Shown: positions 1-64,000 of the stretch, one piece after another
How positions within the stretch are numbered: the first letter of the stretch is position 1
How the letters are laid out: each line of letters starts with the position of its first letter
From: Leeia speluncae
GTDB lineage: Bacteria > Pseudomonadota > Gammaproteobacteria > Burkholderiales > Leeiaceae
Assembly: GCF_020564625.1 (NCBI RefSeq)
Contig: NZ_JAJBZT010000005.1
Coordinates: forward strand, 124,001-188,000
Direction: 5' to 3'
Length of the DNA: 64,000 nucleotides
The notes under the pieces: generated by a model
Seen by the model: only the letters and a program-made list of their open reading frames with translations
What the model was told of the DNA's origin: nothing
Databases searched by the model: none
Made by a program: the position numbers and the translations under genes

Positions 1-1
1 G

Positions 2-247
2 GTCAAAAAAGACCAAACGGACGCAGGCGTTTCTCTGCTCACCCTACACAGCAGCAAAGGACTAGAGTTTCCCCTAGTCGGGATCGCCGGGATTGGAGAA
101 TTACCCTACGCCAGCCACGATGCTGCAGAACAAGCACGGGTACTGTATGTTGGGATGACGAGGGCAATGGATCAATTGGTGATGACGAGTAGCAAGGAAT
201 CAGAGTTTAGCGAGAAGGTGCGCGCTGTGTGTAGCAGCATTTCGTAA
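2..247 (+). CDS. UvrD/Rep-type helicase, C-terminal end (partial)
   Basis: This is the last 81 residues of a superfamily 1 helicase whose beginning lies outside the window. The frame is open from base 2 to the TAA at 245-247. Two helicase motifs are visible: LLTLHSSKGLEFPLV (motif V type, the 'SSKGLE' signature) and ARVLYVGMTRAMDQLVM (motif VI, with the arginine and 'VGMTRA' block that contact ATP). Enzymes of this family unwind DNA using ATP in repair and replication restart. The fragment is too short to separate UvrD, Rep, a RecB-like or an orphan UvrD-like helicase. It converges on polA and shares a hairpin with it. Confidence 0.8.
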   Translation, partial: VKKDQTDAGVSLLTLHSSKGLEFPLVGIAGIGELPYASHDAAEQARVLYVGMTRAMDQLVMTSSKESEFSEKVRAVCSSIS

Positions 248-252
248 ACGAC

Positions 253-294
253 GCCCCCCAATCTTTGCGATGCTACACACAAAGATTGGGGGGC
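253..294. terminator. Hairpin between converging helicase and polA genes
   Basis: A perfect 15-bp inverted repeat (gccccccaatctttg at 253-267, its complement at 280-294) surrounds a 12-nt loop. It sits in the 51-bp gap between two converging genes. Neither side has a long T run, so termination efficiency is uncertain. Position and symmetry suggest a bidirectional terminator. Confidence 0.65.
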
Positions 295-298
295 TCTC

Positions 299-3064
299 TC
301 AATGCGCCGCTTCCCAGTTTTCACCGACTCCCACTTCTGCCAGTAGCGGTACGCGCAAGCTAGCAGCACCGGCCATCAGTTCTGGCAGTTTGGTTTTTAC
401 CAATTCAAGTTCTGCATCTGGCACTTCCAGCACCAGTTCATCGTGTACCTGCATAATGAGGCGGGTGGTGAGTTTTTCTGTGGTTAGCCAACTATCCACC
501 GCTATCATCGCGAGTTTGATCAGGTCGGCGGCGGTGCCTTGCATTGGGGCATTGATCGCAGCACGTTCGGCACCTTGGCGGCGCATCACGTTAGCGGCTT
601 TGATTTCTGGTAACCATAGCCTACGGCCAAATACCGTTTCGACATAGCCTTGGTCTCGTGCGGCATGGCGGGTGCGCTCCATATAGTCTTTTACGCCAGG
701 GTAGCGTTGGAAGTAGCGGTCGATAAAGCCTTGCGCGGTGCCACGGTCAATTTCTAGCTGAGAAGCCAGTCCAAAAGCGGACATACCGTAAATCAGGCCG
801 AAGTTAATGGTTTTAGCGTAGCGGCGCTGGTCGCTCGTCACCTCCTCTACCGCCACACCAAACACTTCGGATGCCGTTGCACGGTGCACATCCTGCCCAT
901 CGGCAAACGCAGCCAACAGCCCAGGGTCTTCCGACAAATGCGCCATGATGCGGAGTTCGATTTGCGAATAGTCGGCACTCACTATCTGGTAGCCAGCCGG
1001 GGCAACAAACGCTTCACGAATACGGCGACCTTCTGCAGTACGCACCGGAATGTTCTGCAAGTTAGGTTCGTTGCTAGACAAGCGGCCTGTCACCGCTACT
1101 GCTTGCGCGTAGTTGGTGTGTACACGGCCGGTCGCAGCATTGACCATTAGCGGCAGTTTATCGGTGTAAGTCGATTTCAGTTTGCTGAGCGTACGGTTTT
1201 CCAGCAGCAGTTTCGGTAGCGGGTAATCTAGTGCCAGTTTTTGCAGCACTTCTTCATCGGTAGAAAAACCACCACTCGCGGTTTTCTTTACATCCTTGGT
1301 CGGGATGCCCAACTTTACAAACAAGATTTCCTGCAGCTGTTTTGGCGAATTCAGGTTAAACGGTTGCCCGGCAATCTCATATGCTTTTTGCTCTAACTCC
1401 AGCAAACGAGTGCCGATTTCATGGCTTTGACGTGCCAACTTGCCGGTATCTAGCAATACGCCTTGGCGTTCTATTCGGCACAAGATTTCTGACACTGGCA
1501 ATTCTAGCTGGCGATAAACGTAGTCCAGTTCTTTCGATTTGTTGAGTGATGCTTGGAAATGCTGCACCAGCCGCAAGGTGATGTCAGCATCTTCTGCCGC
1601 ATACTTGGCTGCGTCTTCAATACTCACTTGGGCAAACGGGATTTGCTTCGCGCCTTTGCCGCAGAGTTCTTCGTACTTTATGGTGGTTTCGCCCAGATAC
1701 TTCTCGGCCAAATCATCCATATTGTGTGGCTCGTTACTGGCCAGCACGTACGATTGCAGCATACTGTCTTCTGCCACACCGCCCAGCGTAATGCCGTGGT
1801 TGGCAAATACGTGGCGATCGTACTTCAGGTTTTGGCCAGCTTTCGGGTACTGATTGCCTTCTAGCCAAGGACGCAAGGTAGTTAGTACTTTGTCTAACGC
1901 AAGTTGCTCGGGTGCGCCGGGGTAGCTATGCCCAATCGGGATATACGCAGCTTCGTAAGGCGTCACCGCAAAAGAGATTCCGACAATTCGTGCGACCATG
2001 CTGTCTAGGCTATCGGTTTCGGTATCTACCGCAGATAATGATGCACTCGTTAGTTTCGTCACCCAAGCGGCTAATTGTTCAGTCGTCAGGATGGTTTCAT
2101 AGCGGCGTTCTTGCGGCACTACCGGTGCGGCAACGGGGGTTGCGGCAAACAAATCGCCCATTTCGCCTGCGGCCAATTCCACTGGCGCGGTTTGACCATC
2201 CGCTAACACCACCGCGCCCGCCTCTTCCAGCTCTCGGCTCCAGGTATTAAACCCGCAACGGCGGAATAGCGTTAATAGTTCATTGGCTGCAACCGGACGG
2301 TTGGTGAGGTCAGCCCAGGTTTCTTTGAGCTCAACATCGCATTTAATGGTAATCAGTTGGCGGCCCATGGGTAGCCAATCCAGTGCGTCGCGCAGGTTCT
2401 GGCCTACCACACCCCCTACTTCTGTAGCACGGCTCATCAGGGTGGCCAGATCACCAAACTCGGTTAGCCATTTCACAGCGGTTTTGGGGCCGCACTTGGT
2501 CACGCCCGGTACGTTATCGACCGTGTCACCAATGAGCGTTAGGTAATCAATAATGCGGTTAGGTGGCACACCAAACTTGCCCACCACACCCGCTTCGTCT
2601 AGCACCTCGTTACTCATGGTGTTGACTAGTCGAATCTTGTCATTCACCAGCTGCGCCATATCTTTATCACCGGTAGAGACGATCACCTCCATCCCTTCCG
2701 CTGCACCTTTATGTGCCAATGTGCCGATCACGTCATCGGCCTCTACGCCGGGCTCGATAATGACCGGGAACCCCATTGCACGGATGATGTCATGTAAGGG
2801 TTCGATCTGTTCGCGTAAATCATCCGGCATAGGAGGCCGCTGTGCCTTATACTGTGGGTATAGGTCATCGCGAAAAGTCTTGCCCTTGGCATCAAACACC
2901 ACGATGCTATGTTCAGAAGGGTAATCTTTTTGTAGGCGTTTTAGCATATTCACTACGCCATAGATGGCCCCTGTAGGCTGGCCGGTTTTGGCACGGAGGT
3001 CTGGCATGGCATGAAATGCCCGATACAGATACGAAGAACCATCCACCAACACCAGTTTTTTCAT
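299..3064 (-). CDS. polA: DNA polymerase I
   Basis: This is a full-length 921-residue DNA polymerase I (E. coli: 928), used for Okazaki fragment maturation and repair gap filling. The N-terminal 5' nuclease (about 1-290) contains the acidic cluster and STGDKDMAQLV. The middle 3'-5' exonuclease keeps the DxE pair in AVDTETDSLD near residue 355, so proofreading is probably intact. The polymerase domain shows motif A (SADYSQIELR), motif B (RRYAKTINFGLIYG) and motif C (QVHDELVLEV, near 875). The start at 3064 gives the canonical MKKLVLVDGSSYLYRAFH beginning; the ribosome site is weak. It is divergent from the LOG gene across a 97-bp gap. Confidence 0.98.
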   Translation of the reverse strand: MKKLVLVDGSSYLYRAFHAMPDLRAKTGQPTGAIYGVVNMLKRLQKDYPSEHSIVVFDAKGKTFRDDLYPQYKAQRPPMPDDLREQIEPLHDIIRAMGFPVIIEPGVEADDVIGTLAHKGAAEGMEVIVSTGDKDMAQLVNDKIRLVNTMSNEVLDEAGVVGKFGVPPNRIIDYLTLIGDTVDNVPGVTKCGPKTAVKWLTEFGDLATLMSRATEVGGVVGQNLRDALDWLPMGRQLITIKCDVELKETWADLTNRPVAANELLTLFRRCGFNTWSRELEEAGAVVLADGQTAPVELAAGEMGDLFAATPVAAPVVPQERRYETILTTEQLAAWVTKLTSASLSAVDTETDSLDSMVARIVGISFAVTPYEAAYIPIGHSYPGAPEQLALDKVLTTLRPWLEGNQYPKAGQNLKYDRHVFANHGITLGGVAEDSMLQSYVLASNEPHNMDDLAEKYLGETTIKYEELCGKGAKQIPFAQVSIEDAAKYAAEDADITLRLVQHFQASLNKSKELDYVYRQLELPVSEILCRIERQGVLLDTGKLARQSHEIGTRLLELEQKAYEIAGQPFNLNSPKQLQEILFVKLGIPTKDVKKTASGGFSTDEEVLQKLALDYPLPKLLLENRTLSKLKSTYTDKLPLMVNAATGRVHTNYAQAVAVTGRLSSNEPNLQNIPVRTAEGRRIREAFVAPAGYQIVSADYSQIELRIMAHLSEDPGLLAAFADGQDVHRATASEVFGVAVEEVTSDQRRYAKTINFGLIYGMSAFGLASQLEIDRGTAQGFIDRYFQRYPGVKDYMERTRHAARDQGYVETVFGRRLWLPEIKAANVMRRQGAERAAINAPMQGTAADLIKLAMIAVDSWLTTEKLTTRLIMQVHDELVLEVPDAELELVKTKLPELMAGAASLRVPLLAEVGVGENWEAAH

Positions 3065-3161
3065 TTTTCAGCCTACTTTCTGGCCAGTAATTACTGACCT
3101 GATGATACAAATAACAACAACAGGGCTTTGCTAGCCAACGAGATAAGAAAAGGAGCAAACC

Positions 3162-3890
3162 ATGAGTTTACAGGACAAACTACCTAAAGTGCTCGATCCT
3201 GCTGCTCAGCAGAAACCGTATTCTGCCAAAGAATCTTGGCGGTTGATGGAAATTCTGTCCGAATTTGTGGAGGGCATCGAGAAACTTACCCGCGTGCTTC
3301 CGGCGGTTAGCATTTTTGGTTCGGCCAGAACCAAACCTGATCATCAATTTTATAAGCTCACCGAAGATATTGCTCGTCGATTATCCGATTCGGGCTTTTC
3401 GGTCATTTCTGGTGGTGGGCCAGGCATTATGGAAGCGGCCAATAAAGGCGCTTTTGCGGGAAAATCACCCTCTATTGGATTAAACATCTTGTTACCGCAT
3501 GAACAGAGCGGCAACCCTTACCAAGATGTGAGCATTAACTTTAAGTTTTTCTTTGCGCGCAAAGTGATGTTTGTGAAGCACGCCACCGCTTATGTGGTGA
3601 TGCCTGGCGGCTTTGGCACGTTAGATGAACTATCAGAAGCGTTAACGCTTATCCAGACCGGTAAAGCGAAAAAAATCCCCGTGATTTTGGTCGGCAGCGA
3701 ATTCTGGAAAGGTCTGGTACACTGGTTTGGCGAAACGCTAGTCAATGAACGCATGATTAATCCGGATGATATGAACCTGATTCATGTGACGGATGACCCT
3801 GCGAAAGTCGTCGAACTTATCTTTAACCATTACGAATCACGCAGTCGAAGTCAAAATTTGACGGAACGTGCATCGACATTCTCTTTATGA
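3162..3890 (+). CDS. LOG family protein (TIGR00730, lysine-decarboxylase-like fold)
   Basis: This 242-residue protein carries the LOG signatures GGGPGIMEAANKGA and PGGFGTLDE. In characterised members this family is a nucleotide 5'-monophosphate phosphoribohydrolase (cytokinin-releasing in plants and some bacteria); many older annotations call it a lysine decarboxylase, which the motifs do not support. Residues Arg and Glu of the PGGxGTxxE motif are the catalytic region. AGGAG lies 7 nt before the ATG. Its last codon overlaps the next start by ATGA, so it is translationally coupled to the DUF2782 gene and probably to thrB. The physiological substrate here is unknown. Confidence 0.85.
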   Translation: MSLQDKLPKVLDPAAQQKPYSAKESWRLMEILSEFVEGIEKLTRVLPAVSIFGSARTKPDHQFYKLTEDIARRLSDSGFSVISGGGPGIMEAANKGAFAGKSPSIGLNILLPHEQSGNPYQDVSINFKFFFARKVMFVKHATAYVVMPGGFGTLDELSEALTLIQTGKAKKIPVILVGSEFWKGLVHWFGETLVNERMINPDDMNLIHVTDDPAKVVELIFNHYESRSRSQNLTERASTFSL

Positions 3891-4234
3891 ACTTTCACAA
3901 GACATTTATACTCTCGGCTGCGTTTATCGTAGCTACCGGGGCGCAGGCAAAATCTGCGCCCGCACTACCCCCAGATGCACCGCCCCTACCGGATGTGCCA
4001 CCACCGGAGTTGACGGTAGATATTACCGATGAACCTGCAATTGTCAGCACCCGTAAAGGCGACCTGCTGGAGGAAAAATTCATCCGCCGCGGCAAGGTTT
4101 ACCTGATCAAGGTTACGCCAGATAACCGTCCGCCGTATTACATGGCAGACGAAGAAGGCAAAGGCGATTTTGTTAAGAAAGACAATATCGACCCAAGCAT
4201 GTGGAAACCAAACTGGCTAAATCAGCCGCAGTGA
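3887..4234 (+). CDS. DUF2782 family exported protein
   Basis: This 115-residue protein begins with a signal peptide (MNFHKTFILSAAFIVATGAQA), then a proline-rich stretch (residues about 24-45) and a compact C-terminal part with RRGKVYLIKVTP and the PPYYMADEEGKG segment. Size, signal peptide and position beside polA and thrB match the DUF2782 family of betaproteobacteria. Its role is not known; a periplasmic location is likely. It overlaps the upstream gene by 4 bp and is followed by thrB after 7 bp, so the three genes probably form one transcript. Confidence 0.75.
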   Translation: MNFHKTFILSAAFIVATGAQAKSAPALPPDAPPLPDVPPPELTVDITDEPAIVSTRKGDLLEEKFIRRGKVYLIKVTPDNRPPYYMADEEGKGDFVKKDNIDPSMWKPNWLNQPQ

Positions 4235-4241
4235 GTATTTT

Positions 4242-5213
4242 ATGTCTGTTTTTACCCCGGTAAGCGATGCAGAACTGTCTGCATGGCTTCAACAGTATGA
4301 GTTAGGCGAACTAAGCAGCTTGCAAGGCATTTTGGCTGGTATCGATAATAGTAATTTCTTTGTGACCACCTCTGGTGCAAATGCAGGAAAATACGCTAAC
4401 CAAAGTCGTTTTGTCTTAACGCTTTTCGAAAACTTAAAAGCGGAGCAGCTGCCATACAACCTAGAGTTGATGGAGCATTTGGCCAACGCTGGTTTACCAG
4501 TGCCAGCACCAATCCGTAACCGGGACAATATCTATCTAGGCACACTGAACGGCAAACCTGCTTCGCTGGTGACCCGCATGAAAGGTGATTGGTCTGATAG
4601 CCCAAGCGTGGCACGCTGTGCAGCCGTTGGTGATATGCTGGCAAAGATGCACGTCTCTGGCCAAGGCTATAGCAAGCAACGTGAAAACACCCACGGCAAT
4701 AGCTGGCGTATTCGTACGGCGATTGCGGTTTCTCGCTTTCTGACCGATGCAGAACTTGGCTTGATGGAAACCGAAGTTGCGCTACAAGCAACATTTGACC
4801 GTAGCCACCTGCCGGTTGGTGCGATTCATGCGGATCTATTCCGCGATAACGTGCTATTTGAAGGTGAAGCCATTGGCGGAGTGATCGACTTCTATTTCGC
4901 CTGTACCGATACCTTGATGTACGACGTGGCCATTACCGTGAATGATTGGTGTATGGGCAGCGATTACCAATTTGACATGGCGAAGTACGATGCCTTCTTA
5001 CGTGCTTATCAAGCGGTTCGCACCTTTACCAAAGAAGAAGTAGAAGCATGGGATATGATGCTGCGCGCTGCGGCATTACGCTTCTGGCTATCTCGTTTGT
5101 ACGATTACTTCTTGCCAAGACCTGCGGAATTAAACCAACCGAAAGACCCAAGACACTTCCATCGTATCTTGTCTCGATTGGTTCAAGGCACGCCTGCAAT
5201 TCCTACGTGTTGA
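4242..5213 (+). CDS. thrB: Homoserine kinase, type II (aminoglycoside-kinase fold)
   Basis: This 323-residue protein phosphorylates L-homoserine in threonine synthesis. It belongs to the APH/choline-kinase fold, not the GHMP ThrB of enteric bacteria. The catalytic loop is visible as GAIHADLFRDNVLFEG (Asp and Asn of the HxDxxxxN motif) and the metal-binding aspartate in GVIDFYFACTD, with the conserved MYDVAITVNDWC helix after it. The N-terminus MSVFTPVSDAELSAWLQQY is typical of the family. It is the third gene of the LOG-DUF2782-thrB group. Confidence 0.93.
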   Translation: MSVFTPVSDAELSAWLQQYELGELSSLQGILAGIDNSNFFVTTSGANAGKYANQSRFVLTLFENLKAEQLPYNLELMEHLANAGLPVPAPIRNRDNIYLGTLNGKPASLVTRMKGDWSDSPSVARCAAVGDMLAKMHVSGQGYSKQRENTHGNSWRIRTAIAVSRFLTDAELGLMETEVALQATFDRSHLPVGAIHADLFRDNVLFEGEAIGGVIDFYFACTDTLMYDVAITVNDWCMGSDYQFDMAKYDAFLRAYQAVRTFTKEEVEAWDMMLRAAALRFWLSRLYDYFLPRPAELNQPKDPRHFHRILSRLVQGTPAIPTC

Positions 5214-5236
5214 TTTTTCTCTATACGGGTAAGTGA

Positions 5237-5803
5237 ATGGATCTTCAAGCACTAGAAAATCACCGGACTTACCTGTATCGATATGCTCTCTTGCAACTCC
5301 GCGACCCTGAGCAAGCGGAAGATGTCACGCAGGAAACGCTACTTGCAGCACTCGAACAAGCCGATAAGTTTGAGGGAAAGTCTTCCCTCAAAACTTGGCT
5401 CACAGGCATTCTTAAATTCAAAATTATCGATTTAATTCGCTTAAAGCAAAAAGAACCGACCGCAACAGAAACCGAGCAAGACAATCTGGCGGGGCTTGGT
5501 GAATTAGAAGAGCTTTTTGATGAGCGCGGTCACTGGGCAGCACCCGGCGTATCCGATTGGGCAAAGCCAGAAAGCGCCATGAGTAATAGCCAGTTCTGGC
5601 AATTGTTTGAGTGGTGCTTAGCCAAATTACCCTTAAAAACCGCCCAAGCATTTATGATGCGTGAAGTAATGGGGATTGAACTCGCAGATATTTGTAAGGA
5701 TTTGGAGATTACCGCGACTAATGGATCAGTACTACTGTATCGCGCGCGGATGGGCTTAAGAACCTGTCTGAATGAAAAATGGTTTGCAGGAGAAGCCCAA
5801 TGA
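5237..5803 (+). CDS. ECF-type RNA polymerase sigma factor
   Basis: This 188-residue sigma-70 family protein contains region 2 (about 10-75; DPEQAEDVTQETLLAALE and the promoter-melting segment KTWLTGILKFKIIDLIR) and region 4 (about 130-180; LPLKTAQAFMMREVMGIELA followed by the helix-turn-helix). There are no region 1.1 or 3 sequences, as in ECF sigmas. A loop of about 45 residues rich in acid and tryptophan joins the two regions. Its stop overlaps the start of a zinc-finger protein by ATGA, the usual arrangement for a sigma factor with its anti-sigma. Target promoters cannot be told from this window. Confidence 0.92.
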   Translation: MDLQALENHRTYLYRYALLQLRDPEQAEDVTQETLLAALEQADKFEGKSSLKTWLTGILKFKIIDLIRLKQKEPTATETEQDNLAGLGELEELFDERGHWAAPGVSDWAKPESAMSNSQFWQLFEWCLAKLPLKTAQAFMMREVMGIELADICKDLEITATNGSVLLYRARMGLRTCLNEKWFAGEAQ

Positions 5804-5997
5804 GACCACTAAAAAGCTGCCGCAAAGCGACTTTTTTACTCTCTTGCAAACGAGATAGGCCGCTAACCACCACCGAAACCGTATGGCTAAAAATTCATCT
5901 AGCCATGTGCATTCATTGCAGACGCTTTGGCAAGCAAATCGACCACCTAGGTTCGATTGCCAATCTGTTTCCTGAATCCTCAGAAAAATCCAGATAA
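5800..5997 (+). CDS. Small zf-HC2 anti-sigma-like protein
   Basis: This 65-residue protein starts at the ATG overlapping the sigma stop (ATGA at 5800-5803), with GGAG 9 nt upstream; an in-frame ATG at 5779 lies inside the sigma gene and is less likely. It contains HLAMCIHC, the HX3CX2C zinc motif of ZAS-type anti-sigma factors, preceded by an additional Cys-rich N-terminus (CRKATFLLSCKRD). It has no membrane segment and no sensory domain, so it would be a minimal cytoplasmic anti-sigma, perhaps redox- or metal-sensitive through the Cys residues. Function is inferred from motif and coupling only. Confidence 0.8.
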   Translation: MRPLKSCRKATFLLSCKRDRPLTTTETVWLKIHLAMCIHCRRFGKQIDHLGSIANLFPESSEKSR

Positions 5998-6000
5998 AAA

Positions 6001-6026
6001 AATGCCCTACCGGTGGGCAGGGCATT
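6001..6026 (+). terminator. Probable terminator after the sigma/anti-sigma pair
   Basis: The inverted repeat aatgccct / agggcatt (6001-6008 and 6019-6026) has a nested gggca match. It begins 3 bp after the anti-sigma stop. The T-rich side lies on the opposite strand (A run just upstream), so termination on the plus strand is uncertain. Confidence 0.55.
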
Positions 6027-6132
6027 CAAAATAAAGTCCATTCCAATTCAGTTGACTAAACTGAGGCAAGTTGCTACTGCAGTGGGGTATTCATTCTCAA
6101 AGCAGTAGTTTGTATTCTACTGCGCACACTTA

Positions 6133-6146
6133 CATTTGGACAAATG
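6133..6146. promoter_or_regulatory. Putative MarR operator in front of the marR gene
   Basis: The sequence CATTTG-GA-CAAATG has two perfect 6-bp arms and a 2-bp centre. The same arms occur at 6787-6800 and 10451-10466. It lies 88 bp before the MarR gene, a position that fits autoregulation. Binding is inferred. Confidence 0.6.
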
Positions 6147-6234
6147 CTTTTTTAACGTAAATTTAAAATTTGTCATCCATACCACACATACGTGCGTTAT
6201 TATCTTAAGCATTACTCATAAGTAGATTTGAAAA

Positions 6235-6699
6235 ATGTCCGAGAGTCTAGACATTATTGCCTTAAAGAAATTTCGCATGATCTTCAAAAGTGTGCGCTCA
6301 CACTTTCATGAAGTAGAGCAGCAGTGCGGTGTGAGTGGCTCACAGTTATGGTTGCTATCCTGCTTAAAAAAGAAAGATAAACAGCGCGTCACTGAACTTG
6401 CGAATGCACTATCCATCCATCAGTCTACCGCCAGTAATTTGATTGAAAAAATGGTGCGAGAAGGCCTTGTTAAGAAAGAAAAATCGCTTGCTGATCAACG
6501 AGTAACACTCATTTCTCTAAGTGACCTAGGTTTAAGCGTTGTGTCCAAGGCTCCTGGCCCTGCAGAAGGCATTTTACCTGCGACGCTAAAAACACTTTCC
6601 GCTACCGAATTACATCAAATTTGCCAATCTTTAGATTTGATTTTATCGAAGATGGACATTGATCCTGCCGCTGGCCAGACCCCTCTTTCGGATCTTTAA
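6235..6699 (+). CDS. MarR family transcriptional regulator
   Basis: This 154-residue protein has the MarR winged helix-turn-helix: VTELANALSIHQSTASNLIE (recognition helix region), then LVKKEKSLADQRVTLISLSD, which forms the wing with the conserved D-R pair. Dimerisation helices flank it. It stands alone on the plus strand, 105 bp before the glycosyltransferase operon. Three matching palindromes in front of itself, that operon and the clc/antiporter pair suggest it controls all of them. The ligand is unknown; the neighbouring genes point to ionic or osmotic stress. Confidence 0.9.
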   Translation: MSESLDIIALKKFRMIFKSVRSHFHEVEQQCGVSGSQLWLLSCLKKKDKQRVTELANALSIHQSTASNLIEKMVREGLVKKEKSLADQRVTLISLSDLGLSVVSKAPGPAEGILPATLKTLSATELHQICQSLDLILSKMDIDPAAGQTPLSDL

Positions 6700-6732
6700 T
6701 CCGACGCTACTGTCTAAATTGCTTCCATGTGC

Positions 6733-6771
6733 ATACAAATGAACTAGCCTTGACGGCTAGCTAGTTTGTAT
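6733..6771. repeat. Imperfect inverted repeat between marR and the glycosyltransferase gene
   Basis: Two 17-nt arms (ATACAAA-tgaa-CTAGCC and GGCTAG-ctag-TTTGTAT) pair except for a 4-nt internal loop; the loop is TTGAC. There is no T run after it, so it is a poor terminator. Its outer ends (ATACAAA / TTTGTAT) resemble half-sites of the nearby palindromic operator, so it may be an additional regulatory site. Confidence 0.45.
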
Positions 6772-6786
6772 AGCAGTATAAAAATA

Positions 6787-6800
6787 TATTTGTACAAATA
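6787..6800. promoter_or_regulatory. Putative MarR operator in front of the GT-HAD / mscS operon
   Basis: A perfect 14-bp palindrome, TATTTGTACAAATA, ends 5 bp before the GGAGG ribosome site of the next gene. It shares the core ATTTGTACAAAT with the site at 10451-10466. Binding here would block early transcription or promoter escape. Confidence 0.65.
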
Positions 6801-6815
6801 CATTTGGAGGCAATC

Positions 6816-8231
6816 ATGTTAGCAACAGTCGTAATCCCTGCACTTAACGAAGAATTGAGGATTGCCGAAGTTGTTCAGTTTGCCACTGCGAGCAAGTTAG
6901 TCGGCGAGGTATTGGTTATCGATGACGGCTCTACGGATGCAACCGCCATTAGGGCCAAAGAAAATGGCGCCTATGTCATTACTAGCTCATTACTAGGAAA
7001 AGGCGCATCCATGGCAGATGGATTGGCACATGCCCATTTTGATCTGATTTTGTATCTTGATGGTGATCTAGCTGGTTTAAAAGATGGATTAATTGAGCAA
7101 CTACTTTACCCGCTATTGATTGGTAGTGCGGATTTCGTCAAAGCAGCCTTTGGCCGTGCCGGTGGGCGAGTAACTGAACTGACGGCCAAGCCGCTAATTC
7201 GCACCTTCTTTCCAGAATTGGCACATTACAAACAACCATTAGGCGGCATTATTGCTGCCCGTAGATCGGTATTAGAAACCTTAAAATTTGAAGATGATTA
7301 CGGCGTGGATGTCGGCTTATTGTTAGATGCCTCCTTAAAAAACGTCAAAATTGCGGAAGTGGAAATTGGTCGTATCGAACACGATAGCCAATCGTTAGAA
7401 AATCTCTCGCGCATGGCCGACCAAGTCAGTCGCACCATTTTCCGTTATGCACAAGAAGCGGGGCGTTTTACACAAGAACAAGTGAGCGAGGTAGTCGAGT
7501 CTGAACGTCATCTAGAAGCAGAAATTGACCGTGCTGCCATCGCTAGTAGCAAGCACCCAAAAATTGCTATTTTTGACATGGACGGCACCTTAACGAGTGG
7601 ACGATTTGTACAGCATCTGGCTGCAAAATGCGGCAAAGCTGAAGAATTGGCTTCTTTACTAGACCATTCAGACCTAGACAGCATTACACGCAGTAACTCC
7701 ATTGCACGCTTGTTTAGAGGCGTACCGAAGCAGATCTTTTTAGAAGTTGCAAAAGAGATCCCTCTCAATCGCCATGCGATTGAGACGATCAAAATTCTCA
7801 GACAAAACGGCTACACAGTTGGTGTGGTGAGTGATAGCTACTACATTGCGACTGAAACCCTTAGAAAGCGTGTTTTCGCTGACTTTGCTCTCGGTCATTT
7901 ATTGCAATTCAGAAATGATATTTGCACAGGTGGCCTACGCCTCAATCCGGTATTTGAAATGGACAGCGGTGGGTGCGGTAAGCACAAGCACTGTAAGAGC
8001 AATGTGCTACGTCAATTAGCCGAGCTGCGTCACCAACCATTTGAAAACCAGATTGCGATTGGAGACAACCTGAACGATCTTTGCATGCTAGAGATGGCAG
8101 ATGTTGGCTTTGCTTATGATCCGAAGCACGACTCACTTCGTGAAGCGCCGATTCAAGTGATTCACGATCTTTATACCATCGTGTCTCATCTCGATTTAAA
8201 CACCGACATTCACGCAACAGGAGAAGCATAG
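6816..8231 (+). CDS. Fused family-2-like glycosyltransferase and HAD-IB phosphatase
   Basis: The chosen ATG at 6816 has GGAGG 5 nt upstream; a TTG at 6804 overlaps that ribosome site and is unlikely. The N-terminal half (about 1-215) is a GT-A glycosyltransferase: VIPALNEE, VLVIDDGSTDAT and the metal-binding YLDGDLAGL. The C-terminal half (about 245-460) is a HAD phosphatase: FDMDGTLTSG (motif I, two Asp), VVSDSYY (II), a Lys-rich motif III and IAIGDNLNDL (IV). This order suggests glycosyl transfer to a phosphorylated acceptor followed by dephosphorylation, as for glucosyl- or mannosylglycerate, a compatible solute. That product is an inference. It is followed after 3 bp by an MscS channel gene. 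Confidence 0.85.
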   Translation: MLATVVIPALNEELRIAEVVQFATASKLVGEVLVIDDGSTDATAIRAKENGAYVITSSLLGKGASMADGLAHAHFDLILYLDGDLAGLKDGLIEQLLYPLLIGSADFVKAAFGRAGGRVTELTAKPLIRTFFPELAHYKQPLGGIIAARRSVLETLKFEDDYGVDVGLLLDASLKNVKIAEVEIGRIEHDSQSLENLSRMADQVSRTIFRYAQEAGRFTQEQVSEVVESERHLEAEIDRAAIASSKHPKIAIFDMDGTLTSGRFVQHLAAKCGKAEELASLLDHSDLDSITRSNSIARLFRGVPKQIFLEVAKEIPLNRHAIETIKILRQNGYTVGVVSDSYYIATETLRKRVFADFALGHLLQFRNDICTGGLRLNPVFEMDSGGCGKHKHCKSNVLRQLAELRHQPFENQIAIGDNLNDLCMLEMADVGFAYDPKHDSLREAPIQVIHDLYTIVSHLDLNTDIHATGEA

Positions 8232-8234
8232 AAT

Positions 8235-9110
8235 ATGACAGGGATAAGTATTTGGGAAAAATTCGCTGACTTCTTAGGGCACCTATCTAACACCGCTCTT
8301 CGTATTACGCTAGTCGTGGTATTGGCCTATGTTGCCATTCACCTCGCCCAAAAAGGGATTGTCGCGCTGCGAAAGCGTATTACCTTACGCATGGGGGATA
8401 ATGAATCCAAGAAGCGGGCAGAAACCATCGGCCGCGTTTGTCGCTATATTGTGACGGTCGTCATTTCATTGATTGCGGGCATGCTGATTCTAAGCGAACT
8501 CGGCGTGTCTGTTGCCCCAATTCTTGGTGCGGCAGGGGTTGTCGGTTTGGCGGTGGGTTTTGGCGCACAAAGCTTGGTCAAAGATTATTTCACCGGCTTC
8601 TTCTTATTGTTAGAAAACCAAATTCGCCAAGGCGATGTGGTTAAACTAGGCAACCATGAAGGTTTTGTAGAAGAAGTTACCCTCAGATTTGTTCGCCTAC
8701 GCGATTACGAAGGCAATGTGCATTTTGTGCCCAACGGTACTATTTCTACCGTCGTGAACAAAACCAGGGAATTTGCTTTTGCGGTACTAGACGTGTCAGC
8801 TGGTTATGATGATGATTTAGAAATGGCTATTCAAACCATGCAAGACACGATTAGTAAAATGCGTACGCAAGAAAAATGGCAAACCATCATCTTAGATGAG
8901 TTTGAATTTGCTGGTGTCGATGTACTAGGTGAATATGGTATTTCATTGAAAGGCCGCATTAAAGTGCAGCCACTTCAACAATGGAATGTACGCCGTGAAT
9001 TCTTACGTCAGATCAAACATGCTTTTGATCAGAAGGGTTTGACGATTCCCTACCCTCAGCTGACACTGCATCGTCCTCAAGAGGAATTGGTTGCACATGA
9101 AGACGCTTGA
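8235..9110 (+). CDS. Small-conductance mechanosensitive channel (MscS family)
   Basis: This 291-residue inner-membrane channel has three predicted membrane helices (about 17-40, 73-95 and 98-125). The pore helix GAAGVVGLAVGFGAQSLVKD carries the Gly/Ala packing of MscS TM3, followed by the beta domain (VRLRDYEGNVHFVPNG). Such channels open under membrane tension and release solutes on osmotic downshock. It begins 3 bp after the GT-HAD gene, so the two are probably co-transcribed: one makes, the other releases, solute. Its last 98 bp overlap the convergent CLC gene on the other strand. Confidence 0.92.
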   Translation: MTGISIWEKFADFLGHLSNTALRITLVVVLAYVAIHLAQKGIVALRKRITLRMGDNESKKRAETIGRVCRYIVTVVISLIAGMLILSELGVSVAPILGAAGVVGLAVGFGAQSLVKDYFTGFFLLLENQIRQGDVVKLGNHEGFVEEVTLRFVRLRDYEGNVHFVPNGTISTVVNKTREFAFAVLDVSAGYDDDLEMAIQTMQDTISKMRTQEKWQTIILDEFEFAGVDVLGEYGISLKGRIKVQPLQQWNVRREFLRQIKHAFDQKGLTIPYPQLTLHRPQEELVAHEDA

Positions 9111-10407
9111 TAAAGTTGTTAGCTAAAGAGTGGTATAGCGGTGGGCTGATTAGTCTTGAAATTGCATTAGCAATAAACGCGGTAGCAATGAGACTAATCA
9201 CCATCGCATGCCCATCTATCATTTCCATCACAATCACAAATGACGTAATTGGTGCTTGCGTGACTGCCGCTAAAAAGCCTGCCATTCCCAACGCCATCCA
9301 AGCCGTCGTCGTCACATCCCCCAGCCCTGTTAGCGACAAGTCTTGCCCAATCCCCGCCCCTACCGCCAAACTAGGTGCAAAGATACCACCAGGAATCGCC
9401 GCAAAATAAGAGAACAGCGTTGCCAACATTTTCTCGAACGCGAATAAGAATGGCATGGTTTGCTCGCCATCTAGTGCCAGCTTGGTCACCGAGTAGCCAC
9501 TACCATGCACTGCGCCGTGTGACGCCACACCAAGCAATGCCACCATCAGGCCACAAAATGCAGCAAAACCAACTGGATTATTCTTTCTGAACGCGCCAAT
9601 TCTTCCGCCCCAAGGCTGGCTACCCACCACCATTAAACGGCTAAACACACCACCCAAAACGCCACACATCCCTGCTGAAGCCAATACAGGCAGCCAAATG
9701 CCAGAGGAAATATTCGCCACTGATAATCGGCCAAAGTAGGTGTAATTCCCCTGCATAGAGATAGAAATCACACCAGCAAGAATAATCGCGGTCAGTAGCA
9801 CACCGTTAGTACGCTCTTCAAACTTCTTACCCAATTCTTCAATCGCAAATACGATTCCCGCTAGTGGCGTATTAAAAGCAGCCGCAATACCAGCTGATCC
9901 ACCGGCAATAATGAGTTGATGGGCAGAAATCGGAAAGCGACGCGGTAGCCAGCGTTGGCAGTACGCCATCAGGCTAGCGCCAACTTGCACAGAAGGCCCT
10001 TCACGCCCGGAAGAAAACCCGCAAAGCAAGGCACCAGTCCCCATGATGATCTTTCCAACAACAATTCTTAGGGACAACAATGGAGTAATTGGAATCTTTG
10101 AAGCGGATACGTGAATCGCGGCAATCACCTGTGGAATACCACTCCCCTCTGATCCAGCAAAATATTTACGGGTGAGCCAGGCAATTCCGGCACCACCTAG
10201 CGGCGTCACAATGAGCGGCATCCACCACGCCAAACGGTAGCCCTCGTTGAACCATTCGATACCTAAGTCTACTAACCTAGCAAAGAAAACAATGACTAAA
10301 CCCGCAGCAAATGCCATCAGCCAAATGACTAAACGGCCTTGCCATACACGCCAGTCATTTTGACGTAATAAACGATTTCGAATGGTTTGATAATCAGGGA
10401 TATGCAT
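9013..10407 (-). CDS. CLC-type chloride channel / H+-Cl- antiporter
   Basis: The 464-residue protein from the ATG at 10407 is a polytopic CLC transporter. Ion-pathway motifs are visible: GSGIPQV, GREGPSVQVG (with the gating glutamate) and GGIFAPSLAVGAG. A TTG at 10419 would add four residues (MYAP); neither start has a clear ribosome site. The hydrophilic C-terminal tail (residues about 435-464) is encoded entirely within the 98-bp antisense overlap with mscS. A TATAAT on this strand (10451-10446) touches the operator palindrome. The CLC type is the classical chloride type, unlike the second CLC at 34.6 kb. Confidence 0.9.
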   Translation of the reverse strand: MHIPDYQTIRNRLLRQNDWRVWQGRLVIWLMAFAAGLVIVFFARLVDLGIEWFNEGYRLAWWMPLIVTPLGGAGIAWLTRKYFAGSEGSGIPQVIAAIHVSASKIPITPLLSLRIVVGKIIMGTGALLCGFSSGREGPSVQVGASLMAYCQRWLPRRFPISAHQLIIAGGSAGIAAAFNTPLAGIVFAIEELGKKFEERTNGVLLTAIILAGVISISMQGNYTYFGRLSVANISSGIWLPVLASAGMCGVLGGVFSRLMVVGSQPWGGRIGAFRKNNPVGFAAFCGLMVALLGVASHGAVHGSGYSVTKLALDGEQTMPFLFAFEKMLATLFSYFAAIPGGIFAPSLAVGAGIGQDLSLTGLGDVTTTAWMALGMAGFLAAVTQAPITSFVIVMEMIDGHAMVISLIATAFIANAISRLISPPLYHSLANNFIKRLHVQPIPLEDDAVSAEGRESSNPSDQKHV

Positions 10408-10430
10408 AGGGGCGTACAACGTCAGTTAGC

Positions 10431-10453
10431 TGTATAATGTAAATCATTATACA
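10431..10453. promoter_or_regulatory. Back-to-back -10 elements in the clc/antiporter gap
   Basis: A perfect inverted repeat with 9-bp arms (TGTATAATG, 10431-10439, and CATTATACA, 10445-10453) places one TATAAT on each strand (plus 10433-10438, minus 10451-10446). No good -35 is seen for either, which would suit a regulated promoter. It abuts the operator at 10451-10466. Confidence 0.5.
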
Positions 10454-10466
10454 TTTGTACAAATGT
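10451..10466. promoter_or_regulatory. Putative MarR operator shared by clc and antiporter genes
   Basis: A perfect 16-bp palindrome, ACATTTGTACAAATGT, is the best copy of the three sites. It lies in the divergent promoter region, overlapping the minus-strand -10 and just downstream of the plus-strand -10, so one bound dimer could repress both genes. Confidence 0.68.
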
Positions 10467-10480
10467 GAAATGAGGTTATT

Positions 10481-11743
10481 TTGGAAATATCTTCAAACAT
10501 CCAACTGATTGGCACCATTATTTTTGGCATTGCCATCCTTCATACCTTTTCTACAGGCTTCTTTGAGCACCTTGCTCATAAAAATCCTGCCAACGCAGGG
10601 CTGTGGCATTTGCTTGGAGAAGTAGAGGTCGTGTTTGGCTTTTGGGCGATGGTGCTCATGCTTGCCATTTTCTTCGTTGCTGGCGAAGAAACCGCTATTC
10701 ATTACATAGATGGTCGAAACTTTACCGAACCGCTCTTCGTCTTTGCGATTATGGTGATTGCTGGGACTAGCCCTATTTTGACGAGTGTCATGAAAGTGGT
10801 GAATGTATTAGGCAAGGCAAGTCGCTTACCAGGAAGCTTAGGTCAGTACTTCCTGATTATGTCGCTTGTGCCTCTAGCAGGTTCATTTATTACCGAACCA
10901 GCTGCCATGACACTTGCTGCGATCATGCTTTCTGAGAAAATTTTTCAGCACAATATTTCTAATAAGTTGAAATACGCGACGATTGGTTGTTTATTCGTCA
11001 ATATCTCAATTGGCGGCACCCTGACTTCTTTTGCAGCACCGCCCGTATTAATGGTGGCTGGCGCGTGGAAGTGGGATAGCAACTTCATGTTGACCACCAT
11101 TGGCTGGAAAGCCGCCATTGCGATTGGCATCAATACGGTGTTGTTGTGTGCAATTTTCTTTAAAGAACTTCGCCAGCTTACCCCATCTAGTGATGCCAAT
11201 CAGGCTAAGCGTATTCCTTTGCCACTCGTGATTGTGCATTACCTATTTTTAGCTGGCGTGGTAATTTTCTCTCATCACCCTGCTATTTTCTTAGGCCTTT
11301 TCCTGTTCTTCTTAGGTTTAGCACAAGCCTACGAAAAATATCATCAACGCCTAATTCTAAAAGAAGGGTTATTGGTTGCCTTCTTTTTAGCGGGATTAGT
11401 CGTCTTAGGTGGTTTGCAAGAGTGGTGGCTAAAGCCGGTTTTAGTCGCCATGACCAGCGATCAAGTTTTCTGGGGGGCAACCATTTTGACGGCCTTTACC
11501 GACAATGCCGCTTTAACGTACTTAGGTTCTTTGGTCGATAATTTGTCGCCGGAGTTTAAATACGCCCTAGTGACAGGAGCCGTAACAGGGGGTGGCCTCA
11601 CCATTATTGCCAATGCGCCTAACCCTGCTGGCGTAGCGATTTTGAAGAACTACTTTGAAGAGTCTTCTATTAAACCGCTGAAGTTAGCCGCCGCCGCCGC
11701 AATACCCACCCTTATTTCTGCCACCTGCTTTTTGATGCTGTAA
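10481..11743 (+). CDS. Putative Na+/H+ antiporter (PF07399-like)
   Basis: This 420-residue protein has about ten or more hydrophobic helices and begins IQLIGTIIFGIAILHTFSTG. It resembles the family annotated as putative Na+/H+ antiporters; conserved-looking polar positions in membrane segments include FTDNAALTYLGSL and NAPNPAG, which recall NhaD-type transporters. The start is a TTG with GAGG 6 nt upstream; no ATG is close. It would exchange sodium for protons at the inner membrane. It is divergent from the CLC gene and shares the MarR-type palindrome with it, which suits joint control of Na+ and Cl-. Confidence 0.82.
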   Translation: MEISSNIQLIGTIIFGIAILHTFSTGFFEHLAHKNPANAGLWHLLGEVEVVFGFWAMVLMLAIFFVAGEETAIHYIDGRNFTEPLFVFAIMVIAGTSPILTSVMKVVNVLGKASRLPGSLGQYFLIMSLVPLAGSFITEPAAMTLAAIMLSEKIFQHNISNKLKYATIGCLFVNISIGGTLTSFAAPPVLMVAGAWKWDSNFMLTTIGWKAAIAIGINTVLLCAIFFKELRQLTPSSDANQAKRIPLPLVIVHYLFLAGVVIFSHHPAIFLGLFLFFLGLAQAYEKYHQRLILKEGLLVAFFLAGLVVLGGLQEWWLKPVLVAMTSDQVFWGATILTAFTDNAALTYLGSLVDNLSPEFKYALVTGAVTGGGLTIIANAPNPAGVAILKNYFEESSIKPLKLAAAAAIPTLISATCFLML

Positions 11744-11748
11744 ACAAA

Positions 11749-11777
11749 AACGCTGCGATATATTCGCAGCGTTTTTT
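11749..11777 (+). terminator. Rho-independent terminator of the antiporter gene
   Basis: Stem AACGCTGCGA (11749-11758) pairs with TCGCAGCGTT (11764-11773) and is followed by a run of T to 11777. It begins 5 bp after the stop codon. Confidence 0.9.
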
Positions 11778-11807
11778 ATCTATAGTCACCGATTGCAAAT
11801 TGCTAAG

Positions 11808-12209
11808 TTATATCGCAGGGTCTCCCTGCACATACCGGCGTAAACAGATCACCGCCTCTTCCTCTGTATCGAAGATAAACAAAGGGTATGGTGGTTTCTG
11901 TACGGTAAGATAGGTATTAATCAGATTCCGCACATGCCAACTATCCGTCACATAAGCCACAGCGGTAGTAATTGAGCAGTAATCCGGTGATCGTAGTGCT
12001 TTGGGTAGTTGCGAATCAATACTGGGGCGGCCAGTTACTTTGACTAACACGGGCATGGCTAGCTGGCTAATTTCGCGACGCCGACGCAGCACCTCAGCCA
12101 ATCCTTCACCTGATAAGTTAGGATTGTGCCCGTAGTCGATACACATGATGCCATCTGTTCGTAACTGAACAGTTGGTGTGTGTATATGTGGTAAGGAAGG
12201 CGCTGTCAT
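11808..12209 (-). CDS. STAS/SEC14-like (DUF7793-like) protein, copy 1
   Basis: This is a 133-residue soluble protein with no signal peptide or membrane helix. The C-terminal part, AVAYVTDSWHVRNLI...PYPLFIFDTEEEA, has the shape of the STAS/SEC14 (SpoIIAA-like) small-domain family, in which an alternating strand-helix fold ends with 'PxxLFxxEEEALxWL'. It is a paralogue of the protein at 12521-12913 (roughly half the residues identical by eye). It may be a regulator or scaffold, but no function can be assigned. It converges on the antiporter gene. Confidence 0.7.
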   Translation of the reverse strand: MTAPSLPHIHTPTVQLRTDGIMCIDYGHNPNLSGEGLAEVLRRRREISQLAMPVLVKVTGRPSIDSQLPKALRSPDYCSITTAVAYVTDSWHVRNLINTYLTVQKPPYPLFIFDTEEEAVICLRRYVQGDPAI

Positions 12210-12520
12210 GACTACATTTCTACTACTTTTTATCCCGATAATTTCATATTAACAGAGATTTTGAGAAGCAAAAGTTAGAAATTGTTAACTCTTTGCGGCA
12301 CTGCATGACAAGATTTGTAGCAAACCGAGCAACCACGAGACCTAGCTTCAATTGCAAAGCGGTTTAAACGGTCACTCAAAAAGTTGCTTGCGTGATGTGA
12401 AATGTGACGCGACTGATTGACCAAATATTAGACAATTCGTAGGTAATGAATTAATCATATTGAATTTACATATTTTCAATTATTCAATTTGATCAATTTG
12501 TGGTGTTACTTTTTGAAAAA
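12210..12520. other. 311-bp non-coding gap between the two paralogues
   Basis: This AT-rich stretch separates the two paralogous genes. It should contain the promoter of copy 1 (right-to-left). I see no hairpin with a T run after copy 2, no repeat of note and no credible small gene. Confidence 0.6.
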
Positions 12521-12913
12521 TTATTTAGCAGGGACAAATCGACTTAACCAAGCCAATGCCTCTTCTTCTTGCTCGAATACAAATAGAGGATAGCTAGGTG
12601 TCTGGATAGTCATATAGGTATCTAGCAATTGTCGTACATACCAACTGCTAGTGACATAGGCAACCGCGGGAGTGACTTCGCAATATTCCGCAGACTTCAC
12701 AATCGAGATTATTTTAGGGTCTAAAATTGGACGCCCATCCATCTTTATCATTAAGGGCATTGGTTTGAGAGAGAACTCTCTTCGAATTCTCAACACTTCT
12801 AATACCCCTTCAGATGTCAGTGTGCGTGCATAGCCATGATCAACACACACAATACCATCCTCTCGGAAAATAATTTCCGGAATATGTAATTTGGGTATTT
12901 CAGACGGATTCAT
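12521..12913 (-). CDS. STAS/SEC14-like (DUF7793-like) protein, copy 2
   Basis: This 130-residue protein is the tandem paralogue of the one at 11808-12209. Shared blocks include the opening 'DGI-CVDxG', 'GxxEVLRxRRE', 'MPxxxKxxGRPxxD', 'AVAYVTxSWxVRxLxxTYxTxQ' and 'YPLFxFxxEEEA'. Its DNA is more AT-rich than copy 1, so the duplication is not recent. No catalytic residues stand out. It might work with copy 1 as a heterodimer or be tuned to another partner; that is speculation. Confidence 0.7.
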   Translation of the reverse strand: MNPSEIPKLHIPEIIFREDGIVCVDHGYARTLTSEGVLEVLRIRREFSLKPMPLMIKMDGRPILDPKIISIVKSAEYCEVTPAVAYVTSSWYVRQLLDTYMTIQTPSYPLFVFEQEEEALAWLSRFVPAK

Positions 12914-13001
12914 TAAATAAAATCAATTAATTAAAACATTCAATGGCGAATCATAACATTAATGGGCTAATTAATTGTTTACTGTAGATTGTATATCTTA
13001 A

Positions 13002-13577
13002 TTAAGATTGATCAATCTTTGTAAATCCGTAATAGCATTTTGGACACATTGACCGATATCGAGCATTTCCACCGATTTCTAATTGATTCCCAGAGGTTTC
13101 TTGCTTTCCGTTTGCGTCTAGTCTTGCGTTCATGGTCGCTTTGCGCCCACACAAGCAAATGGTTTTCATTTCTTCTAGATCATCCGCCAATGACAGCAGG
13201 TATATCGATCCCGGAAATGGTTCGCCGCGAAAATCGGTACGCAAACCATAGCAAATCACCGGCACCCCCAAGCGGTGAGCGACTTCGTGCAGCTGGCGAA
13301 CATGTGCTGGCGTCAAAAACTGAGCCTCATCAATCAGTAAGCAATGTGGTGCATTTTCTGCAATGGTGCCAACAAATTCGGTTGTCTCGTCAAATAACTC
13401 GGCTTGCCTACTCACCCCTAAACGAGAGGCAATCGTGTCAACCCCAAAGCGATCATCAATTGCAGCGGTGAACAAACGTACACTCATGCCCCGCTCTTCA
13501 TAATTGTGCGCAACTTGCAGCAAAATTGTAGATTTGCCGGCATTCATCGCCGAATATCGAAAATATAACTTAGCCAT
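13002..13577 (-). CDS. tdk: Thymidine kinase, type II
   Basis: This 191-residue cytosolic enzyme phosphorylates thymidine with ATP for salvage. The P-loop is SAMNAGKSTILLQ near residue 9-21, Walker B is LLIDEAQFL, and the zinc lasso has two pairs of Cys (CLCG and CPKC). The lid and substrate region SIYLLSLADDLEEMKTICLCG is typical of E. coli-type Tdk. The stop codon lies inside a 16-bp palindrome (13004-13019), which may be part of a terminator. It stands alone between the STAS-like paralogues and the chemotaxis operon, divergent from the latter. Confidence 0.96.
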   Translation of the reverse strand: MAKLYFRYSAMNAGKSTILLQVAHNYEERGMSVRLFTAAIDDRFGVDTIASRLGVSRQAELFDETTEFVGTIAENAPHCLLIDEAQFLTPAHVRQLHEVAHRLGVPVICYGLRTDFRGEPFPGSIYLLSLADDLEEMKTICLCGRKATMNARLDANGKQETSGNQLEIGGNARYRSMCPKCYYGFTKIDQS

Positions 13578-13724
13578 CTCTTAACTCTTATTGCTATTTC
13601 TGTCTTTCATTAGCGCAACATACGCCATTTACGTATGCGATTTTCATTCAAACAAATATCACCTTGTCAAGAGTAAATATGCGGTCTATACCGAAATTAC
13701 CCCAGTTTTTGAGCGGAGTTTATC

Positions 13725-14873
13725 GTGACCGTCATCACCCCACGTCTGATTGTTGGATTAGCCCTACCTGCGATTGCAGGCGCGGCTGCGCTACTTATTG
13801 CAGCAAGCAATCAAGGGATCGCATTGTGGCTGGTGATTGCCTTTCTAGCAACCGCTGCTATCTCGGTTTTTGTGGTGGCATCGGCAATTAAGCACACCAT
13901 CGAAGTCAATATCGCTCATTTGAAAATGAATGAGGTAACAGAAACAGCCACTCAGCCAGACAATAATTTACCGGAATTCTGCAAAGAAGTTTTACCTGTT
14001 TGGCGCGGCCAAGTATCAATGGTGAGCACCCATGCGGAATCGGCGATTAACCAATTAGCTGAGCGCTTTAATAGCATTTACCAACGTCTACAAACAACCA
14101 TCAGCATGTCGAACGCGAGTGCGGGTGACAGCTTGGCAAGCTTGTTACAAGAAAGCAAAGCACATCTCGAAAGCATTATCACGCATTTGCAATCTACGCT
14201 TTCCCAAAAAGAAAGCCTGCTGCAAGAAATGTCCAAGCTATCTTCCATCACCGAATCACTTCAGCGCATGGGGGAGGAAGTTGGTGAAATTGCCAAACGC
14301 ACTAACCTACTTGCGTTAAATGCAGCGATTGAAGCTGCGCGCGCAGGTGAAGCAGGCAGAGGTTTTGCAGTGGTGGCTGATGAAGTACGTAACTTATCCA
14401 ACCTATCTGGCGAAACGGGTAAACGCATTAGCGAAACCGTTTCTACAGTGAATCAATCCATCATCGCGACCTACCAGATTTCTAAACAGTACAGCCAGCA
14501 AGATGAGCATACCGTTCGAGATAGCAGCCAAACCATTAACGATGTGATGCAGAAATTCGAAACGAGCGCTTACTTCCTAAAAGCAAATTCAGATGAGTTG
14601 GTTAGCACTAGCCAAAGCGTGAGTAATGAAGTGGCCGATATTTTGGTGGCCTTGCAATTCCAAGACCGCATTAGCCAGATGCTAGCGCACATTGGTTCGG
14701 ATATTGAGCGCTTAGAAGGGGAAGTTAAGCGGTCCGACCAGTTACAGCTAGACACCAAAGCTTGGCTAAATCAGTTGAAATCAACCTACACCACCCCGGA
14801 ACAACATGCGTTACACCACGGTGGTTCCGTTAGCAGTAATAAGCCACCCGAGAGTGAAATTACATTTTTCTAA
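13725..14873 (+). CDS. Chemoreceptor-like protein without a ligand domain
   Basis: The start is GTG with GGAG 7 nt upstream. The 382-residue protein has two close N-terminal membrane helices (about 7-24 and 30-50) with almost no periplasmic loop, then coiled coil and the chemoreceptor hairpin tip ([20 protein letters not shown] ... [15 protein letters not shown]). No HAMP domain is obvious. The tail ([21 protein letters not shown]) is of the kind seen in receptor-like proteins that open such operons. It is the first gene of the chemotaxis operon and may sense a membrane or cytoplasmic signal, or act as an accessory scaffold. Confidence 0.85.
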
Positions 14874-14928
14874 TATCGGTGAAGATAATTTTCATCACCA
14901 ACATTGTCAGTAAATTGAGGAGCAAGAC

Positions 14929-15297
14929 ATGTCCAAGACCATTTTAATCGTGGATGACTCCGCCTCTCTTCGCCAAGTAGTCGGAATTGCACTCAAAGGG
15001 GCAGGCTATGAGGTCATAGAAGGCGTCGATGGAAGAGATGGATTGACCAAACTAGATGGTAGAAAAATTCATCTCATCATTAGTGATGTCAACATGCCCA
15101 ATATGAACGGTATTGATTTTGTCAAAGCCGTTAAACAAAACCCGACATACCGCTTTACCCCCATCATTATGCTCACAACAGAAGCAGGGGAAGACAAGAA
15201 AAACGAAGGTCAAGCTGCAGGTGTACGCGCCTGGGTAGTAAAACCCTTCCAACCGAATCAGATGTTAAACGCTGTTTCTAAGCTGATTTTGCCTTAA
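14929..15297 (+). CDS. cheY: CheY-like single-domain response regulator
   Basis: This 122-residue receiver domain contains the full active site: the acidic pair in ILIVDDSAS, the phospho-acceptor in LIISDVNMPNMNG (Asp about 54), Thr in IIMLTTEAG and Lys in VVKPFQP. There is no output domain. A GAGGAG ribosome site precedes it. Lying directly before a STAS protein and cheA, it is probably the CheY (or phosphate sink) of this operon. Whether it binds the flagellar motor cannot be judged here. Confidence 0.9.
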   Translation: MSKTILIVDDSASLRQVVGIALKGAGYEVIEGVDGRDGLTKLDGRKIHLIISDVNMPNMNGIDFVKAVKQNPTYRFTPIIMLTTEAGEDKKNEGQAAGVRAWVVKPFQPNQMLNAVSKLILP

Positions 15298-15326
15298 GCC
15301 AATCATAAAAATAAGGGAGGCATAAA

Positions 15327-15629
15327 ATGAGCACAACCATGGTGACGTTACCAGCAGAGCTGACCATCTTTACGGCGGCAGACTGTCATCAGATTTTATT
15401 GACTGCGTGCAAAGAAGGCTTGGCACTCACCGTCGACTTAGGAGAAGTTGGCGAGATTGATGGTGCTGGCTTACAGCTTCTGATTGCCACACGGCATCAG
15501 GCGATGAAGGATGGTCTTCAATTAACGTTTACCAATCATAGTGCGGCGGTGCTTTCTTTATTGGATTTATGTGATTTAGGTGGATTCTTTGGTGATCCAG
15601 TGATCATCTCCAAAGGAGAGTTAGCATGA
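15327..15629 (+). CDS. STAS-domain protein in the chemotaxis operon
   Basis: This 100-residue protein has the STAS fold: VTLPAELTIFTAADCHQIL, then LTVDLGEVGEIDGAGLQLLI, where the DGAG segment is the usual Ser-phosphorylation loop of anti-sigma antagonists. Here the Ser/Thr position is replaced by Gly or Ala, so phospho-switching is doubtful. GGGAGG precedes the start, and the end overlaps cheA by ATGA. STAS proteins placed like this often serve as scaffold or coupling partners; the role is unknown. Confidence 0.85.
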   Translation: MSTTMVTLPAELTIFTAADCHQILLTACKEGLALTVDLGEVGEIDGAGLQLLIATRHQAMKDGLQLTFTNHSAAVLSLLDLCDLGGFFGDPVIISKGELA

Positions 15630-17821
15630 ATCTGGATGAAGCCCTACAGACGTTTATCTTAGAAAGTAGAGAACTCTTAGAGAGCATGGAAGAGGCGCTG
15701 CTAAAGCTTGAGCAGTCTGCAGATGAAGAATCTGTGAATGCCATCTTCCGTGCCGCCCATACCATTAAAGGATCAGCGGGTTTATTTGGCTTAGATCATA
15801 TTGTTGCCTTTACGCATGTTGCAGAGAGCGTTCTGGATAAAGTGCGCTCTGGTCAGATTGGTATTGATAGCGACTTAGTGGCGCTATTTTTATCGGTTTC
15901 AGATCATCTAAATACCCTCATTGATAGCGTTGCGAACGATACAACTCTAGATGATGACACGCGTGCAGCAGAAGCCGAGTTACTCGTTCAGCTAGAAGCC
16001 CTAATGGGGGATGAGCGTGGTACATCTAGTGTGATTCCGCAAATGCCGGAAACGGGACATACCATCAAAGAGGACAACGGCCAAAGTGTCACGTCTGACA
16101 ACTGGCATATTTCGTTGCGATTTGGTGAAGATGTGATGCGAAATGGGATGGACCCAACGTCTTTCCTGCGTTACCTCACGACATTTGGTGACATTCTCTC
16201 CATCATTACGATGACAGACCGTGTGCCAGCATTAGAAGACATGCAACCAGAAAGTAACTATCTAGGCTTTGAAATGAGCTTTCATAGTGGTGCCGATAAA
16301 GAAACCATTGAAGGCGCCTTCGAGTTTGTCTGGAATGATAGTGATATTCGTATCCTCCCTCCTCATAGCAAAGTCTCTGAATTCTTAGACATTATTAATA
16401 AGATGCCTCCAGAGCCGATGAAGCTCGGTGAGATGCTAGTGCAATGCGGTACGTTAACCGCACATGAGCTAGAAGTTATTTTGGCGATGCAAGAAAAACA
16501 CCCGAGCACTAAGAAAATTGGGGAAATCTTGGTCGAGCAGCAAGTGGTAGAGCCAGAAGTAGTAGAAGCCGCACTGGTGAAACAAAAGCAACAGACCAAA
16601 GAAAGCAAGCAACCCGTAGAAGCCAGCATGATTCGGGTTGATGCCGCCAAACTCGATCAGCTCATTAATTTGGTGGGTGAGTTAATTATTGCAGGGGCAG
16701 GCACACAACTCGCCGCCCAAAAATCCAAAGCAATGGATTTACTCGAATCCACATTGATTTTGTCTCGTTTAGTCGAACAAGTGCGGGACTCTGCACTGAA
16801 TCTTCGGATGATTGCGATTGGTGGCACCTTTAACCGCTTTAACCGCGTAGTCCGCGATGTGGGGCAAGAGTTAGGCAAAGATATTCGCCTACAAATTTAT
16901 GGCGAAGATACCGAACTAGACAAAACCGTTGTGGAAAAAATTGGCGACCCGCTCACCCACTTAGTCCGCAATTCGATGGACCACGGTATTGAAGCTGAAG
17001 AGGTTCGGATTGCAAATGGGAAACCCGCTTTTGGCACCGTCATTCTAAACGCCTTTCATGATGCAGGCTTTATTGTGATTGAGGTATCAGATGATGGTGG
17101 CGGCCTTAATAAACAGCGCATCGTCAACAAAGCTATCGCCAAAGGGTTAATCCCAGAAAACCACACGCTAACAGACAAAGAAATCTTCAACCTGATTTTT
17201 GAACCTGGTTTTTCTACAGCAGAGCAATTAAGCAATTTGTCTGGCCGTGGCGTTGGCATGGATGTGGTGAAACGAAATATCACCGCGTTACGCGGCACGA
17301 TTGATCTCGCTAGTGAAGAAGGCAAAGGCACCACCACTCGCATCCGCTTACCGCTAACACTGGCAATTATCGATGGTTTCATGATCGGGATTGGGAAGTC
17401 GACCTTTGTTGTACCACTGGAATCGGTGGTGGAATGCATCGAACTCAATCAGGTCTCTTTAGACAACAACGGCGATCACGACTATCTCAATCTACGCGGA
17501 GAAGTACTTCCCTTTATTCGCTTACGAGAAATGTTTGAAGTAGAAGAAGAGCCCGTTCGTCGTGAAAACGTGGTGGTCGTGCAGTTTGCAGGACAACGAG
17601 CAGGTTTAGTAGTCGATCACTTGATGGGGGAATTCCAAACGGTGATCAAACCCCTTGGAAAAGTGTTTAGCCATACCCGTGGCATTGGAGGATTTACGAT
17701 TTTAGGCACCGGTGCAGTTGCGCTCATTCTGGATATTCCGGGCTTACTCGCACAAGTGTTGCAAAAACAAAATGCACAGAAACCAGCTGTTGCATTCATC
17801 ACCAACAAGCCATCCGTTTAG
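15626..17821 (+). CDS. cheA: Chemotaxis histidine kinase CheA with an MshEN-like insert
   Basis: This 731-residue kinase receives receptor signals and phosphorylates CheY and CheB. Domains in order: Hpt with His45 in AAHTIKGSAG; a domain at about 159-255 (WHISLRFGEDVMRNGMDPTS); a repeat at 266-320 matching the MshEN pattern (below, findings); dimerisation; HATPase (HLVRNSMDHGIE, SDDGGGL, SGRGVGMDVV); and a CheW-like P5 domain from about 590. The start overlaps the STAS gene by 4 bp, with AAAGGAG upstream. All catalytic motifs are intact. It is the core of the operon. Confidence 0.96.
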   Translation: MNLDEALQTFILESRELLESMEEALLKLEQSADEESVNAIFRAAHTIKGSAGLFGLDHIVAFTHVAESVLDKVRSGQIGIDSDLVALFLSVSDHLNTLIDSVANDTTLDDDTRAAEAELLVQLEALMGDERGTSSVIPQMPETGHTIKEDNGQSVTSDNWHISLRFGEDVMRNGMDPTSFLRYLTTFGDILSIITMTDRVPALEDMQPESNYLGFEMSFHSGADKETIEGAFEFVWNDSDIRILPPHSKVSEFLDIINKMPPEPMKLGEMLVQCGTLTAHELEVILAMQEKHPSTKKIGEILVEQQVVEPEVVEAALVKQKQQTKESKQPVEASMIRVDAAKLDQLINLVGELIIAGAGTQLAAQKSKAMDLLESTLILSRLVEQVRDSALNLRMIAIGGTFNRFNRVVRDVGQELGKDIRLQIYGEDTELDKTVVEKIGDPLTHLVRNSMDHGIEAEEVRIANGKPAFGTVILNAFHDAGFIVIEVSDDGGGLNKQRIVNKAIAKGLIPENHTLTDKEIFNLIFEPGFSTAEQLSNLSGRGVGMDVVKRNITALRGTIDLASEEGKGTTTRIRLPLTLAIIDGFMIGIGKSTFVVPLESVVECIELNQVSLDNNGDHDYLNLRGEVLPFIRLREMFEVEEEPVRRENVVVVQFAGQRAGLVVDHLMGEFQTVIKPLGKVFSHTRGIGGFTILGTGAVALILDIPGLLAQVLQKQNAQKPAVAFITNKPSV

Positions 17822-17913
17822 TCACAGCGTAGTTAGCAACACCACAATTTGAGTACGTTTAATACGCTGCTTATTAGCAGCCATACCCGATCAAGTAAAG
17901 GGGGAGAGACAAA

Positions 17914-19524
17914 ATGACCGTCGCTAAAAGAATGTTACTACTGGTGCTATCAGCCATTATCGGTATTGTATTAATGGCAGGTATTGCTCAAGTACAGATC
18001 AATCGCGTATTTGATAGCGCGAACTATGGCAACGAAAATACGGTGCCAAGTCTGGTTATATTGGACCAGTTCCGCAAAAACGTCCTTGTTGCTCGGCTAG
18101 GAATAATGACTCACGTTATTAATACCGAAGACGCAAAAATGGCAGAAATTGAAACTCAGATCAAATCTGCCTTAACTGATGCAGATAAGAATATGAAAGA
18201 GTATGAATCTGCCCTATCAGATGAAAAAGACAAGGCAATGCTTGAAGCGGATAAAGCTAACTGGCAGGTTTTTGTTAGTCAGATCCCAGGCATCTTGGTG
18301 AAATCTCGCTCCAATGAAACCGAACAAGCGCGTCTTTTGCTTGAAAAAGCGCTTCCTGCTGCAGACAAAACGGCCGCAAGTATCAACGAGCACTTTGACT
18401 ACAACGTCAAGCTTGGCGATGACGGGATGAAAGAAGCACAAAATACCAAGTTTAATGCAACGATTATGTCTTGGATTATTTCTGCGATCACACTGTTTGT
18501 CGTTGGTTTTATTGGCTTACTCATTACCAAAAATATGCTTAGACAACTTGGTGGTGAACCAGCGTATGCACGAGACATTGTGAAGAAAATTGCGGAAGGA
18601 GACCTCAGCATCACGGTTGAAACCAAGCCTGGCGATACATTTAGTATGCTTGCCGCAATGAAAGAGATGACTGATCGCTTATCTAGCATCATTAGTGAAG
18701 TCAGAGGAACAGCTGACTCACTAGCCTCTGCATCAGAAGAAGTCGCGGCTACCTCACAAAGCCTCAGCCAATCCACTTCTGAACAAGCGGCATCGGTTGA
18801 AGAAACTTCTGCCTCGATGGAACAGATGGCCGCTTCGATCACCCAAAACACTGAAAATGCCAAAGTAACGGATGGCATGGCCAGCAAAGCGGCGAAAGAA
18901 GCCAACGAAGGGGGTGAGGCAGTATCTCAAACCGTTGCAGCCATGAAAACCATTGCAGAGAAAATTGGGATTGTCGACGATATTGCGTACCAAACCAATA
19001 TGTTGGCACTTAACGCGGCAATTGAAGCAGCCCGTGCAGGTGAACACGGTAAAGGGTTTGCAGTGGTGGCGGCAGAAGTCAGGAAACTCGCCGAGCGCTC
19101 GCAAGTTGCAGCACAAGAAATCGGTGAAGTGGCAAAAGGCAGCGTGGCGTTGGCAGAACGAGCCGGCCAATTGCTAGATGAAATTGTGCCATCTATCGCA
19201 AAAACCTCCGATCTTGTACAAGAGATTACCTCTGCGTCTGAAGAGCAATCTTCTGGTGTAGGGCAAATCAATGTAGCGATGAATCAACTCTCCCAGATCA
19301 CACAACAAAATGCATCGGCTTCAGAAGAGTTGTCGGCCACCGCTGAAGAGATGTCTTCACAGTCTGAGCAACTACAGCAGTTAGTGAGCTTCTTTAAAGT
19401 GGGTTTCAGTAACTCGGCTCAAAACCACTCGATTCGCCACATTAGTAAAAAGCCAGGAAAAGTGAGCAGTCAACCAGCGAAAAACGCGAATGACTCCTCT
19501 AGCTTCGTTCGCTTCGAGGAATAA
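17914..19524 (+). CDS. Methyl-accepting chemotaxis protein (4HB, HAMP, signalling domain)
   Basis: This 536-residue receptor has a first membrane helix (about 7-28), a periplasmic four-helix-bundle-like sensor (30-185) and a second helix (about 187-208). A HAMP domain follows ([20 protein letters not shown]), then the signalling hairpin with [20 protein letters not shown] and [18 protein letters not shown]. Glu/Gln methylation regions flank the tip. It lacks the C-terminal CheR-docking pentapeptide. A strong GGGGGAG ribosome site precedes it. It is the main transmembrane receptor of the operon; the ligand is unknown. Confidence 0.95.
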
Positions 19525-19536
19525 AGGGGGCTCGTC

Positions 19537-20076
19537 ATGAGTAATTTAGTCAAACATGATGGAGCAGCGGTGGCGAAGGAGTTGCAAGCCGTTGCTCAGC
19601 AGTACCTCACCTTTGTACTGGCGGGTGAAATGTATGCGGTCGGCACCATTAGCGTAAAAGAGATCATCGAATATGGTCAATTAACAACCGTCCCCATGAT
19701 GCCGAGTTTTATCCGAGGCGTGATTAACCTAAGGGGTGCAGTCGTTCCGGTCATCGATCTAGGGGCCCGCTTCGGTGGCAAACAAACCGAAATTCACCGC
19801 CGTACCTGTATCGTGATTTTGGAGGTGATTCAGGATCAAGATACACAAGTGATTGGGGTTATTGTGGATGCCGTTAGCGAAGTATTAGAAATACCAATTA
19901 ACGATATCGAACCCCCTCCTGCTTTTGGCGCGAAAATTCGTACCGACTTTATCGCCGGCATGGGGAAAGTAAACGGAAAGTTTGTGATTCTCCTCAATGT
20001 AGGACAAGTGCTTTCCGTCGACGAAATGTCTACTTTGGCGGCAATAGGCACTGGCTCAGCCATTGCAGAACAATAA
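19537..20076 (+). CDS. cheW: Chemotaxis coupling protein CheW
   Basis: This 179-residue protein couples receptors to CheA. It has the two SH3-like barrels of the CheW fold: QYLTFVLAGEMYAVGTISVKEI, FIRGVINLRGAVVPVIDLGARFG and CIVILEV with IGVIVDAVSEVLEIP. It lies 12 bp after the receptor gene and shares the operon with cheA. The N-terminal extension of about 20 residues before QQYLTF is a little longer than in E. coli CheW. Confidence 0.95.
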   Translation: MSNLVKHDGAAVAKELQAVAQQYLTFVLAGEMYAVGTISVKEIIEYGQLTTVPMMPSFIRGVINLRGAVVPVIDLGARFGGKQTEIHRRTCIVILEVIQDQDTQVIGVIVDAVSEVLEIPINDIEPPPAFGAKIRTDFIAGMGKVNGKFVILLNVGQVLSVDEMSTLAAIGTGSAIAEQ

Positions 20077-20112
20077 ATATAGCCATTGAGCAGGTGAAAG
20101 AAGGAGGGCAGG

Positions 20113-20922
20113 ATGGATATTCATCCATTATCGGACAAGGAGTTCGAGCTATTTCGCGGCATGATTTATCAAGTAGCCGGTATATCGCTGTCTGATATCA
20201 AAAAACCATTAGTCAGTGGCCGGCTCGCCAAACGTGTTCGTCATTTTGGCAAACAGCGGTTTGGCGATTACTTCAAAATCATGATGGCAGATAAGGCTGA
20301 ATTCCAGAATGCGATTGACCTGCTCACCACCAATGAAACTTACTTTTTCAGAGAGCCAAAGCATTTCGACTTCTTGCGAGACACCATTATTCCGGCTTTG
20401 CGTCAAAAACCCAAAGTCAGAATATGGTGTGGAGCAAGTTCAACAGGTGAAGAGCCTTACACCATTGCCATGATGTTGGCCGAACATTTGGGAAGCAGCG
20501 TCTGGGAGTTACTCGCTTCGGATATTAGCACCCGTGTGTTAGATACCGCCCGCAAAGCACTCTACCCGCTTGAAGATGCAGAAGGAATTCCTAAACCCTA
20601 TCTAGTCAATCACTGCCTAAAAGGTGTGGGCGATTTAGAGGGCCAGTTTTCTATTCAGCCGACCATTCGCCAAAAAGTGCATTTCCGTCAAATCAACTTA
20701 AATGACAATTTACCGAGTGATATCGGCGAATTTGATACCGTTTTTCTACGCAATGTGATGATTTATTTCAACATGGAGACCAAACAACAGGTCGTTAAAC
20801 GCGTGGTGAAACAGTTAAAACCAGGCGGGTGGTTTATCGTTAGTCACTCAGAGAGTCTAAATGGCATTACGGCAGAGTTAGAAATGGTCAAACCCTCGAT
20901 TTATCGTAAACCCATAAGGTAG
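20113..20922 (+). CDS. cheR: Chemotaxis protein methyltransferase CheR
   Basis: This 269-residue enzyme transfers methyl groups from S-adenosylmethionine to receptor glutamates. The N-terminal helical domain ends at TNETYFFREPKHFDFL, and the SAM-binding core shows IWCGASSTGEEPYTIAM and ASDISTRVLDTA, then the NVMIYFNMETK motif. AGGAGG stands just before the start. It is in the same operon as cheB and cheD, so adaptation is complete here. Confidence 0.96.
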   Translation: MDIHPLSDKEFELFRGMIYQVAGISLSDIKKPLVSGRLAKRVRHFGKQRFGDYFKIMMADKAEFQNAIDLLTTNETYFFREPKHFDFLRDTIIPALRQKPKVRIWCGASSTGEEPYTIAMMLAEHLGSSVWELLASDISTRVLDTARKALYPLEDAEGIPKPYLVNHCLKGVGDLEGQFSIQPTIRQKVHFRQINLNDNLPSDIGEFDTVFLRNVMIYFNMETKQQVVKRVVKQLKPGGWFIVSHSESLNGITAELEMVKPSIYRKPIR

Positions 20923-20926
20923 TGCC

Positions 20927-21448
20927 ATGCACCCGCCAAGAGGGTTTATCGAAATTTTTCTGCAACCAGGCGATTGGTACTTTGCAGACGAGCTCACCAG
21001 AATTCGAACGATCTTGGGCTCTTGCGTGTCGATCGTAATGTGGCATCCACGCTTACATCTAGGAGGGATGTGCCATTACATGCTACCAACAAGAAAGCAC
21101 CAGCAAGTGCATGAGTTAGATGGGCGGTATGCCGATGAAGCGATTGCCCTACTTATTGACTCGATTAAAGAGGCTGGTACCTCACCCAAAGAGTACACCG
21201 TCCGCATGTTTGGCGGAGGGGATATGTTTCCGCATCTAGAGAAACACAAGATCTCGAATGTCGGACAAAACAATGTGATTGCGGGCAGAAAACTACTAGC
21301 CGCGCATGGATTAAAAATCACCGATGAGCACGTAGAGGGGGCAGGACATCGTAATGTGTCATTTGATGTCTGGGATGGCAATGTCACCATGAAACAAAGC
21401 ATGCGGATGGAGCTTGGCCCTCCTCGCGTACGTTCACTATCAAAATAA
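20927..21448 (+). CDS. cheD: Chemoreceptor glutamine deamidase CheD
   Basis: This 173-residue protein deamidates receptor glutamines to methylatable glutamates. The catalytic Cys is in [12 protein letters not shown] and the His in GGMCHYMLP; the Thr-containing strand lies further on in the conserved fold. Start ATG is 4 bp after the cheR stop. Its 3' end is followed by the cheB ribosome site after a short gap. In some bacteria CheD also interacts with CheC; a CheC gene is found in this window at 53.8 kb. Confidence 0.93.
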
Positions 21449-21482
21449 GTCACCTGAACTCATTCATCATCAGGAGAGGAAC

Positions 21483-22538
21483 ATGGCAACCATAAAGGTA
21501 TTAATCGTTGATGATTCTGCGGTTGTTCGGCAGGTTCTATCTTCCGCTTTAGCACAAGACCCTTCTATTGATGTCTACGCCACCGCATCCGACCCTATCT
21601 TTGCGATGGAAAAGATGAAAACACAGTGGCCGGATGTGATTGTTTTAGACGTCGAAATGCCCCGAATGGATGGCATTAGCTTCCTGAAGAAAATCATGGC
21701 GGAACGCCCAACGCCAGTAGTAATTTGCTCGACGCTAACAGAAAAAGGGGCGGCGACCACCATGGAAGCCATGGCAGCAGGCGCAGTCACGATTGTGACC
21801 AAGCCGAAAATGGCACTAAAACAATTCTTAATTGACGCTGCAGATGAGCTGATTTCTTCTGTTAAAGCGGCGTCACAAGCGCGAGTCTCCCGGCTACGCA
21901 ATACCGTTGCGCCGGTGGTGAATGCAGCACCAGCCGCTCACACAGAAGGCAGAAGTTCTGCGATGGCGCAGACCACAGACTTTGTGGTGGCAATTGGCAC
22001 CTCCACTGGTGGCACTCAGGCCTTAGAACTTGTCCTCAAAGCCCTGCCGCGCGTTTGCCCTGGCATTGTGATTGTTCAGCACATGCCAGAGAAATTCACA
22101 GGGGCATTTGCAGAACGGCTTAATGGCTTGTGCCAAATCGAGGTAAAAGAAGCCGCCACCGGCGACCGCGTAATTCCAGGGCGAGCCATCATTGCGCCGG
22201 GCGGAAGGCACATGCAGCTCAAACGAAATGGTGCGCAATATCATGTCGAAGTGATTGACGGCCCGCCGGTAAATCGCCATCGGCCATCGGTAGATGTGCT
22301 GTTTAGATCCGTTGCCAAGTTTGCGGGTAGAAACGCGTTAGGCATCATCATGACAGGAATGGGCGGCGACGGCGCTCTCGGACTAAAAGAAATGCATGAT
22401 GCAGGAGCAAATACGATCGCCCAAGATGAGGCTAGTTGTGTGGTGTTTGGCATGCCAAAAGAGGCGATTAAACTAGGTGCAGCAGATAGGGTGATCCCGC
22501 TAAATGCGATTCCTAACAGCATTATTGGCGGGAAATAG
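21483..22538 (+). CDS. cheB: Chemotaxis methylesterase / response regulator CheB
   Basis: The start ATG at 21483 follows AGGAGAGG; an upstream in-frame TTG at 21414 lies inside cheD. The 351-residue protein has a receiver domain (1-120; [18 protein letters not shown], Lys in KPKM) and a methylesterase domain (about 160-345). Its catalytic features are [10 protein letters not shown] (Ser), [10 protein letters not shown] (His) and [11 protein letters not shown] (Asp). It removes methyl groups from receptors when phosphorylated by CheA. It is the last gene of the operon, before a clear terminator. Confidence 0.96.
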
Positions 22539-22558
22539 CAGCGATTTTCAGAGAAATG

Positions 22559-22594
22559 GCGGATCAGGTGTTTGACGCCTTATCCGCTTTTTTT
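22559..22594 (+). terminator. Rho-independent terminator of the chemotaxis operon
   Basis: Stem ends GCGGAT (22559-22564) and ATCCGC (22582-22587) enclose further pairing (cagg/cctt region), followed by seven T residues (22588-22594). It closes the operon 20 bp after the cheB stop and lies just before a convergent gene. Confidence 0.9.
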
Positions 22595-22605
22595 GTTAGA
22601 AATAT

Positions 22606-23049
22606 TTAGTCGGTGCTTGGTAACTTAAATTGTCGACGTAACCAGCGGATAGGCGCGCCAACGATGGGTAACTTTTCAAACAACTCTTCCGCCGCATCCC
22701 AATAATCCCGATGATCAATCACGCGGCCATCTTCACCAAAGAATAAATGCGACCCACCTTCGATTTGGTAAGCCTTTCCTTTTAGCTCAAATAAAAATCG
22801 CCACGTTACAAAGGCTTGCTGACCACTCGCAAGCTGATTACTGATTTCAAAACGCGGATTCACTGTGGTATGAAACATGTGAGTAAAAATTGCCTCGATA
22901 GCAGCATGTCCTTTTACCGTATTAAACGGATCGCGAAAACGCGCATCCGGGTGATACCAGTGGCTCACTTGCCCCACGGTATCTGGGCTTAGCGAAGCAT
23001 ACCAAGCCAATAATGGCGCCAAACAAGTCTGGGTAGATGCATTACTCAA
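22606..23049 (-). CDS. NTF2/SnoaL-like protein
   Basis: This 147-residue protein has the cone-like NTF2 fold pattern: helix LLAWYASLSPDTV, then WYHPDARFRDPF and KGHAAIEAIFTHMF. The strand set AFVTWRFLFEL, EGGSHLFFGEDGRVIDHRDYWD follows, and a basic tail ends it. It is the last gene of the seven-gene lipid operon and starts one base after the SDR stop. Members serve as small isomerases, hydrolases or ligand binders; the context suggests a role in the same lipid modification. Confidence 0.82.
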   Translation of the reverse strand: MSNASTQTCLAPLLAWYASLSPDTVGQVSHWYHPDARFRDPFNTVKGHAAIEAIFTHMFHTTVNPRFEISNQLASGQQAFVTWRFLFELKGKAYQIEGGSHLFFGEDGRVIDHRDYWDAAEELFEKLPIVGAPIRWLRRQFKLPSTD

Positions 23050-23829
23050 TTATTCGCTCACCAATTTACTCATTAAGGCAAATTGCCACCGGTAGGGTAA
23101 CCACCGAATCAACTTCAGGACCGTGGTAAATCGCCAAGGAAAATGAATCTCAAATCGACCACGCTTCACTCCTTGCCAAATCGCCCCTGCGGCTTGTTCT
23201 GGTGTTTGTAATGCAGGCATTTCAAACTCATTTTTAGCGGTTAGTGGTGTTTTTACAAACCCGGGATTCACCAAATACACCCCAATCCCTTTCGGGTGTA
23301 AATCAGTATAAAGCACTTCGGCAAGGTTAATCAGTGCGGCTTTACTCGGCCCGTATACACTCGCGTTTGGCAAGCCCACATACCCCGCAACACTGGCCAC
23401 TAAAACAATACCACCACTGCCTCTTTCCATCATGGCAGGCAGAATAGTCGATAGCCCCGAGTACACACTCATCAAATTCACATTAATCGTTTTTTTGGCC
23501 GATTCTGGGGTAACGTCCCATGCTCGCTCGGGTAGATAATCCCCCGCGCAAAACACGACCAAATCCACCCCTTGGCCAGACTCGACAATCGTTTCAAAAG
23601 CAGATTGCCAAAGCGCGACCTCGCAAACGTCAAACGGTAATAGTTGTGCGGCCTGATGCTGCTTGGCGACCTGCATCAGCGCATCAATTCGCCTGGCACT
23701 TAAGATCACTTGCGCGCCTTCATGCAAGGCCTGCGTCGCCAGTGCCGCACCAATGCCGCTAGATGCACCGATGATCCAGACACGCTTACCGGCGAGCGAG
23801 GAAAAAGTAGGATTAAGGGTTGACCACAT
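23050..23829 (-). CDS. Short-chain dehydrogenase/reductase
   Basis: This 259-residue protein has the Rossmann motif WIIGASSGIGAALA (TGxxxGxG type), the NVNLMSVYSG and VASVAGY blocks, and the catalytic YGPSKAAL (Tyr-x3-Lys). It would oxidise or reduce an alcohol/carbonyl group using NAD(P)H. A hydrophobic C-terminus (about residues 235-259) may attach it to the membrane. Its start overlaps the DUF3833 gene by 17 bp. SDR genes recur in this type of lipid operon, but the substrate is unknown. Confidence 0.92.
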   Translation of the reverse strand: MWSTLNPTFSSLAGKRVWIIGASSGIGAALATQALHEGAQVILSARRIDALMQVAKQHQAAQLLPFDVCEVALWQSAFETIVESGQGVDLVVFCAGDYLPERAWDVTPESAKKTINVNLMSVYSGLSTILPAMMERGSGGIVLVASVAGYVGLPNASVYGPSKAALINLAEVLYTDLHPKGIGVYLVNPGFVKTPLTAKNEFEMPALQTPEQAAGAIWQGVKRGRFEIHFPWRFTTVLKLIRWLPYRWQFALMSKLVSE

Positions 23830-24355
23830 GATCTGGCTTTCTGAAAAATAGCGTCACTTGCCCTAGTTCGAAACCAAACTTTGACATGCTCGCTTTATTA
23901 ATCATGTGACCATCGTCCATCAGGTACATCCAATCATCAAAATTCACCTCATAGACTTTGCCATCTACCGGCAACAGCATCGTGTATTGCCAATGCAGTG
24001 CATTTCCCGCCACCTTGCCAATCGCCTCCCCTTTTACATCTGCCGCCGTACCTTTCCATTCACCTTGGCCTTGTGGGGTTAGCGTCCAAACTCTTTGCTG
24101 TTTGGTACCATCGTCATAGGTGAAGCGCTCATCTAGCACTAGCTTACCGTCTGCCGCTACGGTTCCCGTAATTAGCACATGAAAGCGCTTATTGAGTTCG
24201 CCATTGCGCTTTTGGAACATCCCCCACGCCTCTGTTTTTCCAGCAAAAAACTGGGCAACATCTAACTTGGGTGTTAGCTGCTGATATTGCTGAACATCTG
24301 GCGCCGCGCAAGCCGTGAGTAATCCGCATAGCGCCAACACACATCGTTTAATCAT
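23813..24355 (-). CDS. DUF3833 family lipoprotein
   Basis: The 180-residue protein from the ATG at 24355 has GAGAGG 9 nt upstream; an ATG at 24364 is too close to that site. The N-terminus MIKRCVLALCGLLTAC ends in a lipobox (LTAC), so it should be anchored to a membrane after processing. The rest is a beta-rich domain with FFAGKTEAWGMFQKRNG, RFTYDDGT and WMYLMDDGHMINKASMSKFG, typical of DUF3833. Function is unknown; family members are found in the same lipid operons. It overlaps the SDR start by 17 bp. Confidence 0.82.
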   Translation of the reverse strand: MIKRCVLALCGLLTACAAPDVQQYQQLTPKLDVAQFFAGKTEAWGMFQKRNGELNKRFHVLITGTVAADGKLVLDERFTYDDGTKQQRVWTLTPQGQGEWKGTAADVKGEAIGKVAGNALHWQYTMLLPVDGKVYEVNFDDWMYLMDDGHMINKASMSKFGFELGQVTLFFRKPDHVVNP

Positions 24356-24391
24356 GATGAACATCCTCTCGATAAAAGGCCGAAGGCGCGA

Positions 24392-24949
24392 TTACATACT
24401 CGTGCGTTTGCCCAACAGCTGCTCGCGTAAACGACGATCTTTCGATTGCGGGTCTAACCAAATCGCAAAGAAATTCTTTGCAAATTCGGGGTCTTTAATT
24501 TCTGATAACAATTGGCTTTGCGAATAAAACGCACACCCAACTCCCGGCCAGTGCACCCCAATCAGTTGGTCACCCGGTTTCACATCAATAAACGCTTTTT
24601 CCATCCAGCCTTGCCACTGCTGCATTTGGCTAGACTTAGCGGATACACCACTAATGCGAGACATCTCATCCATGCTGGCTTCAACAAATTCACTTTTGCT
24701 AATGTTTCTAGCGTAAGTGAGCTCTAAGGCATAAGGCTGACTGGGGTTAAAGGGATACTGCTTACTCCATAGTCTGGCTTGATAAATAGAGAAACCAAAC
24801 CACGTCATTTCGCCACTGCCGACCACCCGCAGATCTGTCGGTAATCGGCTTTGCCAAATTGGTTGTGCTTGGGCAAACGAGGTTGTCAGCCAAAGCGCCA
24901 CCAACCATAGAAACGCTTTAGTTTTTTTGCAGAAGGAATTGGCAAACAT
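24392..24949 (-). CDS. Chalcone-isomerase-like exported protein
   Basis: The preferred start is the ATG at 24949 (GAGGG 8 nt upstream), giving 185 residues; longer in-frame starts would lie far inside the cfa gene. The N-terminus MFANSFCKKTKAFLWLV...TTSFAQAQ is a signal peptide. The rest (LRVVGSGEMTWFGFSIYQA, YALELTYARNISKSEF, GVHWPGVGCAFY) resembles the chalcone-isomerase-like fold used for fatty-acid binding. It overlaps the end of the Cfa-like gene by 32 bp. It probably handles lipid intermediates in the periplasm. Confidence 0.78.
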   Translation of the reverse strand: MFANSFCKKTKAFLWLVALWLTTSFAQAQPIWQSRLPTDLRVVGSGEMTWFGFSIYQARLWSKQYPFNPSQPYALELTYARNISKSEFVEASMDEMSRISGVSAKSSQMQQWQGWMEKAFIDVKPGDQLIGVHWPGVGCAFYSQSQLLSEIKDPEFAKNFFAIWLDPQSKDRRLREQLLGKRTSM

Positions 24950-26135
24950 CGGTTCGACCCTCATCAAATCCTGCTTCGCAATAACATAGATATAAGCGCC
25001 AAATACGAATAAAACGCTCATCAAACCCTTGCTGACGTACCGCATGAATTTGTTGCTCGAATCGGTAGAACCAGCGGCGGAGCGTTTCCGCATAATCCAC
25101 ACCAAAATTCAGTTGGTCTTTCAGTTGTAACCCATACGATGCCGCCTGCTTCGCAAAGCCACTTGGGGTCGGCAACATACCGCCCGGAAAAATATATTGC
25201 TGAATAAAGTCAGTCGTACTGCGATACCGATCAAAGTAAGTTTCATCAATGGTGATGCTTTGAATCATTGCTTTACCGCCAGGCTTCAAGCGCTGATGCA
25301 CCATTTCAAAGTAAGTTGGCCAGTATTTCTCACCGACGGCCTCAAACATCTCGATCGAGACGATCGCGTCAAATTCGCCTTCAATATCTCGGTAATCACA
25401 CAAAGAGAACGTCGCGAACTGAGACAACCCTTGTTTTTCAATACGTGATTTAGCAAACTCAAGTTGTTCGGTCGATAAGGTCACACCATTTACATAGATA
25501 CCCTGCTTCGCGGCGATCTCGGCAAACCCACCCCATCCACACCCCACCTCTAAGACACGATCGCCAGCCTTTAAACCCAACTGATCAATCATGCGCTGGT
25601 ATTTAGCGGTTTGCGCATCGATCAGAGGTTGATCAAAGTTGCCATTAAACCAAGCACTAGAATAAGTCCAAGATTCATCTAGCCAAAGTCGATAGAACGT
25701 ATTCCCAATATCGTAATGGGCATGAATATTCTTCCGGCTGCCGCGCTTACTGTTTTGACGGAACAGATGTTTAATACGATACCACCACCCCGTTAGCGCA
25801 CCGGCTTTCATCACCCGATTAAGCACTTGTTCATTACGCAGCACCAGCCGAAGTAGCGCGGTTAAATCTGGCGTATCCACCCAACCGGCGGCATAGCTTT
25901 CAGCAAACCCAATATCCCCATCGCGCAAAATGCGGCTTGCAGCAGTCCACTGGTGAAAACGAATCATCGCGCTTGGCGGCTCATGCAGATCACCGAACAC
26001 CAGCAACTCGCCTTCAGGTGTTCTTACTTGCAGATGCCCTACTTTTAGCTGTGCTAACAAACCAAGCAGCACCGTTGCCGCCAGCGGCCGGCTTTTCCTT
26101 GCTTCTGCTTTTAAGGAAGGTAGAAAGGTTTTCAA
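24918..26135 (-). CDS. cfa: Cyclopropane-fatty-acid synthase-like methyltransferase
   Basis: This 405-residue SAM-dependent methyltransferase has an N-terminal lipid-binding domain (about 1-120) and a catalytic domain with VLEVGCGWGGFAEIAA (SAM site), YIYVNGVTLSTEQ-like binding block and the bicarbonate/Glu region SIEMFEAVGEKYW. The C-terminal RWFYRFEQQIHAVRQQGFDERFIRIW is typical of Cfa. It methylates double bonds of phospholipid acyl chains to give cyclopropane or methyl-branched products. Surrounding genes (FAD oxidoreductase, DUF1365) match operons that make modified lipids under oxidative stress. It overlaps the DUF1365 gene by 4 bp. Confidence 0.9.
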   Translation of the reverse strand: MKTFLPSLKAEARKSRPLAATVLLGLLAQLKVGHLQVRTPEGELLVFGDLHEPPSAMIRFHQWTAASRILRDGDIGFAESYAAGWVDTPDLTALLRLVLRNEQVLNRVMKAGALTGWWYRIKHLFRQNSKRGSRKNIHAHYDIGNTFYRLWLDESWTYSSAWFNGNFDQPLIDAQTAKYQRMIDQLGLKAGDRVLEVGCGWGGFAEIAAKQGIYVNGVTLSTEQLEFAKSRIEKQGLSQFATFSLCDYRDIEGEFDAIVSIEMFEAVGEKYWPTYFEMVHQRLKPGGKAMIQSITIDETYFDRYRSTTDFIQQYIFPGGMLPTPSGFAKQAASYGLQLKDQLNFGVDYAETLRRWFYRFEQQIHAVRQQGFDERFIRIWRLYLCYCEAGFDEGRTDVCQFLLQKN

Positions 26136-26923
26136 CGTTCGTCTCCTTCGGTAATCGTCTGTAGTGGTGGATTAGGCCGTTTATGAAAAGGCACTTTCTT
26201 CCACCACAACTTCAAAGCTTGCCAATGAATCTTTGCCACCACGCCCAAGGTCAAAAAGGGCTGTTTAAGTACTGCAGAAAAGACGTTCTGACTAGATAGT
26301 GGCGATTTGTAGCCACCAATACTGGTCTTAATCAGTAAGCCATCTGCGTCGAGGTAATCAATACCAACAAAACAAGACGCATCGGTTTCTCTCAACCGAA
26401 ACGTGTAATAACCATCTACTGCGCAAAATGGCGACACATGCATCACTTTTTGGGTAACTAGGGTCGTTTTCTCAGAAATGGCTTGATGATCTTTCGCGGT
26501 TAATAAATACAAATGCGTATCGCCAAAGGTGTTATTCACTTCAGCAATCATCGCGATTAATTCGCCATTTTTGTGATGGCACAGCCAAAAACTCACCGGG
26601 TTAAATACAAAACCAAACACCCGTGGAAAGGTCTGCAGCCAAATTTCACCATCTGCCTCTACACCATGACGCGCCAACAAATTGCGCGCCCATTGCTGCA
26701 AATCACTACCATCTCTCGGCCCATAGTCTTTTAACCAGATAGACCAAGGCCGCAACCGATTGACGCCAAAACACCAAGATTGCGCGGCATAGATTGTCGA
26801 CAGATTCAAACGCACCGCAAATACAGGATAGATAAAGCGGTTGTGCACCGGCCGCACCCGTTCATGCATCACTTGGCCCGTCAGAAGCCAACCGGCAGAC
26901 GAGTGGCTTACGTTGGTTTTCAT
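26132..26923 (-). CDS. DUF1365 family protein
   Basis: The chosen ATG at 26923 overlaps the upstream FAD gene's stop (ATGA); an earlier in-frame ATG at 26956 is less likely. The 263-residue protein has HERVRPVHNRFIYPVFAVRL, FGFVFNPVSFWLCH and EVNNTFGDTHLYLL, which are DUF1365 hallmarks. These proteins always travel with the FAD oxidoreductase and Cfa-like genes, and no enzymatic activity is proven. Role in this operon is inferred from context: processing or stabilising the modified lipid. Confidence 0.88.
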   Translation of the reverse strand: MKTNVSHSSAGWLLTGQVMHERVRPVHNRFIYPVFAVRLNLSTIYAAQSWCFGVNRLRPWSIWLKDYGPRDGSDLQQWARNLLARHGVEADGEIWLQTFPRVFGFVFNPVSFWLCHHKNGELIAMIAEVNNTFGDTHLYLLTAKDHQAISEKTTLVTQKVMHVSPFCAVDGYYTFRLRETDASCFVGIDYLDADGLLIKTSIGGYKSPLSSQNVFSAVLKQPFLTLGVVAKIHWQALKLWWKKVPFHKRPNPPLQTITEGDER

Positions 26924-28206
26924 GGCAGCACCGTCCAATCGGGTGCCAGCCCCCATTCACGCGCGACACGCAAGGCAGACTTCAACCCATCTTCATGGAA
27001 CCCATAACCACCCCATGCACCCGCAAACCATGTTCGATTTTTCCCTTGGATATTCACCAATTCAACTTGCGCGGCAATGGCTGCGGTATCAAAAATAGGA
27101 TGTTCATATTGAAAGCGAGCAATTACTTTCTCTTCGTCAATCTGGCTAAATGGGTTAAGTGTGACCATTACCGGCTGAGTAAATGGCAATCGTTGTAATT
27201 GATTGAGTAAATACGTCACACAAACCGAGCGCTCACCCGCAATCGATTGTCCACCCAAATAATTCCAAGCAGACCAAACACTTTCCCGAACGGGCAACTG
27301 GGAACGGTCAGTATGTAAAATCGCTTCATTCGCCTGGTAGCGGCATGCCGCCAATACGGCGTTCTCCGCTTCGCTCGCTTCCGATAAAAGTTGCAATGAA
27401 GTCGGTGCATGGGTCGCGAACACGACCTGATCAAATCTTTCAGTACCCTTCTGGGTGATTACTTCCACATAATCCGGATATCGATCAACACGTTTCACCG
27501 GTGTTGAAACACGTACATCGGGCAAAGTCGCCACAATTTTTTGTATATAAGTTTTCGCCCCACCTTTGACAGTTAACCACTGCGGGCGATCTTTCACTTG
27601 CAGTAAGGAATGGTTTAAGCAAAACCGGATAAACGTACTAGCAGGGAAACTGAGAATATCTTTGGGGGATGAGGACCAAATCGCAGCCGCCATCGGGATG
27701 AGATAGGTATCTTGGAACGTTGCGCCATAACCATCCGCCAACAACAACTCGCCTAACGTCATCGGATCGCGAAGAACACGTTCTAGGTTAGCTTCTGCTT
27801 CACGGTTAAATCGCAAAATATCTTGCAACATGCCAATAAAACGAGGCGACAATAGGTTTTTACGCTGAGCAAATACCGTATTTAAGTTCGTACCCGCCCA
27901 TTCCAATTTGCCTTTATCCATCGATACTGCAAAAGACATGTCTGTCCCGTAGGTTTCTACGCCTAGCTCGGCAAACAGTGCGAGTAAGTTGGGATAGGTG
28001 CGCGGGTTGCAAACAAGAAACCCCGTGTCTACAGGGGCGGTTTTTCCTTCTAGGGAAACATCCACGGTGTTGGTATGCCCACCAATGTAATCCCCGGCCT
28101 CAAACAAGACCACGTCATGCGCCTTGCTTAAAAAATAAGCCGATGCCAAGCCTGAAATACCGGCTCCGATCACCGCAACACGTTGTGGTTGTTGGCTTAT
28201 TTTCAC
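26920..28206 (-). CDS. FAD-dependent oxidoreductase (amine-oxidase-like)
   Basis: This 428-residue flavoprotein begins with the dinucleotide-binding motif VAVIGAGISGLASAYFLS and the acidic end of strand 2 (LFEAGDYIGGHTNT). The C-terminal part has NRTWFAGAWGGYGFHEDGLK, the FAD-contacting motif of NAD(P)/FAD-dependent oxidoreductases of this lipid operon type. It would oxidise or desaturate an acyl chain or lipid intermediate. It is the first gene of the seven-gene operon, with its start 123 bp from the divergent tetR. Confidence 0.88.
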   Translation of the reverse strand: MKISQQPQRVAVIGAGISGLASAYFLSKAHDVVLFEAGDYIGGHTNTVDVSLEGKTAPVDTGFLVCNPRTYPNLLALFAELGVETYGTDMSFAVSMDKGKLEWAGTNLNTVFAQRKNLLSPRFIGMLQDILRFNREAEANLERVLRDPMTLGELLLADGYGATFQDTYLIPMAAAIWSSSPKDILSFPASTFIRFCLNHSLLQVKDRPQWLTVKGGAKTYIQKIVATLPDVRVSTPVKRVDRYPDYVEVITQKGTERFDQVVFATHAPTSLQLLSEASEAENAVLAACRYQANEAILHTDRSQLPVRESVWSAWNYLGGQSIAGERSVCVTYLLNQLQRLPFTQPVMVTLNPFSQIDEEKVIARFQYEHPIFDTAAIAAQVELVNIQGKNRTWFAGAWGGYGFHEDGLKSALRVAREWGLAPDWTVLP

Positions 28207-28328
28207 TTGATCACCTATCTCAAAAAGATAAAAAGGATTGGGTTTTTTACTTCACCTGTTATAAGATTAATACTAGTTTGAAATAAAATCTACTGATTAG
28301 TAACTTTTTTTACCAAAGGGTTTTAAAG

Positions 28329-28940
28329 ATGGGCTTGTTAGGCAAACTCAGTTTCAAGGATCAAGCCTTTCGGCTGCGTGAAGACGCTATATTAGATGCC
28401 ACCACGCAAACGCTGACGAGCAAAGGCTTTGACCTGATGACCATGGACGATGTCGCCAATTTAGTCGGCATCTCTAAACCTAGCCTGTATAAACACTTCA
28501 AATCGAAAGACGATTTGGTCGGCGCCGCGATGGTACGGTTAATTGATGGCGCACTCGCCTTTTTAGATGACCTAGATAAAACATTAAGCCCAATAGAAAA
28601 ATTGCGGGCGTTATTAGAATGGGCGCTACGGGTTCGCCTAGAGGGAGGCATGCCCTTCTTGCCGTCAACTAGCCCGCAAGTGAGAGCCATGTTGCTCAAA
28701 AACCTGACCTACATTGCCAGAGTACTGAAACTCAATGGCCAAGTAGAAGGTTTTATTAAGGCAGCGCAGAAATCGGGGGAGTTAAACACCAACCTGCCCG
28801 TGCAGGTCATACTGTTTAGCTACTACTCGCGCACTTGTGATCCGGCGGTAGAGTTTTTGCAGTTATACAGCAAGCTTAGTAAAGATGAGATTGTCGAACG
28901 CATGCTACAAATCTGTTTTGAAGGGATGGGCAAACAGTAA
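28329..28940 (+). CDS. TetR family transcriptional regulator
   Basis: This 203-residue protein has an N-terminal helix-turn-helix: REDAILDATTQTLTSKGFDL, TMDDVANLVGISKPSLYKHF. The rest is helical and likely binds a small ligand. Its divergent position to the lipid operon suggests it represses that operon and perhaps itself. The 122-bp gap contains a TATAAG -10 candidate for tetR (28260-28265) and a partly symmetric TACTGATTAGTA that might be an operator. Related operons elsewhere are often under ECF sigma or LitR-type control. Confidence 0.9.
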   Translation: MGLLGKLSFKDQAFRLREDAILDATTQTLTSKGFDLMTMDDVANLVGISKPSLYKHFKSKDDLVGAAMVRLIDGALAFLDDLDKTLSPIEKLRALLEWALRVRLEGGMPFLPSTSPQVRAMLLKNLTYIARVLKLNGQVEGFIKAAQKSGELNTNLPVQVILFSYYSRTCDPAVEFLQLYSKLSKDEIVERMLQICFEGMGKQ

Positions 28941-28965
28941 GTAGGCTTGTTTCTAAGCATCCAAA

Positions 28966-29003
28966 CAATAAAAAACGCGACCCTTGAGTCGCGTTTTTTA
29001 TTG
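28966..29003. terminator. Bidirectional terminator between tetR and the CZB receptor gene
   Basis: A perfect 15-bp stem (28966-28980 and 28989-29003, ends caataaaaaacgcga) has an 8-nt loop. A runs on one side and T runs on the other serve both converging genes. Confidence 0.9.
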
Positions 29004-29028
29004 TGATAATCACTGAAGCCGTTATTGC

Positions 29029-30156
29029 TTACTTATCAGACATACACAACACATGAGGATGACGCTCACCATTCATTGCCATTGCTTCCAAGCTCTGGAT
29101 CACCAGCATACTCGCCGATTCCATCTCTTCTACCTGAGACAGCATCTGATCTACTTGGCCATTTTGGAAAGCGCTAATCGCGGCAATCGCTGCATGGTGC
29201 ACTTTTTCATGCGGACGCTCTAGATCACGATAGCCGCCTAGTTGCGAGAAGCAAGCATGTCCTTCGCCTTGGTAATACCACTGACCTAAACGGCAATCCA
29301 TGTGCGATGCAAAATTACCCACACCTTCTTGAGACACACCAAACAACACTTGGTATACCCGGAATTTGTATAGCAGGTGATCCACCTTGGCCAACTCACA
29401 GAATCCACGCAAAGCAGACACCGCCACTTGCTGTTCCATCGAAGAAGACATTTCAAACAGTTGCTTCACAGAACTAGCCGCCGCAGCGCCATCTTGGCTA
29501 AATGTGCCAGCCTGTTCTGCCAAGGAAGACATGCTCTGACGGCTATCTTTACTTTCGTTACTGATCTGAGTGACTAAGGTAGAGATTTCCGTCGTCGCGT
29601 TCGTGGTACGTTCTGCTAGTTTACGTACTTCATCGGCCACCACCGCAAAACCACGGCCCTGCTCACCCGCGCGCGCCGCTTCAATCGATGCGTTCAGTGC
29701 AAGCAAGTTGGTTTGATCAGCAATTTCTTTAATCAACTTCACAATGCCACTAATCGCTTGTGCACGGGTATCCAAAGTACCCACCAATTGCGCAGCCGCA
29801 CTAGAGTTTGTAGCTAGGGTCGACAAGCTACCTGCAATTTGTTGAACCGAACTTAAACTACTCTCGGATAAATCTTGTGCTTCAACGGCCTGCGATTTCT
29901 GATCCCGCATGGTATTTGCCATGGCAGCTAAAGATACTTGCGTTTCAGAAATCGATTGTCCAAATGATTGTAAATGTCTGGCTAATTGCTGCATTTCCAT
30001 GGCTTTTGCCCGGCAATGGCTAGCATCTGCTTCGGCAGATTCTGCACGTCTTAGTGCGGCAGATAATTCAGATTCTTTTTCTGCGAGTTTCGCTCTTAAT
30101 GCATTTAGTTCTTGTTCATTGACTTCTTGTTTTTTAGCGCTGAACCACATTTGCAA
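29029..30156 (-). CDS. Soluble chemoreceptor with CZB zinc-binding domain
   Basis: This 375-residue protein has no membrane helix. Residues 10-60 form a coiled coil, then comes the receptor hairpin ([38 protein letters not shown]). The C-terminal CZB domain has the conserved Cys/His set: [27 protein letters not shown] and [13 protein letters not shown] binds zinc and, in studied proteins, senses zinc or hypochlorite. The receptor module is shortened, so it may act as a cytoplasmic sensor. It faces the GGDEF-EAL gene, which could be a signalling partner. Confidence 0.92.
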
Positions 30157-30380
30157 AACTCCTCATCGAGGTTAAATAGCCACAAGAGCGCCCGTACTCT
30201 CGTTTTTAGCCACCTGATTATGTCACATTTAAAAGAAAAAACGATGCCTCTACACGCCAAAAAACCACAAAAAGATCATGGGCTTAAACCCCATATTTAC
30301 AAAAAAACTTAAAAAGACATTGGCGAAGTGCTTTCACACCGTCTAGTCTTAAATGAAGTATCACCGCCCGATCGTCTTTC

Positions 30381-32330
30381 ATGAAACCAAGCACCCTCAT
30401 TCCTTTTCCGTTACAGCAAGTTCTCATTGGTATTTGTCTTGCCTGCTACTTAATGACAGGGCTGGTCGTACTATTTGGCCACAAGGCTGAAGACACTAAG
30501 CAAGATAGTTCCTATGAGATGCAAGTTGAGCCCTTAATTATCTTTAATCGGTTGTCACAAGATATCTTGCATCTACGAATCCACATGCAAGATGCACAAC
30601 AAAAAAATGGTGCCACTCAGCAACGGACGGATTTAGACACCGCAGAAATCCATTTGCATGAGATTAGCAGCCTACGAAACGACCTCATGTCATTGCAGTC
30701 TCACGCACATACATTAACGGATCTACAAAGGTTTCAAGCCATCGCGCAACAGATCAACCAGAAAACATCTGTTGCGCTTCAATTACCGTCAGATGAGTTA
30801 ACCAGCTATTTGAAAAATGAACGTTATTTTGAACTGTTACACAACGCCAAAGAAATCATCTCGGCACTGGAAACCGAACAACAAAAATATGTACTGACAT
30901 ATTTTGCGGAAGAGCACGAGGAAGAACGCAACCAGGCGATCATGATCGGCGGACTCATCTTTCTAGGTAGCCTTGCCGCTTTGTTTGCACTCATCAGCAG
31001 TATTCGTTCCTCGCAAAAAATCAAACAGCAAGCGGTTCAACTTGCCCAAGATCCCCTCACCGGATTGTGGAGCAGACAAACACTTGAAAAAGATTTAAAC
31101 CATTGTTTAAGCAATGATCTACAAAAAGACTTTCCTCATGCACTGCTCTACATCGACTTAGATGGCTTTAAAACCATCAATGATGTGTGCGGTCATGACG
31201 CGGGCGATATCGTCCTTAAACAAGTCAGTTCGCTCCTCAAATCGGTCGGTTCCATTCATCAGCGCGTTTACCGCCTAGGTGGTGATGAATTCGCCATTTT
31301 AATCAGTAACCGATTTCCATCCGATGTAAAAGCACAAGCAGAAAGCTTACGCCAACTCATTAGCCAGCACCGTTTTGTGATTGCTCAACACTTATTTCAT
31401 ATAGGCACGAGCATTGGCATTGTACATTTTCATAAAGATTGGCTATCACCCGGCCAAGTCATGCAAGTGGCCGATGCCGCTTGCTACACGGCAAAAGCAG
31501 CGGGTAAAAACCAAATTCATGAATACGCAGAAAACGACCTCGCCGTTGAAACCCGGCTCTCGAGTGCCTCTTGGATTAGCCGCTTAGAACATGCATTAGA
31601 ACATCATCAGTTTGTGCTGTTCGCTCAGCGAATTGTGCCAGCACATGGACAACATAAAATGTTGCATTGTGAAGTGCTCCTTCGCTTACTAGATGAGAAC
31701 GGCCAACTCATTCCTCCTGTGCGCTTTTTACCCGCCGCAGAACAACATCAATTAATGTTCCGCATAGATTTATGGGTACTTGCTAATACGCTCTCGCTAC
31801 TAGGCCGACATGCCGACAAAATGGATCTTGTACACACCATCTCGATCAACCTTTCAGGAAAAACGTTATCAGACCCTCGCTTTTTAGAAGAGGCCATTCA
31901 ACTCTTTCGTAAAGCAGTCTTCCCTAGCGAGAAAATTTGTCTAGAGATCACAGAAACCAGTGCAATTTCCAATCTGGAACAAGCCAAAATGGTGATGAAT
32001 GAATTAGGGAAAATAGGCGTTAAATTTGCACTAGATGACTTTGGCAGTGGTATTTCCTCGTTTGGCTACCTAAAAGCCCTACCGATTCAATACATTAAAA
32101 TTGATGGCCAATTTGTACGCGCCATGCTCATTGACGATGTCAGTTTTGTGACTGTAAAAAGCATTACCGAAATCGGCCACACCCTCAAACGTCAGGTGAT
32201 TGCAGAATTTGTAGAAACCGAAAATATTGCAACATCATTAAGCAATATGGGGGTAGATTTACTTCAAGGCTACGCCGTACATAAGCCAGAATTGTTAGAA
32301 ACCCTCATCCAACACGCTCTAGAAGAGTAA
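30381..32330 (+). CDS. Membrane GGDEF-EAL cyclic-di-GMP enzyme
   Basis: This 649-residue protein has two membrane helices (about 11-30 and 190-212) around a periplasmic sensor. The GGDEF domain (about 230-390) has an intact YRLGGDEFAIL. The EAL domain (about 400-645) has EVL in place of EAL (CEVLLRLLD), but keeps the metal and catalytic residues ISINLSGKTL, CLEITETSAIS, FALDDFGSGISS and YIKIDGQFV. Phosphodiesterase activity is therefore plausible. The start at 30381 lacks a strong ribosome site. It lies next to chemoreceptor genes and upstream of the cyclic-di-GMP riboswitch. Confidence 0.92.
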   Translation: MKPSTLIPFPLQQVLIGICLACYLMTGLVVLFGHKAEDTKQDSSYEMQVEPLIIFNRLSQDILHLRIHMQDAQQKNGATQQRTDLDTAEIHLHEISSLRNDLMSLQSHAHTLTDLQRFQAIAQQINQKTSVALQLPSDELTSYLKNERYFELLHNAKEIISALETEQQKYVLTYFAEEHEEERNQAIMIGGLIFLGSLAALFALISSIRSSQKIKQQAVQLAQDPLTGLWSRQTLEKDLNHCLSNDLQKDFPHALLYIDLDGFKTINDVCGHDAGDIVLKQVSSLLKSVGSIHQRVYRLGGDEFAILISNRFPSDVKAQAESLRQLISQHRFVIAQHLFHIGTSIGIVHFHKDWLSPGQVMQVADAACYTAKAAGKNQIHEYAENDLAVETRLSSASWISRLEHALEHHQFVLFAQRIVPAHGQHKMLHCEVLLRLLDENGQLIPPVRFLPAAEQHQLMFRIDLWVLANTLSLLGRHADKMDLVHTISINLSGKTLSDPRFLEEAIQLFRKAVFPSEKICLEITETSAISNLEQAKMVMNELGKIGVKFALDDFGSGISSFGYLKALPIQYIKIDGQFVRAMLIDDVSFVTVKSITEIGHTLKRQVIAEFVETENIATSLSNMGVDLLQGYAVHKPELLETLIQHALEE

Positions 32331-32465
32331 ACCGACTTGCGAGTCAACAAAAAACCATCAAATACCAGATAAAACCTTGATTTAAAAACGCAAATTTTAT
32401 TAGAAAAAATATGCTTTTCGTCTAATGTGAAATAGAGCAGCACAAAAAAAACAAAGGACGACGAC

Positions 32466-34055
32466 ATGCGCAACAATCAACCTGTCACTCAGACAGAGTA
32501 CCAACTCGACCCTGATAAACCGATTGTGACCCGTACAGATACCAAAGGACGGATCACGTATGCCAACCCTGCCTTTATTGAAATTAGCGGATTCAGTAAA
32601 GAAGAGCTAATGGGGCAACCACACAATATCGTTAGACATCCAGACATGCCTCCCGCCGCTTATGAAGATATGTGGCGAACGCTCAAAGCGGGCTATCCGT
32701 GGCGAGGCATTGTTAAAAACCGCACCAAAGATGGCGGATTTTATTGGGTAGAGGCGTATGCCACGCCGATTACGGAAAATGGCGAAATTACTGGTTTTAT
32801 CTCGGTGCGAAACAAACCGACAAGACAGCAAATCGACAAGGCCGAAACCCTATACAAAGCGCTGAATCAAGGCAGTGCCAGCATGCCTGTCACGCCGACC
32901 ACACAAGGTATCCCATCGTTAACCATTTTACTCACTATCATTGGGATCGCCTTTTTAACCGGCATCAGTGAAGCAATGCCTATCCCTCATGAAATTGGCT
33001 ATGCGATCGATGCCTGCGGTGCAGCAATCGTTTTAGGACTGGTCTTCTACTTCTATCAAAAAGTCATCAAGCCTTTTGACGCCATCAAACAAGCGGTTCG
33101 AGATATTTCTGAGCACAACTACAAAACGAATATTCCCGCCATGGGGTCTAGAGAAGTCTACGAAATCCTCACCGGTTTAAGAACGCTTCGAATTCATGTA
33201 CGGGCAACGCTGTGTGATGTGCTTCAAGTCTCCAAATCCGTCGATCACGACGCGCATACCTTGCAGTCTCATGCGTCTGCACTTGATAACAGCGCAGAAA
33301 AAACACAAGATCAAATGAGCGCGATGGCCGCTGCACTCGAAGAACTCAGTGTCTCCGTCACCGAAATTGCAGAAGCCACCCGCACCAGCACGCAGCAAGC
33401 CAACAAAACGCTAGCCATTGTGAATGATGGCATGGCTCATGTGGATCAATCTATCTTGTCAGCTGGGGAAGTCGTTGAAGTTGTCGGCCATACGCAAACA
33501 AAAATCGAAGCGCTAAAAGACGCTGCAGAGCAAATTTCTAAACTCACCGGCACCATTAAGTCGATTGCTGACCAAACCAACCTACTCGCCTTGAATGCCG
33601 CCATTGAGGCTGCACGCGCTGGCGAACAAGGACGAGGCTTTGCTGTGGTTGCCGATGAAGTAAGGAAGCTCGCAGAGCGCACCACACTCAGCACCGTTGA
33701 AATTGCTGCAACGGTGAACAAAATCGATATTGGCATTCAAGATGCCAGCAACCAGATTGCAGAAGTTGTAAATGCGGTGGAGAAAAGCACGGCATCGATT
33801 AATCACAACAAAGATAGCCTAATGGAAATTGCGGCAGCCAGTGAACAAGTCCGCCACTCTGCCTCTGAAATTTCCAATATGCTCGAGCAACAATCAGCTA
33901 CTTCGCAAGAAATTGCGAACACAGTGGCTAGCATTAATATCATGACAGAACAAAACAGTGCGTCAGGTCATGCAGTGAGTGAAGCTTCCAGTGAACTAAG
34001 ACAAACCTCACAGAGTCTTAATGAACTATTAGCACAGTTTTCTAAAGCCTTGTAA
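32466..34055 (+). CDS. Aer-like PAS-domain methyl-accepting chemotaxis protein
   Basis: This 529-residue receptor has an N-terminal PAS domain (about 10-125; [47 protein letters not shown]), as in the FAD-binding aerotaxis receptor Aer. Two adjacent membrane helices (about 150-195) make no periplasmic domain. A HAMP-like region ([16 protein letters not shown]) and the signalling hairpin ([34 protein letters not shown]) follow. It would report redox or energy state to CheA. The ribosome site GGACG lies before the ATG. It shares an unusual upstream sequence with the riboswitch gene (see findings). Confidence 0.93.
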
Positions 34056-34218
34056 TTCAGAAAACAGACCTAATATGTAAGGATAGTTGCAAAGATTACT
34101 CCCAAAAAAGGGTCTACTCGCTGTGAGTAAGCTTGCAAAACTTATTCAGTAATTGTTATTTATTTCAATTACTTAAAATTTTATTAGACAAAACCACAAT
34201 CGTTTACTAAAGTGAAGT

Positions 34219-34297
34219 TATTGGCACACTCGTCGAAAGGCGGGGCCGCAAAGTTTCCGGTCTAAGGGATCTAATCCTATGATAGCGGGGCCGCCTG
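34219..34297 (+). promoter_or_regulatory. Cyclic-di-GMP-I riboswitch (GEMM-I)
   Basis: The conserved parts are CGAAAG (tetraloop), the block CCGCAAAG, CCGGTCTAAG (receptor and joining region) and CTATGATAGCGGGG, in the same order and spacing as the Vc2 aptamer. The P1-type outer stem can form from GGC near 34223 and GCC near 34290. Ligand is cyclic di-GMP. A second hairpin CTGTAGA/TCTACAG (34295-34318) follows at once and may be the expression platform. It lies 70 bp before a small membrane ORF. Confidence 0.92.
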
Positions 34298-34366
34298 TAG
34301 AAGTAGGTCTATCTACAGAACGCCCCACTTGACCGGACGATTGTAGAAATGAAATGAGGCCGGATC

Positions 34367-34492
34367 ATGCATAACGCCAAATACAAAGCGCAAACCAAAG
34401 CAATGACCAAAAAAATGCCAAAAGCGATTTTGCTTGCAGCAGGTATTTGCTCGGCTCTCTACATTCTTCTGATTAGCCAGTACGGACACTAA
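34367..34492 (+). CDS. 41-residue single-helix membrane peptide under the riboswitch
   Basis: The ATG at 34367 has GAGG 7 nt upstream, and the frame runs to a TAA at 34490-34492. The peptide has a very basic N-terminal half with eight Lys (MHNAKYKAQTKAMTKK), then a hydrophobic helix AILLAAGICSALYILLIS and the end QYGH. It resembles a small inner-membrane protein (N-in). I do not recognise it. Its place directly after the aptamer makes it the first target of cyclic di-GMP there. A palindrome and a terminator follow. Confidence 0.7.
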   Translation: MHNAKYKAQTKAMTKKMPKAILLAAGICSALYILLISQYGH

Positions 34493-34557
34493 TCCTCCCA
34501 GTTTTTCGCATAGGCATTGATTCGCTCGATTTGTCTGTGCGTTTACCGCGTCGTTCC

Positions 34558-34573
34558 TCTCCGCTAGCGGAGA
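34558..34573. repeat. 16-bp perfect palindrome after the small ORF
   Basis: TCTCCGCTAGCGGAGA is perfectly self-complementary, and 'TTTACAAA' follows. It may help stop transcription of the small gene, or be a protein-binding site. It lies 66 bp after the stop codon. Confidence 0.5.
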
Positions 34574-34577
34574 TTTA

Positions 34578-34632
34578 CAAACACCGGTCGGTCGGCCATC
34601 AGGTATAATCGACCGGTGTTTGATTTCTTTTT
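34578..34632 (+). terminator. Long hairpin with internal TATAAT before the CLC-F gene
   Basis: A 13-bp perfect stem (34578-34590 and 34610-34622, arm caaacaccggtcg) encloses a 19-nt loop ending in TATAAT (34604-34609). T-rich sequence follows (atttcttttt). It may terminate the riboswitch transcript, and the TATAAT may be the -10 of the downstream gene. Confidence 0.65.
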
Positions 34633-34637
34633 GCAAG

Positions 34638-35852
34638 ATGAAGACGCATCTCACCACGCCATCACGCCTCATTGCCTACTTTGCTAAGTGGATTGCAATT
34701 GCATCGATCATCGCTTTATTGGCGGGATCTGCTTCTGCATTTTTCTTAATTAGCTTGGAGTGGGTCACTCATACTCGCTTAACCAATCCACTACTCTTAC
34801 TTGGCCTTCCAATTGGCGGGGCATTTGTGGGCTGGTGCTATCATCGTTTTGGGCAATCCGTCGAGGCGGGCAACAACCTCTTAATTGACGAAATCCACGA
34901 TCCTAAACAAATTATCCCGCTCCGCATGGCACCACTCGTGCTCATGGGTACGTTAGTGTCCCATTTGTTTGGCGCATCCGTCGGCAGAGAAGGCACAGCC
35001 GTGCAAATGGGTGGCGCCCTAGCAGATCAATTAACCCACTATTTCCGGCTTAATCAGGCAGATCGGAAACTCATTCTAATGTCTGGGATTAGTGCTGGCT
35101 TTGCCTCTGTGTTTGGTACGCCGATTGCAGGTGCAATATTTGGGCTAGAGGTATGGATGTTAGGGAGATTGCGGCACGATGCGCTATTTCCTTGTTTAGT
35201 GTCTGCCTTTCTTGCCAATCTCGTCACCGGGCTTTGGGGTGTACATCACACCCATTATCAGATTGGGCTTATCCCTGATTTTTCTATCAGCACCTGGCTT
35301 TGGGTTCTCTTCTTAGGTGCAGCAGCGGGCTTATGCGGCAAAGGGTTCGCCACACTCACCCATTTCATCGGTAGCCGAGCTAAAAAAGCCATCCCCTCTC
35401 CTGTTTTACGTCCATTTATCGGCGGCGCGGTGTTGGCGGCCCTCTTCCTCTGTTTCCCTTTGTCCGCCTATTCTGGATTAGGTATTCCGGTGATTCAAAG
35501 CGCCTTTCACCAAACGCTAAATGCATATGATTGGTTAGCTAAACTGCTACTCACCGCTTTTTCGATTGGCACCGGCTTTAAAGGTGGCGAAGTCACTCCC
35601 CTCTTTTACATGGGAGCCACGCTTGGCAATGCCATTGCTCAACTCAGCCACTTGCCCTTAGGCCTCATGGCAGGGCTTGGTTTTATCGCTGTTTTCAGTG
35701 GTGCGGCCAATACGCCGCTCGCCTGCACCCTAATGGCAATCGAGCTCTTCGGCGGTCAGATCGCGCTCCCCGCTTTATTCGTCGCCACGGTTAGCTACCT
35801 ATTTTCTGGTTCGGCCACCATTTACAAAGCACAACGCAGCGAATCTCCCTAA
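34638..35852 (+). CDS. CLC-F-type fluoride (or chloride) transporter
   Basis: The ATG at 34638 gives 404 residues; a TTG at 34620 lies in the hairpin. The polytopic protein has the CLC pattern but differs from the chloride type: ASVGREGTAVQMGGALAD and GFKGGEVTPLFYMGATLGN, the latter two being typical of the fluoride/proton antiporter branch (CLC-F). The usual GSGIP motif is missing. It would expel fluoride. No fluoride (crcB) riboswitch was found before it. Assignment as CLC-F is from motifs only. Confidence 0.8.
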   Translation: MKTHLTTPSRLIAYFAKWIAIASIIALLAGSASAFFLISLEWVTHTRLTNPLLLLGLPIGGAFVGWCYHRFGQSVEAGNNLLIDEIHDPKQIIPLRMAPLVLMGTLVSHLFGASVGREGTAVQMGGALADQLTHYFRLNQADRKLILMSGISAGFASVFGTPIAGAIFGLEVWMLGRLRHDALFPCLVSAFLANLVTGLWGVHHTHYQIGLIPDFSISTWLWVLFLGAAAGLCGKGFATLTHFIGSRAKKAIPSPVLRPFIGGAVLAALFLCFPLSAYSGLGIPVIQSAFHQTLNAYDWLAKLLLTAFSIGTGFKGGEVTPLFYMGATLGNAIAQLSHLPLGLMAGLGFIAVFSGAANTPLACTLMAIELFGGQIALPALFVATVSYLFSGSATIYKAQRSESP

Positions 35853-35940
35853 GTAATACAGCAACCTACAAAGCTTTGACCAAATGATCAACTCGACATC
35901 CAAAACGTTGACCTGACGCAAATTTTTCACCTCAACTGCC

Positions 35941-35979
35941 ATGACAAAATTCAGCATCTCTTCGTGCTCCGTTTGTCAT
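35941..35979 (+). promoter_or_regulatory. Hairpin directly before the ubiU start codon
   Basis: The inverted repeat ATGACAAA (35941-35948) and TTTGTCAT (35972-35979) ends one base before the ATG. No ribosome-binding sequence is visible between the arms and the start, so the hairpin might govern translation initiation. Short arms (8 bp, loop 23 nt) keep this tentative. Confidence 0.4.
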
Positions 35980-35980
35980 C

Positions 35981-36988
35981 ATGGCCAAAAAACCCGAACT
36001 CATCTGCCCAGCAGGCAGCCTCCCCGCCTTAAAGCAAGCAATTGATCACGGGGCAGATGCTGTTTACTTAGGGTTAAAAGATGCCACCAATGCAAGAAAT
36101 TTTGCCGGGTTAAATTTTGATACGCCATCGGCAAAAGAAGGGATTCGCTACGCGCAGCAACGAGGCAAAAAGGTACTCATGGCGATCAATACCTTTGCCC
36201 AAGCAGGTGAAACCAAAAACTGGCAGCGCGCGGTCGATACCGCTGCAAATTGGGGCGTGGACGCTGTCATCTTAGCGGACATGGGGCTATTAGATTACGC
36301 CGCAAAAACGCACCCACAATTAAGAAGACATTTATCTGTACAAGGCTCTGCCACCAATTACGAGGCGGTTAACTTTGCCAAAGAAGCATTTGGAATTGAA
36401 CGCGTTGTTTTGCCCCGTGTACTGACCATTGCACAAGTTGAGCACCTCATTCAGCACACCAAGGTAGAGGTTGAAGTCTTCGGGTTTGGCAGCCTTTGCG
36501 TCATGGTAGAAGGCCGCTGCCTACTCTCCTCATACGCCACGGGCGAATCCCCCAACACCGCAGGCGTTTGCTCGCCAGCCAAAGCGGTACGCTGGCATAC
36601 AGACAAAGATGGGCTAGATGCTAGGCTCGGCGGCATTCTGATTGATCGCTACGGCGCATCAGAAAATGCAGGCTACCCAACGCTCTGCAAAGGACGCTTT
36701 CAAGTCAACGAAGAAACCTATTACGCCTTAGAAGAACCCACCAGCCTCAATGTGCTCTCTGCCCTACCAGAACTCATCCAGATTGGCGTCTCTGCCATCA
36801 AGATCGAAGGTAGACAAAGAAGCCCCGCCTATGTCGCCGAAGTCACCAAAACCTTGCGTGCAGCGATAGATGGGGCCATGGACGATGGGCCTCGCTTCCA
36901 AGTCAAACCCGTATGGCAACAAACACTAGGCAAGCTATCCGAAGGTCAACAGCAAACGCTCGGCGCCTATAGCCGGCCTTGGAAGTAA
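35981..36988 (+). CDS. ubiU: UbiU, oxygen-independent ubiquinone hydroxylation subunit (peptidase U32 fold)
   Basis: This 335-residue protein forms a heterodimer with UbiV that hydroxylates the ubiquinone ring without oxygen. The U32 signature is ELICPAGSLPALKQAIDHGA. The four cysteines for the 4Fe-4S cluster keep the spacing of E. coli UbiU: C-x6-C (SLCVMVEGRC), then x16, C in AGVCSP, then x38, C in PTLCKG. It heads the ubiU-ubiV-ubiT operon. Upstream, TTGACCTGACGCAA (35908-35921) resembles an FNR-type site only weakly; anaerobic control would be expected. Confidence 0.95.
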   Translation: MAKKPELICPAGSLPALKQAIDHGADAVYLGLKDATNARNFAGLNFDTPSAKEGIRYAQQRGKKVLMAINTFAQAGETKNWQRAVDTAANWGVDAVILADMGLLDYAAKTHPQLRRHLSVQGSATNYEAVNFAKEAFGIERVVLPRVLTIAQVEHLIQHTKVEVEVFGFGSLCVMVEGRCLLSSYATGESPNTAGVCSPAKAVRWHTDKDGLDARLGGILIDRYGASENAGYPTLCKGRFQVNEETYYALEEPTSLNVLSALPELIQIGVSAIKIEGRQRSPAYVAEVTKTLRAAIDGAMDDGPRFQVKPVWQQTLGKLSEGQQQTLGAYSRPWK

Positions 36989-37009
36989 CCGGTAAAAGAA
37001 AGAATTGGC

Positions 37010-37930
37010 ATGTTAAAGCTTAGCCTTGGCCCCTTGCTCTACTTTTGGCCAAAACAAACCGTTTTAGACTTCTACGCGCAGATGGCCGAATCCGCTGTCG
37101 ATACCATCTATGTCGGTGAAGTCGTCTGCAGCAGACGACAACAGCTACGCCCCGCAGATTGGATTTCCCTCGCAGCAGATCTCGCCAGCACAGGCAAAGA
37201 AATCATTCTGTCTTGCCAAGCACTATTAGAATCAGAAAGTGATCTCAAAGCCTTACGAAAATACTGCGAACAAGATCAGTTCAAGATAGAAGTGAACGAC
37301 ATGGGCGCACTGAGTTTAGTCGCTGGCAAAATCCCTTTCGTCGCAGGGACGCATCTCAATATCTACAACGAAACCACCTTAGCTTTTATCGCTAGCAAAG
37401 GCGCGATTCGCTGGGTACCCCCCGTTGAATTGCCGCAATCAAAATTACGCACGATTCTTCAGCATGCACCAGAAGGCATAGAAACCGAATTATTTGCTTA
37501 CGGCAAATTACCACTCGCGTTTTCTGCTCGCTGTTTTACCGCTCGTCACTACAATCTGAAAAAAGACGATTGCCAATTTAAGTGTCTAGCGCACCCAGAC
37601 GGTTTGGCGCTCGACACCAGAGACAACCAAACCTTTTTATCCATTAACGGGATTCAAACGCAATCGGGCGCCTGCCAACAATTATTGGGCGCGTTACCCG
37701 ATATCCGCGCATTAAACATTAGCCATCTTCGGATTAGCCCACAGTCAGTCGGCACAGAGACCGTTATTGACCTATTTAATGACGCACGAGAAAACCACCT
37801 ACCAACCGACTGGTACACCACCTTAGCGCAACTAAACCACGGCGCCCTATGTGATGGATACTGGCTTGGTGAAGCTGGCATTGCAAACAATAGCAACCTC
37901 GCCCCAAAGGATCATCAGCATGTCCACTAA
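37010..37930 (+). CDS. ubiV: UbiV, partner of UbiU (peptidase U32 fold)
   Basis: This 306-residue protein is the second subunit of the anaerobic ubiquinone hydroxylase. Cluster cysteines are visible at C40 (EVVCSRR) and in [10 protein letters not shown]...DDCQFKC, whose C-x12-C-x3-C spacing is the same as in E. coli UbiV. It follows ubiU by 21 bp, and its stop lies 11 bp inside ubiT. Together with UbiT it supplies ubiquinone when oxygen is absent. Confidence 0.94.
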
Positions 37931-38345
37931 TCGTGCACACTTCCTTGCCCCACTTAAACAACTGATTAGCAAGCTACCGAAGCGTCCACCATCGGATGTC
38001 ATGGTAGCGACGCTTAACTTTGCCAAACTTTCAGGCAAACTGCCAAACGATTGGACATTCCTGCTAGGAAAGCATATTGCCGTCCACTTTCTCGATTTAC
38101 CTGTCGAGTTACATCTTGGCTGGAGCGGCCATCGCTTTGTGGTGGTTAGCGCAAACACACCCGCGGATGTTATCTTTACTGCTTCATATCAAGATTTTCT
38201 AAGCCTCCTCAGACGCCAAGAAGATCCAGACACCCTTTTCTTTCAGCGCCGCTTACAAATTGAAGGCGATACCGAACTCGGGCTAACCCTGAAAAATATC
38301 CTAGACAGTATTGAACTGCCTAGCTGGCTAACCACGCATCACTAG
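37920..38345 (+). CDS. ubiT: UbiT, SCP2-domain ubiquinone biosynthesis accessory factor
   Basis: The ATG at 37920 has AAAGGA 9-10 nt upstream and overlaps the ubiV end by 11 bp; a longer in-frame start at 37851 lies well within ubiV. The 141-residue protein has the SCP2 lipid-binding fold: [33 protein letters not shown], and the strand [19 protein letters not shown]. It binds ubiquinone precursors and partners UbiU-UbiV. The operon closes with a terminator. Confidence 0.92.
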
Positions 38346-38365
38346 CCCTAGCGCTGGCACAAATA

Positions 38366-38399
38366 AAAAAGCCTGACTATTTTCACAGTCAGGCTTTTT
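38366..38399. terminator. Bidirectional terminator between ubiT and ispB
   Basis: Stem AAAAAGCCTGACT (38366-38378) pairs with AGTCAGGCTTTTT (38387-38399), with A and T runs for both strands. Both ubiT and ispB end here. Confidence 0.92.
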
Positions 38400-38418
38400 A
38401 GTGTTTCACGATCACCAA

Positions 38419-39399
38419 TTAGCTTTGGCGATCCACTGCAATACGGGTAAGTGCAGCTAAGTGTTGTTTGGTTTCGCTATCTGGCAATTGTGCAATCGCA
38501 TCCATCGCCAAACGAACCTCCCCTTCGGCTACTTCCCTTGCGCTTGCAATTGCGCCCGTTTCGTCCATCAGGCTCATCAAGCGTGGCATCACTTCCAAAT
38601 TACCGGCAGCAATCAACTCTTTTAGCTGAGGGACTTCTGCCTCTGGCGCACGTTGCAAGGCATAAATCACTGGCAACGTTAGCTTGCCTTCACTCAAGTC
38701 ATCGCCAACGTTTTTACCAATATCGCCAGCATTGCCAGAGTAATCCAATACATCATCAATAATCTGGAAAGCAGTACCCAAATGCATACCGTATCTCGCC
38801 AAACCATCTTCCACCGCATCCGTCGCACCGGCAACCACCGCACCTAAACGGGCAGAGGCTTCAAACAACTTCGCGGTTTTATAGCGAATTACTTGCAAGT
38901 ACGCGTCCACGGTAATATCCGTGTCACCAATATTCATCAGCTGAAGCACTTCGCCTTCAGCAATCAGATTCGTCGCATCTGCCAGAATTTCTTGCACACG
39001 CATACTGCCGATACTCACCATCATCTGGAAACTACGGGAGTACAAGAAATCACCCACCAACACGGCTGCTGCATTACCAAACACCGCATTGGCTGTTTTT
39101 TGGCCACGGCGCATGCCAGACTCATCCACCACGTCATCGTGCAGCAACGTAGAGGTGTGAATCATTTCTACAACGGCAGCTAAAGTGAAGTGGTGCGTCG
39201 ATTGGTTGTTACACGCCCGAGCCGCCATTAAAGCAAGCAGAGGTCGCAAACGCTTACCGCCATTGCCAACAATATATTCAGCAATTTGGTTTACCAACAC
39301 GACTTCAGAATGAAGATGCTCGCGAATACAACGATCCACCGCTTGCATATCTTCAGCAAAAGCGGTTCTGACATCGGCAAAAGTAATGGAAGAAGACAC
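38419..39399 (-). CDS. ispB: Octaprenyl diphosphate synthase
   Basis: This enzyme builds the ubiquinone side chain from farnesyl and isopentenyl diphosphate. The 326-residue version starts at a GTG (39399) with AGGG 7 nt upstream; a TTG at 39405 adds two residues but is too close to the same site. Aspartate-rich motifs are LLHDDVVDESGMRRG and IIDDVLDYSGN. Length and motifs fit IspB or another long-chain prenyl synthase. It is divergent from rplU, the usual arrangement in proteobacteria, and complements the ubiUVT genes beside it. Confidence 0.94.
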   Translation of the reverse strand: MSSSITFADVRTAFAEDMQAVDRCIREHLHSEVVLVNQIAEYIVGNGGKRLRPLLALMAARACNNQSTHHFTLAAVVEMIHTSTLLHDDVVDESGMRRGQKTANAVFGNAAAVLVGDFLYSRSFQMMVSIGSMRVQEILADATNLIAEGEVLQLMNIGDTDITVDAYLQVIRYKTAKLFEASARLGAVVAGATDAVEDGLARYGMHLGTAFQIIDDVLDYSGNAGDIGKNVGDDLSEGKLTLPVIYALQRAPEAEVPQLKELIAAGNLEVMPRLMSLMDETGAIASAREVAEGEVRLAMDAIAQLPDSETKQHLAALTRIAVDRQS

Positions 39400-39565
39400 G
39401 ATCAAACCCTGATAACATTGCGTTTAGTACGAAAAAAATGCGTACTAAATAAGGTCAATTAATAGATTGCGCATGAGTGTACCGCAAATAGAGGCATCCC
39501 GTCCGGTCTGAATGCGCCATTCTACGTAAAAAACCGGTAAACCATGACCAAAGACAGAAAAAGTC

Positions 39566-39594
39566 TTGACAAATCAATCACTTTCCAGAATAAT
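39566..39594 (+). promoter_or_regulatory. Promoter of rplU-rpmA
   Basis: The -35 TTGACA (39566-39571) and -10 AATAAT (39589-39594) are 17 bp apart, a near-consensus housekeeping promoter. Transcription should start near 39601, just at the leader hairpin. Confidence 0.75.
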
Positions 39595-39600
39595 TCGCGA

Positions 39601-39617
39601 TTCGGTTAAAGACCGAA
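39601..39617 (+). promoter_or_regulatory. Short hairpin at the 5' end of the rplU leader
   Basis: TTCGGT and ACCGAA pair around TAAAG, followed by a T-rich stretch (attttatattt). It occupies the first bases of the transcript and could protect the RNA end or serve as an L21 leader element; the second is speculative. Confidence 0.4.
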
Positions 39618-39646
39618 GTAATTTTATATTTATTCTGGAGCATGTT

Positions 39647-39958
39647 ATGTATGCGGTCGTAAAAACTGGTGGCAAGCAGTACAAAGTTGTCATCGGCGAA
39701 AAACTAAAAGTAGAACAGATACCAGCAGACATCAACAGCGAAATCGTATTGGCAGAAGTATTGCTGGTCGCTAATGGCGAATCAGTAACTGTTGGTACTC
39801 CGCTGGTTGCTGGCGCTACTGTTAAAGCCACTGTTGTTTCTCAAGGTCGTCACGACAAAGTACGTATCTTCAAGATGCGTCGTCGTAAACACTATCAAAA
39901 ACGTCAAGGCCATCGCCAGAACTACACCGAACTTCAAATTACAGCGATCAACGCGTAA
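39647..39958 (+). CDS. rplU: 50S ribosomal protein L21
   Basis: The ATG at 39647 with GGAG upstream gives the standard N-terminus [14 protein letters not shown]; an in-frame TTG at 39566 lies in the promoter. The protein has 103 residues, as usual, and ends with the RNA-binding [17 protein letters not shown] block. It binds 23S rRNA in the large subunit. It is followed by rpmA after 34 bp. Confidence 0.98.
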
Positions 39959-39992
39959 TTGGTTTATCGGAACTAGCAAGGAGTATTGAAAC

Positions 39993-40253
39993 ATGGCACA
40001 CAAGAAAGCAGGCGGTAGTTCACGTAACGGCCGCGACTCAGAAGCAAAACGCCTAGGTACTAAAGCTTACGGTGGCGAATTAGTATCTGCTGGTAGCATC
40101 ATCATCCGCCAACGCGGCACAAGATTCCACGCTGGCGATAACGTCGGCATGGGTAAAGACCACACTTTATTCGCTAAAGTTGACGGTCACGTTGAGTTCG
40201 CTGTTAAAGGCGCACTAAAACGCAAAACAGTAAACATCATCCCAGCTGCATAA
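39993..40253 (+). CDS. rpmA: 50S ribosomal protein L27
   Basis: This 86-residue protein starts [20 protein letters not shown] and has the conserved [19 protein letters not shown] segment. Its N-terminus reaches the peptidyl-transferase centre. AAGGAG lies before the start. There is no N-terminal extension for cleavage, as in Firmicutes. It shares the rplU transcript and is followed by a terminator. Confidence 0.98.
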
Positions 40254-40275
40254 TTAGCTGAATGACATTGCTGTC

Positions 40276-40307
40276 AAAGCCCTATTCGCAAGAATAGGGC
40301 TTTTGTG
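40276..40307 (+). terminator. Rho-independent terminator after rpmA
   Basis: Stem AAAGCCCTATTC (40276-40287) pairs with GAATAGGGCTTT (40292-40303) around a GCAA tetraloop, followed by T. It separates rplU-rpmA from obgE. Confidence 0.92.
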
Positions 40308-40444
40308 TTTTCAAGCTTTTTTAATCTAAGCTTGAATAAATTTTAGTTTTTGAGTTTTCAGTTTCTATTGTCTAGTCGCTATCAACCATGGCGCTTAAAG
40401 AATAGCAATTGAATTCCAGCAAGTGCCCAAAGGCACAGAGGTAG

Positions 40445-41572
<1,128 letters not shown>

Positions 41573-41580
41573 GCAACAGA

Positions 41581-41606
41581 AAGCGCCCTACCGGGCGCTT
41601 TTTTTT
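41581..41606 (+). terminator. Rho-independent terminator after obgE
   Basis: Stem AAGCGCCC (41581-41588) and GGGCGCTT (41593-41600) with loop TACC, followed by a run of T to 41606. Confidence 0.93.
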
Positions 41607-41685
41607 ATTTGCAACCATCTTTTCAACACAAACGTCATAAAAACCGTTAGCATTAGACATTCCAAACGCATACAACGATCAATAT

Positions 41686-42435
41686 ATGTCTACTTGCTCA
41701 CGATTCCAACATCTTACTTTTGCAGGCACATTAGCTGCCGGTCTTGTTTGTTCTGCATTCATTCTTGGCATTTACGGCAAGCAAGCCGCAAATGCTAACC
41801 AGCAAAACATTACGGTTAAAGGACTTGCCGAAAAGCCCGTACAAGCAGACCAAGGGGTGATTTATCTATCGCTATTTGGTAACGGCGCCACCCTGCAAGA
41901 TGCTTTACGCAACTTACGCGAACAACGCCCCACCCTACAAACCTTCATCAGCCAACATGGTTTTGACAGCAAACAAACCGATTTTGCAAATGAAGAATTC
42001 GCTCCTGTTTTTCAAAAAAATGAAAACGGCGAATATACTTCCATCATCGATCATTACACCGCACAGCAACGCGTAACCCTGCGCCATAAAGACGTTCAAA
42101 AGATCGCCAAAACCACTTCTGACGTTTTAAAACTGCAAGAAAATGGATTAAACGTCACGAAAACAGGTACCGACTACTTAGTAAGCGATTTAGAAGCGAT
42201 CAAAATGTCGTTAATTGGTAGCGCGACGGACAATGCCGGCAACCGTGCCAATGAGTTTGCCAAGCATGGCAATATTAAAGTGGGTTCAATGCGATCCGCC
42301 TCTCAAGGTGCATTTTATATCTTGCCCGTTAATGGAACCAACGATAATACCGGTGACTACGGCGGCGTGTATGACAAAAGCACAATTAACAAAGTTGCAC
42401 GCGTCGTTGTCACCGTCACTTACAACCTAGAATAA
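41686..42435 (+). CDS. SIMPL-domain (DUF541) protein
   Basis: This 249-residue protein has an N-terminal membrane anchor or signal (FAGTLAAGLVCSAFILGIYG) and the SIMPL domain: NITVKGLAEKPVQADQG, a helix LQDALRNLREQRPTL, and RANEFAKHGNIKVGSMRSASQG. Such proteins are periplasmic or outer-membrane associated (E. coli YggE-like) and are linked to oxidative stress. No ribosome site is clear before the ATG. It begins the stretch between obgE and proB, transcribed the same way as the mks genes. Confidence 0.88.
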   Translation: MSTCSRFQHLTFAGTLAAGLVCSAFILGIYGKQAANANQQNITVKGLAEKPVQADQGVIYLSLFGNGATLQDALRNLREQRPTLQTFISQHGFDSKQTDFANEEFAPVFQKNENGEYTSIIDHYTAQQRVTLRHKDVQKIAKTTSDVLKLQENGLNVTKTGTDYLVSDLEAIKMSLIGSATDNAGNRANEFAKHGNIKVGSMRSASQGAFYILPVNGTNDNTGDYGGVYDKSTINKVARVVVTVTYNLE

Positions 42436-42453
42436 CGTTTTCTCGCACCGGCA

Positions 42454-42483
42454 ACTGGCCGCTTACGGTATAATGCGGCCAGT
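42454..42483 (+). promoter_or_regulatory. Promoter inside an inverted repeat before mksF
   Basis: A perfect 9-bp repeat (ACTGGCCGC at 42454-42462, GCGGCCAGT at 42475-42483) encloses TATAAT at 42469-42474. No good -35 is seen. The mksF start at 42503 lies 20 bp after it. The symmetry suggests a repressor site or a leader hairpin. Confidence 0.6.
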
Positions 42484-42502
42484 CCAGTTAACCGCCTTTA
42501 TC

Positions 42503-43825
42503 ATGTCAGAGTCATCCCCGCCATTTGCGGACTTTTTCCAAACCAAAATAGCGCCAGAAGAGTTGCCAATGTTGCAACCGCTCTTGGGCGCGCGCGATTT
42601 ATTGGGCACGTTTATCGCCCTATTTCGCGGCGGCGAAGAAGAAGTCATTATCCGCCTCTTAGTGTTAAGAGAAATTGGCGCACGCGCGGATGCGCCACGC
42701 TGGTCTCCACAAGATTTACAGCAACACTTTGCCTACTTAAACCCGGTTAAACTCGAAACGGTGTTAAAGCGTTTACGTGAGCACGGGCTTCTTATCTGGG
42801 ATGGCGATAGCGGCCTTTACGAGCTATCCGATCCGGCACGTGCGGCACTTGCCTCACTCTCTACGCTACTCGGTTTTGCCTCTAAGCCCGACTTAGAGCT
42901 CGATTACCTCACGTCGCAAGTCGCGGCAGGGCAATCCGTTGGACAAGTCTCTCAAGAAGCAATGAAGCACCTGCTTGCCGCACTGAATAAACTCTACCAA
43001 GAGTTTACCGATGCGCTCGAGTCACAATCCGAAATCCGCATCCAAGCGGCACAAGGGAAACTCGAACGTGTTTGGCAAAGTGTAGAGAAGGCCACCGCCG
43101 TCGCGAGAACCATTTATACCGATGATGCAACACCCGGCGATCTACTCAGTACGGCACAAGCTATTTCACTATCTCAAAGCCGCTTACTGAACCTAATGGG
43201 TACATTCAAGCGCCGGCTTGCTCAGTTGCAACAGCAGCGTGTCCACCTTGGTCATTCTGGCTTAACAACTCATGACATCACGCAATGGCTACGTCAGCGT
43301 TCACAGAATGAACTTGCCCACTTTTTATTCGAGCAACTCCCTGTCCTGCCTGACCCTGTATTTGTGACGACAGATGAATTACTCGATGTCGCTGAGTTTG
43401 AGTTAATCGACAAAGACAGGTCACAAGAGGCCACCTTTGAGTTACCCGCGGCTACCACCGCGCAAGACACACAAATTCAAGAAGAAGTATCGCTACTTGC
43501 TGCTACACGTTTCTTTGAACGACTAACCGATATTGATAAGCCAACCACCTTAGGTGAAGCCTTAGTCACTAACGACTACGCGACGACGGCCTATCGTTTA
43601 TCACTCTTATCTTTGTTAGGCGATCCAGACTCAGAAGTTGACCATAGCATTGTTGCCGATTTAGCCGCACTACCACTGACGCTAGAAGCGAGTGGAGAAG
43701 TGGAGCTATTACCCGAGCACCCTGCCGTCAGCCGTATTAGTCTTGGCCGACTCACCCCAAAAAATTATGTTGAACCCGAAGTGCCATCTACAGATGAAAC
43801 TTCCCCCTCTCCGGAAACTCCATGA
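42503..43825 (+). CDS. mksF: Condensin subunit MksF (kleisin-like)
   Basis: This 440-residue protein (ATG at 42503; an earlier ATG at 42473 overlaps the -10 box) begins with a winged helix (about 35-125; VKLETVLKRLREHGLLIWDGDSG), as in MukF-type kleisins. A long helical middle (about 150-265) may bind the SMC neck, and the C-terminal part is acidic. It is followed by mksE with an ATGA overlap, and mksB. The order F-E-B is the same as in Pseudomonas. Sequence identity to MukF is low, so the call rests on gene order, length and the winged helix. Confidence 0.82.
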   Translation: MSESSPPFADFFQTKIAPEELPMLQPLLGARDLLGTFIALFRGGEEEVIIRLLVLREIGARADAPRWSPQDLQQHFAYLNPVKLETVLKRLREHGLLIWDGDSGLYELSDPARAALASLSTLLGFASKPDLELDYLTSQVAAGQSVGQVSQEAMKHLLAALNKLYQEFTDALESQSEIRIQAAQGKLERVWQSVEKATAVARTIYTDDATPGDLLSTAQAISLSQSRLLNLMGTFKRRLAQLQQQRVHLGHSGLTTHDITQWLRQRSQNELAHFLFEQLPVLPDPVFVTTDELLDVAEFELIDKDRSQEATFELPAATTAQDTQIQEEVSLLAATRFFERLTDIDKPTTLGEALVTNDYATTAYRLSLLSLLGDPDSEVDHSIVADLAALPLTLEASGEVELLPEHPAVSRISLGRLTPKNYVEPEVPSTDETSPSPETP

Positions 43826-44514
43826 GCGATCCAATAGCAACCCTCATTGCCCGCCTCTTGGCTCACCGGGTTTTGCCACGACATGACCCGATGGCAAGAC
43901 GCGCTCTGATTGACGAACGCTTTCGCCAAGACCTAGACCAACGACTTGCTGCAAGTGGGCTCTGCCTGTTAGAAAATCCGTATGCAGAGCACATCTCGAT
44001 TGCATTGGCGAGTGAGCAAATTGGCCCTGTCTTTGGTAGTGATGATATTTGGCAAACCAATAACCAAGGGATGAAACGAGACGCAATTGCCTTGCTGACC
44101 GTGTTATGGTCTTTGATTATTTTGCCAAAACGTCAACGTCAGCATTCTCGCCGTACCCGTGAAGAGCTAGATCAAGCCGATCTGTTTGGCAGCGAAAAGC
44201 CTATGCCAACACAAGAAGTTGCCAGTGTACTCTCAGAAGAAGCGCTCATTGCCGACTTTGGACATGTACTTGGCGGTAAAGGCCGTATCAACATGAACCT
44301 AGGCCAACTGGCACGTCTTGGCTTTATCAAACGTTACAACCACCAAATCACTGAAGGTCCTTTACTAGATTTGGCACTGGATTACAGTAAGCTCGCCCCT
44401 CGTATTATTGATGGTGCACTAGGCGATGTGCTGCGCGAAATGGGCGCAGACATCCCAACGGAGATGCCGACGCTCGCATCTGAAGAAGACTACATCGATG
44501 AGGAACCGAGCTGA
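43822..44514 (+). CDS. mksE: Condensin subunit MksE
   Basis: This 230-residue protein is soluble with a winged-helix character (ELAR-like block NMNLGQLARLGFIKRYN and LPLL-type ends). It should bind MksF and bridge it to the SMC protein. It overlaps mksF by 4 bp and ends one base into mksB (TGATG), so all three are translated together in fixed amounts. The acidic tail (EEDYIDEEP) is common in this subunit. Identity rests on position, length and general fold. Confidence 0.82.
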   Translation: MSDPIATLIARLLAHRVLPRHDPMARRALIDERFRQDLDQRLAASGLCLLENPYAEHISIALASEQIGPVFGSDDIWQTNNQGMKRDAIALLTVLWSLIILPKRQRQHSRRTREELDQADLFGSEKPMPTQEVASVLSEEALIADFGHVLGGKGRINMNLGQLARLGFIKRYNHQITEGPLLDLALDYSKLAPRIIDGALGDVLREMGADIPTEMPTLASEEDYIDEEPS

Positions 44515-47333
44515 TGTTTCGTATTAATGCAATTGAGATGGTGCATTGGGACTTCTGGCAACGCATCGAAGTCCCTTTAGATGCACAAATTGTGACCATT
44601 ATTGGGCCAAACGGCTCGGGTAAAACCACCCTACTTGATGCGCTACGTACTTTGCTAGCGCTAGAATGTTCTGGCCGTCGCGATTACAAACGCTATGTGC
44701 GAAACAACAAAGCCCCTTTTGCCTGGCTTCGTGGCGTAGTCGAAAACCCGCGTACAGGTGGTTTATTTCCTTACCCATTCTGGCCGATTCAAAGCGAGCA
44801 CGTCACGTTATTTTGCCGCATTAAGCGCCAAGGTGGAGATTGGGTTCGCCAATACGCGATTGCAGCAGATAATGTGTCCTTAACACCTGAAACTGAAGCG
44901 CAACTGGAATGGTTAGGGGTACAAGAATACCGCCGCCGGCTAGAGCAAGCCGGCTTAACCGCTGCGATTGCCAAAGTACTGGCGCTAGAGCAAGGTGATA
45001 CCGATAAGCTTTGTGAATACAGCCCAAAACACCTGCTAGATCTGGTTTTCCAAGTGTTTGGCGACAAAGCGGTATTGGATCATTACGCGGAAGCAAAGGA
45101 CGAGCAGAAAAAAGTTGAGTCCGAATTACTCGAATTACAACGCAACTTAAATGCGCTGGAAAACGAAGTAGAACAAGCAGACCAGCGTGCCTCTCGTTAC
45201 CTAGAATGGCGCCGTTTAAATGATGAATTATCACGTATTGAAAGTGAGACACTGCCGCGCGTTCGCTTGGAAGATCAATACGTCAAAATTAATGAACAAT
45301 GGCAAGAGCGTAAGCAACTATGGCAACAATGGCGCAACGCGTCCACACTTGCCGCCACACGCTCAGCAGAGCACGAGTCACTCACCAGCGAAACAGTGGC
45401 TGCCAAACAAGCCATGGATACCGCGCAAAAAGCAGAAGACCAAGCGCGTGAAGCCTTTGCCGGTATTAGCCGTAAACTAGAAGAAATTGATGAAAAATTA
45501 GCCGAGCGCGATAGCCTTAGCCAGTTAGCGAGAGAGTTGCCAGACCAAGCCCGCATTGCCGAAGAAGTAGGCAAACTGCGTCAGCAACTAGAAAATGCAC
45601 GCCGCCAGAAAACTCGCCTAACCCAAGAGCGCAAAGACTGGGCCGAGCAACTAGAGGCACTGAAACTAACCGGTCGAATTCCACTACCGCATGATGTTAC
45701 CCGTTTCCGCCAGCAACTAGATGGCGAGGGCATCACCCATGATCTGGTCAGTGAACTGGTTGAAATTACCGACACTCGCTGGCAAGCGGCTGTCGAAGGT
45801 TTGCTGCGCCCTAACCGCTACGTGGTCTTGCTAAAGCGCCGTGAAGACCGTCTACGCGCCCGTGAAGCAGGTCAACGAGCACGTTATCGCCACTTTGTGT
45901 CAGAAGATCGTGACCCAGTGCCAATGGCACGTCCAGGCTCTCTACTCGAAGCCGTTCGTTTTAGCGCCGATGTCCCGTCATGGGTAACTGATGCGCTAAA
46001 CCGCGTGAGTAAAGTCGACAATGTACGTGACGGCGAAAAAGTACAAGGCGATTGGATTACCCCAGATGGCTACTTCAAAGAGCGTCGAGGTACGCGCTTT
46101 ATCGCGCCAGATGCAGCAGATTTTGTTTTAGGCGCAGGCACGTTAAAGCAACGCCAACGTCAATTAGAAGACCAAATTGCCGCGCATTTGGATGAAGAGC
46201 ATCGCCTCGACAAGCAAATTACGCATTTGCATCGTCAGCTAGAACCGCTACAAAACTTATTGGATGGCGTATCAGCAGCCTCTCAATTAGCGTTGCGTAG
46301 CGCAGAATTTAATGATGCAGAAGCCGCAAGACCAGAGCTTCAGCAGCAAAAATCTGCCCTTGGTGAAACCTTACATACCGCTTGGCGAATTAAAGAAACC
46401 GAACGTGATGCGTACCTAGCGAAAGAGCGTATTCAAAGCGAAGCTTGGCGAGCATGGCAAGAAGCACTTACCGTTGTACAAAACACGCAAAGAGAACGCC
46501 GTGGTAAACGCTTCTACCTAAACGAATTACTGCAGGCTTTGCGCCAAATGCGTAGCGGCATGGTTGCAGACTGGCTTTTAGCCGAAGCACGCCAGCAATT
46601 ACGTCAGCAGTACCCAGATGTTGCTACCGTACTCGCCTACCGCAAAGCCCAGCAAGACTTGTTAGATGCAGGTCTATTACGTGGCGACTGGATTACAGAC
46701 GATACTGTGTTACTGCGTCGTGATCGCCTACGTCAGCAGTACGACGAACGCGCAGAGTTGGTCAACAACCTATCCATTCAGTTAGAGCGAGCCAAACGTC
46801 TAACAGAAGATGCGCGAGCGGCTTACATCAACAAACTGAAATCGACCATTCGCCAATACGCCAAAAACATTAAGGGCCTAGGTGAGCTAGCAGGGATTGA
46901 AGTAGAAACCGAAACGCCACACTTAGAAAACGACGACATTGTGCTCAACCAAGCAGGCCTTCAGGTGAAGTTTAACTTCGACCAAAAAGGGATGATGGGC
47001 ATGAACGATGGAGAAGCGTCTGGTGGTCAGCAGGTGATGAAATCACTGATCTTGCTGGTGGGTCTGATGATGAATGAAGAACGTCCAAGCGGCTTTGTGT
47101 TTATTGATGAGCCATTTGCTCACTTGGATATTTTCAACATCGACCGTGTGGGGGCGTTCCTGAAAGCAACAGAAGCGCAGTACCTAATCACAACGCCTAA
47201 CACGCATAACATCAACATTTTTGAGCCAAGTGAACTCACGTTAACAACGCGCAAAAAACGTCCAGGTGAAGCATGGGCACCAGCTTTGTTACAAACTCGT
47301 AGAAAACAAACAACTTTTGATAAGCGTCGTTAA
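44514..47333 (+). CDS. mksB: SMC-like ATPase MksB
   Basis: This 939-residue protein has a Walker A at 31-39 (GPNGSGKTT) and, at its end, the signature SGGQQ (836-840) and Walker B GFVFIDEPFAHLD (about 860-872). Two coiled coils (about 190-395 and 560-830) enclose a hinge (about 400-560). It is shorter than SMC (about 1190) and MukB (about 1490), as is known for MksB. It would load on DNA with MksF-MksE and fold or segregate DNA, or act in plasmid defence. No MksG/JetD nuclease gene is next to it. The stop is followed by a shared hairpin. Confidence 0.93.
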   Translation: MFRINAIEMVHWDFWQRIEVPLDAQIVTIIGPNGSGKTTLLDALRTLLALECSGRRDYKRYVRNNKAPFAWLRGVVENPRTGGLFPYPFWPIQSEHVTLFCRIKRQGGDWVRQYAIAADNVSLTPETEAQLEWLGVQEYRRRLEQAGLTAAIAKVLALEQGDTDKLCEYSPKHLLDLVFQVFGDKAVLDHYAEAKDEQKKVESELLELQRNLNALENEVEQADQRASRYLEWRRLNDELSRIESETLPRVRLEDQYVKINEQWQERKQLWQQWRNASTLAATRSAEHESLTSETVAAKQAMDTAQKAEDQAREAFAGISRKLEEIDEKLAERDSLSQLARELPDQARIAEEVGKLRQQLENARRQKTRLTQERKDWAEQLEALKLTGRIPLPHDVTRFRQQLDGEGITHDLVSELVEITDTRWQAAVEGLLRPNRYVVLLKRREDRLRAREAGQRARYRHFVSEDRDPVPMARPGSLLEAVRFSADVPSWVTDALNRVSKVDNVRDGEKVQGDWITPDGYFKERRGTRFIAPDAADFVLGAGTLKQRQRQLEDQIAAHLDEEHRLDKQITHLHRQLEPLQNLLDGVSAASQLALRSAEFNDAEAARPELQQQKSALGETLHTAWRIKETERDAYLAKERIQSEAWRAWQEALTVVQNTQRERRGKRFYLNELLQALRQMRSGMVADWLLAEARQQLRQQYPDVATVLAYRKAQQDLLDAGLLRGDWITDDTVLLRRDRLRQQYDERAELVNNLSIQLERAKRLTEDARAAYINKLKSTIRQYAKNIKGLGELAGIEVETETPHLENDDIVLNQAGLQVKFNFDQKGMMGMNDGEASGGQQVMKSLILLVGLMMNEERPSGFVFIDEPFAHLDIFNIDRVGAFLKATEAQYLITTPNTHNINIFEPSELTLTTRKKRPGEAWAPALLQTRRKQTTFDKRR

Positions 47334-47340
47334 TTAGCTG

Positions 47341-47376
47341 TTACAGCCAAACAAGCACTTACTTGTTTGGCTGTAA
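47341..47376. terminator. Bidirectional hairpin between mksB and the solute-binding protein gene
   Basis: A perfect 15-bp stem (47341-47355 and 47362-47376; TTACAGCCAAACAAG and complement) has a 6-nt loop. The stop codon of the minus-strand gene (47359-47361) lies in the loop, so the hairpin reaches into coding sequence. It is followed by A/T-rich DNA on both sides. Confidence 0.75.
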
Positions 47377-48159
47377 ATTTATCTCCGTTCGCATTTGATT
47401 CTGTTCTGTGAGCTTTCCTAAGTTAATCACTTCCCGATATTTCCACTTCGTATATTTTTTATAGATTTGATCGAGCTTGCCAGAAGCAATGTATTGCTTT
47501 AGCGCGTGGTCAAAATGGTGCATTAACGCCGTTTGTTTCGCGTTAAATGTCAGATAGAGCGGCTCAGAAGCCACCCCGGGGGTGAGCATCCGAATATGCA
47601 GCCCTTGTTGCTTTGCAATTTCTGGCCCACTAAACATATCAAGCAGCGCAAACTCATAACGCCCGGCGCCTAATTTACTAACGACTTGAGTATCATCAAC
47701 CCCATAATCTTTATCCCACCCTTGGAAGCGCATAATGGGCATCGGGTAATCATACCCTTTGACTAGCCCAACCACCTTCCCCTTCATCTGTTCCCAACTA
47801 AATACTTGGTAAGGAGACCGTTCTAACACGTACATGCCAATCGGATACGCTGCCGTCGGCGTTTCCCCATTGATCAATCCTTTGACGGAAGCATTATCCA
47901 TTACGCCGTCTACTCGCCCTTCTTTTGCCCACTCCAAACAACGCTGCCAAGGCAGGGCTTTCAGTGTCACTTCATAACCCAGCTCATTAAAAATAGCATG
48001 GTAAAGTTCAATTGAAATGCCCTTCACAAATTGGTCGCCACTCGCATAGGAATAGGGTGGCCAGTGCGTGCCACATAAGACGATCTTTTTTCCTTGCGCC
48101 TGCACCAGCCAAGGAAACAACATCGCAGTAAGACAAAAAAGAAGAAAAATACGTTTCAT
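47359..48159 (-). CDS. Periplasmic solute-binding protein (SBP family 3)
   Basis: The ATG at 48159 gives 266 residues with a signal peptide MKRIFLLFCLTAMLFPWLVQAQ; longer in-frame starts are unlikely. The domain begins KKIVLCGTHWPPYSYASGDQ, has GISIELYHAIFNELGYEVTL and DGVMDNASV, as in amino-acid or opine-type binding proteins. There is no ABC permease gene next to it, so it may work with a distant transporter or as a sensor. Substrate is unknown. Confidence 0.85.
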   Translation of the reverse strand: MKRIFLLFCLTAMLFPWLVQAQGKKIVLCGTHWPPYSYASGDQFVKGISIELYHAIFNELGYEVTLKALPWQRCLEWAKEGRVDGVMDNASVKGLINGETPTAAYPIGMYVLERSPYQVFSWEQMKGKVVGLVKGYDYPMPIMRFQGWDKDYGVDDTQVVSKLGAGRYEFALLDMFSGPEIAKQQGLHIRMLTPGVASEPLYLTFNAKQTALMHHFDHALKQYIASGKLDQIYKKYTKWKYREVINLGKLTEQNQMRTEINLQPNK

Positions 48160-48280
48160 ATATGCTGATTGAGCTAAATAAATTGCATTTTGCCTATGCT
48201 TTATAGCATGTTGATGAACAAGCCGCTGAGTTATCAAAAGAATCAATGATCAACTCTCGCAAGAGTTTTCGCTTATCCCT

Positions 48281-48286
48281 TATAAT
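48281..48286 (+). promoter_or_regulatory. Probable -10 element of proB
   Basis: TATAAT lies 23 bp before the proB start. Short symmetric arms GCTT (48271-48274) and AAGC (48288-48291) flank it. No -35 of good quality is seen. Confidence 0.55.
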
Positions 48287-48308
48287 CAAGCTCTAACTGG
48301 GGATTTTC

Positions 48309-49424
48309 ATGTCATCTGTCATCGCAAGTGCAACACGAATTGTTATTAAAGTTGGCTCGAGTTTAGTTACTGCCGAAGGAAAAGGCCTAGACCATGAGGC
48401 CTTAGCAAGATGGGCAAAAGAAATTGCCGCTCTCAAAGCACTAGGTAAAGAAGTGGTTCTCGTATCTAGCGGCGCCATTGCAGAAGGCGTTCAGCGCCTT
48501 GGCTGGACCAAGCGACCGACAACCTTGCATGAAAAACAAGCTGCCGCCGCGGTAGGTCAAATGGGGCTCGTTCAAGGCTATGAAAGCTGCTTTCGTGAGC
48601 ATGGCTTAAAAACTGCTCAAATCTTGTTAACGCATGAAGACATGAAAGACCGAACCCGCTATCTAAACGCGCGGGCAACCTTGCTCACCCTCCTTGAACA
48701 TCAAGTCATTCCAATCATTAATGAAAATGATACGGTCGTGACGAGTGAAATTAAGTTTGGCGATAATGACACCTTGGGTGCATTAGTGACCAACCTAATC
48801 GATGGCGATGCGCTCATTATTTTAACGGACCAGCAAGGCCTTTACTCTGCCGACCCGCGCAAACATCCGGATGCGAAGTTTATTCATGAAACAGAAGCTG
48901 GTTTGCCAGAACTGGAAGCCATGGCAGGCGGTGCCGGCTCTAGCGTTGGTACTGGCGGGATGTACACGAAAGTGATTGCAGCAAAACGCGCCGCACGAAG
49001 TGGCGCACATACCGTGATTGCATCAGGCCGCGAAGAAAAAGTCCTTACCCGTTTGGCAGATGGTGAAGCAATCGGCACCCAACTGATCGCGAGAACGTCT
49101 CGCTTAGTCGCCAGAAAACAATGGTTAGCTGCACAACTGCAGGTAGCTGGCGCAGTGACATTAGATGATGGCGCAGTAAGAGCGCTCATGTCTGGTGCAA
49201 GTCTACTGCCAGTCGGTGTTACCGCCATTGGCGGTGAATTTACCCGCGGTGATGTTGTCAGATGTTTAAAACCAGATGGTACAGAAGTGGCTCGCGGTTT
49301 AATCAACTACAGCTTTGAAGAAGCTGGCCGTATCCTGCGCCAACCCAGCAATAAGATTGAAGAAATTTTAGGTTACCTTGATGAGCCAGAGCTGATCCAT
49401 AGAGATAACCTCGTGCTGCTGTAA
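48309..49424 (+). CDS. proB: Glutamate 5-kinase
   Basis: This 371-residue protein makes glutamyl phosphate, the first step of proline synthesis. The kinase domain has [27 protein letters not shown] and [13 protein letters not shown]; the C-terminal PUA domain (about 280-365) is present, including [18 protein letters not shown] lies before the start. It normally follows obgE in betaproteobacteria. proA is not in the window. Proline is also a compatible solute, so it links with the osmotic genes at 6-12 kb. Confidence 0.97.
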
Positions 49425-49466
49425 GTCCACAAGGCTCGCAGTCATCTATACTTAAAAGGAAAACAC

Positions 49467-50177
49467 ATGCCTACACCACATATTAATGCCAATCTTGGGG
49501 ATTTTGCTGACATCGTCTTAATGCCAGGCGATCCACTACGTGCAAAATTTATTGCCGATGAATGGCTATCGGATGTTGTGCAAGTGAACGATGTTCGCAA
49601 TATGCTTGGGTTTACCGGTACTTATAAAGGCAAGCGCATTTCTGTGATGGGTCACGGAATGGGTATTCCTTCTGTCAGTATCTACACCACCGAACTCATT
49701 AAAGACTTTGGTGTTAAAACGATTATCCGCGTGGGTTCTTGCGGAGCATTGAATGCCAACCTAAAAGTGCGTGATGTGATTATCGCTATGGGCGCTTCGA
49801 CTGACAGCAATGTGAACCGTATGCGCTTTATGGGTTATGACTTTGCGGCCATTGCAAACTACAACCTTCTGCGTACAGCGGTCGATACCGCTGAAGCGTT
49901 GGGCAAACCGGTTAAGGTGGGTAATGTCTTCTCTGCAGATCTTTTCTACACACCTCAACCACAGATGTTCGATGTACTAGAAAAAATGAATGTTTTAGCC
50001 GTTGAGATGGAATTAGCTGGCATGTACGGCGTCGCAGCGGAATATGGCGCAGATGTACTAGGCATTTTGACCGTATCGGATCATATTCGCACAGGTGAAG
50101 CAGCCTCTTCAGACGAACGTCAATCTAGCTTCCGCGACATGATTGATATCGCACTAGAAACTGCATTGAAATATTAA
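49467..50177 (+). CDS. deoD: Purine nucleoside phosphorylase DeoD-type
   Basis: This 236-residue enzyme splits purine (deoxy)nucleosides with phosphate. Motifs of the hexameric type are [32 protein letters not shown] (phosphate loop), [12 protein letters not shown] and [15 protein letters not shown] with the catalytic Asp. AAGGA lies before the ATG. It is 42 bp after proB and ends at a strong terminator; the two may share a transcript. Confidence 0.96.
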
Positions 50178-50193
50178 AAGCTTGTCTCCATCG

Positions 50194-50231
50194 ATATTAA
50201 AAAAGCCGGCGTATGCTGGCTTTTTTAATAT
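50194..50231. terminator. Bidirectional terminator after deoD
   Basis: Stem ATATTAAAAAAGCC (50194-50207) pairs with GGCTTTTTTAATAT (50218-50231); inner GC pairs add to it. Serves deoD and the convergent DUF2145 gene. Confidence 0.92.
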
Positions 50232-50252
50232 TTAAAGTAGTTGATTCACTTC

Positions 50253-51095
50253 CTACTTTAATGACTTCACATCCAACTCACAAATGTGATCCCCTAGTTT
50301 GCTCGCCTGACAGGTCACTTGCGAAGATGCATACGCATTAAAAAAGCGCATCAAAGAGTCTCCGGTATGGGTAGTAATTTGATCACTCCATCTTAGTTCG
50401 GAGGGATGATCATCAAATGCGACATTCGCCGTAAACATCCGCCCACCTAAGCGCTTTAAGGCTCCAACTTTTAGTATCGAAGGCTCATATTTTAGGACTT
50501 TTAGCATAGATTGAACTTGCTCCCTGTCACTCAACGCGATGGGGCTCACGGCAGCTAGAAAGGTCTCGATTATCCATCCATCCGAATTTTGATATTTCGT
50601 ACCAAAAGGGTAAGCAACCGCACTGTATTTGGATTGGTGCATAGCAAAGCGCTTCGAGTTATCGTGCAACACCGTCATTAACTTTGCAGACACATCGGCA
50701 TTAAATACTGCGATTGCGATTTCTTGATTGAGTAAATCATCCGCAAAAAACTCAGGCAATCCTTGCATAAATAGATTCGAACTATCTGACTGACACTTAT
50801 TTAACTCATGATAAGTTCGCCATTGCCCATCTGACTCTTTCACTAAAAATGCAACATGCGAATACTTCACACCATAGTCATCTAGGTTTTGCCCCCTTCT
50901 CGCCAAGGCCGCCACCTGAATCTCAGGACGCTGGTTTAACCAAGACTGAAGTCGCATTGCGCCATCGAATGCAACAACCGTTTTTTCGGGAGAAATAGTC
51001 ACTTCAGCACAATTTCTTCCCGCCCAACTAGATGTACTAAACAGAGTAATAAATAGACCGCAAAAGAGAAACGCGGAGCCCAATCGCTTCTTCAT
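50253..51095 (-). CDS. DUF2145 family exported protein
   Basis: This 280-residue protein begins with a signal peptide (MKKRLGSAFLFCGLFITLFSTSSWA). The region VAALARRGQNLDDYGVKYSHVAFLV matches the DUF2145 family, where a Cys/His peptidase-like fold has been proposed; the conserved His is in YSHVAF. The C-terminal half has five-stranded character without a clear motif. It overlaps the upstream gene by ATGA, so the two are made together. Periplasmic; function unknown. Confidence 0.8.
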   Translation of the reverse strand: MKKRLGSAFLFCGLFITLFSTSSWAGRNCAEVTISPEKTVVAFDGAMRLQSWLNQRPEIQVAALARRGQNLDDYGVKYSHVAFLVKESDGQWRTYHELNKCQSDSSNLFMQGLPEFFADDLLNQEIAIAVFNADVSAKLMTVLHDNSKRFAMHQSKYSAVAYPFGTKYQNSDGWIIETFLAAVSPIALSDREQVQSMLKVLKYEPSILKVGALKRLGGRMFTANVAFDDHPSELRWSDQITTHTGDSLMRFFNAYASSQVTCQASKLGDHICELDVKSLK

Positions 51096-51517
51096 GGTGT
51101 GGGTGCCTGTAGTTCCTGATTGCTAGAAATTCCAGATAGTTCAGGTTTCACCGCAAAAGCGAGTGCAACATCCCCTTTTTTCAGTAATGCACCTGATGGA
51201 TGTGGCTCTGCGGTGATTTGATCGCCGACTTTCAGTTGTGCCTTATCTGCAATAGACTTGGGCAAATTCATTTCTACTTTTGATCCATCCTCATTTTTCC
51301 CAACTACTTTTACTGTATTCGATTCATCCACCGACTTATCAATCGACTCAATCACTAGTAGCGGGGAGATAATTGGCGCAGAGACAATGACCAATCCGCT
51401 TAATGTCGACAACATTGACCCATCCAGTCCAGGAACAATACCGGGACCAGGACTTGCGAGGGAACAAGATAAGCTGGTTGAAATCACTAAGCACACACTC
51501 AGTTTTGTTAATTTCAT
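51092..51517 (-). CDS. Small exported protein paired with DUF2145
   Basis: The ATG at 51517 has a perfect AGGAGG 5 nt upstream; an earlier ATG at 51553 is less likely. The 141-residue protein starts MKLTKLSVCLVISTSLSCSLA, a signal peptide with a Cys that could be a lipobox (SLSC). A hydrophobic stretch (SGLVIVSAPIISPLLVI) follows, then a small beta domain (VKVVGKNEDGSKVEMNLP, KVGDQITAEP). I do not recognise it. Coupled to the DUF2145 gene by ATGA, it is likely a membrane-linked partner. Confidence 0.7.
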   Translation of the reverse strand: MKLTKLSVCLVISTSLSCSLASPGPGIVPGLDGSMLSTLSGLVIVSAPIISPLLVIESIDKSVDESNTVKVVGKNEDGSKVEMNLPKSIADKAQLKVGDQITAEPHPSGALLKKGDVALAFAVKPELSGISSNQELQAPTP

Positions 51518-51661
51518 TTTTCCTCCTTTTTTGGGAATATAGATGAATGTCATATATTCAACAAGAAAGAATCGTCACTCCACCAAACTAGCGCTAACAA
51601 AGTCATTGCATATCCCTTATCATGTCGCCTGATTTTAGATTTATCCAACAAAGGACTCAGG

Positions 51662-52444
51662 ATGTTCATGCTCATTTCACCAGCAAAAACGCTGGATTTT
51701 GAGACCCCATTACCAACTGATCGATACACCCAACCAAAATGGTTAGACAAGTCGACCCCTCTCATCAATATCCTGAAGGAAAAAAGCCTGCAAGACATCG
51801 CCACCATGATGTCTATTTCTGATAAGTTGGCACAGTTAAATGTTGCTCGGTTTGCAGAATGGCAACCGCCATTTACGCCAGATAATGCCCGGCCTGCCAT
51901 TTTCGCCTTTATGGGAGATGTCTATGAAGGGTTAAACGCCTATCAACTAGATGAAGCATCGCTTAGCTTTGCTGAACAGCATCTAGGTATTTTGTCTGGG
52001 TTGTATGGCTTACTTTCTCCGCTCGACTTAATTCAGGCATACCGCTTAGAGATGGGCACAAAGTTAGCAAATCCGGCAGGGAAAGATTTGTACGCTTATT
52101 GGAAGCCTTTGCTCGCAGCCTCTCTGAATCAGCGGCTCGCATCGGAGGAAATACTCATTAACCTTGCTTCTGAAGAGTATTTCAAAGCCATTGACCGTAA
52201 GCTATTAAAAGCCAAAGTCATTGAGCCCGTTTTCTTAGACGAGAAAAATGGTAAGCAAAAGATTATTAGCTTTTACGCAAAACGGGCGAGAGGGCTAATG
52301 GTGAGATACGCAATTGAAAAGCGTATTTCCGATCCAGAAAAGCTAAAAGCATTTGATGTGGAAGGCTATGCTTTTAGCGCGCCTGAATCGGACGAAAAAC
52401 GCTGGGTGTTTAAACGCAACGAAGCAACTGCTGCGCGTTACTGA
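51662..52444 (+). CDS. yaaA: Peroxide stress protein YaaA
   Basis: This 260-residue protein has the DUF328/YaaA pattern: LISPAKTLDFETP at the start, FMGDVYEGLNAYQLD, HLGILSGLYGLLSPLDLIQAYRLEMGT, and KRARGLMVRYAIEKRI near the end. In E. coli YaaA is induced by OxyR and lowers free intracellular iron under peroxide stress; its DNA-binding activity has been shown. The family's length is about 258. The 3' end overlaps the convergent diguanylate cyclase gene by 7 bp. Confidence 0.95.
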   Translation: MFMLISPAKTLDFETPLPTDRYTQPKWLDKSTPLINILKEKSLQDIATMMSISDKLAQLNVARFAEWQPPFTPDNARPAIFAFMGDVYEGLNAYQLDEASLSFAEQHLGILSGLYGLLSPLDLIQAYRLEMGTKLANPAGKDLYAYWKPLLAASLNQRLASEEILINLASEEYFKAIDRKLLKAKVIEPVFLDEKNGKQKIISFYAKRARGLMVRYAIEKRISDPEKLKAFDVEGYAFSAPESDEKRWVFKRNEATAARY

Positions 52445-53787
52445 GACTCAACCGGGCGGCGGGCGCGTTTGTCAGTGTACATGCGCTCATCCGCCAATCT
52501 TAGCAAGCCAAGTGCGCTATCCGCATCCTCTGGGAAAACAGCGGCGCCAATAGATGCCTCAACCGTCACATGCTTGACCATCACATTAATTGGCAATGTG
52601 AGCGCAACGCGGATTTTACTCACGACCATTGCCAAGGATTCTTTCGACTGTAAATCTGGCAACAAGATCACAAATTCATCACCACCAAATCTGGCAATCA
52701 CATCATCACTACGCAAGGTACGCTTTAAGCGTCTTGCAACGGCCTTGAGTACCAAGTCACCCGCTTCATGGCCTAGCTCGTCATTAATTTCTTTAAAGCG
52801 GTCTAAATCTAGAAACAATAACGCAGGTAACGTATCAGATCGGCGCGCCGTCTTAATCACATGTTTCAGCGAGCTTTCCAGGTACTCCCGGTTATACACG
52901 CCAGTAAGGACATCTCGAATCGCCCGTTGCTCATGACGAATTGCAGAAACTTTCACATCATGAATATCTACAACGGTGCCAATATAACCCGTTAACGTAC
53001 CACGCTCCGCTTTTAGTGGTGTGGCTTCAACACGCACCCACACCACGCTACCGGTTTTACGATCAATATAGCGAAGCTCTTCAGAGAAAGAGGCTTCTAG
53101 CTGAACCGATGCAGACCAAGCAGTTTCAATTCTAGCAAGATCTTCACCAGCGACACGGCTCGTCCATTTGATTAAACCAAACTGTTCATGCGACATGCCA
53201 ACCATCGTCATCCAACGATCATTCGCAAACTGTAGCATCCCATCCATATCTACTTCAAAGATACCTACTGGCGCTTGTCTTGCTAGCTCTTTAAAGCGCT
53301 GTTCGCTTCTAAACAGTTGCGTTTGCGCCGCTGAAATATGGTTGAGTTTATCGGTTAACTCTCTGGACTGCTCGCGAAGCAACTGCTCACGACGCACTAA
53401 CTCGGTTACATCTGAAATTTGAATTAAACACCAGTTACCGCCCTCAACCTTTAGCGGGCGAATTTTAACCGATTGCTTGATTCGCTTTTCTTTAGGATGC
53501 CCTGGTGTATAGAGCGGAAAAGGGGTTGGGTGCAGTGCATGAGAGAATAATCGGGACAAGCCAAAGTCCAGCGTCTCTCGGACGCCAATAGCGACACGAG
53601 GCTCTACGACACTATCAAAAGCAACATGAATCGTCTTTCCGATCGCATCGCTTGCTGCAATACGGCTATATTGCTCTAGCCATTTATTCCATAAAACGAC
53701 TTTTCCAGCCTGATCGAGAATAATCAAGCCGACATCAATGGCTTCGGCAAACAAGTTTACAAATGGAGGAATTTCATCCGACTTCAT
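52438..53787 (-). CDS. PAS-GGDEF diguanylate cyclase
   Basis: This 449-residue soluble protein has two PAS domains (about 12-130 and 165-285; LQFANDRWMTMVGMSHEQF, TGYIGTVVDIHDVK) and a GGDEF domain (about 290-445) with RFGGDEFVILL. The inhibitory RxxD site is present five residues before (RSDDVIARF), so product inhibition is likely. No EAL domain. It makes cyclic di-GMP. It is third in a response regulator - CheC - cyclase operon, 59 bp after the CheC stop. It has no membrane segment, so the signal is probably cytoplasmic. Confidence 0.93.
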   Translation of the reverse strand: MKSDEIPPFVNLFAEAIDVGLIILDQAGKVVLWNKWLEQYSRIAASDAIGKTIHVAFDSVVEPRVAIGVRETLDFGLSRLFSHALHPTPFPLYTPGHPKEKRIKQSVKIRPLKVEGGNWCLIQISDVTELVRREQLLREQSRELTDKLNHISAAQTQLFRSEQRFKELARQAPVGIFEVDMDGMLQFANDRWMTMVGMSHEQFGLIKWTSRVAGEDLARIETAWSASVQLEASFSEELRYIDRKTGSVVWVRVEATPLKAERGTLTGYIGTVVDIHDVKVSAIRHEQRAIRDVLTGVYNREYLESSLKHVIKTARRSDTLPALLFLDLDRFKEINDELGHEAGDLVLKAVARRLKRTLRSDDVIARFGGDEFVILLPDLQSKESLAMVVSKIRVALTLPINVMVKHVTVEASIGAAVFPEDADSALGLLRLADERMYTDKRARRPVESQ

Positions 53788-53846
53788 GCAGCACTCAACC
53801 TCTAATATCTTCAGACCACAACAAATTTTGCATCAGGCAGTTCTGA

Positions 53847-54488
53847 TCACTCAATGCCAAATAGTTTTTGTACTTGCAGCATAAATCCTTTGACAGAATT
53901 CACGTCCATAATAAAGAGCATATACCCGGATATGTCTTGTGTAGACATTGTCATGCCAATTTTTGCGACTAAGATCAAATCATTAGCAATGTGATTGTTG
54001 AATAACGTGACTGCTTCGTTCGTTTCGACAACTGGTAATGTTCCTTCAATCGTCGAATGAAATAGGTTAGCAAGACTACTCATACATGAATTGATAATAA
54101 TATTACCAATCTCGGCTAATGCATCTTGTTCTAACTCAGTAATCTGGTCAACGGATGTCGTATCACCCAGCATTCTGCGAACAATTTCTAAGCTACCCTT
54201 TTCAGGAAACACCAACATGGTGTCAGTAGAGAAAAGCTCACCAGCTTCAAAGTGCTGATTAATCCCACACAGTCGGCCGGAGCTATTTACCGGGCCAGCA
54301 TGCCCAACTTCGGCGATTAACTCGTCACGATGGAGTATTTTAACGGTTGGCACAGAAAGCTCGATCGTTTCTGAGACCATTTCAGAAAATACAGCCGCCG
54401 CTTCGCCTAAAGACAAATTAAAGGTTTCTGCCAAGGCATCTAACTGTAATTCGGAAAACGAACTGAGTAATTGGCTAGAGTCTGTCAA
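53847..54488 (-). CDS. CheC-type protein phosphatase
   Basis: This 213-residue protein has two similar halves with the CheC motif: LDALAETFNLSLGEAA (residue 16 on) and EQDALAEIGNIIINSCMSSL (about 120 on). The Glu and Asn in each pair dephosphorylate response regulators of the CheY type. It is between a single-domain response regulator and a diguanylate cyclase, which makes it likely that it dephosphorylates that regulator. Betaproteobacteria usually use CheZ, so CheC here is of note. Confidence 0.85.
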   Translation of the reverse strand: MTDSSQLLSSFSELQLDALAETFNLSLGEAAAVFSEMVSETIELSVPTVKILHRDELIAEVGHAGPVNSSGRLCGINQHFEAGELFSTDTMLVFPEKGSLEIVRRMLGDTTSVDQITELEQDALAEIGNIIINSCMSSLANLFHSTIEGTLPVVETNEAVTLFNNHIANDLILVAKIGMTMSTQDISGYMLFIMDVNSVKGFMLQVQKLFGIE

Positions 54489-54551
54489 TTTACCACCTTA
54501 TTTTCTTCAACTATGGTGATGCGAACACAATTAGGCATCACCGATAAATTG

Positions 54552-54920
54552 TTACAGGCCTGAAGTAGTCAAAATGGTGCTAATGACTGTTTCATTAATT
54601 GGCTTACGGAAGAAAGATACCTTCAATGAATTTGCAGTTTCACGAACAGAATCTTGTACATTCGCCGTTAACATCGCTAGTTTTACATTAGGATGCTTTT
54701 CTCTCAGGATAGCAGCTAGTTCTAGTCCTGTTATCCCAGGCATATTCATGTCTAAAATAGCTAACGTAATTGCATTCGCGTCGACGGCAGCGAGAGCCTG
54801 ATTAGCATCTGCCGCTTCAATAATGGAAACACCAGGGCGCAAAGTACGAATTAAGGTAGTACTTAACATTCTGGAGACTTTGCTATCGTCAACAACTAGG
54901 ATGGTCGTAGATTCGGACAT
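54552..54920 (-). CDS. Single-domain response regulator
   Basis: This 122-residue receiver has the acid pair in ILVVDDSKVSR, the phospho-acceptor in LAILDMNMPGITG, Thr in LAMLTANVQDS and Lys in FFRKPINE. It is the first gene of the operon with CheC and the cyclase. It resembles CheY but probably works as an intermediate or a phosphate sink. No partner kinase is nearby other than the CheA at 15.6 kb. Confidence 0.92.
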   Translation of the reverse strand: MSESTTILVVDDSKVSRMLSTTLIRTLRPGVSIIEAADANQALAAVDANAITLAILDMNMPGITGLELAAILREKHPNVKLAMLTANVQDSVRETANSLKVSFFRKPINETVISTILTTSGL

Positions 54921-55058
54921 GGCGACTCTCTAAAAATAATTTATGACTAGCTATGTGAAGCTCCTCAATAATGAATATAGCAGCGATTGAGGAATTCATA
55001 CACTAAAAATTAATGACCATTTCGTCAGTTAGATCGTTTGATTTAACTAGAGGATATA

Positions 55059-55739
55059 CTAAGTACGTGGCAATGACTGCCAGTTAACAATTGTTTGCTG
55101 TTTCTGCAGTGATAATGCTAACCGCTCTATTACCTGAAAATTTGGATGATCTGAAGCTAGCTCGACATCTAACACCACTTCGTGCAGACCACTTTGCGTC
55201 ATAGAAAGCATTCTGTACTGATGTTTCTCGACTTGCCTCGCCAGAAATTCGCGTACATGCGCCACTTTATTCGGGTCAGCGATTGTAATATTTAATCGAT
55301 AATGTGTTGTTCCCGTTTCCGAAAAACCCATCGAAAGGTCCATGCGGGTAGCGATGTCTCGCAAGACCACATTAGCAATCACAATAATGACAGTGGCAAC
55401 AGCAGCTTCTAGTAGCGCACCTGCACCAGATAGGACGCCAACCGATGCGGCGCACCATAAAGTCGCCGCGGTATTTAATCCTTTGACGGTAATGCCATCT
55501 CTAAACATGACACCTGCGCCAAGAAAACCAATCCCGGAAACCACTTGCGCAGCAATCCGTGATGTACCCACTTCATTTTCAAAAAAGTAACTGGCGCTAA
55601 CAAACAACATGGCGCCTGCACTCACGAGTGCATTGGTTTTCAACCCAGCTAAACGATGCCGCCATTGCCGCTCGGCCCCAATTAATGAGCCCAGCAATAA
55701 AGCAACAACCCCTCTAAGTAAAAAATCGGTTAAGCCCAT
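55059..55739 (-). CDS. MgtC/SapB family membrane protein
   Basis: This 226-residue protein has four or five membrane helices in the first 125 residues: LLLGSLIGAERQWRHRLAGLKTNALV and AAQVVSGIGFLGAGVMFRDG are MgtC signatures. The C-terminal part is an ACT-like cytoplasmic domain. MgtC proteins affect survival in low magnesium and inhibit the ATP synthase in Salmonella; the function here is unknown. It is the last gene of the ilvD operon. Confidence 0.92.
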   Translation of the reverse strand: MGLTDFLLRGVVALLLGSLIGAERQWRHRLAGLKTNALVSAGAMLFVSASYFFENEVGTSRIAAQVVSGIGFLGAGVMFRDGITVKGLNTAATLWCAASVGVLSGAGALLEAAVATVIIVIANVVLRDIATRMDLSMGFSETGTTHYRLNITIADPNKVAHVREFLARQVEKHQYRMLSMTQSGLHEVVLDVELASDHPNFQVIERLALSLQKQQTIVNWQSLPRT

Positions 55740-55748
55740 GCGTTGCCT

Positions 55749-58586
55749 TTACAGCACATAATCATCTTGAGGAACAAAAAACTTTGTCGGCAGCTGCTCA
55801 AACTCGGCTTTTGAAACAGCCTTCCCAAACAAGTACCCCTGAGCAATTTGGCAACCATTTTGCCGGAGGTACATTGCTTGATCCATGTCTTCAACGCCTT
55901 CGGCCACCACGGTTTGTCCTAAGCAATCTGCCATTGAAATCATCGCACGCACTAGACCAGCTTTATAAGGGTCGCTAGTCACACTGCTAATAAACGATCG
56001 ATCAATTTTTAAGGTGTCAATCGGGAAATGGGTAAGATAACTAAGCGCGGAAAACCCAGTGCCAAAGTCATCAATCGCAATGGTGATCCCCATAATCCTT
56101 AGACGCTGCAAGTCTCTTAGCACTTGCTCATCTTCGTGCAACAAGAGGCTTTCCGTAATTTCTAACTCAATCCAGTCTGGCTGGCAGTTAGTTATCTCTA
56201 GAATGGCGGGGATTTCATCGACCAAACTACTAGAGTGAAATTGCTTGGCGGATAAGTTAATCGCCATTCGATGAGGTGTGGCTGCTTGTCGGTTCCATTC
56301 TGACACCGTTAAACACGCCTCTTTCAGCACCCAACGACCAATATCAACAATCAGCGCACTCTCTTCCGCCAACGGAATGAATCGATCAGGCGAGATCAGC
56401 CCAAGCTCAGGGTGTTGCCATCGAATTAACGCTTCAGAGCCTACCACCGTACCATCATCCAATGAAACTTTAGGTTGATAGCGCAACACCATTTGCTGGC
56501 GAGCCAAGGCCTGCCGGAGTTCTACCTCTAGCGCCAAACGTTCGTTCGCAAGGCGGGTCATTTCACTGTTGTAGCAACGGAAGCTATTTCGTCCAGCGCG
56601 TTTGGCAGCGTACATCGCTGCATCGGCATAGCGCACTAAATCTTCAGACGAAGTCGCATCATCCGGGTAGTAAGCGATACCCACACTACCCGTCATAAAC
56701 ATTTCACGCCCGCCAATCCAAAATGGCGCTTCAAATGCAGCTAACAGCTTACTGGCCAATACCGCCACATCATCTTTATGAATAATTTCAGGAAAAAGAA
56801 CAGCAAACTCGTCCCCACCTAGCCTAGCGACCAAATCATTACTTCTTAATTTTGACTTTAGACGATTAGCCACTTGGCAAAGCAGCTGGTCTCCTACCGG
56901 ATGGCCTAAGGTATCGTTTACTTCTTTGAATAAATCAAGGTCAATCAGCATTACCGCAGATTGCCGTTGATACTGCGCTGATTCATGCAGCATTTGAGAG
57001 AGGCTATCTTGGAACATTGCCCGATTCGGCAAGCCGGTCAAATTATCAAAGAAGGCTAAGTGGTGTACTTTTTGACGATAATCATTTAGTTCGGAAACAT
57101 CACGCCCAATCGCAAGAACAGAGATTACATTCCCCTCATGATCAAGTTCTGGCGTCAGCCGAATCAATACGCAAAACCGCTCTTGGTCCGAACTAGACCA
57201 AAACATCTCGAATTGCGTAGCAGCCTTAGAAGAAATGGTCTGATTGAGATAACGGACATAGACCGTTCCATCGACCTCGCCAAATAGCTGAACTGGTGTT
57301 TGCCACTGAGCCGATTGACTAGCGCATCCAAATAATTGGGAAAATGCGGGGTTAATATATTTTACCCGATGAGAGACATCAAACCGGGCAATCGAATCAG
57401 AGGAATTCTCCGCCAATGTTCGGAATTCTTGTTCTCGCTCACGCAAGGCATTCTCGGCCTGCTTTGTTGCCGTGATGTCTCGTAACATCGCTAAGAAGTA
57501 GACATTATCGGCAAATAATAGGTGCGCTCCTGTCACTTCAACAGGAATAGTCGTCCCATCTTTACGTAGGCAGCTTGCTTCAAAACGGATTCGCTCTGCA
57601 GTAATGGCATGATGGCCAGAAAGGTCGATTTGTGAGACCAACCCTCCTCCATCAATTTCAGATAAGGGCATCGACTTTAGTGCATCACGAGAATAACCCA
57701 GTGCTACACACGCCTCGCGGTTCACATACGTTAATCGCACCGGCTCTTCAAAGGAAATGAGCATCACCATATCTCTGGCATGCTCTAACAACATTTCTTT
57801 TAACTGAACATCACTTTGCACACTACGCTGAAAAGTCATGTCCCGCGCAAACCCGATGGTTCCAATCGCCTCACCATGCGAAACAACTGCAGACTTCCAG
57901 CTATCAAACCAACGCACCTCTCCAAATTGATTAGAAGCCGGGCCTTCGGTTTCTAGCTTCGACTGGCTAGCCATCACCTTTCGGTCTTCTTCCATAAATG
58001 CTTCTACTTCCGCAGAAGGAAGCCATTCGGATTCTTGCTGACCAGCAACACCTAGAAGAGACTGCCCAGTCCATTCGTAGTAAGCCGCATTAGCAAATAG
58101 TATTCGCCCCTCTTTATCTTTGGCCCACATCATCGAGGACATATTATCGAAGAGGGATTGCAAATAATCTCGCTGATCAGCAGCAACGGTTTGATCAAGC
58201 AACCCACCCCAGTAAAACTGCCGCTGCGTCGCATCACGCTGCAAAATTAGTTTTGTCACATAACGAGTTTGATTAGCATGGCAAATCGACACCTCCATGC
58301 ACAATGGGAAGGTTGCATCCCCCATTAACCAATCGGTAATTTGGGATGACTCAGTATCAGGAATAAAGGCGTTTAGATCTTGGCAAAAATTGGAAGACGA
58401 CTTAAAAGGCAAAAGCAGCGAAGCCCCTGCCAAATATCGCATTTGAACTAGTTGAGTAGACTCATCACGATGCAAGACAAAAACAGAGGTAGACAGCTTA
58501 GACAACAACAATGAGAGCGCATCAGGGATGCCCTGATCAGTATCCGGCCATTGAATAGGTAAAGAGGAAACTGTGTCTCTTTGCAT
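55749..58586 (-). CDS. Multi-PAS GGDEF-EAL cyclic-di-GMP enzyme
   Basis: This 945-residue soluble protein has a variable N-terminus, three PAS domains (about 138-260, 265-385 and 390-500; ILFANAAYYEWTGQS, LTYVNREACVALGYS, VKYINPAFSQLFG), a GGDEF domain (about 515-675) and an EAL domain (about 690-940). Active-site motifs are whole: RLGGDEFAVLF with RxxD site (RSND), and EALIRW, ELEITESLLL, IDDFGTGFSAL, KIDRSFI. Both synthesis and breakdown of cyclic di-GMP are possible. It lies 11 bp after the ATL gene and 9 bp before mgtC. Confidence 0.93.
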   Translation of the reverse strand: MQRDTVSSLPIQWPDTDQGIPDALSLLLSKLSTSVFVLHRDESTQLVQMRYLAGASLLLPFKSSSNFCQDLNAFIPDTESSQITDWLMGDATFPLCMEVSICHANQTRYVTKLILQRDATQRQFYWGGLLDQTVAADQRDYLQSLFDNMSSMMWAKDKEGRILFANAAYYEWTGQSLLGVAGQQESEWLPSAEVEAFMEEDRKVMASQSKLETEGPASNQFGEVRWFDSWKSAVVSHGEAIGTIGFARDMTFQRSVQSDVQLKEMLLEHARDMVMLISFEEPVRLTYVNREACVALGYSRDALKSMPLSEIDGGGLVSQIDLSGHHAITAERIRFEASCLRKDGTTIPVEVTGAHLLFADNVYFLAMLRDITATKQAENALREREQEFRTLAENSSDSIARFDVSHRVKYINPAFSQLFGCASQSAQWQTPVQLFGEVDGTVYVRYLNQTISSKAATQFEMFWSSSDQERFCVLIRLTPELDHEGNVISVLAIGRDVSELNDYRQKVHHLAFFDNLTGLPNRAMFQDSLSQMLHESAQYQRQSAVMLIDLDLFKEVNDTLGHPVGDQLLCQVANRLKSKLRSNDLVARLGGDEFAVLFPEIIHKDDVAVLASKLLAAFEAPFWIGGREMFMTGSVGIAYYPDDATSSEDLVRYADAAMYAAKRAGRNSFRCYNSEMTRLANERLALEVELRQALARQQMVLRYQPKVSLDDGTVVGSEALIRWQHPELGLISPDRFIPLAEESALIVDIGRWVLKEACLTVSEWNRQAATPHRMAINLSAKQFHSSSLVDEIPAILEITNCQPDWIELEITESLLLHEDEQVLRDLQRLRIMGITIAIDDFGTGFSALSYLTHFPIDTLKIDRSFISSVTSDPYKAGLVRAMISMADCLGQTVVAEGVEDMDQAMYLRQNGCQIAQGYLFGKAVSKAEFEQLPTKFFVPQDDYVL

Positions 58587-58597
58587 AGGAATTCACT

Positions 58598-58924
58598 CTA
58601 GCCTACCGAAGCGGGGCGGTAGAAATAGCGGAGCGGGATTTTATGGTTTGTTTCAAATGTAACGCCTTCTTCAACTAAGATAAGTCGTTGCAAATCATCA
58701 TGGCCCGTTAAGCCTCTTCGGCTAATAGTTCTACCAGCATTCACCACTCGCCACCAAGGCAATTGAGTATCTTCTGGCAAACTACCAAGCAACTGCCCAA
58801 CCATTCTGGCACGGCCAGGCCAACCTGCCATTGCGGCAATGTCACCATACGTCATGACATGCCCAGAGGGAATAGCTGCAACAACCAAATATACCGCCTC
58901 TTTGATCGTTGCAGCACTTACCAC
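58598..58924 (-). CDS. Alkyltransferase-like protein (ATL)
   Basis: This 108-residue protein matches the C-terminal domain of O6-alkylguanine transferases: AAIPSGHVMTYGDIAAMAGWPGRARMVGQLL, then PWWRVVNAGR. In true transferases this last block is PCHRV; here the reactive Cys is Trp, so it cannot accept alkyl groups. ATL proteins bind damaged guanine and direct it to nucleotide excision repair. It begins one base after the ilvD stop and precedes the GGDEF-EAL gene, so it is part of a larger transcript. Confidence 0.92.
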   Translation of the reverse strand: MVSAATIKEAVYLVVAAIPSGHVMTYGDIAAMAGWPGRARMVGQLLGSLPEDTQLPWWRVVNAGRTISRRGLTGHDDLQRLILVEEGVTFETNHKIPLRYFYRPASVG

Positions 58925-58925
58925 T

Positions 58926-60782
58926 TTATTTACGCTCTACTTGGCTTACATCACGCACGGCGCCAGTATCTGCAGAAGTAGTCATGGCAGCGTAAGCTCG
59001 AAGCGCAGCAGATACCACACGCTCACGACTCACTGGCTTCCAAGCATCTTTACCACGCGCTTCCTGTGCAGTACGGCGTGCAGATAAGGCATCTTCCGCC
59101 ACGGCTAGCACAATGCTACGGTTTGGAATGTCGATTTCAATGGTGTCACCCTCTTCCACCAAACCAATCAAACCGCCTTCCGCCGCTTCAGGGCTAACGT
59201 GTCCGATAGATAGGCCAGAAGTACCACCAGAGAAGCGACCATCGGTTAGCAATGCACATGCCTTACCCAAGCCTTTAGATTTCAGATAGCTAGTTGGGTA
59301 CAACATTTCTTGCATACCAGGACCACCTTTCGGGCCTTCGTAGCGAATCACCACGACATCGCCCGCGACGATCTGGTCTGCCAAAATGGCCTCAACTGCA
59401 TCGTCTTGGCTCTCGAACACGCGTGCACGGCCAGTAAACTTCAAGATGGATTCATCCACGCCTGCCGTTTTCACAATACATCCGCGTTCAGCGATATTGC
59501 CAGATAGCACGGCTAAACCACCGTCTTGCGAATACGCATTGGCTTTATCACGAATACAACCATTGGCACGGTCGGCATCCAAAGTTGGATAACGCATGGA
59601 TTGTGAGAATGCAATTGTCGTCGCAATGCCGCCAGGTGCTGCACGGTAGAAAGTGTGTGCAACAGAATCTGCAGGCTGGGTCACGATATCCCAAGCCGCC
59701 AAGCCTTCGCCTAGTGATGCAGAATGCACCGTTGGGACATCACGGTTAATCAGACCTGCACGATCTAGTTCTGCCAAAATAGCCACCACGCCACCGGCAC
59801 GGTGAACATCTTCCATGTGATATTTTTGTGTAGCAGGTGCCACTTTTGCCAAACATGGCACGCGACGAGAGATACGATCAATATCTTTCATCGTAAAATC
59901 TACGCCAGCCTCACGTGCAGCAGCCAATAAGTGCAAGACGGTGTTGGTAGATCCACCCATCGCTACATCTAAGCTCATCGCATTTTCAAATGCAGCAAAG
60001 GTAGCAATTGAGCGAGGCAACACGCTCTCGTCATCTTGCTCGTAATATCGTTTCGCTAACTCAACAATGGTACGGCCTGCTTGCAAGAACAATTGCTTAC
60101 GATCGCCGTGCGTGGCAAGTAATGATCCGTTACCAGGCAAGCTAAGACCCAATGCTTCTGTTAAACAGTTCATTGAGTTTGCGGTAAACATGCCTGAACA
60201 AGAACCACACGTTGGACAAGCAGAACGCTCAACGGCAGCGACTTCTTCGTCTGACACATTCGGGTTCGCCGCTTCAACCATCGCGTCGACTAAATCTAGT
60301 GCACGCTCTTCGCCACGCCAGTTTACTTTACCGGCTTCCATTGGGCCGCCAGACACAAAAATCACAGGAATATTTAGGCGTAATGCCGCCATCAACATCC
60401 CAGGGGTGATTTTGTCGCAGTTAGAAATACACACCAGCGCATCTGCTGTGTGCGCATTCACCATGTATTCAACTGAATCAGCAATCAAATCACGGCTTGG
60501 AAGCGAGTACAGCATCCCGCCGTGGCCCATTGCAATGCCATCATCGACAGCAATGGTATTAAATTCTTTTGCAACGCCACCTGCTTTTTCAATTTCGCGG
60601 GCGACAAGTTGGCCTAGGTTTTGCAAATGCACATGACCTGGCACAAACTGGGTAAACGAGTTAGCAATCGCAATGATTGGCTTATTAAAATCGGCATCTG
60701 TCATACCAGTGGCACGCCACAAGGCACGTGCACCGGCCATATTACGGCCACCAGTGGAAGTCTTCGAACGGTATTGCGGCAT
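58926..60782 (-). CDS. ilvD: Dihydroxy-acid dehydratase
   Basis: This 618-residue enzyme takes part in valine, leucine and isoleucine synthesis. N-terminal [52 protein letters not shown] with cluster Cys, and [16 protein letters not shown] are typical. Length fits the long form (about 615) found in E. coli. It is the first gene of the operon that continues to ATL, GGDEF-EAL and mgtC, and is divergent from lgt. Confidence 0.97.
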
Positions 60783-61104
60783 GGTCTATTCGCTCTTACT
60801 CAAAACATTCAATCGTCTATCGGAACAAATGCAAAAATGCACGGTCGGAACAGCCTTTAGCAGCCAACTAGTTAGATAGGCTATCTCTCTACATTAGAGA
60901 AAACCAACGGGTCTTGTAAACCATTGGGTTTGCTACTCCTTAGGAAGGGTGTGTCGGTAAGCGTACCGCTTCTCAAAAGGTGCATTATTTCGTTTATTGC
61001 GTAAACGTCTAGTGTAGCAAATGCTGACTAATAAACGTATAAGAAAACGCTTAACGGGTTATAATTGCCCGGTTTATTCAATCCAGATACTGGTAACTCA
61101 CAAC
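60783..61104. other. Divergent promoter region between ilvD and lgt
   Basis: This 322-bp gap holds both promoters. The clearest element is TATAAT at 61060-61065 on the plus strand, within CGGG (61055-61058) and CCCG (61068-61071), serving lgt. A partly symmetric block (AACCAACGGGT ... ACCATTGGGTT, about 60901-60930) lies in the ilvD leader and may form a weak hairpin. I saw no branched-amino-acid leader peptide of the usual kind. Confidence 0.55.
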
Positions 61105-61974
61105 ATGGCTCTGCAATTTGCGGATTTACATCTAAGTCCGGTCGCTTTTAACATTCCTCTTATTCATTGGCCAGTGCATTGGTACGGCCTAATGTACATG
61201 ATTGGTTTTATTCTTTTCTTGGTACTAGGACGGGTAAAACTTAAGCAAAGGCCCGATTTAGGATGGAAGCCACAAGATCTGGATGACCTACTCTTTTATG
61301 GTGCGCTCGGCGTGATTCTGGGCGGTCGAATTGGCTACATCCTTTTTTACCAATTCTCGGATTACCTCCACAACCCATTAGATATTTTCAAACTATGGCA
61401 AGGCGGCATGTCTTTCCATGGTGGGTTAATTGGCGTAATTTTAGCCATGGTGCTATTTGCCAAGAAAAAAGGCGTCACTTGGATTACCGTGACAGACTTT
61501 ATTGCCCCAACCGTCCCGATTGGACTCATGGTTGGTCGCATTGGTAACTTTATCAATGGAGAACTGTGGGGCCGAGTAACATCGCCAGACTCGTTCTGGG
61601 CTGTCGTTTTCCCAGGTGCACAAGCAGAAGACCTGGCTTATTTAAAGCTACACCCTGAAATTCAAAACACATTTATTCAATTAGGTGGTTTGCCGCGCCA
61701 CCCATCACAACTGTACCAAGCGCTTCTTGAAGGCTTCTTACTCTTTGTGATTTTATGGGTTTATTCAAAAGAAAAAAGAGCAACCGGCGCTATTTCTGGT
61801 TTGTTCTTATTAGGCTATGGCGCGTTCCGCTTTATTGCCGAATTTGCACGAGAACCAGATAGTTTCTTAGGCTACTTAGCATTACATCTCTCCATGGGAC
61901 AATGGCTGTGCTTACCAATGATTGTGATTGGCGCTTGGATGTTTGCCGTCTCAAAAAATAGCCGTAGACGTTAA
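61105..61974 (+). CDS. lgt: Prolipoprotein diacylglyceryl transferase
   Basis: The ATG at 61105 follows the TATAAT promoter (61060) and gives 289 residues; the frame upstream (ATG at 61021) precedes transcription. The inner-membrane enzyme adds diacylglycerol to lipoprotein Cys. It has seven hydrophobic helices and the Lgt motif [18 protein letters not shown], with YGLMYMIGF and FHGGLIGVI (catalytic His). A strong terminator follows. Confidence 0.96.
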
Positions 61975-61990
61975 GCGTTAATTAGCCATT

Positions 61991-62018
61991 AAAAAAGGGA
62001 GCCTAGGCTCCCTTTTTT
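61991..62018. terminator. Perfectly symmetric bidirectional terminator after lgt
   Basis: A 28-bp palindrome: 6 A, GGGAGCC, TA, GGCTCCC, 6 T. It works for lgt and for the converging flavoreductase gene. Confidence 0.94.
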
Positions 62019-62057
62019 GCATTTGCGCATTCAAGAAAATGAGTTTCGCAATCCAAT

Positions 62058-63131
62058 CTAGCGCCAGAACCTCAAACGACTGGTTAATTGAGACCACCAT
62101 GAGTCTGGAAAACGTACTTTAGACGGGTAAAACGGTTCAGCAATCAGATTCTCGGGATCTAAATCCATGGACAATGCTTCTTTCGCCAAATGCGGCATGG
62201 CGGCTGGGTCGCCAGACAAATACATTTTTAGCTGCGACACATCGACATCTAGCGAATGAAACGCCGTTAATAGATGATCTAGTCCCTGCGCTTCACACTG
62301 AAAGCCCTGATAAACAAATCCATATTTGCTAGCCAGTTTCTTCAGTTGTTCATCTTGCAATAATGGGCGGCCAGCAGAAAACTGCCATACCGTTAGCTCT
62401 CTTTGGCGATCATTTAATGCCGCCATTAAGACAGAGATCGCGAACGACATACCGCCACCAATTGCCGCAATCACGACAGGACCATCATGGCGTCCACGCC
62501 AAAACGCTTCACCATACGGCCCTTCGAAGTTTACCTTCTCACCGACGCGAAGCTTGTTTTCCATATAGTCGCTATATAAACCATTGGCACGACGACGTAC
62601 CAATAGTTCCAATACTTGCTCACCAGGTCGATTCACCAAAGAGTAACAACGTGAAGGCATATCACCTAATTCAAGGCGAATAAACTGCCCAGGTGCAAAC
62701 TGTAAGGCAGCACCCATAATTTGCAATTTCAAACGTAAATAGCCAGTCTCACCTAGTACGTCCACCGATTGCACTCTTGCTTGCCCATAACGGATGGTAA
62801 AACACGCCTCATCATCATCGGCCAACCAAGAGATAGAAACCGGGCCTTTGGGATAGGCTCGGCACGCAAGAATTTCTCCGCGCGCGGCCTCTTGTGCCGT
62901 GAGTGCCTCAGGGCTAAATGCCTCCATATCCACTTGGCCATCGACCAGCTTACATTTACATTGCCCGCAATCACCGGCAGAGCATGCATGAGGAAATGGA
63001 ACGCCCGCACTCAAAATCGCATCCAGTAGCGATCCGTGTCGATAAGGAATTTGAGTTGGCCATTGAGCCAGCGTAATTTGATGCCCCGACACTGTCGTGG
63101 CAATCGAATCGTCTGGGTGTGAATTCGGCAT
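62058..63131 (-). CDS. 2Fe-2S ferredoxin-linked flavin oxidoreductase
   Basis: This 357-residue protein has a plant-type 2Fe-2S domain (about 1-100) with CSAGDCGQCKCKLVDG (C-x4-C-x2-C) and the fourth Cys in EILACRA. Then come an FAD domain (RLELGDMPSRCYSLVNRPG, RXYS-like motif) and an NAD(P)H domain (VVIAAIGGGMSFAISVLMA). It resembles the reductase components of oxygenases and CDP-6-deoxyglucoseen reductase. No oxygenase partner is next to it, so it may serve another acceptor. It is divergent from dusB. Confidence 0.9.
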   Translation of the reverse strand: MPNSHPDDSIATTVSGHQITLAQWPTQIPYRHGSLLDAILSAGVPFPHACSAGDCGQCKCKLVDGQVDMEAFSPEALTAQEAARGEILACRAYPKGPVSISWLADDDEACFTIRYGQARVQSVDVLGETGYLRLKLQIMGAALQFAPGQFIRLELGDMPSRCYSLVNRPGEQVLELLVRRRANGLYSDYMENKLRVGEKVNFEGPYGEAFWRGRHDGPVVIAAIGGGMSFAISVLMAALNDRQRELTVWQFSAGRPLLQDEQLKKLASKYGFVYQGFQCEAQGLDHLLTAFHSLDVDVSQLKMYLSGDPAAMPHLAKEALSMDLDPENLIAEPFYPSKVRFPDSWWSQLTSRLRFWR

Positions 63132-63334
63132 GTATGTAGATACGCCTTTTATGGATCACATAAAGTACAGATGAATCAAGTTGTTGATTCATTAGCGTTA
63201 AGCTGCAGTTGTTCATTAAACAACGCAAACCAGATTATATCACTTCAAGAGTAGGGTAAAGCACCTCCATCACACCCAGCGAAAAATTTGCACAAAAAAT
63301 AGACAAATTTCTTCCGAAAAAGCCAACTTCGCGG

Positions 63335-63340
63335 TACAAT
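63335..63340 (+). promoter_or_regulatory. Possible -10 of dusB
   Basis: TACAAT lies 82 bp before the dusB start within a 290-bp gap (63132-63421). The -35 (TTCCGA, 17 bp upstream) is poor. No other feature was found in this gap. Confidence 0.4.
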
Positions 63341-63421
63341 TCACTCCCCCTAGAAACACACCCTGCACAAAAAATAGGCTTTGGGTGATTGTTGCAGATT
63401 TCACAGGCAGTTAGAACACAC

Positions 63422-64000
63422 ATGAAAATCGGCCATATCACCCTAAAAAATAACGTTATTGTTGCGCCGATGGCAGGCGTAACAGATCGTCCATTTCGCA
63501 TGCTCGCCAAACGCATGGGTGCAGGTTTAGCCGTTTCAGAAATGGTCACCTCCATTCCTTCTTTATGGAAAAGTGACAAAACGGTTCGTCGTGGCAACCA
63601 CGAAGGTGAGCCCGGCCCAATATCTGTTCAAATTGCCGGTGCAGATCCTGAAATGATGGCGGATGCTGCCCGCTACAATGTAGACAAGGGCGCAGAGATT
63701 ATCGATATCAATATGGGTTGCCCTGCCAAAAAGGTTTGCAATGTGGCCGCTGGTTCGGCCCTGATGCGTGATGAAGCATTGGTGAAACGTATATTAGAAG
63801 CAGTCGTCAATGCAGTAGACGTACCGGTAACAATGAAATTTCGCACTGGCTGGGATAAAGACAACAAGAACGCAGTGGCAATTGCCAAGATCGCAGAAAG
63901 TAGTGGTATTCAATCCCTCGCCGTTCATGGAAGAACTCGAGCGTGTGGATATAGTGGCGAGGCAGAGTACGACACCATTGCTGCCGTAAAACAGGCGGTG
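63422..64000 (+). CDS. dusB: tRNA-dihydrouridine synthase B (partial, runs off the window)
   Basis: The frame from the ATG at 63422 is open for 193 residues to the window end. It has the Dus TIM-barrel features: VIVAPMAGVTDRPFR (FMN site), EIIDINMGCPAKKVCNVAAG with the catalytic Cys, PVTMKFRTGWDKD and LAVHGRTRACGYSG. It reduces uridine in tRNA with NADPH. The genomic place after lgt-type genes gives no more detail; in gamma-proteobacteria dusB is followed by fis, which would be outside. Confidence 0.95.
   Translation, partial: MKIGHITLKNNVIVAPMAGVTDRPFRMLAKRMGAGLAVSEMVTSIPSLWKSDKTVRRGNHEGEPGPISVQIAGADPEMMADAARYNVDKGAEIIDINMGCPAKKVCNVAAGSALMRDEALVKRILEAVVNAVDVPVTMKFRTGWDKDNKNAVAIAKIAESSGIQSLAVHGRTRACGYSGEAEYDTIAAVKQAV

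Follow-up and report, generated by a model that had tools for sequence, protein, structure and literature searches.

The window (the whole stretch of DNA analysed here, 64,000 nucleotides of the Leeia speluncae genome) carries a gene for a MarR-family regulator beside genes for a glycosyltransferase-phosphatase fusion, a mechanosensitive channel, a ClC-type transporter, and a putative antiporter, with three palindromes in the intergenic regions. Leeia belongs to the Betaproteobacteria and is placed in the Neisseriales at NCBI. The features of the unit are as follows.

6235..6699, + strand: marR, MarR-family regulator of 154 aa (Pfam MarR PF01047, 7e-12, 45.5 bits against a cut-off of 24.6)
6816..8231, + strand: GT-HAD, fusion of a GpgS-like GT2 glycosyltransferase and an HAD-IB phosphatase (Pfam, NCBIfam)
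8235..9110, + strand: mscS, small mechanosensitive channel (PF00924, 1.4e-18; NCBIfam MscS models)
9013..10407, - strand: clc, ClC chloride channel or Cl-/H+ exchanger (PF00654, 5e-80; ClcA model 4.5e-51, below cut-off)
10481..11743, + strand: putative Na+/H+ antiporter (PF07399, 1e-182)
6131..6148, no strand: putative operator 1, TACATTTGGACAAATGCT (14-mer CATTTGGACAAATG, 6133-6146), 87-104 bp 5' of marR
6785..6802, no strand: putative operator 2, TATATTTGTACAAATACA (14-mer TATTTGTACAAATA, 6787-6800), directly 5' of the GT-HAD ribosome-binding site
10450..10467, no strand: putative operator 3, TACATTTGTACAAATGTG (14-mer CATTTGTACAAATG, 10452-10465), separating the divergent clc and antiporter genes

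The first-pass annotation had assigned these five products from the letters alone, and the Pfam matches bear out each of its calls (MarR, GT2 plus HAD, MscS, ClC, and a PF07399 putative Na+/H+ antiporter). The palindromes also lie where it had put them, at 6133-6146 and 6787-6800, with the third 14-mer now placed precisely at 10452-10465. Since mscS begins a few bases past the GT-HAD stop, these two genes probably form one operon; the 3' end of clc overlaps the end of mscS. The glycosyltransferase domain of GT-HAD matched solved chains of glucosyl-3-phosphoglycerate synthase (GpgS) in the PDB (2e-28) and a chain named mannosyl-3-phosphoglycerate synthase (5e-26), and the HAD domain matched HAD enzymes of the SerB or phosphoserine phosphatase type (1e-18). 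The protein scored 183 bits against a cut-off of 262 for the curated NCBIfam GpgS model, and so it resembles GpgS with membership in that family unconfirmed. The likeliest reading is that of a bifunctional glucosyl-3-phosphoglycerate synthase/phosphatase with glucosylglycerate as its predicted product. This would resemble the GpgS/GpgP pathway in its synthase, but in Leeia the synthase is fused to its HAD-IB, SerB-like phosphatase.

When the window was scanned with a matrix built from other genera only (the held-out matrix), the three palindromes were the three highest-ranking sites in the 64 kb, at 21.5, 20.1, and 14.8 bits. The lowest of these scores belongs to the marR-proximal palindrome and only narrowly exceeds the 14.4 bits obtained both for the next match, at position 63283, and for the maximum in the reversed window; this palindrome is, however, kept in Leeia oryzae. 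The earlier remark that no other copy was noticed in the window is correct for exact copies. The plain 14-mer with two or fewer mismatches was found 8 times against 5.8 expected, which is neither rarer than chance nor an enrichment, and the case therefore rests on conservation. As definitions of a regulon, the 14-mer with 2 mismatches and the 16-mer ACATTTGTACAAATGT with 3 mismatches were both rejected, since a control did equally well; site strength alone thus does not define the regulon. A second ClC gene in the window (34620-35852) had no site above 9 bits in its preceding 280 bases.

The 3.78-Mb genome holds 16 exact copies of ATTTGNNCAAAT, compared with 2 of the reversed pattern. Three of the 16 fall within 4.3 kb at the marR locus, and five fall within coding regions. 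Two further copies form a tandem pair ahead of a glutamine-synthetase-like gene; they are probably the sites of another regulator. Another copy (exact ATTTGTACAAAT) lies about 40 bp upstream of a gene named by eye as CorC-like (locus L043, genome position C3:358933); this gene is a possible fourth target, and no counterpart was seen in Leeia oryzae.

Comparison with L. oryzae (G002) showed that the order of marR, GT-HAD, mscS, and convergent clc is kept, with protein identities of 62% for MarR, 65% for GT-HAD, 64% for MscS, and 68% for ClC. The palindrome precedes marR, GT-HAD, and clc in that species, the same three promoters as in the window, and the held-out matrix returned the counterparts of the window's three sites as the top three of the L. 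oryzae region. In pairwise alignments of the two species each palindrome was the longest conserved block of its intergenic region or ranked with the longest; the shared blocks read TTACATTT--ACAAATG in the marR promoter, AAAATATATTTGTACAAAT in the GT-HAD promoter, and TACATTTGTACAAA upstream of clc. An ATTTG half-site 15 bp beyond operator 2 is kept as well. The antiporter gene is not adjacent to clc in L. oryzae and is the least conserved member of the unit. Relatives adjoin marR genes of the same clade at four other loci (L060, L064, L088, and L129). A third Leeia genome (G001) contains no MarR of this clade, no GT-HAD, and no ClC gene of any kind, and no operator with two or fewer mismatches was found in it. 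It might be argued that the palindromes are chance occurrences in AT-rich intergenic DNA, as the chance-level count of the 14-mer with 2 mismatches would allow. However, their retention at three promoters in L. oryzae and their ranks of 1 to 3 under a matrix trained on other genera largely refute this explanation, to which we give almost no credence.

Two MarR-family proteins with an osmotic role, EctR1 of Methylomicrobium alcaliphilum and CosR of Vibrio, are described as repressors of compatible-solute synthesis and transport genes at low salinity (PMC7876524). In a midpoint-rooted tree of 71 rows, the window's MarR did not group with ect-linked MarR proteins and sits in a clade of its own; leaving aside a single long-branch row placed inside it, the clade held together with 96/99 support. 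The ect-linked proteins are the group nearest to this clade, and the clade, the EctR-type proteins, and the NAGGN-linked MarR proteins group together against other MarRs (96/96). In profile searches, clade members reached 150-213 bits and EctR-type proteins 77-101 bits (77-99 with model A1), and identity between the clade and the EctR-type proteins is 22-26% (22-25% for ectC-linked proteins). The recognition helix is of the type IHQSTASNL in the clade and SQATVTSIL in EctR-type proteins. No match to ectoine synthase was found in the Leeia genome, and the marR gene there has no ectABC linkage. Related regulators were detected at an E value of 1e-20 in 102 of 399 genomes of the Burkholderiales (in the GTDB sense), a count that includes some lower-scoring EctR-like matches; the clade itself is mostly from Burkholderiales, with related regulators also in other orders of the class.

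An expectation-maximisation search from random seeds over the upstream regions of 83 regulators of the clade, from which Leeia had been withheld, recovered the motif TanaTTTGtaCAAAtntA de novo, with a log-likelihood of 219 compared with 38-43 for block shuffles. Block shuffles served as the control because reversed sequence merely yields the reversed motif and is invalid for motif discovery; a background drawn from random windows within the same loci was dropped because real sites lie inside them. The clade-wide operator consensus is TAnATTTGTACAAATnTA. The motif is present at about 62% of the clade loci, leaving about 38% of the clade regulators without a clear upstream site, and most clade members outside the Burkholderiales retain it. 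MarR proteins bind as dimers to palindromes of 16-20 bp, often in their own promoters. The TTTGNNCAAA palindrome of the clade lies in the promoter of the window's own marR (putative operator 1) and is kept in L. oryzae. Across 861 kb of clade loci there were 74 sites above 18 bits, compared with 2 in reversed sequence, and paired sites at a spacing of 15 bp were frequent (45 counts, control 5). With the marR upstream regions excluded, 17 of 51 sites above 16 bits were directly upstream of osmotic genes where 2.1 were expected (p = 9e-12, for clade loci that are not fully independent of each other). Away from the marR promoters, sites precede clc, GT-HAD, OtsB-type trehalose phosphatase, and mscS, and the sites before fructokinase-sucrose synthase operons fall in the region shared with marR.

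These data also bear on whether marR is the relevant gene. AT-rich palindromic motifs are common, and the 16 exact genomic copies of ATTTGNNCAAAT might suggest that another regulator binds the palindromes and that marR is a bystander. We consider this very unlikely, as the search in other genera rediscovered the motif upstream of the MarR clade, as the motif follows the clade and is missing in front of EctR-type MarRs, and as the G001 congener, which has no MarR of the clade, has no good site.

The neighborhoods of the clade regulators are rich in osmotic genes. Of 80 clade loci, 53 had one or more osmolyte or osmotic genes within 6 kb of marR; the remaining 27, some of them on short contigs, had none of the osmotic families within that distance. 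The clc gene was within 6 kb in 20 of the 80 loci, compared with 0.2-0.75 expected from the roughly 0.8 ClC genes per genome in the order, and the clc-bearing loci span many genera, with related species among them not independent. Within the same distance, the 80 loci yielded mscS at 11, fructokinase-like PfkB at 11, PF00999 antiporters at 11 plus 4, sucrose-phosphate synthase at 10, OtsB at 9, an alpha-amylase-family protein read as amylosucrase at 9, and a mannosyl-3-phosphoglycerate phosphatase-glycerate kinase fusion at 4. An example of the last, a fusion of mannosyl-3-phosphoglycerate phosphatase with glycerate 2-kinase, lies at 7339-9549 of locus L145, and such genes adjoin clade marR genes in several genomes. 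The palindrome often stands in front of the osmotic neighbors. The sites, their conservation, their link to the MarR clade, and the link of the clade to osmotic genes are all visible in the DNA itself.

We think it likely, on this comparative evidence, that the window's MarR is a local, self-regulating osmotic regulator, most probably a repressor, that acts through the palindrome at three promoters. The earlier proposal of one MarR protein over a coherent salt and osmotic stress unit draws support from the footprinting between Leeia species, the family-wide motif, and the strong co-occurrence with osmotic genes in other genera. In the proposed mechanism, a MarR dimer would bind TAnATTTGTACAAATnTA at three places: upstream of marR, upstream of the GT-HAD/mscS operon, and in the gap that separates clc from the Na+/H+ antiporter gene. 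At low osmolarity it would block all three promoters. Once salt or osmolarity rose, MarR would come off its operators. GT-HAD could then make glucosylglycerate, MscS would be in place as a safety channel for a later fall in osmolarity, and ClC and Na+/H+ transport would serve ion balance. Binding by MarR, repression over activation, the osmotic signal, and the GT-HAD product are what we infer from these sequences, and the notion of a repressor relieved by salt is carried over by analogy from EctR-type proteins of only 22-26% identity.

The signal is the step at which a different reading has the most to recommend it. MarR proteins often sense small ligands, and ion and proton transporters (clc and the PF00999 and PF07399 antiporters) are as frequent as solute enzymes among the clade targets. 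It is possible, if less probable than an osmotic signal, that MarR controls these genes but responds less to osmolarity as such than to another cue, which might be an ion such as Cl- or K+, pH, stress on the envelope, or a small ligand. However, genes for sucrose, trehalose, and glucosyl- or mannosylglycerate recur nearby, and these point to osmotic or desiccation stress. As to the direction of control, some MarR proteins activate, and in a promoter scan consensus promoters were no more frequent than chance and no promoter elements could be mapped, which leaves room for an activator or dual regulator of these operons. We regard this as improbable: operator 2 is directly 5' of the ribosome-binding site, a position typical of repression, and EctR1 and CosR are repressors (PMC7876524). 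A local repressor responding to osmolarity remains our preferred reading.

The first-pass annotation had regarded the unit as not matching a described system. This holds for the clade together with its operator and target set, which appear to be new, as no earlier description of them was found in a literature search that was thin on subscription journals; it does not extend to MarR osmotic regulons as a concept, since EctR1, CosR, and PA3458 are known and MarR osmotic repressors are an established kind. The CosR consensus, quoted as TTTGA-NN-TCTAA (PMC8070244), is similar in layout to the clade operator. However, the clade's own operator TTTGTACAAA was not found upstream of EctR-type genes, including the regulators that adjoin ectC, and the clade is separate (96/99) with another recognition helix. 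EctR1 and CosR target ectoine and betaine genes, whereas the predicted targets in Leeia are GT-HAD, MscS, ClC, and PF07399. In Pseudomonas aeruginosa, the MarR-type regulator PA3458 adjoins and controls osmolyte (NAGGN) genes (PMC8070244). Its motif, TTHGNASDSRAARDA, is loose, with more than 300 ChIP sites (PMC8070244), in contrast to the few strong palindromes of the Leeia unit, and a NAGGN-linked MarR (L257), the linkage shown by PA3458, fell outside the clade in the tree. OpcR, GbsR, and OpuAR of Bacillus are described as repressors, of the MarR or GbsR type, that act on the uptake and synthesis of osmoprotectants; they differ in coming from Firmicutes and in controlling betaine and choline systems.

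For the clade as a whole, we lean toward a general osmotic regulator that recognizes one conserved operator, TAnATTTGTACAAATnTA, which frequently occurs as two copies spaced 15 bp apart. In each lineage this regulator would run the osmolyte pathway present there (sucrose, trehalose, or glucosyl/mannosylglycerate), along with ClC, MscS, and cation/proton antiporters. The analysis turned up no named regulator for the genes of sucrose, trehalose, and glucosylglycerate-type osmolytes in these bacteria. Because the clade supplies a single regulator, a single operator, and target lists ready for use, osmotic control in these lineages becomes directly testable. The clade also suggests a part for ClC transporters in their salt-stress response.

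Several smaller features were observed at the locus. The stretch directly 5' of the marR promoter, 5237-5997, holds a sigma-70-family (ECF-like) gene and, after it, a short, cysteine-containing open reading frame that may encode an anti-sigma factor. Further upstream of marR than operator 1, a block at 6048-6062 (AGTTGACTAAACT) is kept in L. oryzae and is possibly a promoter element or the site of a second regulator. Between marR and GT-HAD, an imperfect 17-bp inverted repeat (ATACAAATGAACTAGCC / GGCTAGCTAGTTTGTAT, 6734-6773) is not kept in L. oryzae. Adjoining operator 3, at 10435-10455, is the dyad GTATAATG-TAAAT-CATTATAC, which has TATAAT on each strand; these may be the overlapping -10 boxes of the divergently transcribed clc and antiporter genes. 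At 11808-12209 and 12521-12913 there are two adjacent DUF7793 genes (PF25056), which probably arose by duplication.
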